Origin: Streptomyces formicae
GTDB lineage: Bacteria > Actinomycetota > Actinomycetes > Streptomycetales > Streptomycetaceae
Direction of reading: 5' to 3'
DNA length: 64,000 bases
Assembly: GCF_002556545.1 (NCBI RefSeq)
Contig: NZ_CP022685.1
Location: forward strand, 2,790,001 to 2,854,000
The position numbers and the translations under genes are program-made. Shown piece after piece: positions 1 through 64,000 of the stretch (the first letter of the stretch is position 1; each line of letters begins with the position of its first letter). Under the pieces are notes generated by a model that worked only from the letters and a program-made list of their open reading frames with translations, had not been told where the DNA came from and did no database searches.

Positions 1-288
1 GGCTCTTTCCAGCGGCGGCAGTATCCCCCAGCCATTCGCGACGAGTTCTGCAGCGATGTCGTCCCGGTATCCCGATGTCCAGAGGTTGGCGCCTGCGGGG
101 ACCAGCGTGCGGCCGGTCATGTGCAGCATTTGTTCGAGCTGGTGACGCAGTGCCGCGTCTCGGAGGGCGGGAAGCGCGGCTTCGCTTGCAGGCTCGCTGC
201 CGTACTCAAGGGCGGCCCAGGCTGAGACCAGCGCGTCGCGCTGTTTGTCGCCGAGCGGCTGGAGCATGTCGTCGAAGAGGCCGCTCAT
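1..288 (-). CDS. Third gene of a coupled accessory operon, cut by the window edge (hypothetical)
   Basis: The first 96 residues are visible, starting MSGLFDDMLQPLGDKQ and still open at base 1, so the C-terminus lies outside the window. The ATG overlaps the TGA of the gene before it by four bases (ATGA), which implies translational coupling. The visible part is predicted mostly helical, with repeated Leu/Ala heptad-like stretches and no catalytic motif. I do not recognise the family. It follows a kleisin-like and a small winged-helix-like protein, so an SMC-type ATPase or another condensin-like subunit is possible here or further downstream, but that is inference from context only. Confidence 0.6.
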   Translation of the reverse strand, partial: MSGLFDDMLQPLGDKQRDALVSAWAALEYGSEPASEAALPALRDAALRHQLEQMLHMTGRTLVPAGANLWTSGYRDDIAAELVANGWGILPPLERA

Positions 289-827
289 CGGTGCGCCTGC
301 CCGGGAGGTCGAGGGGGCGGTATTTCACGCCATAGGTCCCGCAGTAGGGAGATGTCTTGGTCGGGCCAGGTGGCTGTCCAGGGCCCAAGACGGACTGTCT
401 GCGCCTGGCCATCGATGTACAACCACCGACTGGTGTGCAGGCGGCGGAATGCTCCCATTGCGAAGCGGTGCAGAATTTCTCTTTCGCGTCCGGGGATGAG
501 CTGGTCCACGACGTCCAGTACCTCGTGCATCGTTGCCGACTGGCCTGGCCAGGGGCTTGCCTGAACATCGGTCCAGCAGCAGCGCAGCGCTGCAGCAAGG
601 ACCCGGTTGGTCTCGTTGGGGTGTCTCACGGAGAGCAAGGGCATCTGCAGTTCGCGGAGCACGGCTGGAGTGACGTCGTCGGGTGGGCGGGGCACCAGCC
701 AGAAGCTCTCACCATCCTGCTCCACTACGCGCAGCATGCCTGCCGGTGTTCTTGTGGCTGCCGGCATGCGCAGCGGGCCTTCGGCCCGCACCCTCGCCCA
801 CCACAGTGCCTCGTCCGGATCACTCAC
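285..827 (-). CDS. Hypothetical protein, possible MukE/JetB-like small subunit
   Basis: This is a 180-aa protein beginning VSDPDEALWWARVRAEGP. The GTG was chosen because it forms a four-base GTGA overlap with the stop of the 403-aa gene upstream, and its own stop overlaps the next ATG in the same way. The open frame extends further upstream, but that part is antisense-like low-complexity coding inside the neighbour. The C-terminal third (HRFAMGAFRRLHTSRWLYID followed by two short strand-like segments) could be a winged helix. Size and position resemble the small MukE/JetB partner of a MukF/JetA kleisin, but I see no diagnostic motif. Function is not assigned from sequence. Confidence 0.6.
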   Translation of the reverse strand: MSDPDEALWWARVRAEGPLRMPAATRTPAGMLRVVEQDGESFWLVPRPPDDVTPAVLRELQMPLLSVRHPNETNRVLAAALRCCWTDVQASPWPGQSATMHEVLDVVDQLIPGREREILHRFAMGAFRRLHTSRWLYIDGQAQTVRLGPWTATWPDQDISLLRDLWREIPPPRPPGQAHR

Positions 828-2035
828 GCGGGTCTCCGTACTCGTTCGAATACGCCCCAGGTGAGCCAGGACGGCACACTGCCTGCCCGTACCTGGACCG
901 GGCCGGTCCAGGTCAGTCGGTAGGGGAGTCGGTCGTTGTTGCTCGCGGCGGTCAGGTCGGACAGTAGGCGGCGTGCTGTTACCCAGCCGATGTCCGACAG
1001 AAGGTGTTCCACTGCCACAGAGTCCTCGCCGCTGAGCGCTTCCTCGGCGATTGCCGCCAGCCGTTCGGCCTCGGCGTCCTTCCATTCCTGGTAGGGCTGT
1101 TCTTTGTTATCGGGAACTGGGGACCGCGGTGGTGTCGGGCGGTTGGTAGTTGTCTGTGACGTGCGGGCCACGGCCTCCGCGAGGTCAGCGACGTCGTGCC
1201 ATGGGGATGGCGCGTCGAATACCTGATCGGCCAGGACCGCCGCGAGCTCGTCCACCGATGCGCGGTTCGCGAAGCGCTTCCACATCTCGGGGGGTAGGAG
1301 ATTCAAGGCCCGGGAAGTTCCCGCTGCTGCCATGAGACGGGCCGAGGCGTTCGTCGAGGCATCTTCGTAGGCGGCGATCGCCGAGCGCAGTTCGCCGCAT
1401 TTACGGCTGAGTGCGGGCCAGAACTGCAACAGGATCTCGTGCACTGCGGACGCCTGGTCGATCAGCGACTTGGCGTTCCATAGCAGTGGCGCGCGCTCCC
1501 GCAGGTTTTCCACCGTGCCGCTGACGGTCAGCGCTACGAGTTCGGCGACGAGCAGTCGAAGTGCGGTGGTGATACCGACCACTACCTCAAGGGCTTCCTC
1601 GGCTGTGCTCTCCCCGCCTTCCAGCCTGATCTTCTCCATCGTCAGAAGCTGGTGCAGTTCCGACTGACCTCCGCGGGCCAACATCCGCTGGACGAACAGC
1701 ATGGAGACGTAGCTGGTGAAGGAGGCCCGGTACTCACGTTGGTAGGGCTTGTCAAAGGCAGGCTGGATCGCGCCGAGCCCTTTCAGCACGCTCAGGCGGT
1801 CCTTGACTAGCTCGTCCGGGAAGGCGGCGCAGGCCGTCTTGATCTGCTCTGTTGTGAGGCCGTCCTCCCCCGCCCTGGCAAACGCAGCGAACAACGTGTT
1901 CGCCAGGTGGAACAGGGCAACGTCATCGATCGCCGCGTTGGACCGGCTCGCAAGGACAGCAACAATCTGCCTGAATACAGAAACGACAGTCTGCTCGGCC
2001 GCTGCCGTATCCAGTCCAAGCTGCTCGTCAATCAT
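824..2035 (-). CDS. Kleisin/MukF-JetA-like hypothetical protein heading a three-gene operon
   Basis: 403 aa from an ATG. Residues 1-110 look like a helical N-terminus plus winged helix (LTTEQIKTACAAFPDELVKDRLSVLKGLGAI is described by position 60-90; next comes a YxREYRASF strand). Residues 110-270 are long amphipathic helices rich in Glu, Leu and Arg. About residues 300-330 is a Pro/Thr-rich linker, followed by a helical C-terminus. This order (winged helix, helical bundle, linker, C-terminal domain) is that of MukF/MksF/JetA kleisins of condensin-like defence or segregation complexes. It overlaps the 180-aa gene by four bases, so the three genes are probably made as one complex. The family assignment is inference; no SMC ATPase is visible in the window. 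Confidence 0.6.
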   Translation of the reverse strand: MIDEQLGLDTAAAEQTVVSVFRQIVAVLASRSNAAIDDVALFHLANTLFAAFARAGEDGLTTEQIKTACAAFPDELVKDRLSVLKGLGAIQPAFDKPYQREYRASFTSYVSMLFVQRMLARGGQSELHQLLTMEKIRLEGGESTAEEALEVVVGITTALRLLVAELVALTVSGTVENLRERAPLLWNAKSLIDQASAVHEILLQFWPALSRKCGELRSAIAAYEDASTNASARLMAAAGTSRALNLLPPEMWKRFANRASVDELAAVLADQVFDAPSPWHDVADLAEAVARTSQTTTNRPTPPRSPVPDNKEQPYQEWKDAEAERLAAIAEEALSGEDSVAVEHLLSDIGWVTARRLLSDLTAASNNDRLPYRLTWTGPVQVRAGSVPSWLTWGVFERVRRPA

Positions 2036-2364
2036 TGAATCGTCCTGGTTGCACCCTGACTCTAGGTTGAGGTTCCCGGTGAGGTTGAACCCCTATACGC
2101 ATGCGAGGATGGATTGTCTACGCAGGGAAAGTTGTCACTCCCGGTCGCTCCTGTCACCCCCAGCACCACTCTCAGCACATAAGGTAGCCGATCCGATAGG
2201 AGGACTGCGGGCAAATCCGATCACAGGCAGACTTCGGGCCGGGATCGACACGGACGCCATGGCCCGGATCGCTGGTCGATCTAGATGTTTGAGGAAGTCC
2301 GTCCGCGTCGTCGAACTGGGTCCGCTTCATAGCCGCCTGACTCTGCCTCACTGCAGGACGACGG

Positions 2365-3093
2365 GTGTCCCTCGACGGATGGCACCACTGGACAAGACCT
2401 CGCCTGGGGCGTCGGAGCAGGTCTTCAGAGCGGCAGCCTGGGATGTCGCCAGTCCAGTACGTCGACCGCCGACGTCGCCTGGAACGGGGGAAAATATCCC
2501 ACGACGAAGTCATCGATCTCGCGCTACGCATGGTGACCCAGCATCCCAAACTCACGCGCCTCATCGCTGACGGCTACCCGATCATCTTCGTCGACGAGTA
2601 CCAAAACACCTCCCCGAAGACGATCCGCCTGTTGCTGGACCACATCGCCGGAGCCGGCCACCACTCGTGCGTCGTCGGACTGTTCGGCGACTCCATACAG
2701 AAGATCTACCCCTCCGGACAGGGCGCCGTCGTCCACCCCCAACTGACCCCCATCACCAAGCACGAGAACCATCGCTGCTCTCTGCCCGTCGTCGCCGTTC
2801 TCAACAAGATCCGTCCCGAGCTGCAGCAAGAGGCGGTCGGTGAGCACACTGACGGGGAGGTACACGTTTTCCTCAACTCCACCCTGCCCGCCGGCCATGC
2901 GTGCCTGGATGCGGCTCCCCAGCACCTCACCGAGCGGGGCTGACCAGACGACACCACCAACTACCTGATGCTCACCCACCGCGGGATCGCGGGAGCCCTG
3001 TCCTACGGCAGACCCGCCGCCAACCAGCAACTCGGGGCCTCGCGCAACCAAGCCGCCAGGGAAGAGCGGTGGCACACCAGCGCGCGCAGCTAA
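2365..3093 (+). pseudogene. Degraded UvrD/Rep-like (Gabija GajB-like) helicase remnant
   Basis: The protein has clear superfamily-I helicase signatures: a Walker B/motif II IIFVDEYQNTSPKTIRLL, a motif III GLFGDSIQKIYPSG and a motif IV-like KHENHRCSLPVV. The frame hits TGA at 2941-2943. After this stop the same frame continues with PDDTTNYLMLTHRGIA, a typical continuation of GajB-like helicases, to a TAA at 3091-3093. The TGA probably replaces a TGG (Trp). No Walker A motif or N-terminal domain is seen upstream and the C-terminal half is missing, so this is a decayed fragment. Residues before about position 25 (base 2440) do not look like helicase. No partner OLD-family nuclease is present. 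Confidence 0.75.
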
Positions 3094-3459
3094 GTACGCG
3101 CCGACACGGAGAGCAACCTGCCTCATGAAGGCCCCACGGGCGACCGCAGTGCCCTCTTTGCGCCATTCGCTCGGGCCGCATACCCAGTTGTCACCGCCTC
3201 CCATTCCCACCATCACGCCGAAGGATCGGCCACATGTGACGCGTTTCAACCCCAGACGGCACAACACTTAACTCACACCACAATTCGAGAACGTTCGTGC
3301 GAATCTTAAGCCGCTCCCTGGAACACGGATTCCCTTGACTGAATATGACGGCTACATGTTTGGCGGGAATGAGCCTTTGCCTCCAGCTCATGGACACTCG
3401 TAGCCTTGATGGGATCTTGCGACTTTGCCGTGACCTAAGTTCACTGTTCGGGGGATTCA
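3094..3459. other. Intergenic region, no gene recognised
   Basis: This 366-base stretch lies between the helicase remnant and the 3460-7305 operon. It is more AT-rich than its surroundings near 3280-3450 and presumably carries the promoter of that operon. A GGGGG Shine-Dalgarno (3450-3454) sits five bases before the ATG at 3460. I see no tRNA, no convincing small ORF and no strong hairpin. Confidence 0.5.
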
Positions 3460-4005
3460 ATGGGAGATCAGCTGTCGCTAGCGACAGTGGCGACTTCAGC
3501 CATACCGCAGATATTCGCGTTCCTCTTCGGACGTATCGGTGCCGTGCTCGACCGTCGTGGCGGAAATAGCGCCGATGCGCCGATCGATTCGACAGCGAGT
3601 ACAGTCCTGGCTGAACCCTCAGCTTCCCTGCGTATCCGCGATGAGGAGCTGACTGAGGAGCGGATTCGCCGACTGGAAACTGTGGCCCGGGAATTGGCTG
3701 TCTACCACCGCAATCCCGCTCTCATTCGAGCCGATGACGAACACCTACTGCTCGCAATGAGCGCGCTGCGCGACGACCTGGAGACGATCTACGGGCAGTC
3801 GCTGTCTTTCGTCGGCGAACGGCGTTCCGCGCCGGGCGTGAGGGTGAGGCAGAGCGTTGACGAGGTCGAGGCAGACGGAGTGGCCCGGGCGGTCAAGGTT
3901 GGGCGGGTGACCGCCGAGGCGTCGGCCGACATCGAGCAGCAGACCAAGGTCGTACGTCAAGGCGGCGAGCTCACTGCACTCGAAATCGACGGCACTCTCG
4001 GATAG
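3460..4005 (+). CDS. Hypothetical small protein with hydrophobic N-terminus, first gene of an uncharacterised operon
   Basis: 181 aa. The ATG is preceded by GGGGG at good spacing. Residues 6-32 (LATVATSAIPQIFAFLFGRI and onward to VLDRR) form a hydrophobic or membrane-proximal helix. A variable linker is followed by a helical region at about 60-115 (ELTEERIRRLETVARELAVY). The C-terminal 50 residues are short valine-rich strands with turns (RVRQSVDEVEADGVARAVKVG and onward), like a small beta-helix or repeat. It lies 50 bases upstream of the 780-aa P-loop-like gene on the same strand. No family is recognised. It could be a membrane-associated adaptor or effector for the downstream proteins; this is inference from order only. 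Confidence 0.6.
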   Translation: MGDQLSLATVATSAIPQIFAFLFGRIGAVLDRRGGNSADAPIDSTASTVLAEPSASLRIRDEELTEERIRRLETVARELAVYHRNPALIRADDEHLLLAMSALRDDLETIYGQSLSFVGERRSAPGVRVRQSVDEVEADGVARAVKVGRVTAEASADIEQQTKVVRQGGELTALEIDGTLG

Positions 4006-4055
4006 AGCCCGCAGGCCGAGTCGGATTCCGGAAGCGGCACACCACGGGGGTATGA

Positions 4056-6398
4056 GTGAATGATCAGCAGGACTACAGACTGGGGCTCCCTCACGAGAAC
4101 GGCCAGCAGTCTGAAGGCCCACGCTGGGGAGATTCCGGTGCATTAACATCCACGGCCGCGCCGCACACACCGGACCCGGAATCGCCGGACGCGAGTGTGC
4201 ACCTGGATAACGAACTGCAGGAGCGTCTCAAGTCCCTGCTGGACACGGAGGCGGTTAAGCATCTTCGGCAGATGGCTCTGCTCAACCTGGGTGAAATGAA
4301 TGCTCTCAAAGTCAACGCGAGTTTCGAGAACCCGCTTGACCACAACGAGCTTTCAGACACCTACCTTGATGCGCTCCGCACCGTTTATGTGCGCCCCGAG
4401 GGAGGCGACTCTTTCGACGATATCTACGGGTGGTGGAGGAACCCCGGCTCCGTTGTGGTGCTGGCTCAGAAGCCGAGCACAGGTCGCACGGCCACCGCGT
4501 GCGCGCTCCTCGCGGAGTTACGTCATGAGTTCCCGGCTGTGCGTGTGGGGCCGCTCGGCTTCGGCGGTGGTCTGGAGTTCCCCGTGCGTCGCCTGCCTCA
4601 GGTGGAGAACCGCGGCTATTTGCTCGAACTCCCGCCCGATGAGGACGGTTTCAAGGTGGCCAGCACGTTCGGTGCAACGATCGAGCGTTTGCAGTACACG
4701 CTGAAACGGCGCAGTGCCCGGCTCGTGGTGCTGACCACACCCGAGCAGTGGCGCCGGGTAGGCGGCAGTGCGCCTGACGGGATCAAGCCCTCCTTGGGGG
4801 CACCATCGCCGTTGGAGATCGCCCGCAAGTGGCTGGGCGCGGAGGGGCCGCCTGACCTACCGGTCGAACAATGGTTGACCGATGACGACATCGTCGCCTT
4901 GCTGAACGGGCAGCCCCCGGTGGAGGCCCTGGAGATCGTCAGCCTCATTCTGGACGCGCACCATGCCCGCGACAGCAGCCTGCCCAACCTGGAGGCCCTG
5001 GCGCGTAAACGGAAGAACGGCGCCGACACGCCTTTCGACCGACAGGTCCTCAGCGTCATCGCGGCCCGTAACAACTGGCGTCCCCAACTCCTGTCTTGGC
5101 ACAAGGAGTCCGGCCGTACGAGCTTCCAGCGCAACTTCCTGCTGGCCTGCGCCACCCTGCGTGGAGCGTCCGTGGCGCACGTCTACGCCAGCACTGCCAC
5201 CTTGGCATCCGTCTTCGGGGACAGTGACCCCTCCCTGGAGGGACAGCAGGATCCCGGCGTCATTGAAATGGTCGACTCGATCGGGGCCGAACTGCAGGCC
5301 GACGACACCATCACCTTCAACCGCCCCGAATGGGACGACGCGGCACTGGAGTACTTCTGGGTGGACCGGCCCCTGTCACGGGTGAAATTCCTGGAGTGGC
5401 TGGCCGATGCCCCCTTGAAGAAGCCCAAAGCGGCGCTCGAAACACTCACCGACGCAGAACGGCAGGCGATGGCCGAGCGCATCGGGAGCTTCGCCTTACG
5501 GTGGGCTGTACGTCATCGCCGACAAGAACCCCTGCGCCAGTTGGTCAGGCGCTGGCACGACACACCGCTCTGGACAACGGCGGTAGAACTCCTCACATCA
5601 GCCTGCTTGCAGACCGCCAGCGGCTCCTACATCCACGAAATGCTGCTGCAGTGGGCCAGAACCGACAACGCCGCGCAGCAGTTGGCCACAGTGGAGGTGT
5701 GTGCCGGCGAGTTCGGCGTCCTCTACACCGGCAAGGCACTGCGGCGGTTGCGCCATGCGGCCGGCTCGGGAGACGGGGAAGTGCGTCAAGCGCTCCAAAA
5801 GGCGGTGCACGGCCTGTGGAGTGATCCAAGCGCGCGCCGGACTCTCTTCGGCTACGTCATCGACTGGTGCAGAGACGGCGGGACCAAACTGGAAGCTGGG
5901 CAGGCAGCCTTCAGGGCTCTGGCCGAGTCGACACACCCCGATGCTCCTACGCTCCCCGCCCTCCTCCCCCACAGCGACGAGGCGGAATTCACGGCCTCCG
6001 TTACCGATCTCATCGTCGGCTGGCGAGCCCTCTTTCAGGGCACTCAAGGCTTCGAAAGAGATGGCCAGGCATCAGCGGTCGTGCGTCTATGGCTGGACGC
6101 GGCTCTCAGCCACCCACACGCCCACGCTGACGTACTGAAGATCTTCAGCGCAGCGGTGAAGCTCACTGACCCGACGGGAACATCGGGCGAGAACGCCCGC
6201 GACCGGCTGCGGGCGACCGCACGGGAATGGGCCAAGGCCGCCGCGCTCGAACAATCAGCAGGCCGTATCGAGCTCCCCTCCGCTGGGCAGGCGCACCGCG
6301 CCGTGTACACCGAGCTCGCGCAGCTGCTCGACGACGGCATCATCGAGACTTTCCAGCAGACTCTGGCTCAAGCCGACAGCGAAAAAGAATCCGCATGA
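4056..6398 (+). CDS. Large protein with degenerate P-loop, STAND/NTPase-like (uncharacterised)
   Basis: 780 aa from a GTG preceded by CGGGGG at five bases; the nearby ATG at 4052 leads straight into a stop. After a Pro/Ser-rich N-terminus, residues about 125-240 hold an NTPase-like core: a hydrophobic strand, then VVVLAQKPSTGRTATACALL in the place of a Walker A, and later RSARLVVLTTPEQW in the place of Walker B. The usual G-x4-G-K-[ST] is altered (first Gly is Gln, Lys is Arg) and the Walker B acidic residue is absent. Residues about 300-780 are entirely alpha-helical and repeat-like, as in sensor arms of STAND proteins. The stop overlaps the next ATG by four bases. I cannot name the family; a nucleotide-binding sensor or a non-catalytic scaffold are both possible. 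Confidence 0.65.
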   Translation: MNDQQDYRLGLPHENGQQSEGPRWGDSGALTSTAAPHTPDPESPDASVHLDNELQERLKSLLDTEAVKHLRQMALLNLGEMNALKVNASFENPLDHNELSDTYLDALRTVYVRPEGGDSFDDIYGWWRNPGSVVVLAQKPSTGRTATACALLAELRHEFPAVRVGPLGFGGGLEFPVRRLPQVENRGYLLELPPDEDGFKVASTFGATIERLQYTLKRRSARLVVLTTPEQWRRVGGSAPDGIKPSLGAPSPLEIARKWLGAEGPPDLPVEQWLTDDDIVALLNGQPPVEALEIVSLILDAHHARDSSLPNLEALARKRKNGADTPFDRQVLSVIAARNNWRPQLLSWHKESGRTSFQRNFLLACATLRGASVAHVYASTATLASVFGDSDPSLEGQQDPGVIEMVDSIGAELQADDTITFNRPEWDDAALEYFWVDRPLSRVKFLEWLADAPLKKPKAALETLTDAERQAMAERIGSFALRWAVRHRRQEPLRQLVRRWHDTPLWTTAVELLTSACLQTASGSYIHEMLLQWARTDNAAQQLATVEVCAGEFGVLYTGKALRRLRHAAGSGDGEVRQALQKAVHGLWSDPSARRTLFGYVIDWCRDGGTKLEAGQAAFRALAESTHPDAPTLPALLPHSDEAEFTASVTDLIVGWRALFQGTQGFERDGQASAVVRLWLDAALSHPHAHADVLKIFSAAVKLTDPTGTSGENARDRLRATAREWAKAAALEQSAGRIELPSAGQAHRAVYTELAQLLDDGIIETFQQTLAQADSEKESA

Positions 6399-7132
6399 TG
6401 CGACGCCGCACGCGCCGCAACCACCCTTCCGAGCCCAGCAGCCAGACGTGGACATCCGTCTTTCATGACCGGCCGGGAAGCCGTGAGGCAGGCCTGTCAT
6501 TCGATGCCGTCATCCGCGTCGAGTGGCGTCACTCACCGCAGGGTCCGATCAACCCGGACGCCCGGCATGCAGCAAGCCGCGCTGCCCGCCTCTTGGTGGA
6601 AAAACAACTGGGCAGCGAGTCAGTACTCCGTGTCGCTGCGGCGGAACAAGAACTCGCAGCAGCACTATGCGACCAACTCCCCTTCACCTGCGACGGTGTT
6701 GAACTGCTCAACATCAGCGCGACCCTGCGCGTCGACGACGACGCAGCAGAGAGCGCCCGTCTTAGGGAACGGGCCCGTCACGAGTTCGAACTCGACGAAA
6801 TGGACCGCCGTCAGGCGCGCGCCCGCGTGGAGTTCCTCCGCAACGAGCTCCTCGCGGACCCGTCCGCTGCACGCCTGTACGCGCTCATCCAGAGCTCCCC
6901 CCGACTGGGCGGCCCACCAGAGGGAAGCGATCCCGAAGAGCTTGTACGACAGATCCATGAGTGGCACCCAGATTCCCGCTGGGTCCTCGTCGCCCACACA
7001 CTGCACACGTTCATCAACAAGCTCACTGAAGACAATGCGCGCGACTTCCTGAAAATCCTGGGCAGCGCGATGACCACTCTCGGCCACCGGCAACTCGCCG
7101 AGGAAATCTCCGCCGCCGAGGAAGCGGAGTGA
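6395..7132 (+). CDS. SPFH/band-7-like hypothetical protein
   Basis: 245 aa; the ATG forms a four-base ATGA overlap with the 780-aa gene, so translation is coupled. After a basic N-terminus (MMRRRTRRNHPSEPSS), residues about 30-110 read like an SPFH fold: a strand FDAVIRVEWR, a helix with many Ala and Arg, then GVELLNISATLRVDDDA. Residues 115-160 are a charged helix (RERARHEFELDEMDRRQARARVE is at 120-142) of the kind that oligomerises stomatin-like proteins, and the C-terminus is helical. No transmembrane segment is present. Its own stop overlaps a further small ORF by four bases. The SPFH call is from pattern only; function is unknown. Confidence 0.6.
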   Translation: MMRRRTRRNHPSEPSSQTWTSVFHDRPGSREAGLSFDAVIRVEWRHSPQGPINPDARHAASRAARLLVEKQLGSESVLRVAAAEQELAAALCDQLPFTCDGVELLNISATLRVDDDAAESARLRERARHEFELDEMDRRQARARVEFLRNELLADPSAARLYALIQSSPRLGGPPEGSDPEELVRQIHEWHPDSRWVLVAHTLHTFINKLTEDNARDFLKILGSAMTTLGHRQLAEEISAAEEAE

Positions 7133-7305
7133 GCCTGAACCTGCTGCGCTGGCTACTGGCGCCGCGCACCAGCCTGCTCGCTCGCCGCATCCGAAGGACC
7201 CGCCACTACGAGATCTCTTCGGACGCCGCGTGGCGACTGGCCAGGCTCCGTCTGCATCCGGACGAGGTGCCCTACCGTAACCACGGCCACAGCCCTGCCT
7301 CGTAA
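7129..7305 (+). CDS. Small 58-aa protein, last gene of the 3460-7305 operon
   Basis: The GTG at 7129 overlaps the stop of the SPFH-like gene by four bases (GTGA), the same coupling used by the preceding pair. The product is 58 aa: MSLNLLRWLLAPRTSLLARR followed by a basic Arg-rich stretch and a WRLARLRLHPDEVPY tail, ending at TAA 7303-7305. It is amphipathic and strongly basic at the centre. It resembles no family I know. The coupling is the main argument that it is real; the short length keeps confidence moderate. Confidence 0.45.
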   Translation: MSLNLLRWLLAPRTSLLARRIRRTRHYEISSDAAWRLARLRLHPDEVPYRNHGHSPAS

Positions 7306-7471
7306 CTACCGGCGAGTTGCTGCCAGGCTGAGGCCACTGCAGGAGTAAAATCAGGCGCTGCGGGAATTGGGAGCCAAAGCCCTCCGACGGACTGCACCGT
7401 TGATTGAGGCCGACGTTTAGCGCAGTAGTCGATTTCATACCTGCTGTCGCCGTTCCGTGAACCGTGACCCC
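7306..7471. other. Intergenic region between convergent accessory genes
   Basis: This 166-base stretch separates the 3460-7305 operon from minus-strand genes. It has comparatively low GC. No ORF, tRNA or strong terminator hairpin was recognised. Confidence 0.4.
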
Positions 7472-7600
7472 CTATCGGTCGATGAAAAGTACGGCCCTTA
7501 TGCGGGTCGATAGCTCGACGCGCAGGCGGGCGGCGTCGTTGGGCTGCGGCGAGGGCGGTGCAGGGGGCCAGCTGAAGAGCAGGTTCTGCATGGCGATCAT
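7472..7600 (-). CDS. Possible tiny protein (42 aa) coupled behind a membrane-protein gene
   Basis: MIAMQNLLFSWPPAPPSPQP and onward, 42 aa. Its ATG overlaps by four bases (ATGA) the TGA of an even smaller ORF (7597-7668, 23 aa, GTG start). That ORF's GTG in turn overlaps the stop of the 405-aa gene at 7665-7667 by the GTGA pattern. Three consecutive four-base overlaps argue for real coupled genes, but a chain of chance overlaps in high-GC DNA is possible. No family is recognised. Confidence 0.3.
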   Translation of the reverse strand: MIAMQNLLFSWPPAPPSPQPNDAARLRVELSTRIRAVLFIDR

Positions 7601-7664
7601 GCGTCGCGCGCGGTAGTGGGGGTCGGTGGGACGTGTACCGCGCCCATTCGGGTGAATAGCGATG

Positions 7665-8882
7665 TCACCTTCGGTCGGCGCTACGCAGGATGTCGAGGAG
7701 GTCCGAAGGACCGGGGATGCTATGGCGGAAGAACAAGGCGACAGAGCCAGTGACAACCAGACCTAGAAAGGGCCCTGAGACGCCTTCGGGGAATCCGAGC
7801 ATGTGGGCTCCCCACATCGCCAGAACCACGACGCCGCCCGCTCCCACAATGCGCGGCATACCGTGCTCGGTCACCGGGTCGATACCACTCAGCTCGTCCG
7901 CGTCGAGAAGTTCGCCGACGCGACCCTCGACGTAGCGTTCAGTGATCGTGACCAGCATGCCAGCGAGCTTCTGAAGCGCCGGGCCGGGATCGATGTCCTG
8001 CTGGGCCTCAGCAGCCCGAAGAGCTCCAACCACCTTGGCCGCGTGGAGCTTGAGCTCACGTCGGCGGTGTCTGCGCGGCTTGCCGTGGCGAGTACGCCAG
8101 GCCCTTCGGATGACCCGTTCGCAGGCACGGACGGACACCTGCGGCATGTCCAGCGGTGGGGTCTCAGCGGTACGCAGGTACGCACGTCCACAGCGCGTAG
8201 CGGTGCTCAACAGGACAGCAACCGGCCCGTACCGTCTCTCGACCGTCTGCTTCGAAACTGCGGCAGCGGGACGCGTTGCATCCGGCTCACCCCATCCGCC
8301 GAACGCCGTCAAGCCAGGCGAGACCAGCCAGACGGCCGTGATGATTGCCAAAACCGTGATAACCGGGGCGAGGCCTGTGATCACGGAGCCCGGATGTTCG
8401 GAGATACCTGTCCACACCGAAGGGACGTCGGTCAGCTTCCGCCCTGTCCAACTAGCTGCGTCCCACACTCCCTTGGCGAGGTGCGTGAACGGATCGAGCG
8501 GATCGCCATCGTTCTCGGACTCGGTTCCGCCCGGCAAACCAGCGGCGCCACGGACAAGCAGCACGACGAGAAGAAGCAGCAGGACTCGGCCTGGTGTGAG
8601 GGCGAGGAAGGCGTCCCACCATCGCACGAGGCACAGCGGTATGTTCGCGGTCGGTTCAGGACGCTCCGGCAGGACGCGCGGCAGCACTCGGCGTGCTTCG
8701 TTGAACAGACGCTCGGAGAGGCGCTGAGCGTACTGGTGACGGCGCATCCGGATACGGCGGCGTAACGGATCTAGGACGGCGGCTGTCGCTGCGAAAATGA
8801 TCAGCACCACCGGGACGGTCACAAGGGTGACGAGGAAGGACACCGGGGCAGTCTTCCGTCGACTGCCTACGCGTGTCGACAA
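7665..8882 (-). CDS. Multi-pass membrane protein of unknown function
   Basis: 405 aa in the longest form, starting at TTG 8882. An internal GTG (TAPV-SFLV, about 50 bases further in), preceded by GGAAGA, is a plausible alternative start. Hydrophobic segments lie at about residues 16-38, 98-116, 165-190 and 345-390, with a long basic soluble region at about 240-330 (RRAWRTRHGKPRRHRRRELK) containing helices. No transporter or enzyme motif is recognised. It stands alone among accessory genes, with tiny overlapping ORFs behind it. Confidence 0.6.
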   Translation of the reverse strand: MSTRVGSRRKTAPVSFLVTLVTVPVVLIIFAATAAVLDPLRRRIRMRRHQYAQRLSERLFNEARRVLPRVLPERPEPTANIPLCLVRWWDAFLALTPGRVLLLLLVVLLVRGAAGLPGGTESENDGDPLDPFTHLAKGVWDAASWTGRKLTDVPSVWTGISEHPGSVITGLAPVITVLAIITAVWLVSPGLTAFGGWGEPDATRPAAAVSKQTVERRYGPVAVLLSTATRCGRAYLRTAETPPLDMPQVSVRACERVIRRAWRTRHGKPRRHRRRELKLHAAKVVGALRAAEAQQDIDPGPALQKLAGMLVTITERYVEGRVGELLDADELSGIDPVTEHGMPRIVGAGGVVVLAMWGAHMLGFPEGVSGPFLGLVVTGSVALFFRHSIPGPSDLLDILRSADRR

Positions 8883-9043
8883 AACGGAGCTGATTCTCTC
8901 GCCGATTACACCCGCGTGCGGGCAGCGGCATACTGCTGGGATATTCGCGCAGTTGTCGACGAACTCACCAGAGGGCGCGTCGCCGGCTCCTTCTGCGAAT
9001 GACGCTATGCCGTGGGGTCGAGCCGTAGTTCGGAACGGTTATC
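8883..9043. other. Intergenic region
   Basis: Short accessory spacer upstream of the 405-aa membrane protein gene. It presumably holds that gene's promoter; no defined site was recognised. Confidence 0.35.
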
Positions 9044-9214
9044 TCAGAGTGAGCTGCTTCCAGCCTCCACGCCCGGCGCCTTCGCCAGAGCCGGCATGTG
9101 CTGCTGGAGCCGGAGGAACGCGGCAGCCTGCGGCGAGTCGGGGGCGAGGGTGTAGGTGACGATCGTCAGGCCGGGGTCGGCGGGGATCTCCAAGGCGCCG
9201 CAGCCTTCTAGCAT
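9044..9214 (-). pseudogene. C-terminal fragment of a transcriptional regulator (MmyB-like ligand-binding region?)
   Basis: A 56-aa open stretch, MLEGCGALEIPADPGLTIVT followed by YTLAPDSPQAAAFLRLQQ, resembles the C-terminal end of MmyB-type XRE regulators, where a DP-x-L-x-L-V-x-Y-T segment precedes a P-x-S-P turn and a final helix. There is no HTH or N-terminal domain upstream in any frame. It is most likely a remnant. The family call is from memory of the pattern and is weak; it could also be a short orphan ORF. Confidence 0.35.
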
Positions 9215-9277
9215 GGCGCGCCAGCCACACGCAGGTGATCCTCCCTATTGCTCTGGCAGGCAGGCTCACGCATCACG

Positions 9278-10084
9278 ATGCGTGTCGTGCAACTAGAAGA
9301 AGCTGTAGCGGCGACGAGCGCACTAACCACCCTCATCACGGTGCCGGCCACTCTCCTCGCTGCGTACTGGGCGAGACGCAGCGCAGACAAGGCCGCTAGC
9401 GCCACGGTGGCGGCGGGCGCTGATCAGTCTCAAGCCACTGTGGCGGCCGCCCAACTCCAGGAGCGTGCGGCACGCGAGGAGTCACTGGAGAGTGCGCGTC
9501 GATCGGCCTACAGCGCATTTCTCAGCGCAGTAGACGTCTTCGTTCGGACCGTCACCGCGCTCCCAGATATTCCTATCGCTTCCCGGCGGGAGCTGTTGGA
9601 TCAGAAAGCGACCGCTGTGGTCCAGGCACGGGCTAACGTTGCAGTTCTGGGGCCCCTGCCGGTTCTCCGCCAGTTGGAGAAGGTGGCCAAGCAGTGCACC
9701 GAATTGGAGAAACTGGCACTTCGCAGAGCTGTACTGAGGTCTGCGCTCAATGCTCTGGAGGACGCCTGGTGCCCTCGCAACGCAGAGTGGTGCCAGGACC
9801 CACACCACAACTCCGCGCACGCCGCTTGGAACCTTTTATGCGAGTGGGGCCGGCTGGAGGATGAGGAACGGTGGGAAAAGCTTGACTTCTTGGAGTTCCT
9901 CTTGCAGGACAGCCACGCCATGGACACGGAACAGATTAAGCACGTACTTGAGGTGGCTAACAGTGTTGTGTTCTGGGACGAGATGATTGGCAGCCTTGTT
10001 CGAGACCCACTCCTGGAGCGTTTTCAGGCAGTACGAGACGCGTTTATCGACGTCGCGTACGGCTCCCTGGACCTTGTCGCCTAA
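9278..10084 (+). CDS. Hypothetical protein with one N-terminal membrane helix
   Basis: 268 aa from ATG 9278 (a TTG at 9248 would add ten residues; neither has a clear Shine-Dalgarno). Residues 8-32 (AATSALTTLITVPATLLAAY) are a hydrophobic anchor followed by WARRSADKAA. Then come a helical Ala/Gln-rich stretch (residues 35-70) and a large soluble helical domain rich in Trp and charged residues. The pattern of anchor plus coiled coil plus helical domain is common in accessory actinobacterial hypothetical proteins. Function is unknown. Codon use is less GC-biased than in the core genes to the right. Confidence 0.55.
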   Translation: MRVVQLEEAVAATSALTTLITVPATLLAAYWARRSADKAASATVAAGADQSQATVAAAQLQERAAREESLESARRSAYSAFLSAVDVFVRTVTALPDIPIASRRELLDQKATAVVQARANVAVLGPLPVLRQLEKVAKQCTELEKLALRRAVLRSALNALEDAWCPRNAEWCQDPHHNSAHAAWNLLCEWGRLEDEERWEKLDFLEFLLQDSHAMDTEQIKHVLEVANSVVFWDEMIGSLVRDPLLERFQAVRDAFIDVAYGSLDLVA

Positions 10085-10140
10085 TTCACGAGGCTGCTCG
10101 CACCAGACAACAACGATCAAGGGAGACCTGTCGGCCACGC

Positions 10141-10266
10141 GGACTCACCAATGACGAGATCGGCGCGTTGCTGAACCATGCAGCCTGCTTCACCGGATGG
10201 TCCAAGGTGTTCACCGCCATGACCGAGATCCGCAACATCCTGGAGTCGCGCCGACCTGCGCGGTGA
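10141..10266 (+). pseudogene. Carboxymuconolactone-decarboxylase-like C-terminal fragment
   Basis: Reading from 10141, the frame gives GLTNDEIGALLNHAACFTGW then SKVFTAMTEIRNILESRRPAR and a stop at 10264-10266. The order G-L-T-x-x-E-I, then H-x-A-x-x-x-G-W, matches the C-terminal half of the CMD/AhpD-like fold. No start codon or N-terminal half is present, because the frame runs into the end of the previous gene. It is a decayed fragment. Confidence 0.5.
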
Positions 10267-10449
10267 GGTCAGCTCCTGTCGCGCACCGGAGCACGCAGGT
10301 CGAACACAGTGTCCGTGAACGGCTCGGTCTCCGCACGGAGCGCGGACTTCGCCACCTTCCCGCTGGCCGTGTACGGAAGAGCGCGACTGGACAGCACTAC
10401 GGCGAACGATGCCCCTGGTCCTGGAACCCTTCCACCGGACCCAACAGAA
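10267..10449. other. Scar region between gene fragments
   Basis: Between the CMD-like fragment and the truncated TetR gene I see no complete gene. Short open stretches exist on both strands but none shows a domain. This looks like recombination debris. Confidence 0.4.
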
Positions 10450-10626
10450 CTACCTGCCGCTGGCCCGCATGATCGAGAACACCCCCGCGACCTGCGCGAC
10501 CTCGTGCATCGTCACATGCTCCGCACCCCGCTCGGCCACCAGCCAGGCGGCCGCCTCCAACAACCGGGCCCGATTGCGGACGGCGTCAGCCCGCTCTCCC
10601 GCGAGATCGCCCGAAGGTTCGGTCAT
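10450..10626 (-). pseudogene. Truncated TetR-family regulator
   Basis: 58 aa. Residues 16-48 (RNRARLLEAAAWLVAERGAE then HVTMHEVAQVAGV) are the first two helices of a TetR helix-turn-helix. The sequence then leaves the family (FSIMRASGR) and stops. The recognition helix end (usually G-T-[VL]-Y-x-x-F) and the whole ligand domain are missing. The ATG still overlaps the stop of the Rieske gene by four bases (ATGA), so the original coupled order was Rieske-TetR. The junction near 10475 is a deletion or recombination point. Confidence 0.65.
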
Positions 10627-10955
10627 CCATCACTCCGCGACACGACATCGACGTATTCGCGACCACCCTCGATCCGCACCGGATACACCGGCACGGGCCG
10701 CGAGGCCGGTGGGTCGAGCGGCTTGCCGGTGCGCAGGTCGAAGCGGCAGTCGTGCAGCCAGCACTCGACCGTGCACCCCTCCACCTCGCCCTCGGAGAGC
10801 GAGACGGCACTGTGCGAACACACGTCGTAGATCGCGAAGAGCTCCTCCCCAGTCAGGACCAGCGAGACGGGCACGCCCTCAGCCTCGAACCGCCGCGGAA
10901 CGCCCTCCTCCAGCGCGTCGAACCGGCAGAGGTACGTGTAACCGTCGATGGACAT
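10623..10955 (-). CDS. Rieske [2Fe-2S] ferredoxin
   Basis: 110 aa from an ATG with AGGAG five bases upstream. It has a complete Rieske site: C46-S-H48 and C65-W-L-H68, separated by SLSEGEVEG as in bedD/hcaC-type ferredoxins. The C-terminal RFDLRTGKPLDPPASRPVPV is also typical. It should carry electrons from a reductase to a non-haem oxygenase, but no oxygenase or reductase is nearby. It could be an orphan left after island decay. Translation was once coupled to the now truncated TetR gene. Confidence 0.85.
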   Translation of the reverse strand: MSIDGYTYLCRFDALEEGVPRRFEAEGVPVSLVLTGEELFAIYDVCSHSAVSLSEGEVEGCTVECWLHDCRFDLRTGKPLDPPASRPVPVYPVRIEGGREYVDVVSRSDG

Positions 10956-11468
10956 CAAACTCCTCGGGGACTCCAGGCAGCGGTCATCTGCTCCACCGGG
11001 GTACGTCGGGCAGGTCAGCAGCGTCACGCGCGTGACCTTGCAGACCGCTCACGCTAGCGACGTGGCCAGGCTCAGGAACCTGCCCGCAGCCCGAAACTGG
11101 CCTCGGCATATGGACCTAGGGCGCGCCTCAGGGACAGGTCGGCGTGCCACCTCCGCGTGACGTGCACAGACGTCGTCCGCGCTCAGAGCAGCGTCGGCCG
11201 CGTGGTGCCGCCGCACGATCCGGAAACCAACGAGCAGACCCTCGGCTGTGAACCCGCAGGGCAGACACCTCGTACATGAACTTCCGATTCACCCGCCGCC
11301 TGAATGTCCGCTCCAGATCGGAGTTAGACCACCTTCAACGCCCGGAATGCCCAGCTCTTCCACATGAGCGGTGGACAGGGGCGACAATACGCGGACTCGG
11401 ATTCGCCCCAAACAGTTTATTGAGTGAGGAAACATGACCTCTGACCTGTGAAAATAAAGAGCGGCAGA
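10956..11468. other. Gap of about 510 bases between the Rieske gene and rnpB
   Basis: No gene is supported. A short minus-strand open stretch near 11075-11160 reads like residual protein (VTRRWHADLSLRRALGPYAE) but has no start or homology I can name. The 100 bases next to rnpB (11370-11465) are clearly AT-rich. The change from accessory to core-like composition occurs here. Confidence 0.45.
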
Positions 11469-11869
11469 CGAGTCGGGCTGTACGCCGGGTTCTGTCGCCC
11501 GGGCGCCTCGCGGCGGCCGGGGAGACGGCCATCCATCTAGGGCCAGCATTGCTGCCGGCCTCGTGCGGTCTACCCGCGGACTCGGGCGGGCAGCCCTCGA
11601 ACGTCCGCGCAGAGCCACCGAAGTGGCTCCTCTTGACCTTGCTCCAGGTGGGGTTTACCTAGCCGCCTGAGTCACCTCAGGCGCTGGTGGTCTCTTACAC
11701 CACCGTTTCACCCTTACCGGGGGCCTGAGCCCTCGGCGGTCTGTTTTCTGTGGCACTGTCCCGCGGGTCACCCCGGGTGGCTGTTAGCCACCACCTTGCC
11801 CTGTGGAGCCCGGACGTTCCTCGGGAAGCGCCCCCGAAGGGGTCTTCACGCGGCCGTCCGCCCGGCTCG
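11469..11869 (-). ncRNA. rnpB: RNase P RNA (type A)
   Basis: Read on the minus strand, the RNA starts CGAGCCGGGCGGACGGCCGC and ends GCGTACAGCCCGACTCG, so the 5' and 3' ends pair as the P1 helix. The conserved core is intact: GAGGAACGTCCGGGCTCCAC near the 5' end, the ACAGAAA segment, GGTAAGGGTGAAACGGTGG in the middle and AGACCGCACGAGGCCGGC near the 3' side. At about 401 nt it has the usual Streptomyces length. It is the catalytic RNA that matures tRNA 5' ends. Its first 86 bases also encode the C-terminus of the neighbouring transporter on the same strand. Confidence 0.95.
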
Positions 11870-12761
11870 TCTGCCGTGCCGACCATGGTACCCGCCGTAC
11901 GCCGGGTGCCCGCGCCGTGGCCAGGAACGATCCGGCGATGATCAGTGCGAAGGCGGCCATGACGTCGGCGGTCAGGGGCTCGGAGAGGAAGGTGACGCCC
12001 GCCGCCACCGCCACGGCCGGATTGACGTAGGTGAAGACGACCGCCCGCGTGGGGCCCGCCTCGCGGATCAGTTCGAGGAAGAGGACGAAGGCCAGGGCCG
12101 TGCAGACGACGCCGAGGCCCGCGAGGGACGCCAGGGTCGGGGCGTCCGGAAGCGTCCCCGGCCAGGAGAGCGCCGCCGCAGGGGCGTAGACCAGCGCCGC
12201 CAGGGCCAGGCAGGGGGCGACCAGCTGGAGGGTGGGGACCTCGCGCAGGTGGCGGGCGGCGATCAGCGGGGCGATCGCGTAGCCCAGCGCGGTCAGCATG
12301 ACCTCCGTGAGGGACCAGGCGTCGCCGCCCGTCAGCTGGGGCGCGGTCAGGACGGCGACGCCCGCGAGACCGAGGCCGAGGCCGGTGAGACGGCGCGCGC
12401 CGAGGCGTTCGGTGTCGCCGAAGAAGCGGGCGAGCAGGGCGCCGATGATCGGGACCGCGGCGATGAGGAGTCCGGCCGTCGAGCTGGAGAGGTGGCGCTC
12501 CGCGTCGGTCAGGGTCCACCACGGCCCGAGGATCTCCACGCAGGCGAAGGCGAGCATGGGCCGCCAGTGCGTCCTCAGTGCGCGGGGCAGTCCCCCTTGT
12601 CGTACCGCGAAGGGCAGCAGGATGGCCGCGCCGAGGGCGCAGCGCGTGAAGACCACCGTCGCCGGTGTCAGGCCGCTGTCGACCGCCACCTTGATCATGA
12701 AGTACGGGATGCCCCACAGGACACCCATGAGCGAGAACAGGAACCAGCCACGTGCCGTCAT
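11784..12761 (-). CDS. EamA/DMT-superfamily exporter
   Basis: 325 aa with ten hydrophobic segments in two EamA repeats (about residues 5-135 and 150-285), starting MTARGWFLFSLMGVLWGIPY. The repeats end in the usual FxxLxREAGPTRAVVFTYVNPA region. DMT proteins export amino acids, drugs or metabolites. The last about 28 residues lie inside rnpB and are hydrophilic, so they are probably a tolerated tail. The gene is 19 bases downstream of an AraC-type regulator on the same strand, which suggests that regulator controls it. Substrate is unknown. Confidence 0.85.
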   Translation of the reverse strand: MTARGWFLFSLMGVLWGIPYFMIKVAVDSGLTPATVVFTRCALGAAILLPFAVRQGGLPRALRTHWRPMLAFACVEILGPWWTLTDAERHLSSSTAGLLIAAVPIIGALLARFFGDTERLGARRLTGLGLGLAGVAVLTAPQLTGGDAWSLTEVMLTALGYAIAPLIAARHLREVPTLQLVAPCLALAALVYAPAAALSWPGTLPDAPTLASLAGLGVVCTALAFVLFLELIREAGPTRAVVFTYVNPAVAVAAGVTFLSEPLTADVMAAFALIIAGSFLATARAPGVRRVPWSARQTSRADGRVKTPSGALPEERPGSTGQGGG

Positions 12762-12780
12762 GGGGGCAGTTTCGGCCGTG

Positions 12781-13728
12781 TCAGCGCCGGGCGTCTTGAA
12801 CGCTGTTGCGGTACGCCGCGGGCGTCACCCCGAGCACGCGGCGGAACCAGCGCGTGAGGTGCGCCTGGTCGGCGAAGCCCACGAGCGCGGCGGCCTGCGC
12901 GGGGGTGCGGCCCGCCTCCAGGTGGGCGCGGGCCCGAGTCACGCGGTACTGCGCGAGCCAGGCGTAGGGCGGCAGGCCCGTCGACGTGCGGAAGGCGCGC
13001 AGGAGTTGGTAGCGGGACAGGCCGAGGGGCGCCGCGAGGTCGGCGAGGGACGGCGGGGCGAGCAGTCCGTCCGCCAGGCTCTCGCGCACGACGCGGGCGA
13101 TGCGGTCGGCGCCGGAGACGGGGGCGCGGCTCGGCACAGCGGTGCCGTGCCTGCGGGCGAGCGCGGCGAACAGCCACGGGAGGCGCGACTCGACCTCCAA
13201 CGGGTCGGCGCCGACGCTCAGTTCGGCGTGCGCGGCGCGCAGGGCGGCGGCCAGTTCGGGGTCGTTCACCACCGGGTCGCGGAAGTACGGCGGGGTCGCC
13301 GTGCCCTCGGCGAGGAGGTGCGCCGCCGGATACATGGCGCGATAGGCGTAGCCCTCGCTCGCGCCGGGGCCGCCGGTGTGCACCTCGCCGGGGGCGAGTA
13401 CGACGATGGATCCCGGGCCCAGGTGCAGCGTGCCGCCTCGGTAGTCGATGACCTCGTGCCCGCTGACGCCGATGCCGACGCTGAACTCCTCGTGGCAGTG
13501 CGGGGCGTAGCGGTGCCGGTCGAAGCGGGCGGTCAGGAGGTCGAGGGCGGGGCCGCCGGGACCGAGGGGGGTGCGGGTCCATACGGCGTGCTCGCGGGGG
13601 TTTCGTCGCCGACGCCGGCTGTCCGTTCCGATCGTGGCGGCCGGGTCGGGTACGTCGGTCGCGTGGGCCGCGTCGCCGCGTGGGGCCGCTTCGGGCAGCA
13701 GCCCTCCGTCATCCGTGCCAACGCCCAT
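12781..13728 (-). CDS. AraC-family transcriptional regulator
   Basis: 315 aa. Residues 50-150 form a cupin-like AraC ligand-binding domain (RHRYAPHCHEEFSVGIGVSG, then PGEVHTG). Residues 205-312 hold two HTH motifs (LADLAAPLGLSRYQLLRAFR and AAALVGFADQAHLTRWFRRV) and the AraC ending GVTPAAYR. The first 45 residues are low-complexity, and no good alternative start is visible downstream. It is upstream of and probably co-transcribed with the DMT exporter, a common pairing in which the regulator senses the exported compound. Confidence 0.85.
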   Translation of the reverse strand: MGVGTDDGGLLPEAAPRGDAAHATDVPDPAATIGTDSRRRRRNPREHAVWTRTPLGPGGPALDLLTARFDRHRYAPHCHEEFSVGIGVSGHEVIDYRGGTLHLGPGSIVVLAPGEVHTGGPGASEGYAYRAMYPAAHLLAEGTATPPYFRDPVVNDPELAAALRAAHAELSVGADPLEVESRLPWLFAALARRHGTAVPSRAPVSGADRIARVVRESLADGLLAPPSLADLAAPLGLSRYQLLRAFRTSTGLPPYAWLAQYRVTRARAHLEAGRTPAQAAALVGFADQAHLTRWFRRVLGVTPAAYRNSVQDARR

Positions 13729-13770
13729 CCCGCGCCCCCGCTGTCCCGTCGCCCGCTCGCCCTGCCCCTG

Positions 13771-14328
13771 TCAGCGGTCCAACGCGCGCGTGCCCGTCTT
13801 CCATGCCGCTCCGAGGTCCACGCCCTCGGGAAAGCGGCCGTGGATCTCCAGGATGACCATGCCGTGGGCGAAGGCCCAGGCCGCCCTCGCCAGGTCGACG
13901 TCGCCGCCGCAGGCCCGCACGAGAGGGGCCGCGGCCCGGTCCTCCAGGCCCGGCGGCAGGGCGTGGCGCGGGAGCGGGCGTTCGGTGGCCAGGCGGTAGA
14001 GGTGGGGGTGGCCCAGGGCGTACGCGCGGTAGGCGTCGGTCAGGGCTTCGAGCGAGCCCGGCGCCGCGGCCTCCGCCTCCTCGCAGGCCCGCGCCGACTC
14101 GTCGAGCAGCTGCGCGATCAGCTCGACCTCCACCGCGGACTTGTCGGGGAAGTGCTTGTAGAGCGAGGGCGCCTTGATGCCCAGCCGGTCGGCGAGCGAG
14201 CGCATCGTGAGCTTCTCGGCGCCGGACTCCTCCAGGAGTTCGCGGGCGGCGGCGACGATCTCCCTGGCGCGGGGGGTGAGGTGCTCCCCCCAGGTCGGGA
14301 GATCGCCGGTCCGGTGCTTGTCAGCCAC
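13771..14328 (-). CDS. TetR-family repressor, probably autoregulatory
   Basis: 185 aa. The GTG at 14328 is chosen because it follows GGAAGGGTTCC and overlaps the end of the DUF4260 gene by eight bases; an in-frame ATG would lie 30 bases further up. The HTH at residues 25-65 (LLEESGAEKLTMRSLADRLG then IKAPSLYKHFPDK) is canonical. The C-terminus contains a WAFAHGMVILE segment of the TetR_C/WHG type. It forms a two-gene operon behind the DUF4260 gene, whose promoter has two matching palindromes built around its -10 box. Confidence 0.85.
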   Translation of the reverse strand: MADKHRTGDLPTWGEHLTPRAREIVAAARELLEESGAEKLTMRSLADRLGIKAPSLYKHFPDKSAVEVELIAQLLDESARACEEAEAAAPGSLEALTDAYRAYALGHPHLYRLATERPLPRHALPPGLEDRAAAPLVRACGGDVDLARAAWAFAHGMVILEIHGRFPEGVDLGAAWKTGTRALDR

Positions 14329-14752
14329 GCTGGAACCCTTCCTTCGTACGGAGTCCATAGCCGAAGGCGCGATCGTACGAGATGTGGGCGAGCCAGCCGC
14401 ACAGGGCCGCGAACGCCGGGGGCCAGGCGACGGGCGAGAAGGGGAAGAGCGCGATGAGCGCGACGGGGACCAGGGCGCGGTGGGCCGCGTTGTAGTACGG
14501 GACGGCGCGGGGCGGGAGCTGACCGCGGGCCATCCTCGGCGCGTCGCGCAGGCCCACGAGGAACGTCAGGTCGGGGGCGATGAGGAAGAACCCGGCGAGC
14601 AGGCCCGCGAGCCAGCCGTGGTTGACGCCTTCGAGCACCGCGAAGGCCGACCAGAAGAGGGCGTTGACGAGCCAGGCGGCGCGGCGGACGCGGGTCGACT
14701 TCGAGGTGCGGGCGGGAGTGGCTGCCCGGGGCGTCTGGGTCGGTGTGCTCAT
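14321..14752 (-). CDS. DUF4260-family small membrane protein
   Basis: 143 aa from an ATG. After a Thr/Arg-rich start there are four hydrophobic segments (about 28-45, 50-68, 88-108 and 108-130). The tail GWLAHISYDRAFGYGLRTKE has the H-x-x-[FY]-D-R-x-x-G-Y-G-L signature of DUF4260. The function of the family is unknown. It is co-transcribed with, and translationally overlapped by, the TetR repressor, and so is the likely target gene of that repressor. Confidence 0.8.
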   Translation of the reverse strand: MSTPTQTPRAATPARTSKSTRVRRAAWLVNALFWSAFAVLEGVNHGWLAGLLAGFFLIAPDLTFLVGLRDAPRMARGQLPPRAVPYYNAAHRALVPVALIALFPFSPVAWPPAFAALCGWLAHISYDRAFGYGLRTKEGFQRG

Positions 14753-14773
14753 GGGGTCCCCCTCGGAAGCCGA

Positions 14774-14823
14774 TGGCTAACTGCGTTAGCCAGAACATTA
14801 TGGCTAACAGAGTTAGCCGTCAA
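14774..14823 (-). promoter_or_regulatory. Promoter with two tandem TetR operators
   Basis: On the minus strand, -35 TTGACG (14818-14823) and -10 TAATGT (14795-14800) are spaced 17 bases apart. A palindrome GGCTAAC-aga-GTTAGCC (14802-14818) fills the spacer. A second copy, TGGCTAACTGCGTTAGCCA (14774-14792), lies immediately downstream of the -10 over the start-site region. Binding at both would fully block transcription of the DUF4260-TetR operon. The TetR encoded at 13771-14328 is the obvious candidate. Confidence 0.85.
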
Positions 14824-14903
14824 GGCTTCCGTAGGCGGGGAATCCGTCCGCCCCCGCAGGTCGCCCTTGACCCTTCCGCAGCGTCAACGTTTCTACTGGG
14901 CCT

Positions 14904-15770
14904 ATGCGGATCGGAGAGCTCGCCGGACTCGTCGGCGTCACCACGCGTGCCATCAGGCACTACCACCACCTGGGCCTGCTGCCCGAGCCCGAACGACGGC
15001 CCAACGGCTACCGCGAGTACGGGCTGCGGCACGCCGTCGCCCTGGCCCGCGTCCTGCGCCTCACCGAGCTCGGTCTCGGCCTCTCCGAGGTGCGGGACGT
15101 GCTCGCGGACGACGCGGGCCGCGACCTCGCCGAGGTCCTCGCCGAACTGGACGCGGACCTCGCACGACAGGAAGCCGCGATCCGCGAGCGCAGGAAACGG
15201 CTGCGTTCGCTCCTCGACGACGCGGAGCACGGGCGCCTCTCGCCCGAAGGGCCCGTCTCCCCCGAACTCGCCGCCTTCTTCGGCGAGATGGCACGCGCGA
15301 CGGCGGGACACACCCGCCCGGAGTCCGCGATGGCCGCCAAGGACCGCGAGTTCCTCGCCCTGTTCGACACGACCGCCTCGCCGCAGGACCGCGACGCCTT
15401 CCTCACCGCGCTGCGCCCCGCCCTCAGTACGCCGGGTGCCGTCGAGCGGGCCCACGCGGTGTACGAACGGCTCGACGCCCTCGCCGACGCCGACCTCGCG
15501 GACCCGCGCACCCGGTCCGCCGTGGACGAGGCCGCGCGGACGCTCGTCGACGCCCTGCCCGACTCGCTCCTCACACACCTCGGCAGCGAGGGCGCCCAGG
15601 CTTTCGCCGAGGGCCGCGCGGTCCGCGACGACGGGTTCCTCGAAGCCTTCCTCGCCGACTTCGCACCCGCGCAGGCCGCGGCCGTCCAGCGCGCGATGGG
15701 ACTGCTCGCCCGGCGCGTGGCGGACCGGCCCGACGCGCCCCGGGAGCCCGACGGGAGGGGGTCCCGATGA
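14904..15770 (+). CDS. MerR-family transcriptional regulator
   Basis: 288 aa starting MRIGELAGLVGVTTRAIRHY, a canonical MerR HTH and wing (residues 1-70, ending RVLRLTELGLGLSEVRDVL). A dimerisation helix follows (85-125, LARQEAAIRERRKRLRSLLD). The C-terminal 160 residues form a helical effector domain without cysteine clusters, so metal sensing is unlikely. The stop overlaps the next ATG by four bases, coupling it to a small membrane protein. It is transcribed away from the DUF4260/TetR operon. Confidence 0.85.
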   Translation: MRIGELAGLVGVTTRAIRHYHHLGLLPEPERRPNGYREYGLRHAVALARVLRLTELGLGLSEVRDVLADDAGRDLAEVLAELDADLARQEAAIRERRKRLRSLLDDAEHGRLSPEGPVSPELAAFFGEMARATAGHTRPESAMAAKDREFLALFDTTASPQDRDAFLTALRPALSTPGAVERAHAVYERLDALADADLADPRTRSAVDEAARTLVDALPDSLLTHLGSEGAQAFAEGRAVRDDGFLEAFLADFAPAQAAAVQRAMGLLARRVADRPDAPREPDGRGSR

Positions 15771-16408
15771 AGGAGCGCACGACACCCGTGCCGCAGCCCG
15801 TGCGGTGGCTCGTCGGACACGAGCTGCGCGTCCTGGCCAGCCTCGCGATGTGGGTGACCCGACGGCGGCACGGCATGCGCGGCGCGGGCGACCTCGCCTT
15901 CGGGCACGCCCGCGGCCAGACGGCGGTCATGTACGGCCTGACCTTCGTCTGTGTCGTCGAGGCGTACGGGATGTCCGTGCTGCTCCGGAACTGGCCGACC
16001 GCCCACACCGTGATGCTGGTGATCGACGTCTACAGCGTGGTCCTGCTGCTCGGCATCCACGCCGCGTCCGTGACCCGCCCGCACGTCCTGTCTCCCGACG
16101 CGCTGCGGGTGCGCCAGGGCGCGCACCGGGACCTGCGGATACCGCTCGCGCGGATCGCGGCCGTGCGCGCCGAGCGGAGGTTCACGCACGAGCCCGCGGA
16201 CGGGGTGCTCGACCTGCCGGTCGGCTCGACGACGTCACTCACCCTGGAGCTGACCGGGCCCGTCACCGCCGTCGGATTCCTCGGCAAGCGGCGCGAGGTG
16301 ACGACGGTACGGCTGCACGCCGACGAGCCCGAGCGACTCACCACCGCGCTACGGGAGCGGCTCGCGGCCCTCCCCCGCCACGACCACCCTCACGCGGGCG
16401 CGAACTGA
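15767..16408 (+). CDS. Two-helix membrane protein with PH-like C-terminal domain
   Basis: 213 aa; the ATG overlaps the MerR stop (ATGA). Hydrophobic helices lie at about residues 50-70 and 80-102 (MYGLTFVCVVEAYGMSVLLR and VMLVIDVYSVVLLLGIHAAS). Residues 105-200 are beta-rich, as in bacterial PH-like YdbT/YdaS-type domains (DALRVRQGAHRDLRIPLARI). Function is unknown; it is probably controlled together with the MerR protein. Its last 19 bases overlap the convergent RNB gene. Confidence 0.7.
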   Translation: MKERTTPVPQPVRWLVGHELRVLASLAMWVTRRRHGMRGAGDLAFGHARGQTAVMYGLTFVCVVEAYGMSVLLRNWPTAHTVMLVIDVYSVVLLLGIHAASVTRPHVLSPDALRVRQGAHRDLRIPLARIAAVRAERRFTHEPADGVLDLPVGSTTSLTLELTGPVTAVGFLGKRREVTTVRLHADEPERLTTALRERLAALPRHDHPHAGAN

Positions 16409-17835
16409 ACCTTCGCCGTCCCGGGGTCCGCCTGGGTGAGCCGGACCCGCAGCCGCTCCCCCAGCGGCAGCTTCGCCGTGCCGCCCTCGATCCTGGCCAC
16501 CACCGCCGGATCGCTCAACTGCACGGTACCGACGGCCGGTTCGCCCTCCTTGACGTCCACCACCACCGCGTCGAAGATCTCGCCGACCCGCTCCTTGAGC
16601 AGCGCCGCCTCGACGATGTCCACGCACGCGCGCTCCACCGTGTTGCCGCGCCTGGTCCCGTCCGCCATCTCCTTGGGCAGCGTGTCGAGCGCGCCGAGCA
16701 CCCACTGCGGGACGCCCGCGCCCGCGCAGGCCGCGACGCAGAGCTCGGACGCGTAGCGGTCGACGAGACGGCGCAGCGGCGCGGTGCAGTGGGCGTAGGG
16801 CGCGGCGACCGCGGCGTGCGTGGTGAGCTCGGGGACCGCGCCGCCGCTGAACGCCGTGTAGCCCGCGCCGCGCAGCAGCGTCGTGCACTCCTGGAGGAAC
16901 GCGGCGTGGTGCGACTCGCGCGGGTCGAGCGAGCGCACCAGCTCCGCGTACGGCACGTGGTGCGGCCAGTCGATGCGGAGCGCCTCCGCGGTACGGCGCA
17001 GGCGGCCGACCGCGCCGTGGGGGGCGGTCGGCAGGGTCCGCAGGATGCCCGTCCCCGAGCCGATCATGAGCTCGGCGGCGGCCATGCCGGTGAGCAGGGA
17101 GATCTGGGCGTTCCAGCCGTCGGCGGGCAGGGGGGCGCGGAAGGCCAGCTCGTACCTTCCCGCCCGCTCGACGATCTCCTGCTCGGGGACGTTCAGGGAG
17201 ATGCCGCCCCGGTCGACCTCCCGTTGCTCGCGCAGTCGCCCGATGTCCCGGAGCAGGGCGAGGGGCTCTTCCGCCGTGCCGTCGTCGATGGCCCTCTGCA
17301 CCCTGTCGTAGTCGAGCTTGGCCCGGCTGCGTACGAGGGCGCGACGCACGTCGGTCCGCTCGGCGCGGCCCTCCGCGTCCAGGTCGATCGTCCACAGGAC
17401 GGCGGGGCAGGTCTGCCCCGGGAGCAGGCTCGCGGCGCCCTCGCTCAGGGCGGTGGGGTGGAGGGGGATCTTCTCGTCGGGGAAGTAGAGGGTGGTGACG
17501 CGCCGGTGTGCTTCGGCGTCGAGGGGGCCGGTGGGGGTGACGTACGCGGCGACATCGGCGATCGCGTACCGCACCCGGTATCCGCCCCCGCCTTCTCGGC
17601 GGGACAGGTGCATGGCCTGGTCGAGGTCGACGGATGTGGGTGGGTCGATGGTGAACAGGGGGATGTCGGTGGCGTCGTGCTCGGGGAGCCGGGGGTTGAC
17701 GGCGGCGTGCGCCGCCTCCGCGAGGACGTCGTCGGGAAAGTCCTCGGGCACGTCGAGCGTCGTACGCAGATCACGCAGCGCGACCCGCAGGGGGGCCTCC
17801 GCCGCGCCGGTCACGTGGAGGTGGCGCCGGGGCAT
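16390..17835 (-). CDS. RNB-domain exoribonuclease (RNase II/R family)
   Basis: 481 aa from the ATG giving MPRRHLHVTG; upstream frame is low-complexity non-coding. Residues 55-400 are the RNB catalytic domain. The active-site block TIDPPTSVDLDQAMHLS supplies the four Asp-type ligands, followed by YRVRYAIADVAAYV and the substrate-channel segment APYAHCTAPLRRLVDRY. It lacks the two N-terminal cold-shock domains of E. coli RNase II and R, like the short actinobacterial form, and ends in a small S1-like region. It should degrade single-stranded RNA 3' to 5'. It converges on the PH-like gene with a 19-base overlap. Confidence 0.9.
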   Translation of the reverse strand: MPRRHLHVTGAAEAPLRVALRDLRTTLDVPEDFPDDVLAEAAHAAVNPRLPEHDATDIPLFTIDPPTSVDLDQAMHLSRREGGGGYRVRYAIADVAAYVTPTGPLDAEAHRRVTTLYFPDEKIPLHPTALSEGAASLLPGQTCPAVLWTIDLDAEGRAERTDVRRALVRSRAKLDYDRVQRAIDDGTAEEPLALLRDIGRLREQREVDRGGISLNVPEQEIVERAGRYELAFRAPLPADGWNAQISLLTGMAAAELMIGSGTGILRTLPTAPHGAVGRLRRTAEALRIDWPHHVPYAELVRSLDPRESHHAAFLQECTTLLRGAGYTAFSGGAVPELTTHAAVAAPYAHCTAPLRRLVDRYASELCVAACAGAGVPQWVLGALDTLPKEMADGTRRGNTVERACVDIVEAALLKERVGEIFDAVVVDVKEGEPAVGTVQLSDPAVVARIEGGTAKLPLGERLRVRLTQADPGTAKVQFAPA

Positions 17836-18277
17836 GTCATTGAGCGTAGGTCGCGGGGCTCGGGTGTGCGCGGTGGGGTTCGTCTCGGGGGCGGGGCCGC
17901 GACTGCGACCCGGTGGGGGTTCCCGGCCCCCACCGGGCCGCGGTCGCTGTTCGACCGGAGGGGACGTGGCGGTATGTCCGCCCGGAGCACATGTGGCCAC
18001 GCCCCGAGGTGCCCGGAGTGTGGCGGCCATCTGGGACGGCGAGGACGGACATACCGCCGCGGCCCCGCACCGGACCACCGGGCGGGGGCCCCCTTCAGGG
18101 GCGCGGGGAACTGCGCGAAACCCCGTGTGACATCACACCGGACGTCGGGGAGACACCACCACCTCCCCCACCCACCCACTACGCAGAAACGGAGACAGGT
18201 GCGCGGGACACCCGTCAAAGAAGTCGTACGCTTTCGCGGGGGCCGCACCCCCCTCCCCACCCCCCAAGGAGTCCACC
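17836..18277. other. Intergenic region with repeat copy and 12-bp inverted repeat
   Basis: This gap of about 440 bases holds the divergent promoters of the RNB gene and yaaA. A copy of the Streptomyces palindromic repeat unit lies at 18097-18118. A perfect inverted repeat GCGGTATGTCCG (17969-17980) / CGGACATACCGC (18046-18057) encloses a 65-base loop. No ORF is convincing. AAGGAG at about 18268 is the Shine-Dalgarno of yaaA. Confidence 0.6.
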
Positions 18278-19084
18278 GTGCTCGTCCTGCTCCCGCCCTC
18301 CGAAGGCAAGGCCCCCTCCGGCCGGGGCACCCCCCTCAAGCCGGAGTCGCTGTCCCTGCGAGGGCTGGCCGACGCGCGGCAGGCGGTGCTCGACGAGTTG
18401 GTCGAGCTGTGTGCCGCCGACGAGGAGAAGGCACGGGACGTACTCGGCCTGAGCGAGGGCCTGCGCGGCGAGGTCGCGAAGAACGTCGAGTTGCGCACGG
18501 CGGGCGCGCGGCCCGCAGGGGAGATCTACACGGGCGTCCTGTACGACGCCCTGGACCTCGCCTCGCTCGACGCCGCGGCCAAGCGCCGCGCCAACCGTTC
18601 GCTGCTCGTCTTCTCGGGCCTGTGGGGCGCCGTCGGGGTGGGCGACAGGATCCCGTCCTACCGCTGCTCGATGGGCGTCAAGCTGCCGGGCATCGGCGCG
18701 CTCGGCGCCCACTGGCGTACGCCGATGGCCTCCGTCATGCCCGAGGCGGCGGGCGACGGACTCGTACTCGACCTGCGCTCCTCGGCGTACGCGGCCGCGT
18801 GGAAGCCGAAGGGCGAGGTCGCGGGACGGACCGCGACCGTGCGGGTGCTGCACGCGCAGATCGACCCGAGCACGGGCGCCGAGAAGCGGTCCGTCGTGTC
18901 GCACTTCAACAAGGCGACGAAGGGGCGCATCGTCCGGACCCTGCTCACCACGGGCACCCGGCCGAAGGACCCGGCCGAACTGGTCGAGGCGCTGCGGGAC
19001 CTGGGCCACGTCGTGGAGGCCGAGGCTCCGGCGAAGGCGGGCAAGCCGTGGGCCCTGGACGTGGTGGTGCGCGAGATCCACTGA
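18278..19084 (+). CDS. yaaA: Peroxide stress protein YaaA (UPF0246)
   Basis: 268 aa from GTG, with AAGGAG seven bases upstream. It has the family hallmarks: MLVLLPPSEGKAPSGRGTPL at the N-terminus, then GEIYTGVLYDALDL, LLVFSGLWGAVGVGDRIPSYR, a central KLPGIGALGAHWR and SHFNKATKGRIVRTLL. YaaA proteins bind DNA and limit intracellular iron during hydrogen peroxide stress in E. coli. Length is normal. It is followed by eda on the same strand after about 110 bases, so a separate promoter is likely there. Confidence 0.9.
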   Translation: MLVLLPPSEGKAPSGRGTPLKPESLSLRGLADARQAVLDELVELCAADEEKARDVLGLSEGLRGEVAKNVELRTAGARPAGEIYTGVLYDALDLASLDAAAKRRANRSLLVFSGLWGAVGVGDRIPSYRCSMGVKLPGIGALGAHWRTPMASVMPEAAGDGLVLDLRSSAYAAAWKPKGEVAGRTATVRVLHAQIDPSTGAEKRSVVSHFNKATKGRIVRTLLTTGTRPKDPAELVEALRDLGHVVEAEAPAKAGKPWALDVVVREIH

Positions 19085-19135
19085 GGCGCGAGCTCCACTG
19101 ACGCACCAGACCCACTGAGGCATCACGCACGACAC

Positions 19136-19171
19136 CGTTGCAGCATGTGCAACCACCTTTGCGCATGCTGC
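19136..19171 (+). promoter_or_regulatory. Inverted repeats upstream of eda (possible operator)
   Basis: GCAGCATGTGCAA (19140-19152) and TTGCGCATGCTGC (19159-19171) form an inverted repeat with one mismatch across a six-base spacer. A smaller nested palindrome GTTGCA-gcatg-TGCAAC begins a few bases earlier. The right arm supplies a possible -35 (TTGCGC) 24 bases or so before the eda ATG region, so a repressor binding here would block eda. The regulator is unknown. Confidence 0.45.
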
Positions 19172-19194
19172 GTACGTCGGTGCAGGATGCCCCT

Positions 19195-19821
19195 ATGACC
19201 TCCTCCGTGCCCTCCGTGCTCGATCTCGCCCCCGTCGTCCCCGTGGTCGTCGTCGATGACCTCGACGACGCCGTGCCGATGGCGCGCGCCCTGGTCGCGG
19301 GCGGCCTGCCCGCGATCGAGGTGACCCTGCGCACGCCCGTCGCGCTCGACGCCATCTCGGCCATCGCCGCCGAGGTGCCGGACGCGGTGGTCGGCGCGGG
19401 CACCGTCATCTCGGCGCGGAACGTCTCCGACTCCGTGGAGGCGGGCGCCCGCTTCCTCGTCAGCCCCGGCTGGACGGACACGCTGCTCGAGGCGATGCAG
19501 GGCTCCGGCGTACCGTTCCTGCCCGGCGTCTCGACGACGTCCGAGGTCGTGGCGCTGCTCGAGCGCGGCGTCAGCGAGATGAAGTTCTTCCCCGCCGAGG
19601 CCGCGGGCGGCACCGCCTACCTGAAGTCGCTCGGCGCCCCGCTGCCGCAGGCCCGGTTCTGCCCGACCGGCGGGATCACCCCGGCCTCCGCACCCGCCTA
19701 CCTCGCGCTGAAGAACGTCGGCTGCGTGGGCGGCAGTTGGATGCTTCCCGCGGACGCCGTCGCGGCGAAGGACTGGGGCCGTGTCGAGTCCCTGGCGCGC
19801 GAGGCGGCGTCGCTCCGCTGA
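19195..19821 (+). CDS. eda: 2-keto-3-deoxy-6-phosphogluconate aldolase (KDPG/KHG aldolase)
   Basis: 208 aa from ATG 19195; an upstream in-frame ATG lies in the operator region. The TIM-barrel shows the class I aldolase sites: Glu in GGLPAIEVTLRTP, the GAGTVIS loop, and the Schiff-base lysine in EMKFFPAEAAGG. PTGGI (phosphate binding) follows. It cleaves KDPG to pyruvate and glyceraldehyde-3-phosphate, or related 2-keto acids, in the Entner-Doudoroff or uronate routes. No edd is adjacent. It converges on the RNase H gene. Confidence 0.9.
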   Translation: MTSSVPSVLDLAPVVPVVVVDDLDDAVPMARALVAGGLPAIEVTLRTPVALDAISAIAAEVPDAVVGAGTVISARNVSDSVEAGARFLVSPGWTDTLLEAMQGSGVPFLPGVSTTSEVVALLERGVSEMKFFPAEAAGGTAYLKSLGAPLPQARFCPTGGITPASAPAYLALKNVGCVGGSWMLPADAVAAKDWGRVESLAREAASLR

Positions 19822-19831
19822 CCGGCGCCGC

Positions 19832-21082
19832 TCAGCGCAGGTGCGACGTATCGTTCAGGAGCCGTACGGACGCGTTGCCGTCGGCGTAGTACGCCACCGC
19901 CGACACCGAGGCCGCCGAGAGCTCCATGCGGAACAGGGACTCCGGCGGGGCGCCGAGCGCGAGGCGCACCAGCGTCTTGATCGGCGTGACGTGGGTGACG
20001 AGCAGGACCGTGCGCCCCGCGTACGCCTCGGTCAGGCGGTCGCGCGCCGCCGACACCCTGCGGGAGACCGTCGCGAACGACTCTCCCCCGGGCGGCGCCG
20101 CCTTCGGCGAGGCCAGCCAAGCGGTCAGCTCATCGGGCTGGCGCTCGCGCACCTCGCCGAACGTCAGCCCCTCCCACGCCCCGAAGTCCGTCTCGCGCAG
20201 GCCCTCTTCGAGGTGCACGTCGAGTCCGAGGCGCGCGGCGACGGTGTGCGCGGTCTCCTGGCAGCGCTTGAGCGGCGAGGAGACGATCGCCTGGATCGTG
20301 CCGCGCGCGGCGAGCGCGGCCGCCGCGCGTTCGGCCTGCTCGCGGCCCACGTCCGAGAGGGAGGGGTCGGAGCCGCCGCTCCCGGAGAACCGCTTCTCGG
20401 GCGTGAGCGGGGTCTCGCCGTGCCGCAGCAGGACGAAGGTCGCGGGGGCTCCCAGGTCGGCGGGGGCGGCCCAACCGACGGGCGGGGCCGCCGCGTTGCG
20501 CGCGGCGTGCGCGTCGGCGTTCGACGCCCCGCGTGACGCCGTGCTCAGGGCGGCGCGCGCCTTCGCCGCGCCCGCGGCCGCGTCTCCCGGCGGTCCCGAG
20601 GGAGCTTCGGCGGCCGCGCGTGCCGCCCGCGCGTCGAACTCCGCGGTGGACGCCGACGGAGACCAGCGTTGCCCGCGCTTGCCCGCGTCCATCGCCTCGT
20701 TGGCGAGCCGGTCGGCGTGCTTGTTCTTCTCGCGCGGGATCCATTCGTACGTCACCCGGGACGCGGGGAAGATCCGCGCGGCCTCGGCGGCGAGCGGCTT
20801 CATGTCGGGGTGCTTGATCTTCCAGCGTCCCGACATCTGCTCGACGACGAGCTTGGAGTCCATGCGCACGTGCACCGAGGCGTCCGGGTCCAGCTGGTGG
20901 GCCCCCTTGAGGCCCGCCACCAGGCCCTTGTACTCGGCGACGTTGTTCGTCGCGACGCCGATGTACTCGGCGGCCTCCATCAGGGTCTCCCCCGTGGTGG
21001 CGTCGATGACCACGGAGCCGTAGCCCGCGGGCCCCGGGTTGCCCCGGGAGCCGCCGTCGGCCTCGACGATGAACTCGCGCAT
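19832..21082 (-). CDS. Bifunctional RNase HI / acid phosphatase
   Basis: 416 aa with two domains. Residues 1-135 are RNase HI: FIVEADGGSRGNPGPAGYGS (first Asp), NNVAEYKGLVAGL (Glu), VHVRMDSKLVVEQMSG (Asp) and HADRLANEAMD (final Asp). After an Ala-rich linker (about 140-210), residues 215-410 are a histidine phosphatase: VLLRHGETPLTPEKRFSG, with the second His in VLLVTHVTPIKTLV. This is the same architecture as S. coelicolor SCO2299. It follows the zinc-ribbon gene by 13 bases, in a conserved actinobacterial trio with the Nif3-like gene. Confidence 0.92.
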   Translation of the reverse strand: MREFIVEADGGSRGNPGPAGYGSVVIDATTGETLMEAAEYIGVATNNVAEYKGLVAGLKGAHQLDPDASVHVRMDSKLVVEQMSGRWKIKHPDMKPLAAEAARIFPASRVTYEWIPREKNKHADRLANEAMDAGKRGQRWSPSASTAEFDARAARAAAEAPSGPPGDAAAGAAKARAALSTASRGASNADAHAARNAAAPPVGWAAPADLGAPATFVLLRHGETPLTPEKRFSGSGGSDPSLSDVGREQAERAAAALAARGTIQAIVSSPLKRCQETAHTVAARLGLDVHLEEGLRETDFGAWEGLTFGEVRERQPDELTAWLASPKAAPPGGESFATVSRRVSAARDRLTEAYAGRTVLLVTHVTPIKTLVRLALGAPPESLFRMELSAASVSAVAYYADGNASVRLLNDTSHLR

Positions 21083-21095
21083 GGACAGGGGGTCC

Positions 21096-21839
21096 TTACA
21101 GGCCGGACTCGGACGTACGGACCAGGATGCGGGCGCAGTTCTCGCAGCGGACCACCGTGTCCGGGGACGCCGCCTTCACCTCGTTGAACTCGGTGATGTC
21201 GAGCTCGAGGCGGCAGCCCTCGCAGCGGCGCTGGTTGAGCTTGGCGGCGCCGATGCCGCCCGCCTTCTCGCGCAGGCGGTCGTACAGCTTGAGCAGGTCG
21301 GCCGGGACCGAACCCGCCACGACCTCGCGCTCCTTGCCGACCGTCGCGGCCTCGCCGTCGAGCTCCTCGAAGGCGGCGTCGCGGCGGCCCGTCGCGTCGT
21401 CGATCTTCGACTGGACCGAGGAGACGCGCTCGGTGAGCTCGCCGACCCGCTCCTGCGCGGACTCGCGGCGCTCCATGACCTCCAGGACGACGTCCTCCAG
21501 GTCACCCTGGCGCTTGGCGAGCGAGGCGATCTCCCGCTGGAGGCTCTCCAGGTCCTTGGGCGAGGTGACCGCGCCCGAGTCCAGGCGCTGCTGGTCGCGG
21601 GCCGCGCGCTGGCGGACCTGGTCGACGTCCTGCTCGGCCTTGGTCTGCTCGCGGGCGCAGTCGCTCTCCTCGGTCGTCGCGGCGACGAGCAGGTCGCGCA
21701 GCTGCGTGAGGTCCTTGGTCAGCGACTCGATCTCGGCGTGCTCGGGCAGCGACTTCTTCTTGTGCGCGAGCTGCTGCAGGCGTACGTCCAGGGCCTGGAC
21801 GTCGAGCAGTCGGATCTGGTCGGCGGGCGCGGCGTTCAG
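21096..21839 (-). CDS. Coiled-coil protein with C4 zinc ribbon
   Basis: 247 aa. Residues 1-185 are long coiled coils (for example LQREIASLAKRQGDLEDVVL and VGELTERVSSVQSKID). Residues 195-240 hold a zinc ribbon C-E-G-C ... C-E-N-C. There is no ATG, GTG or TTG in the frame near the conserved N-terminus LNAAPADQIRLLDVQALDVR. The start is a CTG that overlaps the preceding TGA as CTGA, with AGGAG seven bases upstream. The family, fixed next to Nif3-like and RNase H genes in actinobacteria, is of unknown function; nucleic acid binding is likely. Confidence 0.85.
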   Translation of the reverse strand: MNAAPADQIRLLDVQALDVRLQQLAHKKKSLPEHAEIESLTKDLTQLRDLLVAATTEESDCAREQTKAEQDVDQVRQRAARDQQRLDSGAVTSPKDLESLQREIASLAKRQGDLEDVVLEVMERRESAQERVGELTERVSSVQSKIDDATGRRDAAFEELDGEAATVGKEREVVAGSVPADLLKLYDRLREKAGGIGAAKLNQRRCEGCRLELDITEFNEVKAASPDTVVRCENCARILVRTSESGL

Positions 21840-22687
21840 TTGGGGGCTCCTGTTGATTCGTGAGGTGAGGCCGCGTGGGCGGTCCAGGGGTCGGTGACCG
21901 TCTTGGAGACGTGGACGCGAAGGCCCCATCCGTGCCGGTCGGAAATCTCGTCGAGCTGGGCCGCTGCCAGCTCGCACCAGGGCCACTCGGTGGCCCAGTG
22001 CGCGGCGTCGAGGAGCGCCAGCGGCGTGCGCTCGCGGGCCTCGGACGCCGGGTGGTGGCGCAGGTCCGCGGTGAGGAAGGCGTCGACGTCCGCGGCGCGC
22101 ACGTCGTCGAAGAGGCTGTCGCCGGAGCCGCCGCTGACCGCGATCGTGCGGATGAGCCGCTCCGGGTCGCCCGCGACCCTGATGCCCTGCGCGGTGGCGG
22201 GCAGCCGCTTCGCGGCGCGCTCGGCCAGCTCGCTCAGGGTCAGGGGGTGTTCGAGCGCGCAGATCCTGCCGAGCCCGCGACGGCCCCGCTGGTCGGCGGG
22301 GTCCGGCACGAGGGGGCGTACGACCCGCAGGTCGAGGGCGCCCGCGAGCGCGTCGGAGACGCCCGGGTCGGCGCGGTCGGCGTTGGTGTGCGCGACGTGC
22401 AGCGCGACGTCGTTCTTGATCAGGTCGTGGACGACCCGGCCCTTGAAGGTGGACGCCGCGACCGTGGTCGTACCCCGCAGGTAGAGCGGGTGGTGGGTGA
22501 CCAGTAGCTGGGCGCCGAGCCGCACCGCCTCGTCGGCGATCTCCTGGACGGGGTCGACGGCGAACAGGACGCGCGACACCTCGGCGTCGGGGTCGCCGCA
22601 GACCGTGCCGACCGCGTCCCAGCTCTCGGCCAGTTCGGCGGGCCACAGGGCGTCGAGCGCGGCGGTTACTTCTGACAGACGGGGCAC
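21836..22687 (-). CDS. Nif3-like dinuclear metal centre protein
   Basis: 283 aa. Metal ligands of the Nif3/YqfO/YbgI family are present: LLVTHHPLYLRGTTTVA (two His), VALHVAHTNAD (His and Asp) and, near the C-terminus, DAAHWATEWPWCE (His and Glu). Proteins of this family form hexameric rings with a di-metal site; they are linked to GTP cyclohydrolase-type chemistry or metal insertion, but the reaction is unsettled. It is the first gene of the trio with the zinc-ribbon and RNase H/phosphatase genes. Confidence 0.88.
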   Translation of the reverse strand: MPRLSEVTAALDALWPAELAESWDAVGTVCGDPDAEVSRVLFAVDPVQEIADEAVRLGAQLLVTHHPLYLRGTTTVAASTFKGRVVHDLIKNDVALHVAHTNADRADPGVSDALAGALDLRVVRPLVPDPADQRGRRGLGRICALEHPLTLSELAERAAKRLPATAQGIRVAGDPERLIRTIAVSGGSGDSLFDDVRAADVDAFLTADLRHHPASEARERTPLALLDAAHWATEWPWCELAAAQLDEISDRHGWGLRVHVSKTVTDPWTAHAASPHESTGAPN

Positions 22688-22755
22688 GGGGAAAGGCTAC
22701 CTTCCCGCTGCGCTCGGCCGGTGCGGGTTACTTAGCGCTATGGAGCCGCCACGGA

Positions 22756-22891
22756 GGGCCCCGTCAGGGGCGCGGGGAACTGCGCGAGCAACCACGAAAA
22801 AGCCGCAGGCGCGTCTGCCGAGTGCTGAGCAGACGCGCCTGCGGCCTTTCGCCGGCTGAGCGCGCAGTTCCCCGCGCCCCTGACGGGGCCC
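22756..22891. repeat. Perfect 31-bp inverted repeat of the intergenic palindrome enclosing a terminator
   Basis: The left arm 22756-22786 and right arm 22861-22891 are exact reverse complements (31 bp), each containing the unit GGGGCGCGGGGAACTGCGCG. A second perfect hairpin lies between them. The right arm reaches the first base of the stop codon of the siderophore-binding gene. Confidence 0.9.
22796..22845 (-). terminator. Rho-independent terminator of the siderophore-binding gene
   Basis: The arms GCCGCAGGCGCGTCTGC (22802-22818) and its exact complement (22829-22845) make a 17-bp stem with a 10-base loop. On the minus strand the stem is followed by TTTTT (22796-22801 region). It lies 46 bases beyond the stop of the 22891-23952 gene. 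Confidence 0.88.
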
Positions 22892-23952
22892 TACCCGAGG
22901 TTCTTCTTGAGGTCATCCAGGACGGAGTCCGCCGCGGTGACACCGAGGCCGAGGTACCACGTCTCGTCCGGGACGTCCTTCGCCTGGCCCTTCTTCACCG
23001 CGCCGAGCTTCTTCCACAGGGGATTCTTCTCGGCCCCGGAGCGGTCCGTCTTGCTCGCGTCGCCGTAGACGCCCGTGAAGATCCAGTCCGCGTCGGCCTG
23101 GTCGATCTTCTCCGGGCTCACTTCCACGGCGAGGTCGTTGACCTGCTGGTTCTTGGGCCGCGGCAGACCCGCGTCGTCGAGGATCGTGCCGATGAAGGAC
23201 GCCTTGGCGTAGAGGCGGATGCGGTCCGGCATGTAGCGGAGCATCGTGATCGTCGGCTTCTTGCCGTCGTGCGCCTCGGCGATCTCCGTACCGAGGGCCT
23301 TCGCCCGCTTCTCGTACGCGGAGAGCTCCTCCTTGGCCTTCGCCGTCCTGTCGAGCGCGGCCGCGTTCAGGAGGTAGTTCTCCTTCCACGTGAAGCCGGG
23401 GCGGATCGAGAAGACCGTGGGGGCGATCTTGGAGAGCTGCGGGTAGAGCTTGGCGGCGCGCAGCTCGCTGCCGAGGATCAGGTCGGGCTTGAGGTTCGCG
23501 ATGGCTTCCAGGTTGAGGGAGTTGATCGTGCCGACGTCCTTGGGATTGCCGGCCTCCTTCTTCAGGTAGCCGGGGACGCCGTCGTCGCCCTCGGTGGGCG
23601 CGTAGCCGACCGGCTTGACGCCGAGCGAGACGACGTTGTCGAGCTCGCCGACGTCCAGGACCACGACCCGCTCGGGCCGCGTCTTGAGCTCGGTCTTGCC
23701 GCGGGCGTGCGTGAGGGTGCGCGGGAACTCGCCGGGCTTGGCCGTGGTGCCCATCTCGGCGGTCTGCTCGGCGGCCTTGGCGAAGTCGTCGCCGCCCTGG
23801 GCGACGGCCTTGCTGCCGCTGCCGTTCTCTGACTTGCCCGAGCCGTCGTCGCCCGACCCGCAGGCCGCGAGGGAGAGCGCGGCGGTCACGGCGAGGGCTA
23901 CGGCGGCGGCGCCGCGGCGGTTGCGCCGTACGGACCGGATGGACACGGACAT
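22891..23952 (-). CDS. Iron-siderophore ABC transporter substrate-binding lipoprotein
   Basis: 353 aa. The N-terminus RRNRRGAAAVALAVTAALSL-AAC is a lipoprotein signal peptide with lipobox LAAC. The mature part is a FecB/FepB-type (class III) binding protein: RVVVLDVGELDNVVSLGVKP, then LNLEAIANLKPDLILGSELR and the long interdomain helix near residues 190-220. It binds a ferric siderophore outside the membrane for an ABC importer, but no permease or ATPase is adjacent. An iron box lies 40 bases upstream of the start, so expression should rise in iron limitation. The gene ends in a strong terminator. Confidence 0.9.
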   Translation of the reverse strand: MSVSIRSVRRNRRGAAAVALAVTAALSLAACGSGDDGSGKSENGSGSKAVAQGGDDFAKAAEQTAEMGTTAKPGEFPRTLTHARGKTELKTRPERVVVLDVGELDNVVSLGVKPVGYAPTEGDDGVPGYLKKEAGNPKDVGTINSLNLEAIANLKPDLILGSELRAAKLYPQLSKIAPTVFSIRPGFTWKENYLLNAAALDRTAKAKEELSAYEKRAKALGTEIAEAHDGKKPTITMLRYMPDRIRLYAKASFIGTILDDAGLPRPKNQQVNDLAVEVSPEKIDQADADWIFTGVYGDASKTDRSGAEKNPLWKKLGAVKKGQAKDVPDETWYLGLGVTAADSVLDDLKKNLG

Positions 23953-23991
23953 CGGGACTCCAGGGGGTGCGCTGCTCGGATCCAGCCGAGC

Positions 23992-24010
23992 TTAGGTTCA
24001 CCTAACTTTA
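23992..24010. promoter_or_regulatory. Iron box (DmdR/IdeR-type operator)
   Basis: TTAGGTTCACCTAACTTTA matches 15 of 19 positions of the DtxR/IdeR consensus TWAGGTWAGSCTWACCTWA as I recall it. It is centred about 50 bases upstream of the ATG of the siderophore-binding gene. Fe(II)-loaded DmdR would repress there. Confidence 0.75.
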
Positions 24011-24208
24011 AACGGAACCTTAAGCGGAGCCTTCTCGTACGGCACAGCCGCCCCTGCCGTACGGCACAACCGCCCCCTGCGCAGCACACCGGTGCCCGCC
24101 CCCTCAGGCGAATCGTCACATCGCCACCCTTCTGTGTGAAGTGAACAGCCACCGATGCCACGTCAGTGCGGACGAAAACTAGCTTCGGGGCCGGAGGTGT
24201 CACCCACC
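24011..24208. other. Divergent promoter region
   Basis: The bases between the iron box and the 24209 gene contain the divergent promoter region. No ORF or hairpin stands out; GGAGG at about 24194 is the Shine-Dalgarno for 24209. Confidence 0.4.
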
Positions 24209-25348
24209 ATGACGACAGCGCCACCCGCGCCGGTCCCTTCCCTGGGCCCCACCCGCACGGCGGGCTGCACGATCGCGGCGGACGGGTCGTACGCGGCACG
24301 CCTGGCCCGTGGCATGGACGCGCCGGACTCCTGGTACCCCGAGCGCTGGACGCTCGGCTCGGCGGAGCCCTACGCGGTGCCGCTGCCCGGAAACCAGCCG
24401 GAGGAGCCGGGCACCGAGGTGCTGCCGATGGCCGACGGCCGGGTCCTCATCCACCGCGTGGTGGACGCGAGGCACGTCTTCACGCTGCTCTACCCGACGG
24501 GCCCCGGCACCGGCGAGGTGCCGCTGGGGGCCGTGGAGTGCGGCGAGCTGAGCCTGCTGCCGCCCGCGCCCGGCGGCACCCGTGCCTACGCGATCGCCGC
24601 GGGCGAGCGTTCATCGGCGGTCTGGCTGGTGGCGGGCGGATCCTTCGGGCCCGAGCACCTGGCGGAGATCCCCGGGCGCTGTTCGGGCGGCGTCTGGCTG
24701 GACGGCACGGACCGGCTGCTCGCCCTCGACCGCGAGTTCGACGGGCGCGTCAAGACGGTCGCGGTCGACCTGGAGCGCGGCGGCGAGGTCTCCCCGCTGC
24801 TCCAGATCTCCGAGGAGAGCGACGACCGGCTGCTGCTCGCGGACCGCGACAGCGGACTGCTGCTGCTCCGCTCCGACGCCCCCGGCGAGGACCGCGTCGG
24901 CTGGGGCGTCCTCGGCGGTACGCGCCCGGTGCGCTTCCCCGAGTCCCTGCGCCTGCCCGGTCTCGCGCTGACGCCGTTCGCGGTCCAGCCGGGACAGGTG
25001 CTCACGCCGGAGGCCTGCGCGGTGGCGCTGCGGATCGACGGGCCTTCGGGCAGCTGGCTCGGCACCTGGCGGCCCGCCGAGCGCGTACTGCACCAACTGG
25101 CCGCGCCGCCCGGGTGGTTGACGGGTTCGGGGTGGTGGACGCGGGAGGGCGAGCTGTGTCTGCCGTATGCGACGGACGCGGCGCCGTGCGGTGTCGCCCG
25201 GCTGCGCGCGGCGCCGCCGCCTCCGACGCCGGCCGAAGGGGATCCACGCAGGTCAGAGGCGTCCGCCGACGATCCACCGAAGCCCGTGGCGGCCCGGCCC
25301 GTGCCCTTGCAGGAGGCGCCTCTCACCGGGCGGATCCTTGACGGTTAG
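24209..25348 (+). CDS. Conserved hypothetical protein, beta-propeller-like
   Basis: 379 aa from ATG (GGAGG 13-15 bases upstream). Repeated short strands with turn motifs such as LDGTDRLLALDREFDGRVKT, RLLLADRDSGLLLLRSDAPG and a final GWWTREGELCLPYATD suggest a TolB/WD40-like propeller. Repeats are about 45-50 residues. No signal peptide or enzyme motif is seen. The C-terminal 50 residues are Pro-rich. It is preceded by the divergent siderophore-binding gene and followed by a 59-aa gene. Function is unknown. Confidence 0.65.
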   Translation: MTTAPPAPVPSLGPTRTAGCTIAADGSYAARLARGMDAPDSWYPERWTLGSAEPYAVPLPGNQPEEPGTEVLPMADGRVLIHRVVDARHVFTLLYPTGPGTGEVPLGAVECGELSLLPPAPGGTRAYAIAAGERSSAVWLVAGGSFGPEHLAEIPGRCSGGVWLDGTDRLLALDREFDGRVKTVAVDLERGGEVSPLLQISEESDDRLLLADRDSGLLLLRSDAPGEDRVGWGVLGGTRPVRFPESLRLPGLALTPFAVQPGQVLTPEACAVALRIDGPSGSWLGTWRPAERVLHQLAAPPGWLTGSGWWTREGELCLPYATDAAPCGVARLRAAPPPPTPAEGDPRRSEASADDPPKPVAARPVPLQEAPLTGRILDG

Positions 25349-25395
25349 ACTCGCCCGGCTGTACCGAACGATCTTCTTACGGGGTGAGTAGTTTG

Positions 25396-25575
25396 ATGAC
25401 GACCGAGACCAGTACGGAGACCCAGTGGAACACCGAGCCGCAGGAAGCGGCGCCCGCGCGTTCCGGCCTCGCTAGCCGCCTTTCCGGTGCGGGCAAGCAC
25501 CGGGGCCCGGTGGCCGAGCACGACGAGGTCGCGGCGCCGCGCGGGCGGCACCGCAGGCAGGACGAAGCGTCCTGA
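25396..25575 (+). CDS. Small conserved hypothetical protein (59 aa)
   Basis: MTTETSTETQWNTEPQEAAP, then an Ala/Arg-rich middle and GKHRGPVAEHDEVAAPRGRH near the end. The ATG at 25396 is preferred over GTG 25384 because GGTGAG lies seven bases before it. The protein is hydrophilic, low-complexity and likely disordered. Its own promoter seems to lie in the 50 bases upstream (TTGACGG at about 25338). A GC-rich hairpin follows the stop. Unknown function. Confidence 0.6.
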   Translation: MTTETSTETQWNTEPQEAAPARSGLASRLSGAGKHRGPVAEHDEVAAPRGRHRRQDEAS

Positions 25576-25591
25576 CCCGACGCACTCGACG

Positions 25592-25619
25592 GGGCCCGGC
25601 ACCCTCCGGTGCCGGGCCC
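25592..25619 (+). terminator. Hairpin terminator after the 59-aa gene
   Basis: GGGCCCGGCACC (25592-25603) and GGTGCCGGGCCC (25608-25619) form a perfect 12-bp stem with a CTCC loop, 17 bases after the stop. It has no T-run, as is common in Streptomyces. It could also end the convergent SDR operon. Confidence 0.75.
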
Positions 25620-25667
25620 TCGCGCGTCCCCTCGACTCCTCTCGCACCAGCCCCTCGTGAGGTCGTA

Positions 25668-26609
25668 CTAGCCCCTCTTGAGGCCGAGCACCTCCGCCGC
25701 CGCGAACGTCTCGTTCGGCGGCCGGTCCGCGTAGTACGGGGAGATCAACTCGTCCAGCTCGTCGAAGGTGAACGTCTCCTTCGCCGAGTCGAACTTGGCC
25801 GCCACCTTGGGCCGTTCGACGATGGCGACCATGCCGCCGTGCACCACGAGCAGTTGTCCGTTGACCTTGGCGGCGGCGGGCGACGCCAGATAGCCGACCA
25901 GCGGTGAGACGTGCTCGGGCGCCAGCGGGTCGAGCTGACCGGCGCCCGGCTCCTGGAAGCCCTGAAAGACGTCCTCGGTCATCCGCGTACGGGCGCGCGG
26001 GCAGATGGCGTTGGCGGTCACCCCGTACTTGGCGAGCGCGAGCGCCGTCGACGTGGTGAGCCCGACGATGCCGCCCTTGGCCGCCGCGTAGTTGGGCTGG
26101 CCCGCGGAGCCCGCGAGGTACGCCTCCGACGAGGTGTTCACGATCCGCCCGTACACCGGGCCGCCGGACGCCTTGGAGCGCTCGCGCCAGTGCGCGGCCG
26201 CGAAGTGCGTCGTGCTGAAGTGGCCCTTAAGGTGGACGTGGATGACCGAGTCCCACTCCGCCTCGCTCATCGAGAAGATCATCCGGTCCCGCAGGATGCC
26301 CGCGTTGTTGACCAGGATGTCGAGCTTTCCGTACGTGTCGATCGCCAACTGGACCAGCGCGCGGGCCTGTTCGTGGTCCGCGACGTCGCCGGTGTGGGCG
26401 ACGGCCTGCCCGCCCGCGGCCCTGATCTCGGCGGCGACCTCCTCCGCGGGCGTCGCCGACGCCTCGCCCGAGCCGTCCCGGCCCGGCTGCCCGAAGTCGT
26501 TGACGACGACGCTCGCGCCGAGCCCGGCCAGTTCCAGCGCCTCGGCGCGGCCGAGCCCACGGCCCGCCCCGGTGACGATCGCGGACAGACCATCAAGTGG
26601 CAGTGACAT
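25668..26609 (-). CDS. SDR-family (3R)-hydroxyacyl-CoA / 17-beta-hydroxysteroid dehydrogenase (Hsd4A-like)
   Basis: 313 aa from the ATG after AGAGGA (a TTG just before it is less likely). Cofactor motif TGAGRGLGRAEALELAGLGA, an N-terminal acidic VVVNDFG, the NNAGILRDR motif and the catalytic S...YxxxK (NTSSEAYLAGSAGQPNYAAAK) are all present. GRDGSGEASATPAEE after VNDFG and the C-terminal TFDELDELISPYYADRPPNE are typical of MFE-2/Hsd4A-type enzymes of steroid side-chain beta-oxidation. It is the third gene of a MaoC-ADH-SDR operon under a KstR-like site. Confidence 0.85.
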   Translation of the reverse strand: MSLPLDGLSAIVTGAGRGLGRAEALELAGLGASVVVNDFGQPGRDGSGEASATPAEEVAAEIRAAGGQAVAHTGDVADHEQARALVQLAIDTYGKLDILVNNAGILRDRMIFSMSEAEWDSVIHVHLKGHFSTTHFAAAHWRERSKASGGPVYGRIVNTSSEAYLAGSAGQPNYAAAKGGIVGLTTSTALALAKYGVTANAICPRARTRMTEDVFQGFQEPGAGQLDPLAPEHVSPLVGYLASPAAAKVNGQLLVVHGGMVAIVERPKVAAKFDSAKETFTFDELDELISPYYADRPPNETFAAAEVLGLKRG

Positions 26610-26634
26610 CAAAGTCCTCTCAGATCTTGGCGGT

Positions 26635-27711
26635 TCAGATCTCGATGCAGGTGCGCAGGGCCGCGCCCGTCCGCATCTGGTCGAGCGCCTCGTTGATCTC
26701 GGTGAGCCGCACGCGGTGCGTGATCAGGCCCTCCAGGTCGATGCGGCCCGCCCGCCACAGCGCGATGGCCCGCTCGTACGACGTGAGGACGTCGCCGCCG
26801 CCGTACATGGACGGCAGGATCTTCTTCTCGTCGAAGAACAGCTCGAACATGTTGAGCTGGAGGTGGTCGTCCATGGCGCCCGCGCCGACGACACAGAGGG
26901 TGCCGCCGCGCCGGGTCGTCTCGTACGCGGTACGGGCCGTGGCGGACTTGCCGACGACCTCGAAGACGTAGTCGAAGCCCTCGCCCGCGGTGATCCGCTG
27001 TTTGGCGTCGGTGAGTTCGTCGGGCGAGACGGCCTCGGTGGCGCCGAACTTCAGGGCGGCCTCGCGGCGGGACGCGACCGGGTCGACGGCGACGATCTGG
27101 GCCGCGCCCTTGAGCCGCGCGCCCTGGATCGCGGAGATGCCGACACCGCCGCAGCCGATCACGGCGACGGACGACCCCGCGGCCACGTCGGCGGTGTTGA
27201 TGGCCGCGCCGAGCCCGGTGGTGACGCCGCAGCCGATCAGCGCCGCGATGTCGAAGGGCACGTCGTCGGGGATCGGCACGGCGCACCCCGCGTCGACGAC
27301 GACCTCCTCGGTGAAGGTGCCGGTGCCCGCGAAGCCGAAGACGTCGCCGCCGGGGCGCTTGAAGTTGGGGGTGCCCGCGTTCATGAACCCGGCGAGGCAC
27401 AGCTGGGTCTGGCCGCGCTTGCAGGCGGGACAGGCGCCGCAGGCGGGCAGCCAGCACAGCAGCACCCGGTCGCCCTGGGCGAGCCCGGTCACGCCGTCGC
27501 CGACATCGATGATCTCGCCCGCGCCCTCGTGTCCGGGGATGAAGGGGGCGGGCTGCGGCAGCACGCCGTTCATCGCGGAGACGTCTGAGTGGCAGAGCCC
27601 GGTGGCCCTGACCCTGATCTTGACCTTGCCCGGGCCGAAGCCCGCCGCCTCGACGTCGTCGAGGACCTCCAGCTTGTCCTGGCCTATCTCGTGCAGTATG
27701 GCTGCGCGCAT
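26635..27711 (-). CDS. Zinc-dependent alcohol dehydrogenase (MDR family)
   Basis: 358 aa. Catalytic zinc ligands in ATGLCHSDVSAMNG (Cys) and FIPGHEGAGEIIDVG (His/Glu) are present, and structural zinc Cys cluster GACPACKRGQTQLC. The NAD-binding loop reads AVIGCGGVGISAIQGARLKG. The class III-like order resembles NDMA-dependent and mycothiol-dependent dehydrogenases, though substrate cannot be read from sequence. It lies 25 bases after the MaoC gene and 25 before the SDR gene, so the three are one operon. Confidence 0.88.
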   Translation of the reverse strand: MRAAILHEIGQDKLEVLDDVEAAGFGPGKVKIRVRATGLCHSDVSAMNGVLPQPAPFIPGHEGAGEIIDVGDGVTGLAQGDRVLLCWLPACGACPACKRGQTQLCLAGFMNAGTPNFKRPGGDVFGFAGTGTFTEEVVVDAGCAVPIPDDVPFDIAALIGCGVTTGLGAAINTADVAAGSSVAVIGCGGVGISAIQGARLKGAAQIVAVDPVASRREAALKFGATEAVSPDELTDAKQRITAGEGFDYVFEVVGKSATARTAYETTRRGGTLCVVGAGAMDDHLQLNMFELFFDEKKILPSMYGGGDVLTSYERAIALWRAGRIDLEGLITHRVRLTEINEALDQMRTGAALRTCIEI

Positions 27712-27736
27712 GGTGCGGCTCCTCTCATACGGACAA

Positions 27737-28591
27737 TCAGGCGTGCTCGACGACGGTGTCGGCGAGTACCGGCGCGTCGTCCCGCTCGACCGCCGTCACG
27801 GTGGCCTGGACGCGGCCCTCGGTGCGCCACATGCGGATCCGCAGGGTCTCGCCGGGAAAGACGACCCCGGTGAAGCGCGTGCGGTAGCTCCGCACCCGGG
27901 AGACGTCGCCGCCGAGCAGCGTGTCCACCACGGCCTTGAGGGTCATCCCGTAGGTGCACAGGCCGTGCAGGATCGGCTTGTCGAAGCCCGCGAGCTTGGC
28001 GAACTCGGGGTCGGCGTGCAGCGGGTTCCAGTCCCCGGAGAGCCGGTAGAGCAGTGCCTGGTCTTCGCGGACGGGGCGCTCGACCTCCGCGTCGGGGTCG
28101 CCCTCGGGGGCCGGGACCCGGGCGGAGGGGCCCCGTTCGCCGCCGAAGCCGCCTTCGCCGCGTACGAAGATCTCGGCGTCACTCGTCCACAACGGCCCGT
28201 CGGCGTCGGCGACTTCGGTGCGCAGGACGAGGATGGCCGCCTTGCCCTTGTCGTAGACGGCGGCGACCTTGGAGGTGCTGGTGGCCCTGCCGTCGGACGG
28301 GATGGGACGGTGCAGCGTGATGGCCTGTCCGCCGTGCAGGACGGCCGCCAGGTTCACCTCGATGCCGGGGGCGGAGAGCCCGCCGACGACGCCCATGCCC
28401 GCGCCCGCGACGGTGGCGAAGCTGGGCAGGACGTGCAGCTTGGACTCCAGCGTGTAGCGCAGCTCGTCGGGGTCGGTGGCGGGCAGTCCCGCGCCGAGGC
28501 CCAGGTGGTAGAGCTGGATGTCCTTGTGGTCCCAGGCGATCTCGGCGGACCGGGGCTCGGCGGCCACGGCCTTCGCGGCGTCAATGGGCAT
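27737..28591 (-). CDS. MaoC-family enoyl-CoA hydratase (Hsd4B-like)
   Basis: 284 aa, a double hot-dog protein. The start MPIDAAKAVAAEPRSAEIAW is preceded by a usable GGAGC; the open frame upstream is not protein-like. The second half carries the hydratase 2 motif YRLSGDWNPLHADPEFAKLA, with the catalytic Asp-x4-His, then LHGLCTYGMTLKAVVD. Length and domain order match Rv3538 (Hsd4B), a 2-enoyl-CoA hydratase of steroid degradation. It is the first gene of the operon, and a TAGAACGCGTTCCA site lies 89 bases upstream of its start. Confidence 0.88.
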   Translation of the reverse strand: MPIDAAKAVAAEPRSAEIAWDHKDIQLYHLGLGAGLPATDPDELRYTLESKLHVLPSFATVAGAGMGVVGGLSAPGIEVNLAAVLHGGQAITLHRPIPSDGRATSTSKVAAVYDKGKAAILVLRTEVADADGPLWTSDAEIFVRGEGGFGGERGPSARVPAPEGDPDAEVERPVREDQALLYRLSGDWNPLHADPEFAKLAGFDKPILHGLCTYGMTLKAVVDTLLGGDVSRVRSYRTRFTGVVFPGETLRIRMWRTEGRVQATVTAVERDDAPVLADTVVEHA

Positions 28592-28679
28592 GGGGCGGCA
28601 GCTCCTTGGGGCGGTAGCAGAAGACCTCGGTGCGGCCGTCCGCACCGTCGGCCGCACCGAGGTCGCAACTGGGCCGTTC

Positions 28680-28693
28680 TAGAACGCGTTCCA
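28680..28693. promoter_or_regulatory. KstR-type operator upstream of the MaoC-ADH-SDR operon
   Basis: TAGAACGCGTTCCA matches TnnAACnnGTTnnA at every fixed position. It lies between the MaoC operon and the divergent ABC exporter. Equivalent sites stand before the other acyl-CoA genes in this window. Confidence 0.75.
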
Positions 28694-28741
28694 GTCCGGC
28701 GATCCCATGTATAGCCGAGGCCCGGAGACTTGTGAAGACTC

Positions 28742-28756
28742 CTGACGCAACGTCAG
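28742..28756. promoter_or_regulatory. CTGAC-N5-GTCAG palindrome (operator candidate)
   Basis: CTGACGCAACGTCAG, one of three such palindromes in the window (others 37646-37660 and 42814-42828). It lies 85 bases before the ABC exporter gene. It is of TetR-operator length; the cognate regulator is unknown. Confidence 0.5.
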
Positions 28757-28840
28757 ATGTGCCGTTGTGACATTTGTACCCGCCGAGTCCGTACAGGCGC
28801 ATCTGCCGTCGGACCGCCCCTGGTTCGTAGCGTCGTGGTC

Positions 28841-29788
28841 ATGACGAAGACAGCGGCCGGAGCCCCTCCGGAGACACCACACGCCGGGCCCGCGGTGGCC
28901 TTCTCGCAGGCGGTCAAGAGCTTCGGCGCCGTCCGCGCCGTGGACGGCCTCGACCTGGAGATACGCACCGGCGAGACCGTCGCGCTGCTCGGCCGCAACG
29001 GCGCGGGCAAGTCCACCGCCCTCTCCCTGCTGCTCGGCCTGAACGAGCCGGACGCGGGCTCGGTGCGGCTCTTCGGGCACTCCCCCGCGCGGGCCGTGGC
29101 CGAGGGACGGGTCGGCGCGATGCTCCAGGAGGGCCGCCAGGTGCCCCGCGTCACCGTCCGCGAACTGGTCGGCTTCGTCGCCCGCACCTACCCCGCGCCG
29201 ATGCCCCTCGACCGGGCCCTCGGCCTCGCGGGCATCGCCGAACTCGCGGACCGGCGCGTGGACAAGCTGTCCGGGGGCCAGATGCAGCGGGTGCGGTTCG
29301 CCGTCGCGCTCGCCGGCGACCCCTCGCTCGTCGTCCTGGACGAGCCGACCGCCGCCCTCGACGTCGAGGCACGGCACGCCTTCTGGACCTCGATGCGGAG
29401 CTACGCCCTGCGCGGCCACACCGTGCTCTTCTCCACCCACTACCTGGAGGAGGCGGACGCGCACGCCGACCGGATCCTCGTCATCGACCGCGGCCGGATC
29501 GTCGCCGACGGCACCGGTGAGCAGTTGCGCCGTGCGGCGGGCGGCGGCCTGGTCGCCTTCGACCTGGCGGGCCGCCCCACCGAGGGCCTCACCGAACTGC
29601 CCGGCGTGCTCTCCCTGGAGGTGCGCGGCGACCGGGCCCGGCTGCGCACCGAGGACCCGGACGCCACGGTCGTGGCGCTCGCCGCGCTCGGCGCGGTCCG
29701 CGGCATCGAGGTCGCGCCCGCCTCCCTCGACGACGCCTTCCTCGCCCTCACCTCCGCCCACGCCACGCCTCTGGAGACCGCGCGATGA
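28841..29788 (+). CDS. ABC-2 exporter ATPase subunit
   Basis: 315 aa. Walker A LGRNGAGKSTA, Q-loop in GAMLQEGRQVP, signature KLSGGQMQRV, Walker B LVVLDEPTAALD and H-loop FSTHYLEEA are intact. The C-terminal 80 residues are a DrrA-like beta domain. With the permease it forms a DrrAB/NatAB-type exporter for a drug, lipid or antimicrobial compound. The gene overlaps the permease by four bases. A histidine kinase and response regulator follow, so expression is probably induced by the signal they sense. Confidence 0.9.
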   Translation: MTKTAAGAPPETPHAGPAVAFSQAVKSFGAVRAVDGLDLEIRTGETVALLGRNGAGKSTALSLLLGLNEPDAGSVRLFGHSPARAVAEGRVGAMLQEGRQVPRVTVRELVGFVARTYPAPMPLDRALGLAGIAELADRRVDKLSGGQMQRVRFAVALAGDPSLVVLDEPTAALDVEARHAFWTSMRSYALRGHTVLFSTHYLEEADAHADRILVIDRGRIVADGTGEQLRRAAGGGLVAFDLAGRPTEGLTELPGVLSLEVRGDRARLRTEDPDATVVALAALGAVRGIEVAPASLDDAFLALTSAHATPLETAR

Positions 29789-30510
29789 TCATCGACTACG
29801 TCCGGCTCGAAGTGCGCAGGACCCTGCGCGACACCACCTTCGTGGTCTTCGGAACCGGCATGCCGGTCCTGATGTACCTCCTGTTCACCAACATCGGCGG
29901 CGGCGACGGCGACCAGGGCTGGAAGACCGGCACCATGGTCGGCATGGCCGCGTACGGCGCGCTCGGCTCGGCGCTCGCCACCGGCACCGGCGTCGCCGAG
30001 GACAAGTCGATCGGCTGGCTGCGGCAGTTGCGGATCACGCCGATGCGGCCGCGGGACGTGGTGGTCGGCAGGGCCCTCGCGGGATCCATGACGGTGCTGC
30101 CCTCCGTCGCCGTGGTGCTCACGGCGGGCGCCCTGGTCAACGACGTACGGCTGGGCGCGGGACAGTGGCTGGCGCTGCTGCTCTTCCTCTGGCTGGGCGC
30201 GCTGCCCTTCACGCTGCTCGGCATCGGCAACGGCTACCGCCTGACGGCCCAGACCACCGGCGTGGTGAACACGGCCTGCAACCTCGGGCTCGCGGTCGTC
30301 GGCGGCCTGTGGTTCCCGGTGAGCGAGTTCCCCGGCTGGCTCCGCGCGATCGGCGCGTACACGCCCGCCCACCGCTTCGCCGACCTCGGCTGGTCCGCGG
30401 CCGACGGGAACGCGCCGGGGCTCGGCACGGTCGCGGTGCTCGCCGCCTGGCTGCTGGCCTTCGGTTCGTACGCTGTGGTCTCGTACCGCAGGGCCGCGCG
30501 GACCGTGTGA
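29785..30510 (+). CDS. ABC-2 type permease subunit
   Basis: 241 aa with six hydrophobic segments, opening MIIDYVRLEVRRTLRDTTFV (cytoplasmic amphipathic helix) and containing the ABC-2 motif region LGIGNGYRLTAQTTGVVNTA followed by GGLWFPVSEFPGWLRAIGAY. ATGA overlap with the ATPase and near-overlap with the kinase gene place all four genes in one transcript. Substrate is unknown. Confidence 0.88.
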   Translation: MIIDYVRLEVRRTLRDTTFVVFGTGMPVLMYLLFTNIGGGDGDQGWKTGTMVGMAAYGALGSALATGTGVAEDKSIGWLRQLRITPMRPRDVVVGRALAGSMTVLPSVAVVLTAGALVNDVRLGAGQWLALLLFLWLGALPFTLLGIGNGYRLTAQTTGVVNTACNLGLAVVGGLWFPVSEFPGWLRAIGAYTPAHRFADLGWSAADGNAPGLGTVAVLAAWLLAFGSYAVVSYRRAARTV

Positions 30511-30542
30511 ACGGGCTCCGCGTCATGGGAGAGGGGACCGTC

Positions 30543-31766
30543 GTGTCCTGGAAGCACCGGACCACCTGCCGGATGCGGGAGTGGCAGGACGCCCGCCGGG
30601 CGTGGAAGGCCGACTGGGCCGAGGCCAAGCCCGCGTGGCGCGCCAAGAAGAAGGCGGGCGAGATCCCGGAGGAGCTCGGTCCGCCCAACGGCTTCGCCCT
30701 GCTGCCCTGGCTGCTCATGGGCATGGGCGCCTTCTCCCACCTGCTCCAGGGCAAGACCCCCAACCCGTGGATCGCGGGCGTGGGCCTGCTCGCCTTCAAC
30801 TCCCTCTACATCGCCGTCGTGTTCCGCGCCTTCGACAAGAAGTCGCGGACCGCGCCCGCCACTCTCTGGGCGCTCGGCGCCCTGGCCGCGATCACCATCG
30901 GCCTCGCCGCGGGCTACGGCGGCAACTGGCTGATGTTCTTCCCGCTGCTCGGCCTCGCCACCGGAGCCGTCGTCCGGGGCCGCGGGCTCGGCCCCGTCGG
31001 CCTCGGGCTCAGCGCCCTCGCGGGCGTCATCGGCGGGATCAGGGAGGGGTGGGGCGCGGCGAACATCGCGTACGGGACGTTCCTGTCCGTGATGGTGACC
31101 GCGGCGATCCTCTCCCTCTCCGAGACGGTCCGCGAGCTGCGCGCCGCCCGCGAGGAACTGGCCCGCACCGCCGTCGAGAAGGAACGCCTGCGCTTCTCCC
31201 GCGACCTGCACGACCTGCTCGGCCACACGCTCTCCGTGATCGTGGTGAAGGCCGAGGCCACTCGCCGCCTCGCCCCGCGCGACCTGGACGCGGCGCTGGG
31301 CCAGGTCTCCGACATCGAGTCCGTCGGGCGGCAGGCGCTCACCGAGATCCGCGAGGCCGTCACCGGCTACCGCGAGGGCAGCCTCGCCACGGAGCTCGAC
31401 CGTGCCCGCGATCTGCTCGGCGCGGCGGGCATCGAGGCGGTCGTACGCCAGTCGGGCCCGCCGCTCGCCCCGGAGACGGCGACGCTCCTGGGCTGGGTGG
31501 TGCGCGAGTCCGCCACCAACGTCGTACGGCACTCCGGCGCGGCCCGCTGCGACATCGAGGTCACCGGGACCGCCGAACGGACCCGGCTCACGATCACCGA
31601 CGACGGACGCGGCACGGGCGAGGGCCCGCCGGGCAGCGGCCTCAAGGGCCTGGCCGAACGGCTCGCCGCGGCGGGCGGCTCCCTGGAGTCGGGCCCCGCA
31701 CCGCGCACGGGCTTCCGCGTCACCGCGGAACTCCCGGTCACTGAGACGGATCCGGTCCCGGCGTAG
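30543..31766 (+). CDS. Sensor histidine kinase (DesK/NarL-partner type)
   Basis: 407 aa from GTG 30543, with GGAGAGGGG six bases upstream; a GTG at 30507 that overlaps the permease stop would add 12 residues. After a basic cytoplasmic segment there are four to five membrane helices (about 55-185), a coiled coil (ETVRELRAAREELARTAVEK), the H-box FSRDLHDLLGHTLSVIV and the HATPase_c domain with VVRESATNVVRHS and DDGRGTGEG. Such kinases often sense membrane state or cell-wall antibiotics. The adjacent exporter is the likely target. Confidence 0.9.
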   Translation: MSWKHRTTCRMREWQDARRAWKADWAEAKPAWRAKKKAGEIPEELGPPNGFALLPWLLMGMGAFSHLLQGKTPNPWIAGVGLLAFNSLYIAVVFRAFDKKSRTAPATLWALGALAAITIGLAAGYGGNWLMFFPLLGLATGAVVRGRGLGPVGLGLSALAGVIGGIREGWGAANIAYGTFLSVMVTAAILSLSETVRELRAAREELARTAVEKERLRFSRDLHDLLGHTLSVIVVKAEATRRLAPRDLDAALGQVSDIESVGRQALTEIREAVTGYREGSLATELDRARDLLGAAGIEAVVRQSGPPLAPETATLLGWVVRESATNVVRHSGAARCDIEVTGTAERTRLTITDDGRGTGEGPPGSGLKGLAERLAAAGGSLESGPAPRTGFRVTAELPVTETDPVPA

Positions 31767-31924
31767 CCGCCCCCGGGGTGCGCGCTGGGTCCGGCCCTCC
31801 GCACGGCCCGTCCATGCGCCTGCGCGCCACACGCCGGTACGCACCCGCGGGCGGGACGGACCCCGGGCGGGTGCGGCGGCCCCGGTCGAGCGGGCGCGGC
31901 GCCCCGCCGCTCTATCCTCGTCCC

Positions 31925-32566
31925 GTGACAGAGATGCCGCGGGACCACCGCCCGATGAAGTCCGTGAGAGTCCTCCTCGCCGAGGACCAGGGCATGATGC
32001 GGGGCGCGCTCGCGCTGTTGCTCGGGATGGAGCCCGACATCGAGGTCGTCGCGCAGGTCGGGGCGGGGGACGAGATCGTTTCCGCGGCCCTGGACAGCCG
32101 CCCGGACGTGGCCCTGCTCGACATCGAGCTGCCGAACCGCAGCGGCCTGGACGCCGCGGCCGATCTGCGGGAGGAGTGCCCCGACTGCCGGGTCCTGATC
32201 CTCACCACGTTCGGCAGGCCCGGCTATCTGCGCCGCGCGATGGAGGCGGGCGCGGTCGGCTTCCTGGTCAAGGACGGGCCCGTGGAGGATCTCGCCGAGG
32301 CGATCCGCCGTGCGCTGCGCGGCGAGACCGTCATCGACCCGGCGCTCGCCGCCGCCGCGCTGAGCGCGGGCCCCAGCCCCCTGACCACCCGCGAGGCGGA
32401 CGTCCTGAAGGCCGCGGTGGACGGGGCCACGGTCGCCGACATCGCGGGCAAGGTGCACCTGTCGGAGTCGACGGTGCGCAACTACCTGTCGGCGGCCATC
32501 GGCAAGACCGGCACGCGGAACCGCATGGAAGCGGTCCGCGAGGCGAGGCAGCGGGGCTGGCTGTGA
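31925..32566 (+). CDS. NarL/LuxR-family response regulator
   Basis: 213 aa from GTG 31925; ATGs at 31934 and 31955 are alternatives. The receiver has the acidic pair LLAEDQGMMRG, the phospho-acceptor in VALLDIELPN and the conserved Lys in GFLVKDGP. The LuxR HTH is at about 140-200 (LTTREADVLKAAVDGATVAD followed by SESTVRNYLSAAIGKTGTRN). It partners the histidine kinase 158 bases upstream and should activate the exporter operon. Confidence 0.9.
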   Translation: MTEMPRDHRPMKSVRVLLAEDQGMMRGALALLLGMEPDIEVVAQVGAGDEIVSAALDSRPDVALLDIELPNRSGLDAAADLREECPDCRVLILTTFGRPGYLRRAMEAGAVGFLVKDGPVEDLAEAIRRALRGETVIDPALAAAALSAGPSPLTTREADVLKAAVDGATVADIAGKVHLSESTVRNYLSAAIGKTGTRNRMEAVREARQRGWL

Positions 32567-32585
32567 CGCGTCGTGGGCGCCCCGA

Positions 32586-32607
32586 AGGGGCGCGGGGAAC
32601 CGCGCGA
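32586..32607. repeat. Single variant copy of the intergenic palindromic unit
   Basis: This copy reads GGGGCGCGGGGAACCGCGCG with one T-to-C difference from the other nine copies. It lies in the 67-base gap between the response regulator and the convergent MFS gene. Confidence 0.75.
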
Positions 32608-32633
32608 CAAGCCACGACGCGCCCGCGCCGGAC

Positions 32634-34100
32634 TCAGTTCCCGCCGCGCCGCCGAGCGGAGGAGCGTTCCCCCGGCATCCACAGCAGCATCACCACGACC
32701 CCCGCGAGCAGGATGAACCCACTCGTACGGAACGCCGCCGCGTAGCCCTCGGTCAGCGCCTGCGGCGTGGTCGAACCGGCCATGGTGGTCGCCGCCACCG
32801 TGGAGAGCACCGCGAGGCCCAGCGAACCGCCCATCGTGCGCGAGGTGTTGATCAGGCCGGAGACGAGGCCCGCGTCCTTCGGCTGCGCGCCCGACGTGGC
32901 GAGCGAGGCGAGCGGCGTGGAGGCGAGGCCCGCGCCGAGCATCATCACGATGCCGGGCAGCATGATCGCGGTGACGTACGCCCCGTCGGCCGTCATGGTC
33001 GACTGCCAGCCGAACCCGGCCGCCGCGATGACGATGCCGATGACCGAGACGTTCTTGGCGCCGATCACCGGCATCAGACGCGGCGCGAGCTTCGAGCCGA
33101 GGACGATGGTCAGCGACGACGGGATGAGCGCGAGGCCCGCCTTCATCGGCGAGTAGTCGAGGACGTTCTGGGCGTACAGCGTCATGAAGTACCACATGGC
33201 GAACATGCCGCCGCCGCACACGAACATCGCGGCGTTCGCGGCCGACACCGAGCGCACCCTGAAGAGCTTCAGCGGCATCAGCGGCTCCTTGGTGCGCGCC
33301 TCCACCAGCAGGAACGCGGCGAGCAGCACGAGCCCCGCGGCCAGCGGCAGCAGGGTCTCCGCCGCCGTCCAGCCCTTCTGCTCGGTCTGCACGATGCCGT
33401 ACGCCAGGGTCGCGAGCCCCGCCGTCACCAGGATCGCGCCGGGCAGGTCGATCCGGCGCGTGCCGCTCGCGCGGCTCTCGCTCAGCCAGGCCGCCCCCGC
33501 GAGGATCACCAGCGCGCCGATCGGCACGTTGATCAGCAGCACCCAGCGCCAGGACAGCAGGTCGGTCAGGACGCCGCCGACCAGGCCACCGGCCGCGCCG
33601 CCGCCCGCGCCCACCGCGGACCAGGTGCCGATCGCCCTGACCCGCGCCGGGCCCTCGGGCACCGCGGAGGTGAGGATCGTCAGGGTCGAGGGGGCGAGCA
33701 CCGCGGCGCCGAGGCCCTGCACGGCCCGCGCCGCGAGCAACTGCCAGTCGGCCTGCGCGAGCCCGCCCGCGAGCGAGGCCGCGGTGAACAGGGCGAGCCC
33801 GACGAGGAACATCCGCTTGCGCCCGAAGAGGTCACCGGCGCGCCCGCCGAGCAGCATGAAGCCCGCGAAGGCGATGGAATAGGCGTTGACGACCCACTGG
33901 AGCCCCAGGGGGCTCATGCCGAGGTCGGCCCGCATCGACGGCAGCGCGGTGTTGACCACGGAGACGTCGAGGACGACGAGGAACTGTCCCGCACAGGCGG
34001 CGAGCAGCACGGCCCACATGGGGGCGGACTTCTTGCCGGGGGCGGTGGGCGGGTCGGCGGTTATGTAAGTGTCGGGGGACGTCTGAGCCATGACAGTCAT
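32634..34100 (-). CDS. DHA2-family MFS drug exporter
   Basis: 488 aa with 14 predicted membrane helices. Motif A GGRAGDLFGRKRMFLVGL lies after helix 2, motif C-like GAGGGAAGGLVGGVLTDLLSWRW in helix 5, and D in VVLDVSVVNTALPS (helix 1) is the DHA2 signature. Proton-driven drug or metabolite efflux is expected. It stands alone, convergent with the two-component operon. Confidence 0.9.
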   Translation of the reverse strand: MTVMAQTSPDTYITADPPTAPGKKSAPMWAVLLAACAGQFLVVLDVSVVNTALPSMRADLGMSPLGLQWVVNAYSIAFAGFMLLGGRAGDLFGRKRMFLVGLALFTAASLAGGLAQADWQLLAARAVQGLGAAVLAPSTLTILTSAVPEGPARVRAIGTWSAVGAGGGAAGGLVGGVLTDLLSWRWVLLINVPIGALVILAGAAWLSESRASGTRRIDLPGAILVTAGLATLAYGIVQTEQKGWTAAETLLPLAAGLVLLAAFLLVEARTKEPLMPLKLFRVRSVSAANAAMFVCGGGMFAMWYFMTLYAQNVLDYSPMKAGLALIPSSLTIVLGSKLAPRLMPVIGAKNVSVIGIVIAAAGFGWQSTMTADGAYVTAIMLPGIVMMLGAGLASTPLASLATSGAQPKDAGLVSGLINTSRTMGGSLGLAVLSTVAATTMAGSTTPQALTEGYAAAFRTSGFILLAGVVVMLLWMPGERSSARRRGGN

Positions 34101-34207
34101 CTTCTCAAGGGATGAGTGCCTTGGGCATCGGGATTTCGCTCCACGAGTCCTCGGGCCGTAGCCCTAGGTCTCGGGACCCCTTCTCGGGCCGCTCCTACTC
34201 GGTGGTC

Positions 34208-35398
34208 TCACGCCTCCCGTCGCAGCAGCGTCACCACCGCCGCCCCGCCGAGCCCGATGTTGTGCGCGAGCCCCACCCGCGCCCCCTCGACCTGTCGCGC
34301 CGCCGCCTCGCCCCGCAACTGCCAGGTCAGTTCGGCGACTTGGGCGATGCCCGTCGCGCCGAGGGGGTGGCCCTTGGAGATGAGACCGCCCGAGGGGTTC
34401 ACCACCCAGCGGCCGCCGTAGGTCGTCGCGCCGCTCTCGACGAGCTTGCCGGACTCACCGGGCGCGCACATGCCGAGCGCCTCGTACGTCAGGAGTTCGT
34501 TGACGGAGAAGCAGTCGTGCAGCTCGATGACGTCCACGTCCTCGATGCCGAGCCCCGCCCTGTCGTACACCTGACGCGCGGCCTCCCGTGACATCGGCTG
34601 GCCGACGGCGTCGACGCACGACCCCGACGCGAAGGACTCGCCGGTGTCCGTCGTCATGGCCTGGGCGGCGATCTCCACGGCGCGGCCTTCGAGGCCATGC
34701 CGCTCCACGAAGCGTTCGGAGACGACGACCGCGGCCGCCGAGCCGTCCGACGTCGGGGAGCACTGGAGCTTGGTGAGCGGGCGGTGGATGGTCTTGGCGG
34801 CGAGGACCTCGTCGACGGTGTACGCGTCCTGGAACTGGGCGTAGGGGTTGTTCACCGAGTGCCGGTGGTTCTTGGCGCCGACCGCGGCGAGCTGCGCCTC
34901 GGTCGTGCCGTACTTCTCCATGTGCTCGCGGGCCGCGTTGCCGAAGATCTGCGCGGTGGGCGGGGTCATCTCGAAGCCGTGGCGCGTGGCCATGATCCCG
35001 TAGTGGCGGGCGACGGGTGACGTCTTGAAGTCGCCCTCGCCGCCGCCTCCGAGCGAGCCGCGCGCCATCTTCTCGAAGCCGAGCGCCAGCACGCAGTCGT
35101 TGAGGCCGCCCTCGACGAACTGCCGCGCCATCATCAGCGCGGTCGACGCGGTCGCGCAGTTGTTGTTGACGTTGTAGACGGGGACGCCGGTCAGCCCCAG
35201 TTCGTAGGCGGCGCGCTGCCCGGCCGTCGAGACCTGGAAGCAGTAGCCGACGGGGACCTGTTCCACGTCCTCGTAGGAGATCCCGGCGTCGTCGAGGGCC
35301 TTGGTGCCCGCCTCCTTCGCCATGTCCCAGTACTGCCAGTCACGCGTCTCGGGCTTCTCGAACTTGGTCATCCCGACGCCGACGATGTACGCCTTCAT
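34208..35398 (-). CDS. Thiolase / lipid-transfer protein (SCPx-like, Ltp)
   Basis: 396 aa. The nucleophile lies in [20 protein letters not shown], the catalytic His in [20 protein letters not shown] and the final motif in [18 protein letters not shown]. The [11 protein letters not shown] form and length match the SCPx-type Ltp proteins which act as thiolase or aldolase in steroid side-chain degradation. It is 14 bases downstream of a fused acyl-CoA dehydrogenase in one operon. Confidence 0.88.
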
Positions 35399-35412
35399 CT
35401 CTGCTGTTCCTC

Positions 35413-37587
35413 TCAGTCACGCGGCAGGCCGAGGATCCGCTCGGCGACGACGTTGAGCTGGACCTGGGTGGTGCCGCCCGCGATGGTCAGGCAGCGCGAC
35501 ATCAGGAAGCCGTGCAGCGCCCGCTCCCCCGCGCCCTCGCGCACCGCGCCCGCGGGGCCGAGCAGTTCGAGGGCGAGTTCGGCGACCTTCTGCTGGTGCG
35601 GGGTCTGGACGAGCTTGCGCACCGAGGCGCCCGCGCCCGGCTCCGCGCCCGCCACCTGCTGGGTGGTGGTCCGCAGGCCGATGCAGGCGAGCGCGTGCGC
35701 CTCCGCGGCGAGCGCGCCGATGCGGGCGCGGTAGGAGCCGTCCAGGTCTGCGGCGCGGGCGATGAGCGCTTCGAGGCCGGTGTCGAAGGTCAACTGGTCG
35801 GCCATGTGGACGCGTTCGTTGCCGAGAGTGTCGCGGGCCACCCGCCAGCCGTCGTCGACCCGGCCGACCACCGCGTCCTCGGGGAGCAGCACGTCGTCGA
35901 AGTACACCTCGTTGAAGAGGGAGTCGCCGGTGATCTCCTTGAGCGGGCGGACGTCGATCCCCTGGCCCCCCTCGGAGACCGCGGCCTTCATGTCGACGAG
36001 GAAGTACGTGAGCCCTTTGTGCTTGGGGGCGTCGGGGTTCGTGCGGGCGAGCAGGATGCCGTGGTCCGCCCACTGGGCCGCGCTCGTCCACACCTTCTGG
36101 CCGTTGACGCGCCAGCCCCCTTCGACGCGTTCGGCCTTCGTGCGCAGCGAGGCGAGGTCGGAGCCCGCGCCCGGCTCGCTGAAGAGCTGGCACCAGAGCA
36201 ACTCGCCGCGCAGAGTGGGCGCGATGAAGCGTTCCCGCTGTTCTTCCGTGCCGTACGCGAGGAGGGAAGGCACCACCCAGGTCGCGATGCCGAGTTCGCT
36301 GAGCTTGACGCCCGCCGCCGCCAACTCTTCCTGGATGACGAGCTGTTGGACGGGTCCCGCGCCGATGCCGTACGGCTCGGGCAGGTGCGGGGCCGCGTAG
36401 CCGGTGGGCGCGAGGGCCTTGCGGGCCGCCGCGGGGTCGAGTCCGCGGGCCCCGGCGATCACCTCGCGGGCCCGCGCGCGGTACGCCTCCGCCTCGCGCG
36501 GCAGCGCGAGCCGCAGCTCCCTGCGCGCACCGCCCTCGGTGAGCCGCACGGCGCGCTGCCGGTGCGCGTCACCGGCGCCGAAGAGCTGGCGCGCCACGAC
36601 CGCCCTGCGCAGGTACAGGTGCGCGTCGTGCTCCCAGGTGAAGCCGATGCCGCCGAGGATCTGCACACAGTCCTTGGCGCAGGAGTGGGCGGCGTCCAGC
36701 GCGGTGGCGGCGGCGAGGGCGCCTACCAGACCGCGCACCTCGGGCGGCTCGTCGGCGGCGCGGGCCGCGTCCCAGGCCAGGGCGCGGGCCTGCTCGACGC
36801 GGACGAGCATGTCGGCGCAGAGGTGCTTGACGCCCTGGAACTGCCCGATGGGCCGCCCGAACTGCTCGCGCACCTTGGCGTGTTCGGCCGCGGTGTGCAG
36901 CGCCCAGGCCGCGGTGCCGCAGGCGTCGGCGGCGAGCACGACAGCGGCCAGGTCGCGCACGGTCGCCGCGTCCAGGGCGAGCAGCCGCCCCGCGGGCACG
37001 TGCGCGGCCCGCGCGCTCACCTCGGCGGTCGGCCGGGTCGGATCGGCGCTCTCCTGCGTCCGTACGGTCAGCGCGTCGGCGTCGACGGCGAGCCAGACCG
37101 GGCCCGCGGCGGACGCGGCGGCCAGGACGAGCAGGTCGGCGTCGCCGCCGGAGAGCACGGGCGGCGCGGTGCCGTCCAGGACGTAGCCGTCCGGGACGCT
37201 GACGGCGGTGAGCGTGCCGGGCCCCAGGGCGACGGCGCCGATGCGGGTGCCGTCGGCGAGCCCGGCGGCCAGGTCGCGGGCGCCCGCGCGGTGCAGGACG
37301 GTGGCGGCCAGGGAGCTCGCCGCGTACGGCCCGGGGAGCGCGGCCAAGGCCGCCTCCTCCAGGACGACGGCGAGATCGAGCAGGTCACCGCCTCCGCCGC
37401 CGCACTCCTCGGGCAGATGCACCCCGAGCAGCCCTTGCTCGGCGAGTCCGTCCCAGTAGCCGGGGCGGCCGCCCCCGTGGGGCTCGTCGAGCAGCGCGCG
37501 CCTCTCCTCGGGTGGCACGGCGCGCGCGATCCAGCCGCGCACGGCCGAGGCCAACTCCCTTTGCTCCTGCGTGATTCCGATCCCCAT
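35413..37587 (-). CDS. Fused double acyl-CoA dehydrogenase (FadE34/ChsE3-like)
   Basis: 724 aa, about twice the usual ACAD length. The start ATG ([20 protein letters not shown]) follows GAGGA. Residues 1-360 are one ACAD unit ending [20 protein letters not shown]; residues 370-724 are a second, with [20 protein letters not shown] and ending [20 protein letters not shown]. Mycobacterial steroid ACADs work as alpha2-beta2 pairs, and fused forms such as FadE34 exist. The second unit has Gln where many ACADs carry Glu in the ending motif. A KstR-type site lies 43 bases before the start. The product should oxidise a branched or steroid acyl-CoA. Confidence 0.88.
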
Positions 37588-37629
37588 GCGCATCCTCGCC
37601 GGTAGCAGCTGCCGGGACGGCGGCCAGAC

Positions 37630-37643
37630 TAGAACACGTTTCA
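37630..37643. promoter_or_regulatory. KstR-type operator upstream of the fused acyl-CoA dehydrogenase
   Basis: TAGAACACGTTTCA fits TnnAACnnGTTnnA at all fixed positions, 43 bases upstream of the ATG at 37587. Confidence 0.78.
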
Positions 37644-37644
37644 A

Positions 37645-37661
37645 TCTGACGGAAGGTCAGA
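37645..37661. promoter_or_regulatory. CTGAC-N5-GTCAG palindrome
   Basis: TCTGACGGAAGGTCAGA, directly beside the KstR-type site and followed by ATACGGG, as is the copy at 42814-42828. Probably a second repressor binding site for the acyl-CoA dehydrogenase promoter. Confidence 0.6.
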
Positions 37662-37827
37662 TACGGGTCGTCTTCCGCGAGCGCTCCGGGCGCCGGATGA
37701 TGAACCGGTTAACAGAAGGTCAAGAGTTCACCGGGTACGCCAAACGTCGGAATAGTCGCCCTGGGTAACGGGTTCGGCCTACACGTACCCCTGCCACGCA
37801 CCACCTTCCGCCCGGAGGCCCCACGCA

Positions 37828-39582
37828 ATGTCGATGACCGCGACCCCACCACGCGGCATACGCGGAGTCGTCCCCGTTCTCGCCTTCTCCGGCATCGTCG
37901 TCGCGGTCATGCAGACCCTGCTCGTGCCGGTCATCAAGGACCTGCCGACCCTGCTGAGCACCGCGCCCTCGAACGCCACCTGGGTCATGACCTCGACCCT
38001 GCTCGCCGGTGCCGTGTCCACCCCGATCATGGGGCGCCTCGGTGACCTCTTCGGCAAGCGCCGGATGCTGCTCAGCAGCCTCGCCGTGATGGTCGTCGGC
38101 TCGCTGATCTGCGGATTCACCGACGATCTCGTGGTGATGATCGTCGGCCGCGCGCTCCAGGGCTTCGCGATGGGCGCCATCCCGCTCGGCATCGGCCTGA
38201 TGCGCGACATGCTGCCGCGCGAGAAGCTCGGCTCCTCGATGGCGCTGATGAGCTCGTCCGTCGGCGTCGGCGGCGGCCTCGCACTGCCGCTCGCCGCCCT
38301 GACCGCGCAGCACACCGACTGGCACGCGCTGTTCTTCGGCGCCGCCGGTCTCGGCGTCCTCTCCATGGTGCTCACCTTCCTGTTCGTGCCGGAGAGCCCG
38401 CTGCGCGCACCGGGCAGCTTCGACGTGCTCGGCGCGATCGGCCTCTCCGCCGGGCTCGTCCTCTTCCTGCTGCCCATCACCAAGGGCAGCGACTGGGGCT
38501 GGAGCTCGGGCACCACGCTCGGACTCTTCGGCGCCGCTGCCGTCGTGCTCCTCCTCTGGGGCCTGATGGAGCTGCGGGTCAAGGCGCCGCTGGTCGACCT
38601 GCGCACCACGGCACGGCGTGAGGTGCTGCTCACCAACCTCGCCTCGATCATGGTCGGTGTCGCCTTCTACGCCATCTCACTGGTCCTTCCGCAGCTCCTC
38701 CAGCTGCCGGAGGCCACCGGCTACGGGCTCGGCCAGTCGATGGTCGTCGCGGGCCTGTGCGTGGCGCCGCTCGGCCTGACGATGATGTTCATGGCGCCGG
38801 TCTACGCCCGCCTCTCGGCGAAGTACGGCCCGAAGGTCACCCTGATCCTCGGCATGCTGATCATCGCGATCGGCTACGGCGCGGGCCTCGGCCTGATGAG
38901 CGCCGCCTGGCAGACCGTCGTCATCTCGGTGGCCGTCGGCGCGGGCATCGGCCTCGCCTACTCCTCGCTGCCCGCCCTGATCATCGGTGCGGTCGACCCG
39001 TCCGAGACCGGCGCGGCCAACGGGCTCAACACCCTGATGCGCTCCATCGGTACGTCCGTGTCCAGCGCGGTCATCGGCATGGTCCTCGCCAACACGGCGA
39101 ACCACGTCGGCGGTGTCGACGTGCCCACCCTGCACGGCTTCCGCGTCTCGTTCCTGATCGCCACGGGCGCGGTCGCGGTCGGTCTGCTCTTCGCCCTCTT
39201 CCTCCCCTCCGCACGCCGCTCGACCAAGCCGCAGCTGCGCGCGAGCAGCGAGGAGGACGCCAACCTGGAGCGCGCCACGGAGGTCCTCGCGGGGTTCCAC
39301 GGGCAGGTGCACGGCGCGGACGGGGGGCCGCTCGCGCGGGCCAAGGTGACGTTGATCGACCGGCGCGGCAAGCAGGCGGGTGCCGCCCTCACGGATGCGG
39401 AGGGCCGCTACTCCCTGGCGGTGCCCGCGGACGGTTCCTACGTCCTCGCGGCCACGGCCAGCGGGCACGCGCCGCATGCCTCCGCGGCGGCGCATCCCGG
39501 GGACGACCGGGCGGTGCGGGTCGACTTGGCGTTGGCCGGGGCCGGGTCCCCGACGCAGGACGGGAGCGACGTCCCCGCGTGA
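37828..39582 (+). CDS. MFS exporter with C-terminal carboxypeptidase-regulatory-like domain
   Basis: 584 aa. Residues 1-465 are a 14-helix MFS transporter of the EmrB/QacA type: motif A MGRLGDLFGKRRMLLSSL, motif C-like GVGGGLALPLAALTAQHTDW. After a short charged linker (RRSTKPQLRASSEEDANLER), residues 490-575 form a beta-sandwich: GFHGQVHGADGGPLARAKVT, then TDAEGRYSLAVPADGSYVLA. That is the CarboxypepD_reg/Cna-B-like fold normally seen outside the cell. With 14 helices the C-terminus is expected in the cytoplasm, so the fusion is unusual. Substrate is unknown. Two candidate operators lie in the divergent promoter. Confidence 0.88.
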   Translation: MSMTATPPRGIRGVVPVLAFSGIVVAVMQTLLVPVIKDLPTLLSTAPSNATWVMTSTLLAGAVSTPIMGRLGDLFGKRRMLLSSLAVMVVGSLICGFTDDLVVMIVGRALQGFAMGAIPLGIGLMRDMLPREKLGSSMALMSSSVGVGGGLALPLAALTAQHTDWHALFFGAAGLGVLSMVLTFLFVPESPLRAPGSFDVLGAIGLSAGLVLFLLPITKGSDWGWSSGTTLGLFGAAAVVLLLWGLMELRVKAPLVDLRTTARREVLLTNLASIMVGVAFYAISLVLPQLLQLPEATGYGLGQSMVVAGLCVAPLGLTMMFMAPVYARLSAKYGPKVTLILGMLIIAIGYGAGLGLMSAAWQTVVISVAVGAGIGLAYSSLPALIIGAVDPSETGAANGLNTLMRSIGTSVSSAVIGMVLANTANHVGGVDVPTLHGFRVSFLIATGAVAVGLLFALFLPSARRSTKPQLRASSEEDANLERATEVLAGFHGQVHGADGGPLARAKVTLIDRRGKQAGAALTDAEGRYSLAVPADGSYVLAATASGHAPHASAAAHPGDDRAVRVDLALAGAGSPTQDGSDVPA

Positions 39583-39644
39583 CCTGCGGGGCAGGGGCGG
39601 GGGGCAGGGGGGTCGTTCGTCGCGTGCGGGCCCGCTGCGGCTTG

Positions 39645-39863
39645 TCGCGCAGTTCCCCGCGCCCCTTTAGGGGCGCGGGGAACTGCGCGAGGACGGACCA
39701 CGACCGGCACCCGGCAACGACCCCGGACACGGCAGACGCGACCCCACCAAGGCCCCGGGGCCAGAATCCGCGGACCGGCTTGGGCTGAGCGCGCAGTTCC
39801 CCGCGCCCCCAAATACACGCCCCCACCAGGCACACCCGGTCAGGGGCGCGGGGAACTGCGCGA
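39645..39863. repeat. Cluster of four palindromic repeat units
   Basis: Units at 39645-39666 and 39669-39690 form a perfect 22-bp inverted pair with a two-base loop. Units at 39789-39810 and 39842-39863 form a second, wider pair. Sequences flanking the rightward units (GAGGACGGACC and CACCCGGCAACGA) are also repeated directly. The region of 390 bases between the MFS and methyltransferase genes contains nothing else recognisable; the hairpins may end transcription from the MFS gene. Confidence 0.85.
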
Positions 39864-39973
39864 GGACGGACCCCCCACCCGCACCCGGCAACGAAAAGGG
39901 GCGCCCCCGTCCAGCCGGGCCATGGCGCACCGTGCATCATGGTGCGCCCACCCCACCCGCCCAGGAGGACCCC

Positions 39974-40624
39974 GTGGCCATCGAGCCCGAGCCGGAGATC
40001 GTCGCCGCCTTTGAGGCCGCCAAGGGGTTCATGCCCCGGGGCGAGGGCCTCGCCCTGTACGCGGCCGCGGCGGAAGCCGCCACGCTCGGGCTGCCGCTGC
40101 TCGAAGTCGGCACGTACTGCGGGCGCTCCACGATCCTGCTCGCCGACGCCGCACGCCGGGGCGGAGTGAGCGCGATCACCGTGGACCACCACCGCGGCAG
40201 CGAGGAGCAGCAGCCCGGCTGGGAGTACCACGACCCGGAGACGGTGGACCCCGAGGTCGGCCGGATGGACACGCTGCCCACCTTCCGCCGCACCCTGCAC
40301 GCGGCGGGCATCGAGGACCACGTGATCGCGATCGTCGGCCGCTCGCCGCAGGTGGCGAAGGCGTGGGGCGGACCGCTCGGCTTCGTGTTCATCGACGGCG
40401 GCCACACCGACGAGCACGCCACGGCCGACTACGAGGGCTGGGCCCCGCACCTCGCCGACGGCGGCCTCCTCGTCATCCACGACGTCTTCCCCGACCCGGT
40501 CGACATCATGACCGGACAGGCCCCGTACCGCGTCTACCTCAGGGCCCTGGAGTCCGGCGCGTTCACCGAGGTCGCAGCGGTGGACTCGCTGCGCGTGCTG
40601 CGCCGAACGGGAGCGGGGACCTGA
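39974..40624 (+). CDS. Class I SAM-dependent methyltransferase
   Basis: 216 aa from GTG after AGGAGG. Motif I PLLEVGTYCGRSTILLADAA binds SAM, with the acidic loop VSAITVDHHRGSEEQQ and motif LGFVFIDGGHTDEHATADYE followed by HDVFPDP. The FIDGGH form is that of Methyltransf_24/CmcI-like O-methyltransferases. Substrate is unknown. It is followed on the same strand by an amidase after 22 bases. Confidence 0.82.
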   Translation: MAIEPEPEIVAAFEAAKGFMPRGEGLALYAAAAEAATLGLPLLEVGTYCGRSTILLADAARRGGVSAITVDHHRGSEEQQPGWEYHDPETVDPEVGRMDTLPTFRRTLHAAGIEDHVIAIVGRSPQVAKAWGGPLGFVFIDGGHTDEHATADYEGWAPHLADGGLLVIHDVFPDPVDIMTGQAPYRVYLRALESGAFTEVAAVDSLRVLRRTGAGT

Positions 40625-40646
40625 CCTCGCGGATAGGCTCGCCCTC

Positions 40647-41678
40647 GTGTCGTACGTAGGTCCGGAATTCGATCCCTCCCCGCCGCCGAGGCGCCGCTTC
40701 GGCAGGCGCCCGCTGACCGTGACGGTGGCCGCGCTGGTGCCGGCCTGCCTCGCGGGCTGGCTGGTCTACCAGGCCACCAGCGGCTCCGACGACGGCGGCC
40801 CCGACCGGTCGCTGCCCGCGTCGAGCTCCTCGTCGCGGCAGGCCACACCGCCGGAGTCCGGGTCCGCCCCGTCCTCCCCCTCGCATCCCGACCCGGACAA
40901 GTCCGACAAGGGAGGTGGAGAAGGGAAGGGAAAGGGCGATGACGGCAAGGGCGACGGCAACGATTCGACTACGAAGCCGCCCGCCCGGCGCCCCGCCGCG
41001 GACGGCCCACTCAAGGGCAAGATCGTCGTCGTCGACCCCGGCCACAACTCCGGCAACTTCCAGCACGCCTCCGAGATCAACCGCCAGGTCGACATCGGGA
41101 CGAACCGCAAGGCGTGCGACACCACGGGCACCTCCACCAACGCCGGTTACACCGAGGCCAAGTTCACCCTGGACGTGTCCCGGCGACTGCGCACCCTGCT
41201 GGAGAAGCAGGGCGCCACGGTCGAGTTCACCCAGGACGGCGACCGCCCCTGGGGCCCGTGCGTCGACGAACGCGCGCAGATCGGCAACAAGCTCCACGCG
41301 GACGCGGTCGTCTCCGTCCACGCCGACGGCTCGGGCGCCGGGAACCGCGGCTTCCACGTGATCATGCCGGGAAAGGTGAAGGCCGGATCGGCCGACACCA
41401 CGCCGATCGTGGCGCCCTCCAAAGAGTTGGGCGAACGCATCGCGGGCAGCTTCCTGCACGCCACGGGCAGCGCCCCCTCCAACTACATCGGCGGCGGCAC
41501 GGGCCTCGACACCCGCAAGGACCTCGGCGGCCTGAACCTCTCCACCGTCCCCAAGGTGTTCATCGAGTGCGGCAACATGCGCGACGCGAAGGACGCGGCG
41601 CAGCTGACGAGCGGCGCGTGGCGGCAGAAGGCGGCGCAGGGGATCTCTGACGGAATCGTGGGATTCCTCCGCGGGTAG
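40647..41678 (+). CDS. N-acetylmuramoyl-L-alanine amidase (Amidase_3), membrane-anchored
   Basis: 343 aa from GTG. A signal anchor lies at residues 20-42 (RRPLTVTVAALVPACLAGWL). A long Ser/Pro/Gly/Lys linker reaches about residue 125. The Amidase_3 domain starts IVVVDPGHNSGNFQHASEIN (first zinc His and Glu) and includes VVSVHADGSGAGNRGFHVIM (second zinc His) and KVFIECGNMRDAKDAAQL (catalytic Glu). It cleaves the bond between MurNAc and the stem peptide in the cell wall. Confidence 0.9.
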   Translation: MSYVGPEFDPSPPPRRRFGRRPLTVTVAALVPACLAGWLVYQATSGSDDGGPDRSLPASSSSSRQATPPESGSAPSSPSHPDPDKSDKGGGEGKGKGDDGKGDGNDSTTKPPARRPAADGPLKGKIVVVDPGHNSGNFQHASEINRQVDIGTNRKACDTTGTSTNAGYTEAKFTLDVSRRLRTLLEKQGATVEFTQDGDRPWGPCVDERAQIGNKLHADAVVSVHADGSGAGNRGFHVIMPGKVKAGSADTTPIVAPSKELGERIAGSFLHATGSAPSNYIGGGTGLDTRKDLGGLNLSTVPKVFIECGNMRDAKDAAQLTSGAWRQKAAQGISDGIVGFLRG

Positions 41679-41861
41679 GCCGAGAAGGCCCCGTGGTCGA
41701 AGCGTGGACGTCTTTATCCCGAGCAGACACCCCGCCCGTCCGGACGATATTGTCCTCCATACGATGAGGGGCCACCCCCGCGCTTCGCGCACCGCGACAC
41801 GACCGCGACTACGGCGACAGCGACGCCTCCACTGACGAGACGACTGACGAAGGACCCTGAA

Positions 41862-42737
41862 GTGAATTTCCGCTCCCTCACTCGAGGCGACGGCGTGGTG
41901 ATCGGAGCAGCGGTGTTGCTCTTCATCGCCTCGTTCCTCGACACCCTCGACATCGAAGGCGCCCCCAGCGACAAGCTGCCGAACGCCTGGGAGAACGGCA
42001 ACCTGCTGCTGAGCGTGTACCTGCTCGGCATCATCGGTGCGGCTCTCATCGTCGTCGGCCGCACGCTGCCGCAGCAGCGCAAGATCGTGGGCCTCGACCT
42101 CGGCCAGCTCGGTGTGGCGTTCACCATCGCCGCCGCGTGGAGCTCCCTCGGCGCGATCTTCGACACCGACCAGTCCTACGGCTTCTTCTTCGACAGCTCG
42201 CTCGGCGCCCGCGGAGACTCCCCGGACGCCGGTGTCGGCCTCATCCTCGGCCTGATCGGCGCCCTGGTGCTCGCCGCCGGCGCGATCACCACGCTGATCG
42301 TCCCGGCCCTCAAGGCCCCCCTCATGGGCGCCCCGCGCCCGATGACCCCGCAGCCCTACGGCGGCCAGCCGCAGGGCGGCTACGGCTACCCGGGTGCGGG
42401 CGCCCCGCAGCAGGGTGCTCCGTACGGCGGCCAGCCGGGCCAGCCCGGTCAGCCGCAGGGCGGTCAGTCCTTCGGTGGTCAGCCGCAGCCGCAGGCCGGG
42501 CAGACCCCGCCGCCCGCGCAGGCGCAGGCGCCCGCCGGTGACTTCTCGCCGTTCTGGTTCGCCGTGCCGGTGCCGCGTCCGCTGTACGCGGAGGACGGCT
42601 CGCCCACGCCGATCGCCGAACTGGCGCCCGGCACCTGGTACTTGGCCGTCGAGCAGCGCGGCCCCGGCCTGGTGGCCCAGACGCAGGACGGCCGTCGCGG
42701 CGTCCTCCAGGACACCACGGGGATCCAGCGCGGCTGA
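41862..42737 (+). CDS. Four-helix membrane protein with Gln/Gly/Pro-rich linker
   Basis: 291 aa from GTG. Hydrophobic segments at about 12-28, 45-65, 75-95 and 125-148. A repeat-rich linker (YGGQPQGGYGYPGAGAPQQG and QPGQPGQPQGGQSFGGQP) spans 160-220. A small C-terminal domain at 225-291 (FWFAVPVPRPLYAEDGSPTP, then GTWYLAVEQRGPGLVAQTQD) may be cytoplasmic. The pattern resembles DUF5336-type actinobacterial proteins, some linked to cell envelope. Function is unknown. A terminator follows. Confidence 0.65.
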   Translation: MNFRSLTRGDGVVIGAAVLLFIASFLDTLDIEGAPSDKLPNAWENGNLLLSVYLLGIIGAALIVVGRTLPQQRKIVGLDLGQLGVAFTIAAAWSSLGAIFDTDQSYGFFFDSSLGARGDSPDAGVGLILGLIGALVLAAGAITTLIVPALKAPLMGAPRPMTPQPYGGQPQGGYGYPGAGAPQQGAPYGGQPGQPGQPQGGQSFGGQPQPQAGQTPPPAQAQAPAGDFSPFWFAVPVPRPLYAEDGSPTPIAELAPGTWYLAVEQRGPGLVAQTQDGRRGVLQDTTGIQRG

Positions 42738-42755
42738 TCGTCGCCGACACCTCGC

Positions 42756-42783
42756 GGCCCCTCGCCCTTCCGGGCGGGGGGCC
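42756..42783 (+). terminator. Hairpin terminator
   Basis: GGCCCCTCGCCC (42756-42767) pairs with GGGCGGGGGGCC (42772-42783) with one G-T wobble and a TTCC loop, 18 bases after the stop of the 41862 gene. A short T-rich stretch (GTTGTCG) follows. Confidence 0.75.
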
Positions 42784-42813
42784 GTTGTCGTACAGTCGCC
42801 ACCCGACAGTGAA

Positions 42814-42828
42814 CTGACAGTTCGTCAG
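42814..42828. promoter_or_regulatory. CTGAC-N5-GTCAG palindrome before the LLM oxidoreductase
   Basis: CTGACAGTTCGTCAG followed by ATACGGG, 20 bases before the ATG at 42849. The spacing to the start suggests that a bound repressor would block the promoter. Confidence 0.6.
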
Positions 42829-42848
42829 ATACGGGACTGGGAGGGCGC

Positions 42849-43859
42849 ATGCGGCTCGGGCTCGCACTCGGGTACTGGGGGCGCGGCCCCGACCCCGGCC
42901 ACGTCACGCTCGCCCAGGAGGCCGAGCGGCTCGGCTACCACTCCGTGTGGACGGCGGAGGCCTGGGGATCCGACGCCTTCACGCCGCTGACCTGGATCGC
43001 CGCACAGACCTCACGGATCAGGCTCGGCACGGCGGTCGTACAGATGGCCGCGCGCTCGCCCGTCACCACCGCCATGCACGCGCTCACCCTCGACCACCTC
43101 TCCGGCGGCCGCATGATGCTCGGGCTCGGGCTCTCCGGGCCGCAGGTGGTGGAGGGCTGGTACGGGCGGCCGTTCCCCAGGTCGCCGCTGACCGCGACGC
43201 GTGAGTACGTCGACGTGATCCGCCAAGTCCTGCGACGCGAGGGCCCGGTGGAGCTCGACGGACGCTTCCACGCCCATCCCTACCGGGGCGAGGACGGCAC
43301 GGGCCTCGGCAAGCCGCTCAAGCCGATCACCCACCCCCTCCGCCCCGACCTGCCGATCCTCCTCGGCGCCGAGGGTCCCAAGAACATCGCGCAGACGACC
43401 CGCATCGCGGACGGCTGGCTGCCGCTGTACTGGTCGCCGACCAGGACGGATGCGTACGAGGCGTCGCTGACCGGCCTCGGGGAAGGCTTCCTGATCGCCC
43501 CCATGGCCCGCGCCAAGGTCTGCGACGACGTCGCCGAGGGCCTGCTCCCGGTCAAGGCCATGCTCGGCTTCTACATCGGCGGCATGGGTCACGCCGCCCG
43601 CAACTTCCACGCCGACCTGATGGCGCGCATGGGATACGAGGAGGAGGCCAGGCGCATCCAGGAGCTGTTCCTCGCCGGGCGCAGGCAGGAGGCGGTGCTC
43701 GCCGTGCCGGACGCCTTCGCCGACGAGATCTCGCTGGTCGGGCCGCGCGCCCGCATCGCCGAGCGCCTGGAGCTGTGGCGCAAGGGCCCGGTGACGGACC
43801 TGCTGGTACTGGCCCCCGACCCACTGACCCTGCGCACCCTGGCCGAACTCAACTCCTAG
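42849..43859 (+). CDS. F420-dependent (LLM class) oxidoreductase
   Basis: 336 aa. LLM hallmarks are present: MRLGLALGYWGRGPDPGHVT, the VWTAEAWGSDAFTPLTWIAA segment, SRIRLGTAVVQMAARSPVTT and GRMMLGLGLSGPQVVEGWYG. Length and sequence suggest the mycobacterial Rv3520c type, found beside steroid-degradation lipid-transfer genes. It should use F420 for hydride transfer to an unknown substrate. The CTGAC-N5-GTCAG palindrome also found at the acyl-CoA dehydrogenase promoter suggests shared control. Confidence 0.87.
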   Translation: MRLGLALGYWGRGPDPGHVTLAQEAERLGYHSVWTAEAWGSDAFTPLTWIAAQTSRIRLGTAVVQMAARSPVTTAMHALTLDHLSGGRMMLGLGLSGPQVVEGWYGRPFPRSPLTATREYVDVIRQVLRREGPVELDGRFHAHPYRGEDGTGLGKPLKPITHPLRPDLPILLGAEGPKNIAQTTRIADGWLPLYWSPTRTDAYEASLTGLGEGFLIAPMARAKVCDDVAEGLLPVKAMLGFYIGGMGHAARNFHADLMARMGYEEEARRIQELFLAGRRQEAVLAVPDAFADEISLVGPRARIAERLELWRKGPVTDLLVLAPDPLTLRTLAELNS

Positions 43860-43866
43860 GCGCCGC

Positions 43867-44412
43867 CTACCCCTTGGCGAGCTCACCCGCCGACGGCACC
43901 TTGTCCTTGACCTCTGCGCCCGCGCTGCTCCCCGCGCCCTTCACGTCGTTGATGATGCCGTCGAAGGAGTTCACGATCGAGTCCGTGCCTTCGCCCTTGC
44001 GGAGCTTGGACGGCAGGTCCTTCAGCGCGTCGATGCCCGCCGAGAGGGGCGCCACGGCCTTGGCCAGGGTCGGGTCGCCCTGGGCGTTCTTCGTCGCCGC
44101 CTTCAGCCTGTTGTACGTGAAGGCGCCCGCGAGACCGGCCTTGATCAGGGCGAACCTGCGGCCGTCCGCGCCGCTCTTGAACTTCCCCGCGCGAAACGGC
44201 TTCACGATCCACTGGTACGTCGCCCCCGCCGCGAGCCCCGCGTTGGCCACGAAGCGGGTCTTGGCGAACTTCTGCTTCTCTGCCGAGCTGGACCCGGTCG
44301 GCGTCGCCGCGCTGTCCTTGTCGTCGTCGTTGCAGGCGGTCGCGCCCACCAGGAGCGTGCAGCACAGGGTGAGGGAGACTCCGGCGCGGCGGACGGATAC
44401 GGGGCTGAGCAC
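43867..44412 (-). CDS. Secreted lipoprotein of unknown function
   Basis: 181 aa. The signal peptide VRRAGVSLTLCCTLLVGATAC ends in a lipobox-like GATAC, followed by an acidic Ser/Thr linker (NDDDKDSAATPTGSSSAE). The remainder is helical and basic (ADGRRFALIKAGLAGAFTYN). No enzyme motif is seen. It is convergent with the LLM gene, with seven bases between the stops. Confidence 0.72.
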   Translation of the reverse strand: MLSPVSVRRAGVSLTLCCTLLVGATACNDDDKDSAATPTGSSSAEKQKFAKTRFVANAGLAAGATYQWIVKPFRAGKFKSGADGRRFALIKAGLAGAFTYNRLKAATKNAQGDPTLAKAVAPLSAGIDALKDLPSKLRKGEGTDSIVNSFDGIINDVKGAGSSAGAEVKDKVPSAGELAKG

Positions 44413-44540
44413 GGCAGCGGCCTCCTGAGGTGAGCGGTCCTCCCGGCAGCCTCACCCCGGCCGCGGGGTGCCGCCACCCGGGCGAGCCCGTACGGGTTCC
44501 TTCCGGGTTTCAACGGGGGCAGGCCCGGTACCCGCCCCTC

Positions 44541-44840
44541 ATGTCTCCCCGAACCCGGAACACCCGTGGCACCAACGAGGCAGCGAGGGTCATCGCGATC
44601 GTCGCGGACGTCATGGCCTTCATCCTCGGCCTGTGGATCCTGATGTACCTCCTCGACGCGAACCGCGCCAACGACCTCGTCCAGTTCGTGCACGACGTGG
44701 CCCGCTGGCTCGCGGGCTGGTCGCACGACCTGTTCACGTTCGACGCGGCATGGGCGAGGGTCGTCGCGGGCTACGGCCTGGCGGCGATCGTGTACCTGTT
44801 CATCGGCCACGCGATAGCGGGCCGCCTGCGCCGCTACTGA
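44541..44840 (+). CDS. Small two-helix membrane protein
   Basis: 99 aa. Helices at about residues 15-38 (AARVIAIVADVMAFILGLWI) and 72-92 (ARVVAGYGLAAIVYLFIGHA), with an acidic/aromatic loop between. No family with known function is recognised. The ATG at 44541 is chosen because it begins the protein-like part; the sequence before it is low-complexity. Confidence 0.65.
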   Translation: MSPRTRNTRGTNEAARVIAIVADVMAFILGLWILMYLLDANRANDLVQFVHDVARWLAGWSHDLFTFDAAWARVVAGYGLAAIVYLFIGHAIAGRLRRY

Positions 44841-44881
44841 AGCGCTCCGCGGGACGCGTCGCTCGTCTGCGGCTGCGTCGT

Positions 44882-44967
44882 GGCTGAGCGCGCAGTTCCC
44901 CGCGCCCCTTCGGGGCGCGACCGGCTTCCGGGCCCCTTTAGGGGCGCGGGGAACTGCGCGCTCAGCC
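44882..44967. repeat. Perfect 28-bp inverted repeat of the intergenic palindrome
   Basis: Arms 44882-44909 and 44940-44967 are exact reverse complements around a 30-base spacer. Both contain GGGGCGCGGGGAACTGCGCG. It lies between two convergent transcription units and may serve as a bidirectional terminator. Confidence 0.85.
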
Positions 44968-44999
44968 CGAGCGAACCCGCGGCCGCCCCGCGAGGGGCC

Positions 45000-46070
45000 T
45001 CAGCAACAATCCGGATCCAGCCCCCCGGGCAACCGCTCCCCGGAGAACACCGCACACGTCGCCTCGTCCCCGCCCAACGCGGCAACCGCAAGGAGCAACG
45101 ACCCCGCCGTCCACGTGGTCAGCTCCTCGGGCCAGACCGCCTCGTCGTCGTAGACGAAGCCCGTCCAGTAGAGACCCGTCGCCGGGTCACGCAGGTGCTG
45201 GATGGACTGGAGGATGTCCAGGGCCCGGTCCGACTCGCCCAACGCCCAGAGCGCCAGGGCGAGTTCCGCGCTCTCGCCGCCCGTCACCCAGGCGTTGGGC
45301 ACGACGCAGCGCACGCCGAGGCCGGGCACGACGAAGCGGTCCCAGCCCTCCTCTATGCGGGACTTGGCCGCCGCGCCGGTCAGGGCGCCGCCGAGGACCG
45401 GGTAGTACCAGTCCATCGAGTAGCGGTCCTTGTCGAGGAAGCGCTCGGGGTGGTGGCGGATGGCGTGCGCGAGCGCGCCCGTCGCCAGCTCCCAGTCGGG
45501 CTGGGCCTCGTCACGCTGCTCGGCGATCGCGAGCGCGCAGCGCAGCGCCTGGTGGATCGAGGACGAGCCGGTGAGCAGCGCGTCGGTCACCGGCGTGCCG
45601 TCGGGCTCGCGCTTCCAGCCGATCTGGCCGCCTGGCTGCTGGAGCGCGAGGACGAACTCGACGGCTCCGACCACGGCGGGCCACATGCGGTCGAGGAACG
45701 ACTCGTCGCCGGTGGCGAGGTAGTGGTGCCAGACGCCGACGGCGAGGTACGCGCAGAAGTTGGTCTCGCGGCCCCGGTCGGTGATGTCGTGCGGATCGCC
45801 GTCGCGGTAGGCCGCGTACCAGGAGCCGTCCGGGTTCTGGTGGCGCGCGAGCCAGTCGTAGGCCCGCTCGGCGGCCGCGTGCTCGCCCGCGGCGTCCAGG
45901 GCCATGGCGGCCTCGGTGTGGTCCCACGGGTCGAGGTGGTGGCCCCTGAACCACGGGATGGCGCCGTCCTCGCGCTGCACGGCGAGGATGCCGCGGACCG
46001 TCGCCGCGGCCTGATCGGCCGTCAGGACGCCGGGCAGGACGAGGTGTTCGGTCCGCTCGGGGCTCGTCAC
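45000..46070 (-). CDS. Prenyltransferase/squalene-oxidase-repeat-like protein (alpha/alpha toroid)
   Basis: 356 aa from GTG, which overlaps the methyltransferase stop (GTGA). Repeated blocks such as GAIPWFRGHHLDPWDHTEAA, YDWLARHQNPDGSWYAAYRD and the Trp-rich DKDRYSMDWYYPVLGGALTG form an alpha/alpha toroid, as in glycoside hydrolases and prenyltransferase-like proteins. No D-x-D-D cyclase motif is present. The C-terminus ends DPDCC. Probably sugar- or polyprenyl-related, since it is coupled to a glycosyltransferase and a methyltransferase. Confidence 0.75.
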   Translation of the reverse strand: MTSPERTEHLVLPGVLTADQAAATVRGILAVQREDGAIPWFRGHHLDPWDHTEAAMALDAAGEHAAAERAYDWLARHQNPDGSWYAAYRDGDPHDITDRGRETNFCAYLAVGVWHHYLATGDESFLDRMWPAVVGAVEFVLALQQPGGQIGWKREPDGTPVTDALLTGSSSIHQALRCALAIAEQRDEAQPDWELATGALAHAIRHHPERFLDKDRYSMDWYYPVLGGALTGAAAKSRIEEGWDRFVVPGLGVRCVVPNAWVTGGESAELALALWALGESDRALDILQSIQHLRDPATGLYWTGFVYDDEAVWPEELTTWTAGSLLLAVAALGGDEATCAVFSGERLPGGLDPDCC

Positions 46071-46819
46071 TTGGCGTCCGCCACGGACTCCGCGGCGGCG
46101 ACGGGAAGGTGCGGCTTGGTCGCGTACGCCACGAAGCTCTTGCCGACGACGGGGTTGAGCAACTGCTCGGCGACCCGGGTGGCGAGCGGCTTCTTCATGA
46201 TGTCCCAGACCAGGAGCTTGTGGTACGCGCGCACCGGCAGCGCCTTGTCGTTGTCGACGCCGAAGGCGCACTTCAGCCACCAGTAGGGCGAGTGCAGGGC
46301 GTGCGCGTGGTGCGTGCCGTACGGCTTGAGGCCCGACTCCCGCATCTTGCCGAGGAGTTCGTCGGCCTTGTAGATGCGGATGTGGCCGCCCTCGACCTCG
46401 TGGTAGGCGTCGCTGAGCGTCCAGCAGACCTTCTCGGGGCCGTAGCGCGGGACGGTGACGGCGATGCGGCCGCCGGGCTTGAGGACCCGGACCATCTCGG
46501 CGAGGACGCCCTTGTCGTCCGGGATGTGCTCCATGACCTCGGAGATGATCACGACGTCGAAGGAGGCGTCGGGGAAGGGCAGGTTGAGCGCGTCGCCCTC
46601 CATCGCGGTGGCCGTCGCGCCCGCGGGGGCCTCGCCCGCCTCCTTCATCGCGGCGAACCACTTGGCGACCTCGCGGATCTCCTCGGCGTTCTGGTCGAGG
46701 GCCACCACCTGGGCGCCCCGCCGGTAACACTCGAAGGCGTGCCGGCCCGCGCCGCAGCCCAGGTCGAGCACGCGGTCGCCTGCGGCGAGCGGGAAGCGGG
46801 TGAAGTCGACGGTCAGCAC
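46067..46819 (-). CDS. SAM-dependent methyltransferase (Methyltransf_11)
   Basis: 250 aa from GTG, overlapping the glycosyltransferase end by seven bases. Motif I RVLDLGCGAGRHAFECYRRG, the acidic residue in VVALDQNAEE, and the post-motif SFDVVIISEVMEHIPDDKGV are intact, followed by LKPGGRIAVTVP. It lies in a three-gene operon with a GT4 glycosyltransferase and a toroid protein. Substrate is unknown. Confidence 0.88.
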   Translation of the reverse strand: MLTVDFTRFPLAAGDRVLDLGCGAGRHAFECYRRGAQVVALDQNAEEIREVAKWFAAMKEAGEAPAGATATAMEGDALNLPFPDASFDVVIISEVMEHIPDDKGVLAEMVRVLKPGGRIAVTVPRYGPEKVCWTLSDAYHEVEGGHIRIYKADELLGKMRESGLKPYGTHHAHALHSPYWWLKCAFGVDNDKALPVRAYHKLLVWDIMKKPLATRVAEQLLNPVVGKSFVAYATKPHLPVAAAESVADAK

Positions 46820-48231
46820 GTGGCCCTGCTTTCGTGGTGAGGTCCTGCAACTTCGGGGGCGGCCGCGGCGGTGGCGGCCGGGAGGGCGTGGCCGCGTGCG
46901 ACGGCACGGGTGGCGCCGCGTCCCGCGGAGCGGTCGATCGCCGCGCGGTAGAGCTCGGCGGTGCCCTGGGCGGCGCGGGCCCAGGTGAACCTGTCGAGCA
47001 CCCGCGCACGTCCCGCCGCGCCGAGCCTGGCCCGCAGCCCGGCGTCGCCGAGGAGCCGGTTCAGGCCGAGGGCGAGCGCCTCCGGGTCGCCGGGCGGCAC
47101 CGCGACACAGGTCTCGCCGTCGGGGCCCGCGACCTCCGGGATCGCGCCGCCGGTGGTCGCGAGGAGCGGGGTGCCGGTGGCCATCGCCTCGGCCGCGGGC
47201 AGCGAGAACCCCTCGTACAGGGAGGGGACGCAGGCGATCTGCGCCGAGCGGACCAGGTCGACGAGTTCGGCGTCGGTGATGCCCTTGACGAACTCGATCG
47301 AGCCCGCGAGGCCGTGCCGCTCGATGGCCTGGGCGACCGGGCCGTCCTCTGCGCGCTTGCCGACCACGACGAGATGGGCGGCGGGGTTCTCGGTGCGCAC
47401 CTTGGCGAGCGCCTCGACCAGGTGGATGAGGCCCTTGAGGGGGACGTCGGCACTGGAGGTCGTCACGATCCGGCCCGGCACCTCGGCGACCGAGGGGTCG
47501 GGCGAGAAGAGGTCGGTGTCGGCGCCGATGTGGACGACGTCGATGCGGTCGTCGCGTACGCCGAGGTGGTCGATGATCTCCTGGCGCGAGGTGCCGGAGA
47601 CGGTGAGCACCGAGGGCAGGCGGCGCGCGACGCGCTTCTGCATGCGGGTGAACGCGTACCAACGGCGCACCGACATGCGGCGCTTGAGGTCGGGCGCGGC
47701 GTCGAGTTCGAGCCGCCGGTCGACGGTGATGGGGTGGTGGATCGTGGTGACCAGGGGGGCGCCGAGGTCGCCCAACAGGCCGTATCCCAGGGTCTGGTTG
47801 TCGTGCACGACGTCGAACTCGCCGCGCCTTGCGCGCAGATGACGGCGGGCGCGCAGGCTGAACGTGGCGGGCTCGGGGAAGCCGCCGGTCCACATCGTCG
47901 CCACTTCGAGGGCGTCCACCCAGTCGCGGTACTCGTCGCGCCCCGGGGTGCGGAAGGGGTCGGGCGAGCGGTAGAGGTCCAGGCTCGGGAGCTCGGTGAG
48001 GCTGAGCCCTTCGAGGCCCTCGCCCTCGTCGAGCACCGGATAGGGCTGCGCGCCGATCACCTCGACGGTGTGGCCGAGCCGGACGAGCTCGCGCGACAGG
48101 TGGCGTACGTAGACGCCCTGTCCCCCGCAGAACGGGTTCCCTTTGTACGTCAGGAGAGCGATGCGCAACGGACGATCACCTTCGGCGGCCGAGCCCTTCC
48201 GGGGGCCTGCCTCCATGGCCTCAGCGGTCAC
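46813..48231 (-). CDS. GT4-family glycosyltransferase
   Basis: 472 aa from GTG. Two Rossmann domains: N-terminal GNPFCGGQGVYVRHLSRELV; C-terminal nucleotide-sugar site SADVPLKGLIHLVEALAKVR and PSLYEGFSLPAAEAMATGTP (E-x7-E motif). The C-terminal 35 residues are a disordered Ala/Arg-rich tail. It transfers a sugar from a nucleotide-sugar donor to an unknown acceptor. A KstR-type site lies 54 bases upstream of its start, shared with the divergent kstR-like gene. Confidence 0.88.
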   Translation of the reverse strand: MTAEAMEAGPRKGSAAEGDRPLRIALLTYKGNPFCGGQGVYVRHLSRELVRLGHTVEVIGAQPYPVLDEGEGLEGLSLTELPSLDLYRSPDPFRTPGRDEYRDWVDALEVATMWTGGFPEPATFSLRARRHLRARRGEFDVVHDNQTLGYGLLGDLGAPLVTTIHHPITVDRRLELDAAPDLKRRMSVRRWYAFTRMQKRVARRLPSVLTVSGTSRQEIIDHLGVRDDRIDVVHIGADTDLFSPDPSVAEVPGRIVTTSSADVPLKGLIHLVEALAKVRTENPAAHLVVVGKRAEDGPVAQAIERHGLAGSIEFVKGITDAELVDLVRSAQIACVPSLYEGFSLPAAEAMATGTPLLATTGGAIPEVAGPDGETCVAVPPGDPEALALGLNRLLGDAGLRARLGAAGRARVLDRFTWARAAQGTAELYRAAIDRSAGRGATRAVARGHALPAATAAAAPEVAGPHHESRATC

Positions 48232-48284
48232 TCTCGGTCCCCTTCTCCTGCAGTTGTCCGCGAGGTTACGCCGGGACGGTAATC

Positions 48285-48298
48285 TAGAACAAGTTTCA
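48285..48298. promoter_or_regulatory. KstR-type operator between the glycosyltransferase and kstR genes
   Basis: TAGAACAAGTTTCA matches TnnAACnnGTTnnA. It lies 54 bases before the glycosyltransferase start and 146 bases before the KstR-like start, so it may serve both divergent promoters and give autoregulation. Confidence 0.72.
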
Positions 48299-48443
48299 GA
48301 CTTGATCGCTGAATGATCGCTGAACGAGCTCTGAATCTACCGGCAGGTAGGCGAGCTGTAAGGCCCGGATCAGGTGATTCGCGCCACGGCGGGCTCCCTG
48401 CCATGCTGTGCGATCTCGTGAGGCGTTTTCGGAGGGGCAGCAC

Positions 48444-49064
48444 ATGACAGCGGAAGCCAAGACAGGGAGCCCTGCGACGCCGCCCCTCACCGAGCGCCAG
48501 GAGGCGCGCCGCCGCCGCATCCTGCACGCGAGCGCCCAACTGGCCAGCAGGGGCGGGTTCGACGCGGTGCAGATGCGGGAGGTCGCCGAGGCCGCCGGCG
48601 TCGCGCTCGGCACGCTCTACCGCTACTTCCCCTCCAAGGTGCACCTGCTCGTCGCCACCATGCAGGACCAGCTGCAGCACATGCACACCACGATCAGGAA
48701 GCGCCCCCCGGCGGGCGAGACCCCCGCCGAGCGGGTCGCCGAGACGCTGATGCGCGCCTTCCGCGCCCTCCAGCGCGAGCCGCACCTCGCGGACGCCATG
48801 GTGCGGGCCCTGACCTTCGCCGACCGGTCGGTGAGCCCCGAGGTCGACACCGTCTCGCGGCTGACCACGGCGATCATCCTGGACGCGATGGGACTGGCGG
48901 AGCCGCCGACCGCGCAGCAGCTCTCGGCGGTGCGGGTGATCGAGCACACCTGGCACTCCGCGCTGATCACCTGGCTCTCCGGAAGGGCGTCGATCGCCCA
49001 GGTGAAGATCGACATCGAGACGGTCTGCCGCCTGATCGACCTCACGGCGACCCCCCGAGCGTGA
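48444..49064 (+). CDS. kstR: TetR-family regulator, KstR-like
   Basis: 206 aa from ATG (GGAGGGG eight bases upstream). The HTH TERQEARRRRILHASAQLAS then VQMREVAEAAGVALGTLYRY, and FPSKVHLLVATMQDQL, closely follow mycobacterial KstR, as do PHLADAMVRALTFADRSVSP, SRLTTAII and TWHSALITWLSGRAS. KstR is the repressor of cholesterol catabolism and is released by a steroid-CoA ligand. Operators of its type stand before several acyl-CoA genes in this window and its own promoter. The symbol is inferred from sequence resemblance. Confidence 0.8.
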   Translation: MTAEAKTGSPATPPLTERQEARRRRILHASAQLASRGGFDAVQMREVAEAAGVALGTLYRYFPSKVHLLVATMQDQLQHMHTTIRKRPPAGETPAERVAETLMRAFRALQREPHLADAMVRALTFADRSVSPEVDTVSRLTTAIILDAMGLAEPPTAQQLSAVRVIEHTWHSALITWLSGRASIAQVKIDIETVCRLIDLTATPRA

Positions 49065-49207
49065 CAGGGGGGCGCACAGGCGCCCGGCAAATGCGCCCCC
49101 AAACACCCCCTTGGCCAGTTCTCAGTGTCACTACGGGGGTACTCACCGCTATTAATGGTCTGCGTCCTTGAAGGGGGCAACCGGAGCGGGAGCTGGAGGG
49201 GCAGAGC
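49065..49207. promoter_or_regulatory. ramR promoter region
   Basis: 143 bases with a relatively AT-rich stretch (CACCGCTATTAATGGTCTGC at about 49145-49165) that could hold the -10 area. GGAGGGG lies about ten bases before the GTG of ramR. No operator was identified. Confidence 0.4.
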
Positions 49208-49816
49208 GTGATCCGGGTACTTCTCGTGCACGACGCCTGTCTACTGCGATTAGCCCTGGCGGAACGTCTCGCCCGGGAACCTGACTTGGAGGTGTTCCAT
49301 GCGCCGTGGTCACAGGCTCACGGTCGGCAGCGCACGGTACGACCCGATCTCTGCGTGGTGGATCTCGACGACGAGTCGACGTACGCGCTCACGCCGCTCA
49401 CCGAGCTGACCGGGCCCTCGGCGCACGGTCGCGGCTGCCGGGTCCTGGTGCTCGCCACGGCCAACCGGCCGGGGCAGCTGCGCCGCGCCGCGGAGGCGGA
49501 CGCGCTCGGCTACGTGAACAAGGCGAGCCAGCCGGAACGGCTGATCACCGGCATCAGACAGGTGGCGGCGGGCCAGCGGTTCGTCGACGACTCCCTGGGG
49601 TTCGGCTTCCTCAAGGCCGCCCAAATGCCGCTGACGCAAAGGGAGTTGAGCGTCCTGTCACTCGCCGCGCGAGGCGCTTCTGTCGCCGAGATCGCCCACA
49701 GTCTCCATCTCTCCAACGGAACGGTGCGCAACTACATGGCCGCGATCACCCGGAAGACCGGGGCGCGGAACAGGATCGACGCCATAAGGATCTCGCAGGG
49801 CGAGGGCTGGGTCTGA
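49208..49816 (+). CDS. ramR: Response regulator of the SapB-like lanthipeptide cluster (RamR/AmfR-type)
   Basis: 202 aa from GTG. The receiver is atypical: the usual acidic pair is H8-D9 (LLVHDACLLR), although an Asp at the phospho-site (LCVVDLDD) and the conserved Lys (GYVNKAS) remain. The LuxR HTH spans about 140-195 (PLTQRELSVLSLAARGASVA, then LSNGTVRNYMAAITRKTGAR). No kinase is adjacent. RamR activates ramCSAB in S. coelicolor. Here it converges on ramB and their 3' ends overlap by 159 bases. Confidence 0.88.
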   Translation: MIRVLLVHDACLLRLALAERLAREPDLEVFHAPWSQAHGRQRTVRPDLCVVDLDDESTYALTPLTELTGPSAHGRGCRVLVLATANRPGQLRRAAEADALGYVNKASQPERLITGIRQVAAGQRFVDDSLGFGFLKAAQMPLTQRELSVLSLAARGASVAEIAHSLHLSNGTVRNYMAAITRKTGARNRIDAIRISQGEGWV

Positions 49817-51535
49817 GGCGACGCCGCCCCGGTCACCGCCCCGGCCCCCGCCCCAGTCACCGGCCCCGTTGAGGTCCCGGTACAGGGGCGAACGCTCCAT
49901 CAGCTCGTCGTGCCGACCGCACAGGGCGTGCACCCCGTCCATCACCAGGACCCGGTCGGCGCGGCGGGCCGAGCTGATGCGGTGCGCGATCACCACCAGG
50001 GTGCCGCCGGGGCGCGCCGCGAACGCGCGCTCGGCGCGGGACTCCGCGACCGGGTCGAGGTGACAGGTCGCCTCGTCGAGGATCGCGAGCGGGGCGTACG
50101 CGACGTACGCGCGGGTCAGCGCGATCAACTGGCGCTCCCCCGCCGACAGTTCACCCGGTACGAGCTCGGTGTCGAGCCCGCCGAGGCGGGCGACGAGCGG
50201 CGCGAGTCCCACGGCCTCGGCCGCGCCGGTCAGCTCGGACTCCGGCACCGGCTCCGCCCGCAGGTACTCCAGGTTCTCCCTGAGCGTCCCCGTGAAGACG
50301 TACGCCTCCTGAGGAATGAGCACGCGCCGCCCGACGGCTCCTTCCCCACGCACCCCAGCGCCCTCCACACGCACCTCTCCCGCGTCCGGCACGAGCAACC
50401 CGGCAACAATTCCGGCCAAGGTGGACTTCCCGATCCCACTGGGTCCCACCACGGCGAGGTGCTCGCCCCTGGCCACACTGAGCCCCAGGTTCCGCAGCAC
50501 GGGCTCGGCGTGCGGACCATAGGCGAAGGTGACGGAGGAGAGCTCCAGCGCGGGCCCCTGACCCGCGCGGCCCGCCTCGGCGCCGCCACCGCTCCCCGGC
50601 CCCTCCCACATGAGCCGCCGCAGCACGATCGCCAGGCGGGAGCCGCTCGCGCCGAGGCCGTGGACCAGGTTGTGGAGGGCGGGGAGCAGGGCCTGGGTGA
50701 CGTAGGCCAGGGCTCCCACCAGGGCGCCCGGGGTCACTCCATTGTCCAGGAGCCAGGGGGCCGTGGTCAGGAGCAGGATCAGGGGGAGCTGGCCGCCGAT
50801 CGCCAGGGACGCGGTGCGCAGGACGCCCCAGCGGGCCAGGGCCGCGGCCGTCCTGTACTCCCGGGCGACGCCCCGGCCCAGGTCGGCGGCGACGTCGTCT
50901 TCCGCGCCCGCCGCCGTGACGTCCCGCAACCCGGGGCAGACCACGCCCAGCCGGGCCGCCAGCTCCTCGTCCGCGACGAGGAACTCCTCCTGGCGGCGGG
51001 CCAGCGGACGCAGCGTCGCGACGAAGAGGGCGATGCCCGCGAGGAGCGGCGGCGCGACCACCAGGAGCAGGAGCGGGTCCAGGGAGAAGAGGCCGACCAG
51101 GGCGCCGACCGCCGTGAAGACGAAGGAGCGGGAGACCATGATCAGGCCCGCGAAGGTGTCCCTGGCGATCTCCACCTGCTGGGTGAGCCGGGACACGGCG
51201 GCACTGTCCGCGTCGTGCAGGCCCCGCCCGACGACCTGGCGCACCAGGGAGTCCCTGAGCGGTTCCACCAGGTCGGCGACGGCGCGGTACACGCGGCTCG
51301 TGCCGTAGGCGGCGACCACCACACCGAGCCCGGCCCCGCCGAGCCACCAGAGGCCGACCGCCTCGTGGCCCGCGAGGAACCCGTCGTCCAGGGCGCGCGC
51401 GAGGGCGTACCCGGTGAGGAACGTCTGGCCGGTCTCCAGGACGGACCAGAGCGCGAGCCGCAGCACCACCGGCCACTTGCGCCACAGGAAGCGGACGCCA
51501 CGGCGGTAGGGACCCTGGGCGTGGGGAGGGTTCAC
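49658..51535 (-). CDS. ramB: ABC transporter, second half (RamB-like exporter)
   Basis: 625 aa from GTG, overlapping the ramA stop as GTGA. Six membrane helices in about residues 20-300, then an ATPase: Walker A VVGPSGIGKSTLAGIV, Q-loop VLIPQEAYVFTG, signature ELSAGERQLIALTRAY and Walker B LAILDEATCHLDP. The catalytic tail ends about residue 570; the last 50-60 residues (GGGRGGDRGGVASDPALALR and on) are antisense to ramR and look like read-through with no family counterpart. The exporter pairs with RamA to secrete the processed peptide. Confidence 0.85.
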   Translation of the reverse strand: MNPPHAQGPYRRGVRFLWRKWPVVLRLALWSVLETGQTFLTGYALARALDDGFLAGHEAVGLWWLGGAGLGVVVAAYGTSRVYRAVADLVEPLRDSLVRQVVGRGLHDADSAAVSRLTQQVEIARDTFAGLIMVSRSFVFTAVGALVGLFSLDPLLLLVVAPPLLAGIALFVATLRPLARRQEEFLVADEELAARLGVVCPGLRDVTAAGAEDDVAADLGRGVAREYRTAAALARWGVLRTASLAIGGQLPLILLLTTAPWLLDNGVTPGALVGALAYVTQALLPALHNLVHGLGASGSRLAIVLRRLMWEGPGSGGGAEAGRAGQGPALELSSVTFAYGPHAEPVLRNLGLSVARGEHLAVVGPSGIGKSTLAGIVAGLLVPDAGEVRVEGAGVRGEGAVGRRVLIPQEAYVFTGTLRENLEYLRAEPVPESELTGAAEAVGLAPLVARLGGLDTELVPGELSAGERQLIALTRAYVAYAPLAILDEATCHLDPVAESRAERAFAARPGGTLVVIAHRISSARRADRVLVMDGVHALCGRHDELMERSPLYRDLNGAGDWGGGRGGDRGGVASDPALALRDPYGVDPVPRPGLPGDRGHVVAHRSVGEMETVGDLGDRSASRGE

Positions 51536-53259
51536 GCGCCGAACACCTCCCGGTACTCCGGGCGTTCCCACAGTTCCTCGTGGGTGCCCACCGCCCGGAT
51601 CCGGCCCTCGTGGAGCCAGGCCACCGCGTCCGCGCGGGCCGCCGTCGCGGCCCGGTGGGCGATGATCAGGCGGCTGCGGTGCGGGGTGTGGTGGAGCAGC
51701 GCGTCGGCGATGTGGTGTTCGGTGACCGTGTCCAGGCTGGACATGGCGTCGTCCAGGATCAGCAGCCGCCCGCCGCGCGCGAACGCCCGTGCCAGACCGA
51801 GGCGTTGGGACTCGCCGCCGGAGAGCGGCGCCTGTCCGCAAGGGGTGGCGTAGCCGTCGGGGAGGCGGGTGATGAAGGTGTCGGCGCGGGCGGCGCGGGC
51901 CGCCTCGCGGATCCGTCCCGGCGTCGGACGCGGGGCGCCGAGGCCGATCGTGTCCTCCAGGGTCGTCCCCAGCAGCGCGGGCCGCTCGAAGGCGTAGCCG
52001 ACCTCGCGGCGCAGCTCCTGCCTGCCGAGCGAGCGCAGCGGGACCCCGTCGAGGCGCACCTCCCCCTCGTCGGGGTCGGCGAGCCGCCCGGCGAGCGCGG
52101 CGAGCAGCGATTTGCCCGCGCCCGAGCGGCCGACCACGGCGAGCGTGGTGCCCGCGGGCACCGTCAGGTCGACGCCGTCGAGGACGGTACGTCCGCCCCG
52201 GCTCGCCATGACGCCGCGCAGCTCCAACAGGCCGCCCTCGGGGGGCAGTTCTGCTTCGCCGTACGACGTCGGGGGTTCGGTGAGGACTTCCTCCAGGCGG
52301 CGGGCCGCGGCCCTGGCCCGCACCAGACCGCCCAACTGTCCCACGAGCATGCCGATCCCGGTGGCCAGCACCGCGTACCGGGACGCGGCGAGCAGGTCGC
52401 CGACCGAGATGCGGTGCCGGAGCAGCAGCAGCCCCGCGACCGCGGCGACCGCGATCTGCAACAGCGGCGCGACCGCGACGGCCTGCGCCTGGGAGCGGCC
52501 CTGAAGGCGCCACATCCGCCGTCCCTGACGGCCGAGTTCGGGCAGTTCGCCGAGGACGCGCGCCGCCTCCTTGTCCTGCGTGTGCGCGGCGGCGACGGTG
52601 CGCGCCCCGCCGATCGCCTCGCTCAGGCGTCCCGCGATGTTCCCCTGGACCCGCTGGTAGCGCGCCACGCAGTCGGAGGAGACGCGCACGAAGGTCCGCA
52701 GGAGCAGGAAGAGCACGGGCGCGCCGACGAGGAACACCGCGGCGAGCCAGCCGTCGATGAGCGCGAGGGCCACCACGGCGCCGACGGGCGTGACCAGGGC
52801 GGCCAGGAGCGCGGCGAAGGTGGCGGGCGCGATGCCCGCGTGCGCCGCGTTGTCGATGAGGCGCGCCACCAGGTCGCCGTGGGCGAAGCGCGCGGTGGTG
52901 CGCGGTCCGACGGCGAGCACGTGTCCGGTGACGCGGCCGCGCAGCCAGGCGGTGGTGCGGGCGTTGGTGGTGCCGGTGAGGACGCCGTCGAGCGCGTCGA
53001 GGACGGCGCTCGCGGTGATCAGCGCGGCGCACGCGGCGATCCAGCGGGTGGCGTCGGCGTCAGCCGCGCCCGTCAGGTGTCCGGTCAGGACGGCGTCCAG
53101 GGCGCGGCCGATCGCGAGCGGCAGGAGCAGTCCCGCGCCCGCGCTCGCCAGGGCGCACAGCGCCAGGATCACGCAGCGGAGGGCGCTGTGGCGGGCGGCC
53201 GCGCCCAACAGGTGTGCGTCGTGGGTGGGTTGGTGCGGACGGGGGGTCGTCGTCGCCAT
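51532..53259 (-). CDS. ramA: ABC transporter, first half (RamA-like exporter)
   Basis: 575 aa from ATG. Six-helix membrane domain to about residue 310, then the ATPase: Walker A VVGRSGAGKSLLAALAG, Q-loop-like VGYAFERPALLG, signature PLSGGESQRLGLARAF and Walker B LLILDDAMSSLD, and H-loop IIAHRAATA. The Walker B Glu is Asp-Ala (DDAMSS), which suggests this half is not the main hydrolytic site. It forms a heterodimer with RamB. The gene follows ramS after a strong hairpin. Confidence 0.88.
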   Translation of the reverse strand: MATTTPRPHQPTHDAHLLGAAARHSALRCVILALCALASAGAGLLLPLAIGRALDAVLTGHLTGAADADATRWIAACAALITASAVLDALDGVLTGTTNARTTAWLRGRVTGHVLAVGPRTTARFAHGDLVARLIDNAAHAGIAPATFAALLAALVTPVGAVVALALIDGWLAAVFLVGAPVLFLLLRTFVRVSSDCVARYQRVQGNIAGRLSEAIGGARTVAAAHTQDKEAARVLGELPELGRQGRRMWRLQGRSQAQAVAVAPLLQIAVAAVAGLLLLRHRISVGDLLAASRYAVLATGIGMLVGQLGGLVRARAAARRLEEVLTEPPTSYGEAELPPEGGLLELRGVMASRGGRTVLDGVDLTVPAGTTLAVVGRSGAGKSLLAALAGRLADPDEGEVRLDGVPLRSLGRQELRREVGYAFERPALLGTTLEDTIGLGAPRPTPGRIREAARAARADTFITRLPDGYATPCGQAPLSGGESQRLGLARAFARGGRLLILDDAMSSLDTVTEHHIADALLHHTPHRSRLIIAHRAATAARADAVAWLHEGRIRAVGTHEELWERPEYREVFGA

Positions 53260-53306
53260 GCGGTCCGGGTCCTCGTCGCCTTCGTCGCGCAGGTCTCACA
53301 ACGGTC

Positions 53307-53343
53307 GGCCCGGGCGGGCCCCTCACGGGGCGCCGCCCGGGCC
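53307..53343 (-). terminator. ramS-ramA intergenic hairpin (attenuator)
   Basis: On the minus strand GGCCCGGGCGG pairs with CCGCCCGGGCC (11 bp), extended by a five-base helix beyond a one-base bulge, with a four-base loop. It has no T-run. It lies 33 bases after the ramS stop and 47 before ramA. Such partial terminators make the peptide message more abundant than the transporter message. Confidence 0.75.
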
Positions 53344-53375
53344 TTCAGACCGTGTCGGTCAGATGCGGCGAGGCA

Positions 53376-53501
53376 TCAGAGACACAGAACGATGCTCGCG
53401 TCGCTCCAGCACAGCAGGAGGCTGGCCACACTGCCGCCGCCACCGTGACCGCCACCGGTCAGCTCGTCGGATTCCATGCTCTGCAGGTCGAGAAGTGCCA
53501 T
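53376..53501 (-). CDS. ramS: Class III lanthipeptide precursor (RamS/AmfS-like)
   Basis: 41 aa: leader MALLDLQSMESDELTGGGHG then GGG, and core SVASLLLCWSDASIVLCL. The leader carries the L-L-D-L-Q motif recognised by LanKC enzymes. The core has two S-x2-S-x3-C units (S24-S27-C31 and S33-S36-C40), which give labionin or lanthionine rings as in SapB and AmfS. AGGGA lies about seven bases before the ATG. The product is expected to be a morphogenetic surfactant peptide of aerial hyphae. Confidence 0.9.
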   Translation of the reverse strand: MALLDLQSMESDELTGGGHGGGGSVASLLLCWSDASIVLCL

Positions 53502-53548
53502 GAACTTCCCTCTCTTTAGGGGGACTTGTGAGGTCCCTATGGGCGGTG

Positions 53549-56281
53549 TCACGACCCCGCGGTGTCGCGGGACCGGCTCTGGGGCCGCCGGATCGGCGGC
53601 AGGAAGGGGACGTGCGCTCCGGTGTCGCCGAGCGCGCTGGCGAGCGCGAGGAGGCAGCCCGCCGTCCCGGTGTTGAGGTCCATGGAGAGGCGCAGCATCT
53701 GGTTGCCGGGGAAGGCCAGTTGGCCCGCGTACGACATCGCGAACCAGCCGAGCTCCTCGATCTGCGCGGCCACGTCCTCGGGCGTGATGCCCGGCGTGGT
53801 GCTGCGGTTGACGTGCAGGAGCAGTCCTGCCCGCCCCTGGAAGAGGCCCGGCTGCACGCAGAAGCGGGAGCTCGCCGCGGCCAGGATGCCGGGACGTGCC
53901 GCCTCGAAGCGTTCGTCGTCGCGGTGCGCGAGGTAGTCGTCGATGACCATGCCGATGCCGACGCTGCCGTCGCCGAGGTAGGGCATGGTGCGCCAGCCCT
54001 CGTTCACGGCGAGGCTGCCGTCCCGCTTCTGGGTCACGCACTGGTCGAGGTCGGCACGCAGGGCGCGGGCCGCGAGGTCGAGGAGGGCGGGGTCGCCGCC
54101 TCGCTCGTACAGGCGCAGGAAGAGCAGGGCGGGCCCGGTGGCGCCGCGCAGCAGTCCGGCCCTGCGCCTGCCGTTCTTCGGCGGCTCTTCGGAGGCGAGC
54201 CGTTCGCCGAGCAGCTCGGCGGCGCGCAGCGCGTACTGGCCGAGCGTGCGCTCGCCGGTGCTCTCCGCGAGGGAGTCGAGGGCGAGGCCGACTCCGGCGA
54301 GGCCGCCGTACAGGTCGGAGGGGAGGCGCTGCCAGCGTTCCTGGAGGATGAGTTCCGTCAGGTCCAGCGCGCGCTCGCGGTGGCCGAGCCTGTCCAGGAC
54401 GTGGGCGATGCCCGCGAGTCCGTCGTGGAGTCCCAACGGGGTGCCCGCCGGGGCGGGTCGGCTGTGGTCGAGGAGCCAGCGCTCACCCTCCTCGTACCGT
54501 TCCGCGCCGCTCTCGGCGAGGGCGAGGAGGACACCGGCCGCGCCGTGCGCGAGGCCGAGCCCGCCGCCGTCGGCGAACTGCGCGATGTCGCCGGGGAAGA
54601 GCCGGTCGTCGCGCTCCGGGGTGGCGGACGCGAGGATGGCCTTGACCATCGAGTCGCGGCTGTAGGGCCAGTCGGCCGGGTCGACCAGCGGTGCGGCCAC
54701 CCGCGCCGCGGGCCCGGCGGCGCCGGTCGCGCCCCCCTTCGGGAGGCCGCTCTCCAGGGCCTCCGTGTCTCCCGCTCCGCGGACCGGCGCCCGCTCGTCC
54801 CCGTTGGCCCCGGGGGTCCCGCCGTCCCCGCCGGGTGCGCCACGCTCGATCTCGGCCACGGCCTCGGCCAGGAACTCGGCGGGCACGTCGGGGAATTCGG
54901 TGGCGATCACCTGCGCGAAGTGCGCGGCCTTACCCCGGTCGATGGAGAGCAGGGTGGTGATCGGCAGGAAGAGGGCGAGCCGCAGGCAGGCGAGTGCGTA
55001 GCGGTCGACGTCCACGCCCGTGCGGTCCGGCGGCGCGAGGAATCCGGGGTGCGCGACGATCTGGCGCCCCTCGTCGCCGACGGCCGCCGCGGCCTCGAAG
55101 TCGAGCAGCGAGACGGACTGTTCGTCGGGGGCGACCATGATGTTGAACAGGTGCAGGTCGTTGAAGACGACGCCCCGCTCGTGCACGGCGGTGACGGCTT
55201 CCTCGACGGCCCGGTGCATGCGCAGCGCCCAGGCCGTGTACTCCGATATGTCGGCGGCGTCGGGCTCGCTGGTGCACAGCGGATGCCGGTGCGCGAAGAA
55301 GGAGTTGAGGGTGGAGCCCTCCAGGAAGTCCATGACGAGGAAGCGGTGTTCGCCGAGGAGGAACCAGTCGCGCACCTCGGGCGCCACACCGAGCCCGGAG
55401 AGCTTCTGCAGGGCGTCCCGCTCGCGTTCGAGGCGGGCCACGGCGTCGGCGCCGTCGGAGGCGAGGCCCGCGTGCGGACGGCCCTCCTTGAGGACGACCT
55501 TGCTGCCGTCGCGGGTGTCGGTGCCCGCGTAGACCCCGCCGCCGTTGGAGAAGTGCAGCGCCTTCTCGATGCGGTACGGCAGGTCGCCGACGGTCGTCGT
55601 GTTGCGCGCGGCGAGCGCCGGTTCGAGGAAGTCGGGCAGCTTCACCCACGCGGGGACCTTGAAGGCGGGGCCCCGGTCGTCGGGCACGAGCTTGCCCTCG
55701 CCGTCCTCCACGGCGGGCACGAGGGTGCCCTTGCCGTCGTCGCACATGCGGCGGGTGAAGGCGCCGTACCTGACGTACAGCGGCCCCTGCTCCCAGCGCA
55801 GGTCGGTGAGGATGTACGGCCCTTCGAACCCTTCGAGGAGCTTGCCCAACTCATCGAGCAGCTCGTGCAGTTGGTTCTCGTCGGCCGGGTAGACGGTGGC
55901 GAACTTGCCGCTCATGTCACGGCCCGCGTACTTGCTGTTGCGCAGGTGCAGCAGGTGCTTGGCCGGCACGAACTTGAAGGGGACCGAGCGCGGCACGCAG
56001 TGGTCCCACACGAGGGCCGCGATCCGGTCGGCGTTCTCCAGGGTGGCGGAGACGTGGATCTTCCAGCCCTGCTGGGGCGTGGGGAGCGGGGCCCCGTCGT
56101 CGCCGATCGGGACGAGGGAGAACCAGTCACCGGCGCGTGCGGAGCGCCACCCTTCGGGCACCGGGCGCTGGGATACGGGGAACGCGCGGGCACCGCTTCG
56201 GGTGCCCGTGGACGACAGCCGGTCCGGGGTCTCGTAGAAGAATCTGTCGGCCAGACAGTAGACCTCGTACCGCTTGTCCAT
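53549..56281 (-). CDS. ramC: Class III lanthionine synthetase (RamC/LanKC)
   Basis: 910 aa. N-terminal lyase region (about 1-215) with FKFVPAKHLLHLRNSKYAGR. The kinase (about 225-490) has Lys in SKVVLKEGRPHAG, catalytic loop GVVFNDLHLFNIMV and Asp in SLLDFEAAAAVG. The cyclase (about 550-895) is a LanC-like toroid with GLAHGAAGVLLALAESG and YGGLAGVGLALDSLAEST. The zinc Cys-His ligands of class I/II LanC are absent, as expected for class III. It phosphorylates Ser of RamS, eliminates phosphate and forms labionin or lanthionine rings. The 47 bases to ramS put both in one operon. Confidence 0.92.
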   Translation of the reverse strand: MDKRYEVYCLADRFFYETPDRLSSTGTRSGARAFPVSQRPVPEGWRSARAGDWFSLVPIGDDGAPLPTPQQGWKIHVSATLENADRIAALVWDHCVPRSVPFKFVPAKHLLHLRNSKYAGRDMSGKFATVYPADENQLHELLDELGKLLEGFEGPYILTDLRWEQGPLYVRYGAFTRRMCDDGKGTLVPAVEDGEGKLVPDDRGPAFKVPAWVKLPDFLEPALAARNTTTVGDLPYRIEKALHFSNGGGVYAGTDTRDGSKVVLKEGRPHAGLASDGADAVARLERERDALQKLSGLGVAPEVRDWFLLGEHRFLVMDFLEGSTLNSFFAHRHPLCTSEPDAADISEYTAWALRMHRAVEEAVTAVHERGVVFNDLHLFNIMVAPDEQSVSLLDFEAAAAVGDEGRQIVAHPGFLAPPDRTGVDVDRYALACLRLALFLPITTLLSIDRGKAAHFAQVIATEFPDVPAEFLAEAVAEIERGAPGGDGGTPGANGDERAPVRGAGDTEALESGLPKGGATGAAGPAARVAAPLVDPADWPYSRDSMVKAILASATPERDDRLFPGDIAQFADGGGLGLAHGAAGVLLALAESGAERYEEGERWLLDHSRPAPAGTPLGLHDGLAGIAHVLDRLGHRERALDLTELILQERWQRLPSDLYGGLAGVGLALDSLAESTGERTLGQYALRAAELLGERLASEEPPKNGRRRAGLLRGATGPALLFLRLYERGGDPALLDLAARALRADLDQCVTQKRDGSLAVNEGWRTMPYLGDGSVGIGMVIDDYLAHRDDERFEAARPGILAAASSRFCVQPGLFQGRAGLLLHVNRSTTPGITPEDVAAQIEELGWFAMSYAGQLAFPGNQMLRLSMDLNTGTAGCLLALASALGDTGAHVPFLPPIRRPQSRSRDTAGS

Positions 56282-56522
56282 GGTGTCCCCTCCCTGCTCG
56301 GCGTGGCAGAGAGATTTCCAGGACGGAAACGGGCGGAACAGTAACGACTGTCACCAGATCACCATGCGGAACGCATGCGTAAAGTGGCGTTCGCCCTTGT
56401 TCGAGCACACAGAATATCCAGAGGATCGACACATGGCGATGCCCGCGTCGCGATGGTTCGAACTCGACGCGGGCATCGGGTGATTGAGGGGGCGAAGCCG
56501 CCCTCCGGGCTGGTCCTCAGGG
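56282..56522 (-). promoter_or_regulatory. ramC operon promoter region
   Basis: This region of about 240 bases carries the promoter of ramC-ramS-ramA-ramB and the end of the ferredoxin gene at its right. It is AT-richer between 56340 and 56430 than the flanking genes. Repeated GTTCG-like halves occur near 56398 and 56456, but I could not define a RamR site with confidence. Confidence 0.45.
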
Positions 56523-56756
56523 CTAGTCCTCCGGCGGGAAGACGACCTCTCCGCTGTCGGCGAGGGTGATCGTGATCGCCTCGACCGGGCAGCCCTCGGC
56601 GGCCTCGAGCACCTTCTCGTTGGCGTCGGTGTCGGGGTGGGTGGGATGCGACTGACGGGCGGTGTCGAGGGTGAAGCCGTCGGGCGCGGTGCCCACGCAC
56701 ATCCCGGAGCCGATGCAGACCGACCGGTCGACCTCGACGTGCCAGCGGTCCCCCAT
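56523..56756 (-). CDS. [3Fe-4S] ferredoxin
   Basis: 77 aa. Three cysteines, C14, C20 and C56, in VCIGSGMCVGTAPDGFTLD and EAAEGCPVEAITI, fit a single 3Fe-4S cluster as in cytochrome P450 ferredoxins. The ATG lies in TGATG with the ALDH stop, a one-base overlap. The pair is probably co-regulated by the KstR-like site upstream of ALDH. Its P450 or other partner is not in the window. Confidence 0.9.
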   Translation of the reverse strand: MGDRWHVEVDRSVCIGSGMCVGTAPDGFTLDTARQSHPTHPDTDANEKVLEAAEGCPVEAITITLADSGEVVFPPED

Positions 56757-58222
56757 CAGGCGCCACTCCCCTCGTATCCGGCGGGGAGGTGGATCATCTG
56801 GTGCTCGAAGTACTCGGCGTACCCCTCGGGCCCGAACTCCCGCCCCAGACCGGAGTTCTTGAAGCCCCCGAAGGGCCCGAGCATGTCGAGGCTGAAGGTG
56901 TTCACGGAGTACGTCCCGGTGCGCACCTGCCGTGCGACGTCGATGCCGCGCTCGACGTCGGCCGTCCACACGCTGCCGCTGAGCCCGTAGTCGGAGTCGT
57001 TGGCGATCTTCACCGCCTCGTCCTGTTCGCCGTACGGCAGGAGGCAGATGACGGGGCCGAAGATCTCCTCGCGGGCGACGCGCATGGAGTTGTCGACGCC
57101 GCCCAGGAGCGTCGGCTCGACGTACCACCCCTGATCGAGCCCGGCCGGGCGGCCGCCGCCCGCGAGGATCTTGGCGCCCTCCTCCTGGCCGATGCGGATG
57201 TAGTCCAGGGAGCGCTGCTGCTGCCTCTTGGCGACGAGCGGGCCCAGCTCGGTGGCGGGGTCGAGGGGGTCGCCGACCTTGAGGGCGGACGCGGCGGCGG
57301 CGAACGCCTCGGCGAACTCGTCGTAGCGGGTGCGCGGCACGAGGATGCGGGTCTGGGCCACGCACGCCTGGCCGTTGATCATCCAGGCGAAGGGGGTGAT
57401 GCCCGCGACGGCGGTGGCCGCGTCGGCGTCCGGCAGGATGACCGCGGCGGACTTGCCGCCGAGCTCCAGGGTGACCCGGGTGAGGTTGCGGGCCGCGACC
57501 TCCATGACGCGCTTGCCCGCCGCGACGGATCCGGTGAAGGAGACCTTGTCGACGCCGGGGTGCGCGACGAGGTACTCGCTGACCTCGCGGTCCGCGGAGA
57601 TGACGGAGAGGACGCCCTGCGGCAGCCCGGCCTCTGCGGCTATCTCGGCCAGGATGTAGGCGTCCAGGGGTGCCTCGGGCGAGGTCTTGAGGATCACCGG
57701 GCACCCGGCGAGCAGCGCGGGGGCGAGCTTGGCCGCGGCGGTGAACTGCGGGACGTTCCAGGGGACGACGGCCGCGACCACCCCCACCGGCTCGCGCCGC
57801 ACGAGGAGTTTCCCGAGGACGCCGTCGCGTGCCTCCTCGTAGGTGAAGTCGCGGGCCACCGTGATGGCCGCGTCCCACGCCATCATCGCGGCGAGCGCCT
57901 GCACCATCACGCTGGAGGTGTACGGGGTGCCGTTCTCCGAGCTGATGGCGCGGGCGATCTCCTCGTGGCGTACGGCGATCCCGTCCTTGATCTTGGTGAC
58001 GACCTCGATCCGCTCGTCCAGGGTCATGCGGCGCCAGGGCCCGTCGTCGAACGCCTTGCGGGCGGTGGCGACGGCGCGGTCCACGTCGGCGGGGGCCGCG
58101 TGCGGCACGCGGGCGAAGACCTTTCCGGTGTGCGGCGACACGACGTCGATGACGCCCTTGCCGAGCGGGTCCACCAACTCCCCGCCGATGAACAGCTGTC
58201 CGTGTTCCACGAGCTCGGTCAT
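56756..58222 (-). CDS. NAD(P)-dependent aldehyde dehydrogenase
   Basis: 488 aa from ATG after AGGAGG. ALDH signature sites: GVVAAVVPWNVPQFTAAAKL (cofactor), KVSFTGSVAAGKRVMEV, VTLELGGKSAAVILPDAD (catalytic Glu region), and the nucleophile Cys in INGQACVAQTR. GQA(C) rather than GQ(V/I)C is a minor variant. It oxidises an aldehyde to an acid, possibly a steroid side-chain or fatty aldehyde given the operator and neighbours. Confidence 0.9.
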   Translation of the reverse strand: MTELVEHGQLFIGGELVDPLGKGVIDVVSPHTGKVFARVPHAAPADVDRAVATARKAFDDGPWRRMTLDERIEVVTKIKDGIAVRHEEIARAISSENGTPYTSSVMVQALAAMMAWDAAITVARDFTYEEARDGVLGKLLVRREPVGVVAAVVPWNVPQFTAAAKLAPALLAGCPVILKTSPEAPLDAYILAEIAAEAGLPQGVLSVISADREVSEYLVAHPGVDKVSFTGSVAAGKRVMEVAARNLTRVTLELGGKSAAVILPDADAATAVAGITPFAWMINGQACVAQTRILVPRTRYDEFAEAFAAAASALKVGDPLDPATELGPLVAKRQQQRSLDYIRIGQEEGAKILAGGGRPAGLDQGWYVEPTLLGGVDNSMRVAREEIFGPVICLLPYGEQDEAVKIANDSDYGLSGSVWTADVERGIDVARQVRTGTYSVNTFSLDMLGPFGGFKNSGLGREFGPEGYAEYFEHQMIHLPAGYEGSGA

Positions 58223-58281
58223 GGCTGACTGCCTCCTGCGGAGCGCTTTCCGACACCGACTTCCTGACACTGTTTCAGAAC

Positions 58282-58295
58282 TGATACCAGTTCTA
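58282..58295. promoter_or_regulatory. KstR-like operator upstream of ALDH-ferredoxin
   Basis: On the minus strand TAGAACTGGTATCA differs from TnnAACnnGTTnnA at one fixed position (GTA for GTT). It lies 60 bases upstream of the ALDH start. A further half-site (CTGTTTCAG) lies just beside it. Confidence 0.6.
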
Positions 58296-58358
58296 GTTGG
58301 CGGAGTCCACGGAACGGACGCGCAACCGGCCGCCCATTCCGTCGACTTGGGCGACTAT

Positions 58359-58372
58359 TGAAACTAGTTCTA
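58359..58372. promoter_or_regulatory. KstR-type operator upstream of the MBL-fold gene
   Basis: TGAAACTAGTTCTA fits TnnAACnnGTTnnA at all fixed positions and lies 41 bases before ATG 58413. It is 64 bases from the ALDH site, so the divergent promoters are probably jointly repressed. Confidence 0.72.
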
Positions 58373-58412
58373 GTTATAGTGACGGCACCCGGCGACGAGA
58401 GACGAGGCCCTC

Positions 58413-59468
58413 ATGACCCCGCAGGTGACGGACCCGCCGGTGATCGAGCACGGCGGCGGCGTCTGGAGCATCAAGGTCCCGATCCCCGACAACCCCCTCG
58501 GCTTCACCCTCGTCCACCTCCTGGACACCGACCGCGGCGCCGTCCTCGTCGACACCGGCTGGGACGACCCGGCCTCCTGGCACACGCTGGCCGACGGGCT
58601 CGCCGCGTGCGGCGTCGCCGTCGCCGACGTGCACGGCGTGGTCATCACCCACCACCACCCCGACCACCACGGCCTGTCCGCGAAGGTCCGCGAGGCGTCG
58701 GGCGCGTGGATCGCGATGCACGAGGCGGACGCCTCCGTGGTGCGCCGCACCCGCTCCAACCCGCCCGAGCGGTGGTACGCCTACATGGCGGCGAAGCTCA
58801 CGGCCGCGGGCGCCCCCGAGGAGCACGTCGCGCCGCTGGTCCGCGCCGCCGAGGAGGGCCGCCCCAGGAGGCTCCCCGGCCTCGACCCCGCCCTGCCCGA
58901 CCGCGACATCGTCCCCGGCGAGCTCCTCGACCTGGCGGGCCGCCGCCTGCGGGCGATCTGGACCCCGGGCCACACCCCCGGCCACGTCTGCCTGCACCTG
59001 GAGGAGGACCACCCGGCCGGACTCAGGGGCAACGGCCGCCTCTTCTCCGGCGACCACCTGCTGCCCGGCATCACCCCGCACATCGGCCTGTACGAGGACC
59101 CCGACGACGCCACGGTCACCGATCCCCTCGGCGACTACCTCGACTCCCTGGAACGGGTGGCCCGCCTCGACCCGGCCGAGATCCTCCCCGCCCACCAGCA
59201 CGCCTTCACCGACGCCCCCGCCCGCGTCGGCTCGCTCGTCGCCCACCACGAGGAGCGCCTCACCGGGCTGGGCGCCCTCCTCGCCGAGCCCCGCACCGCC
59301 TGGCAGCTCGCCGAGCACATGGAGTGGAACCGGCCCTGGGCCGAGATCCCCTACGGCTCGCGCAACATCGCCGTATCGGAAGCGGAGGCCCATGTGCGGC
59401 GCCTGGTGAAGCTGGGCCGCGCCGAGGTCGTGCCGGGCGGCGACCCGGTGACGTACGTGGCGGTGTGA
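58413..59468 (+). CDS. MBL-fold metallo-hydrolase
   Basis: 351 aa. The metal site HHHPDHHG gives H-x-H-x-D-H, with further ligands in IWTPGHTPGHVC (His), LFSGDHLL (Asp) and ILPAHQHAF (His). The glyoxalase II-like C-terminal helices follow. The substrate could be a thioester; the family also includes lactonases and sulfatases. Control by the KstR-type site suggests a role in acyl-CoA or steroid metabolism. Confidence 0.87.
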   Translation: MTPQVTDPPVIEHGGGVWSIKVPIPDNPLGFTLVHLLDTDRGAVLVDTGWDDPASWHTLADGLAACGVAVADVHGVVITHHHPDHHGLSAKVREASGAWIAMHEADASVVRRTRSNPPERWYAYMAAKLTAAGAPEEHVAPLVRAAEEGRPRRLPGLDPALPDRDIVPGELLDLAGRRLRAIWTPGHTPGHVCLHLEEDHPAGLRGNGRLFSGDHLLPGITPHIGLYEDPDDATVTDPLGDYLDSLERVARLDPAEILPAHQHAFTDAPARVGSLVAHHEERLTGLGALLAEPRTAWQLAEHMEWNRPWAEIPYGSRNIAVSEAEAHVRRLVKLGRAEVVPGGDPVTYVAV

Positions 59469-59499
59469 ATCCCCGGGCGTGGATCCCGTGCCCGGCCGC

Positions 59500-59640
59500 T
59501 CCTGGTACGGGCCGGTAGAGTGGGCGCGTCGTCCTCACGCCCGTACAGGGGGAAGCCGGTGCGAATCCGGCGCTGACCCGCAGCCGTATGACCGCTTCCA
59601 GCGGAGAGCCGGAATGCCCGGTGCGGAACGTGACCGGCTC
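59500..59640 (+). ncRNA. Cobalamin (B12) riboswitch
   Basis: The B12 box reads AAGCCGGTGCGAATCCGG then CGCTGACCCGCAGCCGT (about 59552-59587), with GTACAGGG just before it. A downstream paired region (GAGCCGGAATGCCCGGTGCG) completes the core. The gene at 59762 starts about 120 bases further on, so control may be on transcription or translation; a terminator was not clearly seen. Exact ends are estimates. Confidence 0.88.
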
Positions 59641-59761
59641 GCTTCATCGGACCCCGATGAGCGGCACCGTCGAGGTATACGGAGCCGGAGCCGCCCGGAA
59701 GCCGTGCTCGCAACGGTCCGTGCCGCCCCGCTCCCCGCAGGGAGAGGCAACCCGCCGCATC
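59641..59761 (+). other. Riboswitch expression platform / leader
   Basis: These about 120 bases hold the platform between the B12 aptamer and the ATG at 59762. GGAGAGGC (about 59741-59748) may be the Shine-Dalgarno. Pairing alternatives with the aptamer were not resolved. Confidence 0.45.
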
Positions 59762-60997
59762 ATGAACGTTCGCCGCAGCGCAGCGGTCCTGGCCGCCGTC
59801 GCCGTGTTCGGCTCGGCCGCAGCACCGGCAGCCTTCGCGGACGACGCCTCGCCGTCGCCCGCCGCGCTCCCCTCGGGCCTCTACGGCAAGACCGACCCCA
59901 AGTTCGACGGCGTCTTCCGCCAGTCGTACGCCCTGCTCGCCCAGAGCATGGAGGGCGTCGAGCCCGCCGAGAAGGCCATCGACTGGCTGACCGGGCAGCA
60001 GTGCGCGAGCGGCGGCTTCGCGGCGTACCGCGCGGACGCGAGCGCGCCGTGCGACTCCAAGACCGCGGTCGACAGCAACTCCACCGCCGCGGCCGTGCAG
60101 GCGCTCGCCGGAGTCGGTCACGAGGACAAGACGCTCAAGAAGAGCGTCGAGTGGCTGAAGTCCGTACAGAACACGGACGGTGGCTGGGGCTACAACCCGG
60201 GCCTGCCCACCGACGCGAACTCCACCGGCATCGTGATCGGCGCCCTCGTCGCGGCGGGCGAGAACCCCGCCGACGTGAAGTCCAAGGACGGCAAGTCCGC
60301 CTACGACGCGCTGCCCAAGCTCGTCATGGACTGCGACAAGGACGGCGGCGCCTTCGGCCTCGCCGACCCCAAGTCCGGCAAGCTCTCGCCGAACGCCGAC
60401 GCCACCGCGGCCGGTGTGCTCGGCAGCCTCGGCAGGGGCCTCGTCGTGGAGCCGCCCAAGGACCGCGACGCCACCGGGTCCAAGTGCGCGAAGCCCGACA
60501 CCGCGACGCAGGCGGCGAGCAACGGCGTCGGCTACCTCCTGGACACCCTCGGCAAGACCGACGACCACCTGATGTCCTCGATGCCGGGCGCCAAGGACAA
60601 GCCCGACTTCGGCAACACCGCCGACGCGGTGCTCGCGCTCGCGGCCGCCGACCAGAAGGAGCGGGCCAAGAAGTCCGCCGAGTGGCTCGCGAAGAACTCC
60701 GCGGACTGGGCGAAGCAGTCGGGTCCCGCCGCCTACGCCCAGCTGGTCTTCGCCGCCAACGCGGCGGGGATGGACGCCCGTGACTTCGGCGGCGCCGACC
60801 TGGTGAAGCAGCTCAACGCCACGGGCCCGGCCCCGCGGTCCGCGTCGAAGTCCCCCACCGGCTCCGCCTCCGACTCGGACGAGAAGAAGGACGACGGCGG
60901 CGGCGTCAGCGTCTGGTGGATCATCGGCGTCGGCATGGTCGCCGGCATCGGCATCGGCTTCCTCTACAGCGGCAACCGCAAGAAGCAGCAGCCGTGA
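59762..60997 (+). CDS. Secreted alpha/alpha-toroid protein, probable corrinoid-binding surface protein
   Basis: 411 aa. Signal peptide at 1-28 (AVLAAVAVFGSAAAPAAFAD); then helical repeats with WLTGQQCASGGFAAYR, WLKSVQNTDGGWGYNPGLPT and NSTGIVIGALVAAG, the prenyltransferase/terpene-cyclase-like toroid. A charged Ser/Asp/Lys linker (about 350-380) precedes a C-terminal membrane helix (SVWWIIGVGMVAGIGIGFLY) and a short basic tail. The toroid is the fold of intrinsic factor and transcobalamin. With the riboswitch upstream and ECF genes downstream, a B12-binding function is inferred. Confidence 0.75.
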   Translation: MNVRRSAAVLAAVAVFGSAAAPAAFADDASPSPAALPSGLYGKTDPKFDGVFRQSYALLAQSMEGVEPAEKAIDWLTGQQCASGGFAAYRADASAPCDSKTAVDSNSTAAAVQALAGVGHEDKTLKKSVEWLKSVQNTDGGWGYNPGLPTDANSTGIVIGALVAAGENPADVKSKDGKSAYDALPKLVMDCDKDGGAFGLADPKSGKLSPNADATAAGVLGSLGRGLVVEPPKDRDATGSKCAKPDTATQAASNGVGYLLDTLGKTDDHLMSSMPGAKDKPDFGNTADAVLALAAADQKERAKKSAEWLAKNSADWAKQSGPAAYAQLVFAANAAGMDARDFGGADLVKQLNATGPAPRSASKSPTGSASDSDEKKDDGGGVSVWWIIGVGMVAGIGIGFLYSGNRKKQQP

Positions 60998-61671
60998 CCG
61001 CGGGCCGTGCGCGGCGCGCGCGGCGGCAGGCCGTGGCGCTCCTCGCCGCACTGCTCTGCACGCTCGGCGTCATCGCCGCCGCGCCCGCCCAGGCCGTGGG
61101 ATACCGCTACTGGTCGTTCTGGGAGCGCGACGGCGACAGCTGGACGTACGCCACGCAGGGCCCCGGCACCGCACGACCCGACGACGGCGACGTCCAGGGC
61201 TTCCGCTTCTCGGTCTCCGACGACTCCAAGGACTCCGCCGCGCCGCGCGGCACGGCGGACTTCGACGACATCTGCGCGGACAGGCCCGCACGGGAAGGCC
61301 GCAAGCGGGTCGCCCTCGTCATCGACTTCGGACGGCCGGGGGACGCCCCCAAGGGCGAGAAGCCGCCCGCGGCCAGGACGGCCTGCGCGCAGGTCGGCGA
61401 GGACGCCACCAGCGCCGAGGCCCTCGCCTCCGTCGCCAAGCCGCTGCGCTACGACAGCAACGCCCTGCTCTGCGCCATCTCCGGCTACCCGAAGTCGGGC
61501 TGCGGCGACCAGGTGTCCGGCGACGGCACGTCGAAGAAGGACTCACCCGCGCGGGCCGACGGCGACGCGGGCGACGGCGGCGGGCCCTCCGTCGGTCTGA
61601 TCGCCGGGATCGCCGCCGTCGTGGTGCTCGGCGGCGCCGCGCTCTGGCAGGCCCGCCGTCGTCGCGGCTGA
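60994..61671 (+). CDS. SCO2322-family exported protein
   Basis: 225 aa from GTG, overlapping the previous stop (GTGA). Signal peptide at 1-35 (RQAVALLAALLCTLGVIAAA). The mature domain starts GYRYWSFWERDGDSWTYATQ and contains two Cys-bearing segments. A Ser/Asp/Gly linker leads to a C-terminal helix (GLIAGIAAVVVLGGAALWQA) and an Arg tail, so it is anchored. I know the family only from its name; the location in this operon suggests a partner of the toroid protein in corrinoid uptake. Confidence 0.78.
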   Translation: MTAGRARRARRQAVALLAALLCTLGVIAAAPAQAVGYRYWSFWERDGDSWTYATQGPGTARPDDGDVQGFRFSVSDDSKDSAAPRGTADFDDICADRPAREGRKRVALVIDFGRPGDAPKGEKPPAARTACAQVGEDATSAEALASVAKPLRYDSNALLCAISGYPKSGCGDQVSGDGTSKKDSPARADGDAGDGGGPSVGLIAGIAAVVVLGGAALWQARRRRG

Positions 61672-61690
61672 CGCGGCCGAGGACAGCACG

Positions 61691-62845
61691 ATGACGGACC
61701 ACGGCAGCGGCGCGCCCGGCGCCCTCGGGCGGCGCCTGGCCCCCGCGGCCCACCGGAGCAACGCCCTGCATCCGGGCGCCTGGTGGATCTGGGCGCTCGG
61801 CCTCGGCACCGCCGCGTCGCGCACGACCAATCCGCTCCTGATCGGCCTGCTGATCGGCGTCGCCGGATACGTGGTGGCCGCGCGGCGCTCGTCCGCGCCG
61901 TGGGCGAAGTCGTACGGCGCGTTCGTGAAGCTCGGCCTGGTCGTGATCGGGATCCGGCTCGTCTTCGCGATCGTGCTCGGCTCGCCGATCCCCGGCACGC
62001 ACGTCCTCGTGACACTGCCCGAGGTCCCGCTGCCCGACTGGGCCAAGGGGGTCCGGATCGGCGGCCGGGTCACCGCGGAGGGGCTGCTCTTCGCGCTGTA
62101 CGACGGCATCAGGCTCGCGGGCCTGCTGATCTGCGTCGGCGCCGCGAACGCCCTGGCGAGCCCGGCGCGGCTGCTCAAGTCGCTGCCCGGCGCGCTCTAC
62201 GAGGCCGGGGTCGCCGTCGTGGTGGCGATGACCTTCGCGCCGAACCTGATCACCGACGTGCAGCGGCTGCGGGCCGCGCGGCGGTTGCGCGGGCGCCCCG
62301 ACAGCGGCATCAGAGGGCTCCTCCAGGTGGGGCTGCCGGTCCTCGAAGGGGCGCTCGAACGCTCGGTCGCGCTGGCCGCCGCGATGGACGCGCGCGGCTT
62401 CGGCCGCAGCGCCGCCGTGCCCGTCGCGGTGCGCAGGGCCACCGCCGTGCTGACGCTCGGCGGACTCATGGGCGTGTGCGTCGGGACGTACGGACTGCTG
62501 ACCGCGCAGGGCGCCGCGTACGGCCTGCCCGTCCTCGCCGCCGGGCTGCTCGCCGCGCTCGGCGGGCTCAGGCTCGGCGGCCGCAGGGCCGTGCGCACCC
62601 GCTACCGGCCCGACCGGTGGGGCGCCAGGGCCTGGGCCGTCGCCGGTTCGGGGATCGCCGTCGCGGGGCTGATGGTCCTCGCCTCGTCGTACGGCGTCGC
62701 CGCCCTGCAACCCGGCGTCGTGCCGCTCGTCGCGCCGACGCTGCCGCTGTGGCCCGCGGCCGCGGTGCTGATCGGCCTGCTGCCCGCCTTCGTCGCGCCG
62801 GTGCCCGCCGATTCCTCCCCCACGGTCCCCAAGGAGACGTCATGA
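61691..62845 (+). CDS. ECF transporter T-subunit (EcfT/CbiQ-like)
   Basis: 384 aa with about eight hydrophobic segments. The T-signature that couples to ATPases is at LAAAMDARGFGRSAAVPV (A-x-x-A-R-G-[FG]), with a further cytoplasmic helix ITDVQRLRAARRLRGRPDSG. Length is normal for EcfT with an extended C-terminus. It is 19 bases after the SCO2322-family gene and overlaps the ATPase start (ATGA). Confidence 0.88.
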   Translation: MTDHGSGAPGALGRRLAPAAHRSNALHPGAWWIWALGLGTAASRTTNPLLIGLLIGVAGYVVAARRSSAPWAKSYGAFVKLGLVVIGIRLVFAIVLGSPIPGTHVLVTLPEVPLPDWAKGVRIGGRVTAEGLLFALYDGIRLAGLLICVGAANALASPARLLKSLPGALYEAGVAVVVAMTFAPNLITDVQRLRAARRLRGRPDSGIRGLLQVGLPVLEGALERSVALAAAMDARGFGRSAAVPVAVRRATAVLTLGGLMGVCVGTYGLLTAQGAAYGLPVLAAGLLAALGGLRLGGRRAVRTRYRPDRWGARAWAVAGSGIAVAGLMVLASSYGVAALQPGVVPLVAPTLPLWPAAAVLIGLLPAFVAPVPADSSPTVPKETS

Positions 62846-64000
62846 TCCGCTTCGAGGACGTCTCCGTGACGTACGAGGGAAGTGCCGGGCCCACCGTCCG
62901 GGGGGTCGATCTCACCGTCCCCGAGGGCGAGCTCGTGCTGCTCGTGGGCCCCTCGGGGGTCGGCAAGTCCACGCTGCTCGGTACGGTCAGCGGGCTCGTG
63001 CCGCACTTCACCGGGGGCACCCTGCGCGGCCGGGTGACGGTGGCGGGCCGCGACACCCGTACGCACAAGCCGCGCGAACTGGCCGACGTCGTCGGCACGG
63101 TGGGCCAGGACCCGCTCTCGCACTTCGTCACGGACACCGTCGAGGACGAACTCGCGTACGGCATGGAGTCGCTCGGGCTCGCCCCCGACGTGATGCGCCG
63201 TCGCGTCGAGGAGACCCTGGACCTGCTCGGCCTCGCCGACCTGCGCGACCGCCCCATCGCGACGCTCTCCGGCGGCCAGCAGCAGCGCGTCGCGATCGGC
63301 TCGGTCCTCACCCCGCACCCGCAGGTCCTCGTCCTCGACGAGCCGACCTCCGCCCTGGACCCGGCCGCCGCCGAAGAGGTGCTCGCGGTGCTGCAACGCC
63401 TCGTCCACGACCTCGGCACCACGGTCCTGATGGCCGAGCACCGCCTGGAACGCGTCGTCCAGTACGCGGACCAGGTCCTGCTGCTCGCGTCCCCCGGCGA
63501 GCCCCCGGTACTCGGCGACCCCGCCACGCTGATGGCCCGCTCCCCCGTCCACCCCCCGGTGGTGGCCCTCGGCAGGATCGCGGGCTGGTCCCCCCTGCCC
63601 CTGACGGTGCGCGACGCCCGCCGCAAGGCGGGCCCGCTGCGGGAGCGCCTCGCGCAGGCGGCGCCGGAACGTCCGGGCGAGCACGCACCGGGCGATCGCC
63701 CGCGCCCGTCGGGGGACCGCGCGGCAGGAAAGACCGGCGACCCGGCACCCGGCCGCCGGCCGCGCCTGCGCAGGGCCCGCGCGGCCGCGCCGACCGGTGC
63801 GCACCGGGAGCCAGGGGCCTCGGTCCACGCCGCCCTGGTCGACCGGCTCGCCGTCCGGCGCGGGCGCGTCGAGGCGCTGCGGCGGGTCGACCTCGCCGTC
63901 ACGCCCGGTGAGACCGTCGCCCTGATGGGACGCAACGGCGCGGGCAAGTCCACGCTCCTCTCCACCCTGGTCGGCCTCCTCGAACCCACGTCGGGCACGG
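62842..64000 (+). CDS. ECF transporter double ATPase (EcfA-A'), runs off the right edge
   Basis: At least 386 aa are visible. The first ATPase (1-235) has Walker A VGPSGVGKSTLLGTV, Q-loop TVGQDPLSHFVTD, signature TLSGGQQQRVAIGS and Walker B VLVLDEPTSALDP. After a basic Pro/Arg-rich linker (about 255-330), a second ATPase begins with Walker A MGRNGAGKSTLLSTL near the edge. ATG overlaps the T-subunit stop (ATGA). The S-subunit that confers substrate choice is not in the window and probably follows. Confidence 0.9.
   Translation, partial: MIRFEDVSVTYEGSAGPTVRGVDLTVPEGELVLLVGPSGVGKSTLLGTVSGLVPHFTGGTLRGRVTVAGRDTRTHKPRELADVVGTVGQDPLSHFVTDTVEDELAYGMESLGLAPDVMRRRVEETLDLLGLADLRDRPIATLSGGQQQRVAIGSVLTPHPQVLVLDEPTSALDPAAAEEVLAVLQRLVHDLGTTVLMAEHRLERVVQYADQVLLLASPGEPPVLGDPATLMARSPVHPPVVALGRIAGWSPLPLTVRDARRKAGPLRERLAQAAPERPGEHAPGDRPRPSGDRAAGKTGDPAPGRRPRLRRARAAAPTGAHREPGASVHAALVDRLAVRRGRVEALRRVDLAVTPGETVALMGRNGAGKSTLLSTLVGLLEPTSGT

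Follow-up and report, generated by a model that had tools for sequence, protein, structure and literature searches.

Described carriers and importers of vitamin B12

Animal transcobalamin, haptocorrin and intrinsic factor share the same two-part make-up, an alpha/alpha toroid and a beta-grasp domain. According to the accessible parts of Burroughs et al. 2007 (PMC1796856), B12 capture by toroid and beta-grasp proteins was proposed also for bacteria, chiefly low-GC Gram-positives. The transcobalamin-like SLBB (soluble-ligand-binding beta-grasp) clade defined there likewise features secreted toroid and beta-grasp proteins encoded with CbiO/CbiQ-type genes, for which B12 scavenging was proposed, and in fusions the toroid can precede or follow the beta-grasp domain. 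For this clade those parts name low-GC Gram-positives, planctomycetes and euryarchaea but not actinomycetes, and the word stem "permut" is absent from the paper. ECF-CbrT of Lactobacillus delbrueckii (6FNP), whose S-component CbrT is proven for B12, and the predicted CbrTUV systems join an ECF motor to an S-component that belongs to the wider family of the one described below; in the case of CbrT the motor also serves other S-components, FolT2 among them (PMC5997447, in the text available). BtuFCD-type ABC importers also take up B12 and are riboswitch-linked, but belong to another transporter class and use other binding proteins.

The locus analysed here lies in a 64,000-nucleotide stretch of Streptomyces formicae DNA (GCF_002556545.1, NZ_CP022685.1, 2,790,001 to 2,854,000 of the forward strand), hereafter the window. 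Its two surface proteins are by score members of the NCBIfam families SCO2321 and SCO2322, names that carry no function. The operon looks like a transcobalamin divided into two surface proteins. It differs from the animal carriers because two proteins are made from overlapping genes rather than one polypeptide, because the beta-half appears permuted, and because the proteins, for which corrinoid binding is proposed, are membrane-anchored and coupled to an ECF pump. Compared with the SLBB clade, as far as the available text describes it, the beta-half is separate and circularly permuted, and the host genome has B12 synthesis genes. In contrast to ECF-CbrT, motor, S-component and both surface proteins are encoded in one operon, and the ATPase is double. 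Nothing was found in the literature under SCO2322; for SCO2321, 2323, 2324 and 2325 the sole match concerned, by its listing, a transdermal peptide, in a search that left most subscription papers outside. DUF4430, a domain discussed below, was found in six papers, and together with cobalamin in two.

Operon, riboswitch and S-component

The features of the operon are collected in Table 1. The predicted riboswitch is followed by genes for the toroid, the SCO2322-family protein, EcfT, a double EcfA and an S-component, tightly spaced, with 4-base start/stop overlaps at the toroid/SCO2322, EcfT/EcfA and EcfA/S junctions. The 5' limit originally set at 59500 was upheld, and the 3' end falls about 1.4 kb past the window. 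With genes for EcfT, two EcfA domains and an S-component side by side, the operon is of the ECF group I type. The original prediction had placed the S-component just outside the window, and it was indeed encountered on reading to the right of 64000, starting 593 bases past the edge. The riboswitch, the two anchored surface proteins and the ECF motor were likewise correctly recognised in that prediction.

Table 1. Features of the S. formicae operon (positions in the window)
Feature	Position	Strand	Support
Cobalamin riboswitch aptamer	59549..59619	+	RF00174, Rfam 34.8 bits, gathering 31.5
SCO2321-family alpha/alpha toroid protein, with signal peptide and C-terminal transmembrane anchor	59762..60997	+	NF053823
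SCO2322-family protein: signal peptide, single beta-rich domain, GPS-CTERM anchor	60994..61671	+	NF040672, NF040681
SCO2322 domain, first half (YRYW...FRFSV)	61102..61215	+	matches C-terminal half of unpermuted family
SCO2322 domain, second half (RVALVIDFG...SGCGD)	61306..61512	+	matches N-terminal half of unpermuted family and DUF4430
EcfT, ECF transmembrane coupling protein	61691..62845	+	PF02361 CbiQ, 29.6 bits, cut-off 25
Double EcfA ATPase (single chain with two ABC cassettes)	62842..64596 (window ends 64000)	+	ABC_tran, two stretches, 195.1 bits
S-component	window-equivalent 64593-65429 (L009:8594-9430)	+	PF12822, 31.1 bits, cut-off 30.7

The RF00174 match (E 3.8e-5 in a window-wide search) covers model positions 45-169 of 189, exceeds the gathering cut-off only narrowly, and ends 142 bases upstream of the start codon for the toroid. 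Of 20 other Streptomyces genomes, 16 have a B12-family riboswitch match (E<=0.1) on the operon strand 5' of the orthologous operon, nine of them above gathering. Regulation of B12 type via the predicted riboswitch is supported. A similar control of locus L115 was rejected, since the riboswitch there is encoded on the other strand.

CbrT is reached neither by the window S-component alone nor by the S-profile of its own operon type. The S-profile of SCO2322-type operons (plus L115) matches DUF4430-type S-components (P 3.5e-26), the profile of the latter finds CbrT (E 1.1e-26), and so does a profile of the wider family, window protein included (E 2.4e-26). The link of the window S-component to CbrT is transitive, running at the level of sequence profiles through this wider family.

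Taken together, the operon is quite probably a corrinoid ECF importer headed by a predicted cobalamin riboswitch, in which the toroid and the permuted SCO2322 protein serve as surface capture pair. At low intracellular cobalamin both surface-anchored proteins would be made; extracellularly they would catch a corrinoid, probably between the two of them, like the two domains of transcobalamin, and pass it on to the CbrT-like S-component, to be turned inward by the motor of EcfT and double EcfA. Elsewhere in the S. formicae genome, inspection by eye showed BtuF-like genes linked to riboswitches as well as genes for B12 synthesis, which makes the need for an ECF importer uncertain.

Alternatively, the imported substrate, and the ligand of the surface proteins, may be not B12 but one of its precursors (cobinamide, cobyrinate diamide or dimethylbenzimidazole). 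In a review (PMC8123684, in the part available) CbrUVT is placed under "cobyrinate diamide uptake" and CblTS under the uptake of DMB, both Cbl and Cbi are carried by ECF-CbrT (PMC5997447, in the text available), and riboswitch-linked CobN- and CobD/CobQ-like genes, assigned by eye, suggest that the genome probably makes B12. The possibility is nonetheless judged unlikely, since cobalamin is the substrate of the nearest proven S-component and the operon is retained in reduced genomes of 1.3-1.6 Mb, an observation that concerns operon presence only and not a requirement for B12.

Profile evidence for a circularly permuted domain in the slot before EcfT

The SCO2322-family protein scores well above the curated cut-off of NF040672 (232.7 bits against 85), and carries a GPS-CTERM anchor (35.8 bits, cut-off 28). 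No Pfam family matches it at E<=1; a newer Pfam entry, PF28005, is precomputed for SCO2322 homologues. The slot directly before EcfT, which SCO2322 occupies, is filled in other actinomycetes by an unpermuted family and in other Actinomycetota classes by DUF4430 (PF14478), which is the beta-grasp domain of transcobalamin and intrinsic factor. EcfT, EcfA and S-component are all present in 18 of 20 unpermuted loci.

In a hhalign rotation scan, the score of the SCO2322 profile against the unpermuted family rose from 68.0 unrotated to 105.0 rotated (P 2e-18). With the N- and C-terminal halves of the unpermuted family denoted A and B, the first half of SCO2322 matches B (P 2.9e-14) and not A (P 0.88), and the second matches A (P 1e-7) and not B (P 0.59). 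The halves are arranged B-A in all of 240 SCO2322 homologues and in 51/51 SCO2322 ORFs, and A-B in all 26 ORFs of unpermuted loci. The last two beta-grasp strands are placed first in SCO2322; in rotated order its elements are E72-80, E97-104, helix 109-116, E128-131, E5-15 and E36-44. Rotation restores the strand order, as expected of a permuted relative of DUF4430 and the transcobalamin-like SLBB domains rather than of a member in sequence order, and the rotated strand/helix order is the beta-grasp order given in the accessible part of PMC1796856. Judged from profiles, SCO2322 is a circularly permuted form of the slot-equivalent unpermuted domain.

The connection to transcobalamin runs through DUF4430. 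The unpermuted family aligns with it in order (P 1.4e-4), none of 150 column shuffles doing equally well, and the SCO2322 and DUF4430 profiles match each other at P 2.9e-5, beyond the sensitivity of Pfam. No DUF4430 match was found in the S. formicae genome at E<=0.001. The profile of slot-filling DUF4430 domains matches transcobalamin-1 weakly (E 1.3). SCO2322 is proposed to be the circularly permuted counterpart of the transcobalamin beta-grasp domain, an identity now added to the original prediction, in which it was an unspecified partner of the toroid; the capture role assigned to it there has been kept. Sequence-order Foldseek searches with the SCO2322 model retrieved no solved relative (best E 2.6), a blank that a permuted fold would give, but so would an unrelated one.

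It could be argued that no circular permutation took place, that independent shuffling brought the same two small beta-modules into different orders, and that the likeness to DUF4430 reflects a common beta-hairpin pattern. The permutation is read from sequence profiles, and the match of the first half to the C-terminal half of DUF4430 alone is weak (P 0.05). Shuffling is still the improbable account, because each half matches its own counterpart and the halves do not match each other, a single compact domain is predicted (pLDDT 94.3), the rotated order is that of the beta-grasp, and SCO2322 and the unpermuted family share the gene slot.

The toroid and the distribution of putative capture proteins

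The notion that the operon imports cobalt is encouraged by the CbiQ-like EcfT, which matches PF02361 "Cobalt transport protein", by the occurrence of cobalt uptake under B12 riboswitches, and by a riboswitch-linked CbiM-like gene seen by eye elsewhere in the genome. It is very improbable: the S-component is a PF12822 protein without a match to any CbiM family, it belongs to a wider family that leads to CbrT, and a metal ion is not expected to need large surface proteins of transcobalamin type.

The toroid protein is a clear member of NF053823, "SCO2321 family membrane protein" (596.1 bits, curated cut-off 300), and its AlphaFold model (pLDDT 92.4) was assigned the alpha/alpha toroid fold; its transmembrane tail, and the signal peptides of both surface proteins, were assigned by eye from sequence. 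The nearest solved structures among the matches listed are terpene cyclases, and transcobalamin was not found among the best 50 listed. The fold is generic, and the toroid alone is insufficient to carry the analogy with transcobalamin. Terpene cyclases have a catalytic DXDD motif, which is absent from the window toroid. D.DD occurs at any position in 32/121 and 0/10 aligned toroid sequences. That the toroid is an enzyme, kin to terpene cyclases or prenyltransferases and only incidentally placed in the operon, is hardly credible: squalene-hopene and drimenyl cyclases are nearest by sequence and fold among the matches listed, yet the toroid appears secreted, the D.DDTA form of the cyclase motif is found in 0/121 and 0/10 aligned sequences against D.NST in 119/121 and 9/10, and related operons in different phyla also contain toroids.

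The toroid is proposed to be the counterpart of the transcobalamin alpha-domain. Of 14 genomes with SCO2322 that were searched, 13 gave no toroid, while all 12 control genomes known to have one were hit, so that the view that every SCO2322 system requires a toroid was rejected; where none is detected, SCO2322 would have to work alone. The original idea of transcobalamin-like surface capture is supported, but not by the toroid alone. In Bacillota and archaea, DUF4430 is found in related operons, sometimes fused to a toroid. Near 80 kept S-component relatives, DUF4430 was found in 71 cases and a toroid in 49, and 33 ORFs in such surroundings combine the two.

In a tree of EcfA (61 rows, quick method, rooted by choice on the DUF4430 type, 14 of 58 inner branches weak) four slot changes are required. 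Fifteen of the 19 unpermuted rows form one clade within the SCO2322 type, three take a basal position in the joint group, and one (L165) stands apart; with unpermuted rows so scattered, a single one-way permutation is not established. It is somewhat favoured that actinomycetes, Streptomyces included, have a surface-exposed split intrinsic factor with a permuted beta-half, that DUF4430, the unpermuted family and SCO2322 have been swapped in one slot, and that the beta-half alone serves where the toroid is missing.

With this, a concrete role is proposed for two families named after locus tags. If true, a vitamin-binding domain has been circularly permuted in nature, and since both forms occupy one operon position, their structure, binding and evolution are directly comparable. 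The bacterial origin proposed for the animal B12 carriers would also cover Actinomycetes and organisms that probably make B12 themselves; relative to what could be seen of PMC1796856, SCO2322 as a proposed permuted beta-half in an actinomycete operon is new, and capture by toroid plus beta-grasp had already been proposed. The combination of toroid, beta-grasp and CbiO/CbiQ having been published in 2007, and SCO2322 matches being present in 112 of the 296 genomes sampled from the class, reduced ones included, this Gram-positive B12 route is not as unusual as had been claimed.

Operon layout and riboswitch recurrence

The operon lies in a genome of 9.61 Mb, assembled as a single contig (window at G000:C1:2790001-2854000); the proteins encoded in it match those of Streptomyces. 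A cobalamin aptamer is located 5' of five genes encoding, in order, the toroid, the SCO2322 protein, EcfT, a double EcfA and an S-component. The first four had been read behind a cobalamin riboswitch in the original prediction, and the aptamer score and gene order bear this out; the S-component expected just past the window edge was found there. Genes overlap by 4 bases at three of the four junctions, so a single transcript is likely. The hydrolase gene directly 5' of the riboswitch is apparently separate from the operon. An SLT/aggregation-promoting-factor-like small protein is encoded on the same strand about 190 bases past the S-component gene.

Operon components and other features, in window coordinates
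Feature	Position	Strand	Remarks
Cobalamin aptamer	59549-59619	+	RF00174, 34.8 bits vs gathering score 31.5
SCO2321-family toroid	59762-60997		operon gene 1
SCO2322-family protein	60994-61671		operon gene 2
EcfT	61691-62845		operon gene 3
Double EcfA	62842 to window-equivalent 64596		operon gene 4
ECF S-component	window-equivalent 64593-65429, outside window		operon gene 5, PF12822
MBL-fold hydrolase	58413-59468	+	Strvi_7410 family (NF053820), 673.9 bits vs 525
Aldehyde dehydrogenase-like frame	56523-58270	-	by eye; end of an overlapping ORF resembles a small ferredoxin
910-residue protein	53549-56281	-	class III/IV lanthipeptide synthetase look by eye; kinase-like middle, LanC-like C-terminus
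RNase P RNA	11465-11869	-	bacterial class A, 286.5 bits

The riboswitch is a weak match, yet recurrent. B12-family aptamers (E<=0.1) were matched on the operon strand, in the region leading up to and spanning the start of the toroid orthologue, in 16 of 20 other Streptomyces genomes, nine times over gathering. In other families of the class an aptamer lies directly upstream, on the operon strand, at 11 of the 18 SCO2322 loci scanned (L040-L059 except L056 and L058); at four of these (L040, L041, L042, L047), with no toroid within 16 kb, it precedes SCO2322 itself. The whole S. formicae genome hosts nine RF00174 matches over cut-off. Of the other eight, as frames were read by eye, some precede genes that are CbiM-like, BtuF-like (two), CobN-like, CobD/CobQ-like or ribonucleotide-reductase-like. 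At L054:6375-8584 (+) an AdoCbl riboswitch, toroid and SCO2322 were found with no ECF genes detected within 16 kb; the motor may lie elsewhere.

The slot preceding EcfT

The position occupied by SCO2322 is filled in other operons by different proteins. DUF4430 (PF14478), a domain of transcobalamin's C-terminus, was matched in 34 of the 198 phylum genomes searched, with no match in that of S. formicae. Among 19 DUF4430 loci outside the class (L096-L114), EcfA and EcfS are nearby in 16 and the toroid in 12, always after EcfS; DUF4430 lies directly before EcfT in all 13 loci with a detected EcfT. In 12 of the 16 loci scanned, a same-strand B12 riboswitch lies upstream of the DUF4430 gene, at a distance of about 1 to 5 kb.

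A third slot protein, P0361, is encoded directly before EcfT in a second ECF operon (L115) of a Streptomyces genome, G089, and has the SCO2322 halves exchanged. Pfam holds no family for it at E<=0.1. Relatives were matched in 79 of 296 class genomes, some over only the half common to SCO2322. At 20 loci of this unpermuted family (L146-L165), EcfT, EcfA and EcfS adjoin in 18 and the toroid is present in 16; an operon-strand B12 riboswitch was found in seven of nine scanned. The B12 riboswitch beside the L115 operon is on the opposite strand and is thus no evidence for riboswitch control there, an idea that was dropped. A separate secreted-looking protein after the L115 toroid (7370-8134, +) has a partial DUF4430 match, so that one cluster holds an unpermuted SCO2322 relative and DUF4430. 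L148 carries one unpermuted slot protein in its ECF operon and another downstream (5493-6250, -), right behind its own cobalamin riboswitch.

SCO2322 is related to the unpermuted family by circular permutation. Aligned by hhalign, the unrotated profiles share 36 columns of one half only (score 68.0); rotation of SCO2322, best cut before VALVI, extends the alignment to columns 9-115 of 117 (score 105.0, P 2e-18). Taken singly, the halves match only their own counterparts (P 1e-7 and 2.9e-14), the crossed comparisons giving P 0.59 and 0.88. Half-profiles, built partly from the sequences they sorted, assigned the SCO2322 order to 240/240 homologues (P0001-P0120, P0241-P0360) and to 51/51 SCO2322 ORFs of the loci, some being one gene counted in two overlapping loci, and the opposite order to P0361 and 26/26 ORFs of unpermuted loci. 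The EcfA tree requires four slot changes, which bears on the polarity of the permutation.

Both families resemble DUF4430. The second half of SCO2322 aligns to the first half of DUF4430 (P 2.9e-5, probability 74%), and rotation extends the alignment over columns 21-94, raising the score from 31.3 to 34.1. The unpermuted family aligns in order (columns 24-95, P 1.4e-4). In 150 column shuffles of the DUF4430 profile, not one of these three scores was reached. The SCO2322 first half matches the DUF4430 C-terminal half alone weakly (P 0.05). AlphaFold modeled the SCO2322 core with pLDDT 94.3 and pTM 0.89; in this model, strands span residues 5-15, 18-21, 36-44, 72-80, 97-104, 120-122 and 128-131, the main helix 109-116, and a short helix in the linker 59-62. 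With residue 72 taken as the start and 44 as the end, the modeled order is strand-strand-helix-(short strand)-strand-strand-strand, which is in keeping with the transcobalamin-clade beta-grasp order, where PMC1796856 places a hairpin after the helix.

Systems lacking the toroid

EcfT, EcfA and EcfS are all present in 17, and the toroid in nine, of 20 SCO2322 loci (L040-L059), each from a different genome within the class; since these were picked by SCO2322, the counts give no fair comparison of SCO2322 with the toroid. A ten-member toroid alignment found no toroid genome-wide in 13 of 14 SCO2322-bearing genomes; in the remaining one, G131, a partial match lies away from SCO2322. For eleven of these genomes the 16 kb at the SCO2322 locus had already shown no toroid, and for G019 the 1.5 kb on either side; G044 and G145 were searched genome-wide only. 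The same search matched 12/12 control genomes known to carry a toroid next to the slot protein; the alignment itself had drawn rows from four of them. The toroid is therefore, on gene content, dispensable in part of the class. L040, L041 and L042 come from reduced genomes (1.3-1.6 Mb), which we take by gene content to resemble freshwater Nanopelagicales; riboswitch, SCO2322 and ECF genes are kept there without a toroid. Their SCO2322 proteins have no C-terminal anchor, and the one from L042 resembles a lipoprotein by eye.

Earlier proposals, S-components and occurrence

Burroughs et al. 2007 (PMC1796856) had proposed a B12-scavenging role for toroid/beta-grasp proteins that are secreted and encoded next to CbiO/CbiQ genes, in hosts from which key B12 synthesis enzymes are usually missing. 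S. formicae, in contrast, is a probable B12 producer, and keeps this predicted import route alongside its BtuF-like genes. The permutation, the slot exchange and the toroid-less systems are additions of the present analysis. In the literature searched, no paper on SCO2322 was found, a single one naming an S. coelicolor neighbor of the gene; nor, among the papers matched for DUF4430, was there any tying that domain to a permuted form.

Corrinoid binding by the importer is predicted. A profile of 14 S-components (11 from DUF4430-type, three from SCO2322-type operons) matched 6FNP chain A at E 2.4e-26, and the 11 DUF4430-type sequences alone at E 1.1e-26; 6FNP is described in PMC5997447 as ECF-CbrT, a B12 importer. 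A profile of 15 S-components (14 SCO2322-type, including that of S. formicae, plus L115) gave no match, and the S. formicae S-component as single query did not reach CbrT. SCO2322-type (plus L115) and DUF4430-type profiles match each other at P 3.5e-26 over 194 columns.

Scanning genomes with an S-component profile confirmed at least 591 stretches. The best 80 of these are mostly from Bacillota, with some from Actinomycetota and archaea; the scan was led by a DUF4430-type sequence, and the sample thus tilts to this type. With profiles built here, and on some short contigs, DUF4430 was found nearby in 71 and the toroid in 49 of these 80. Within the same 80, 33 ORFs bear both domains, in either order; PMC1796856 had described both orders in other examples.
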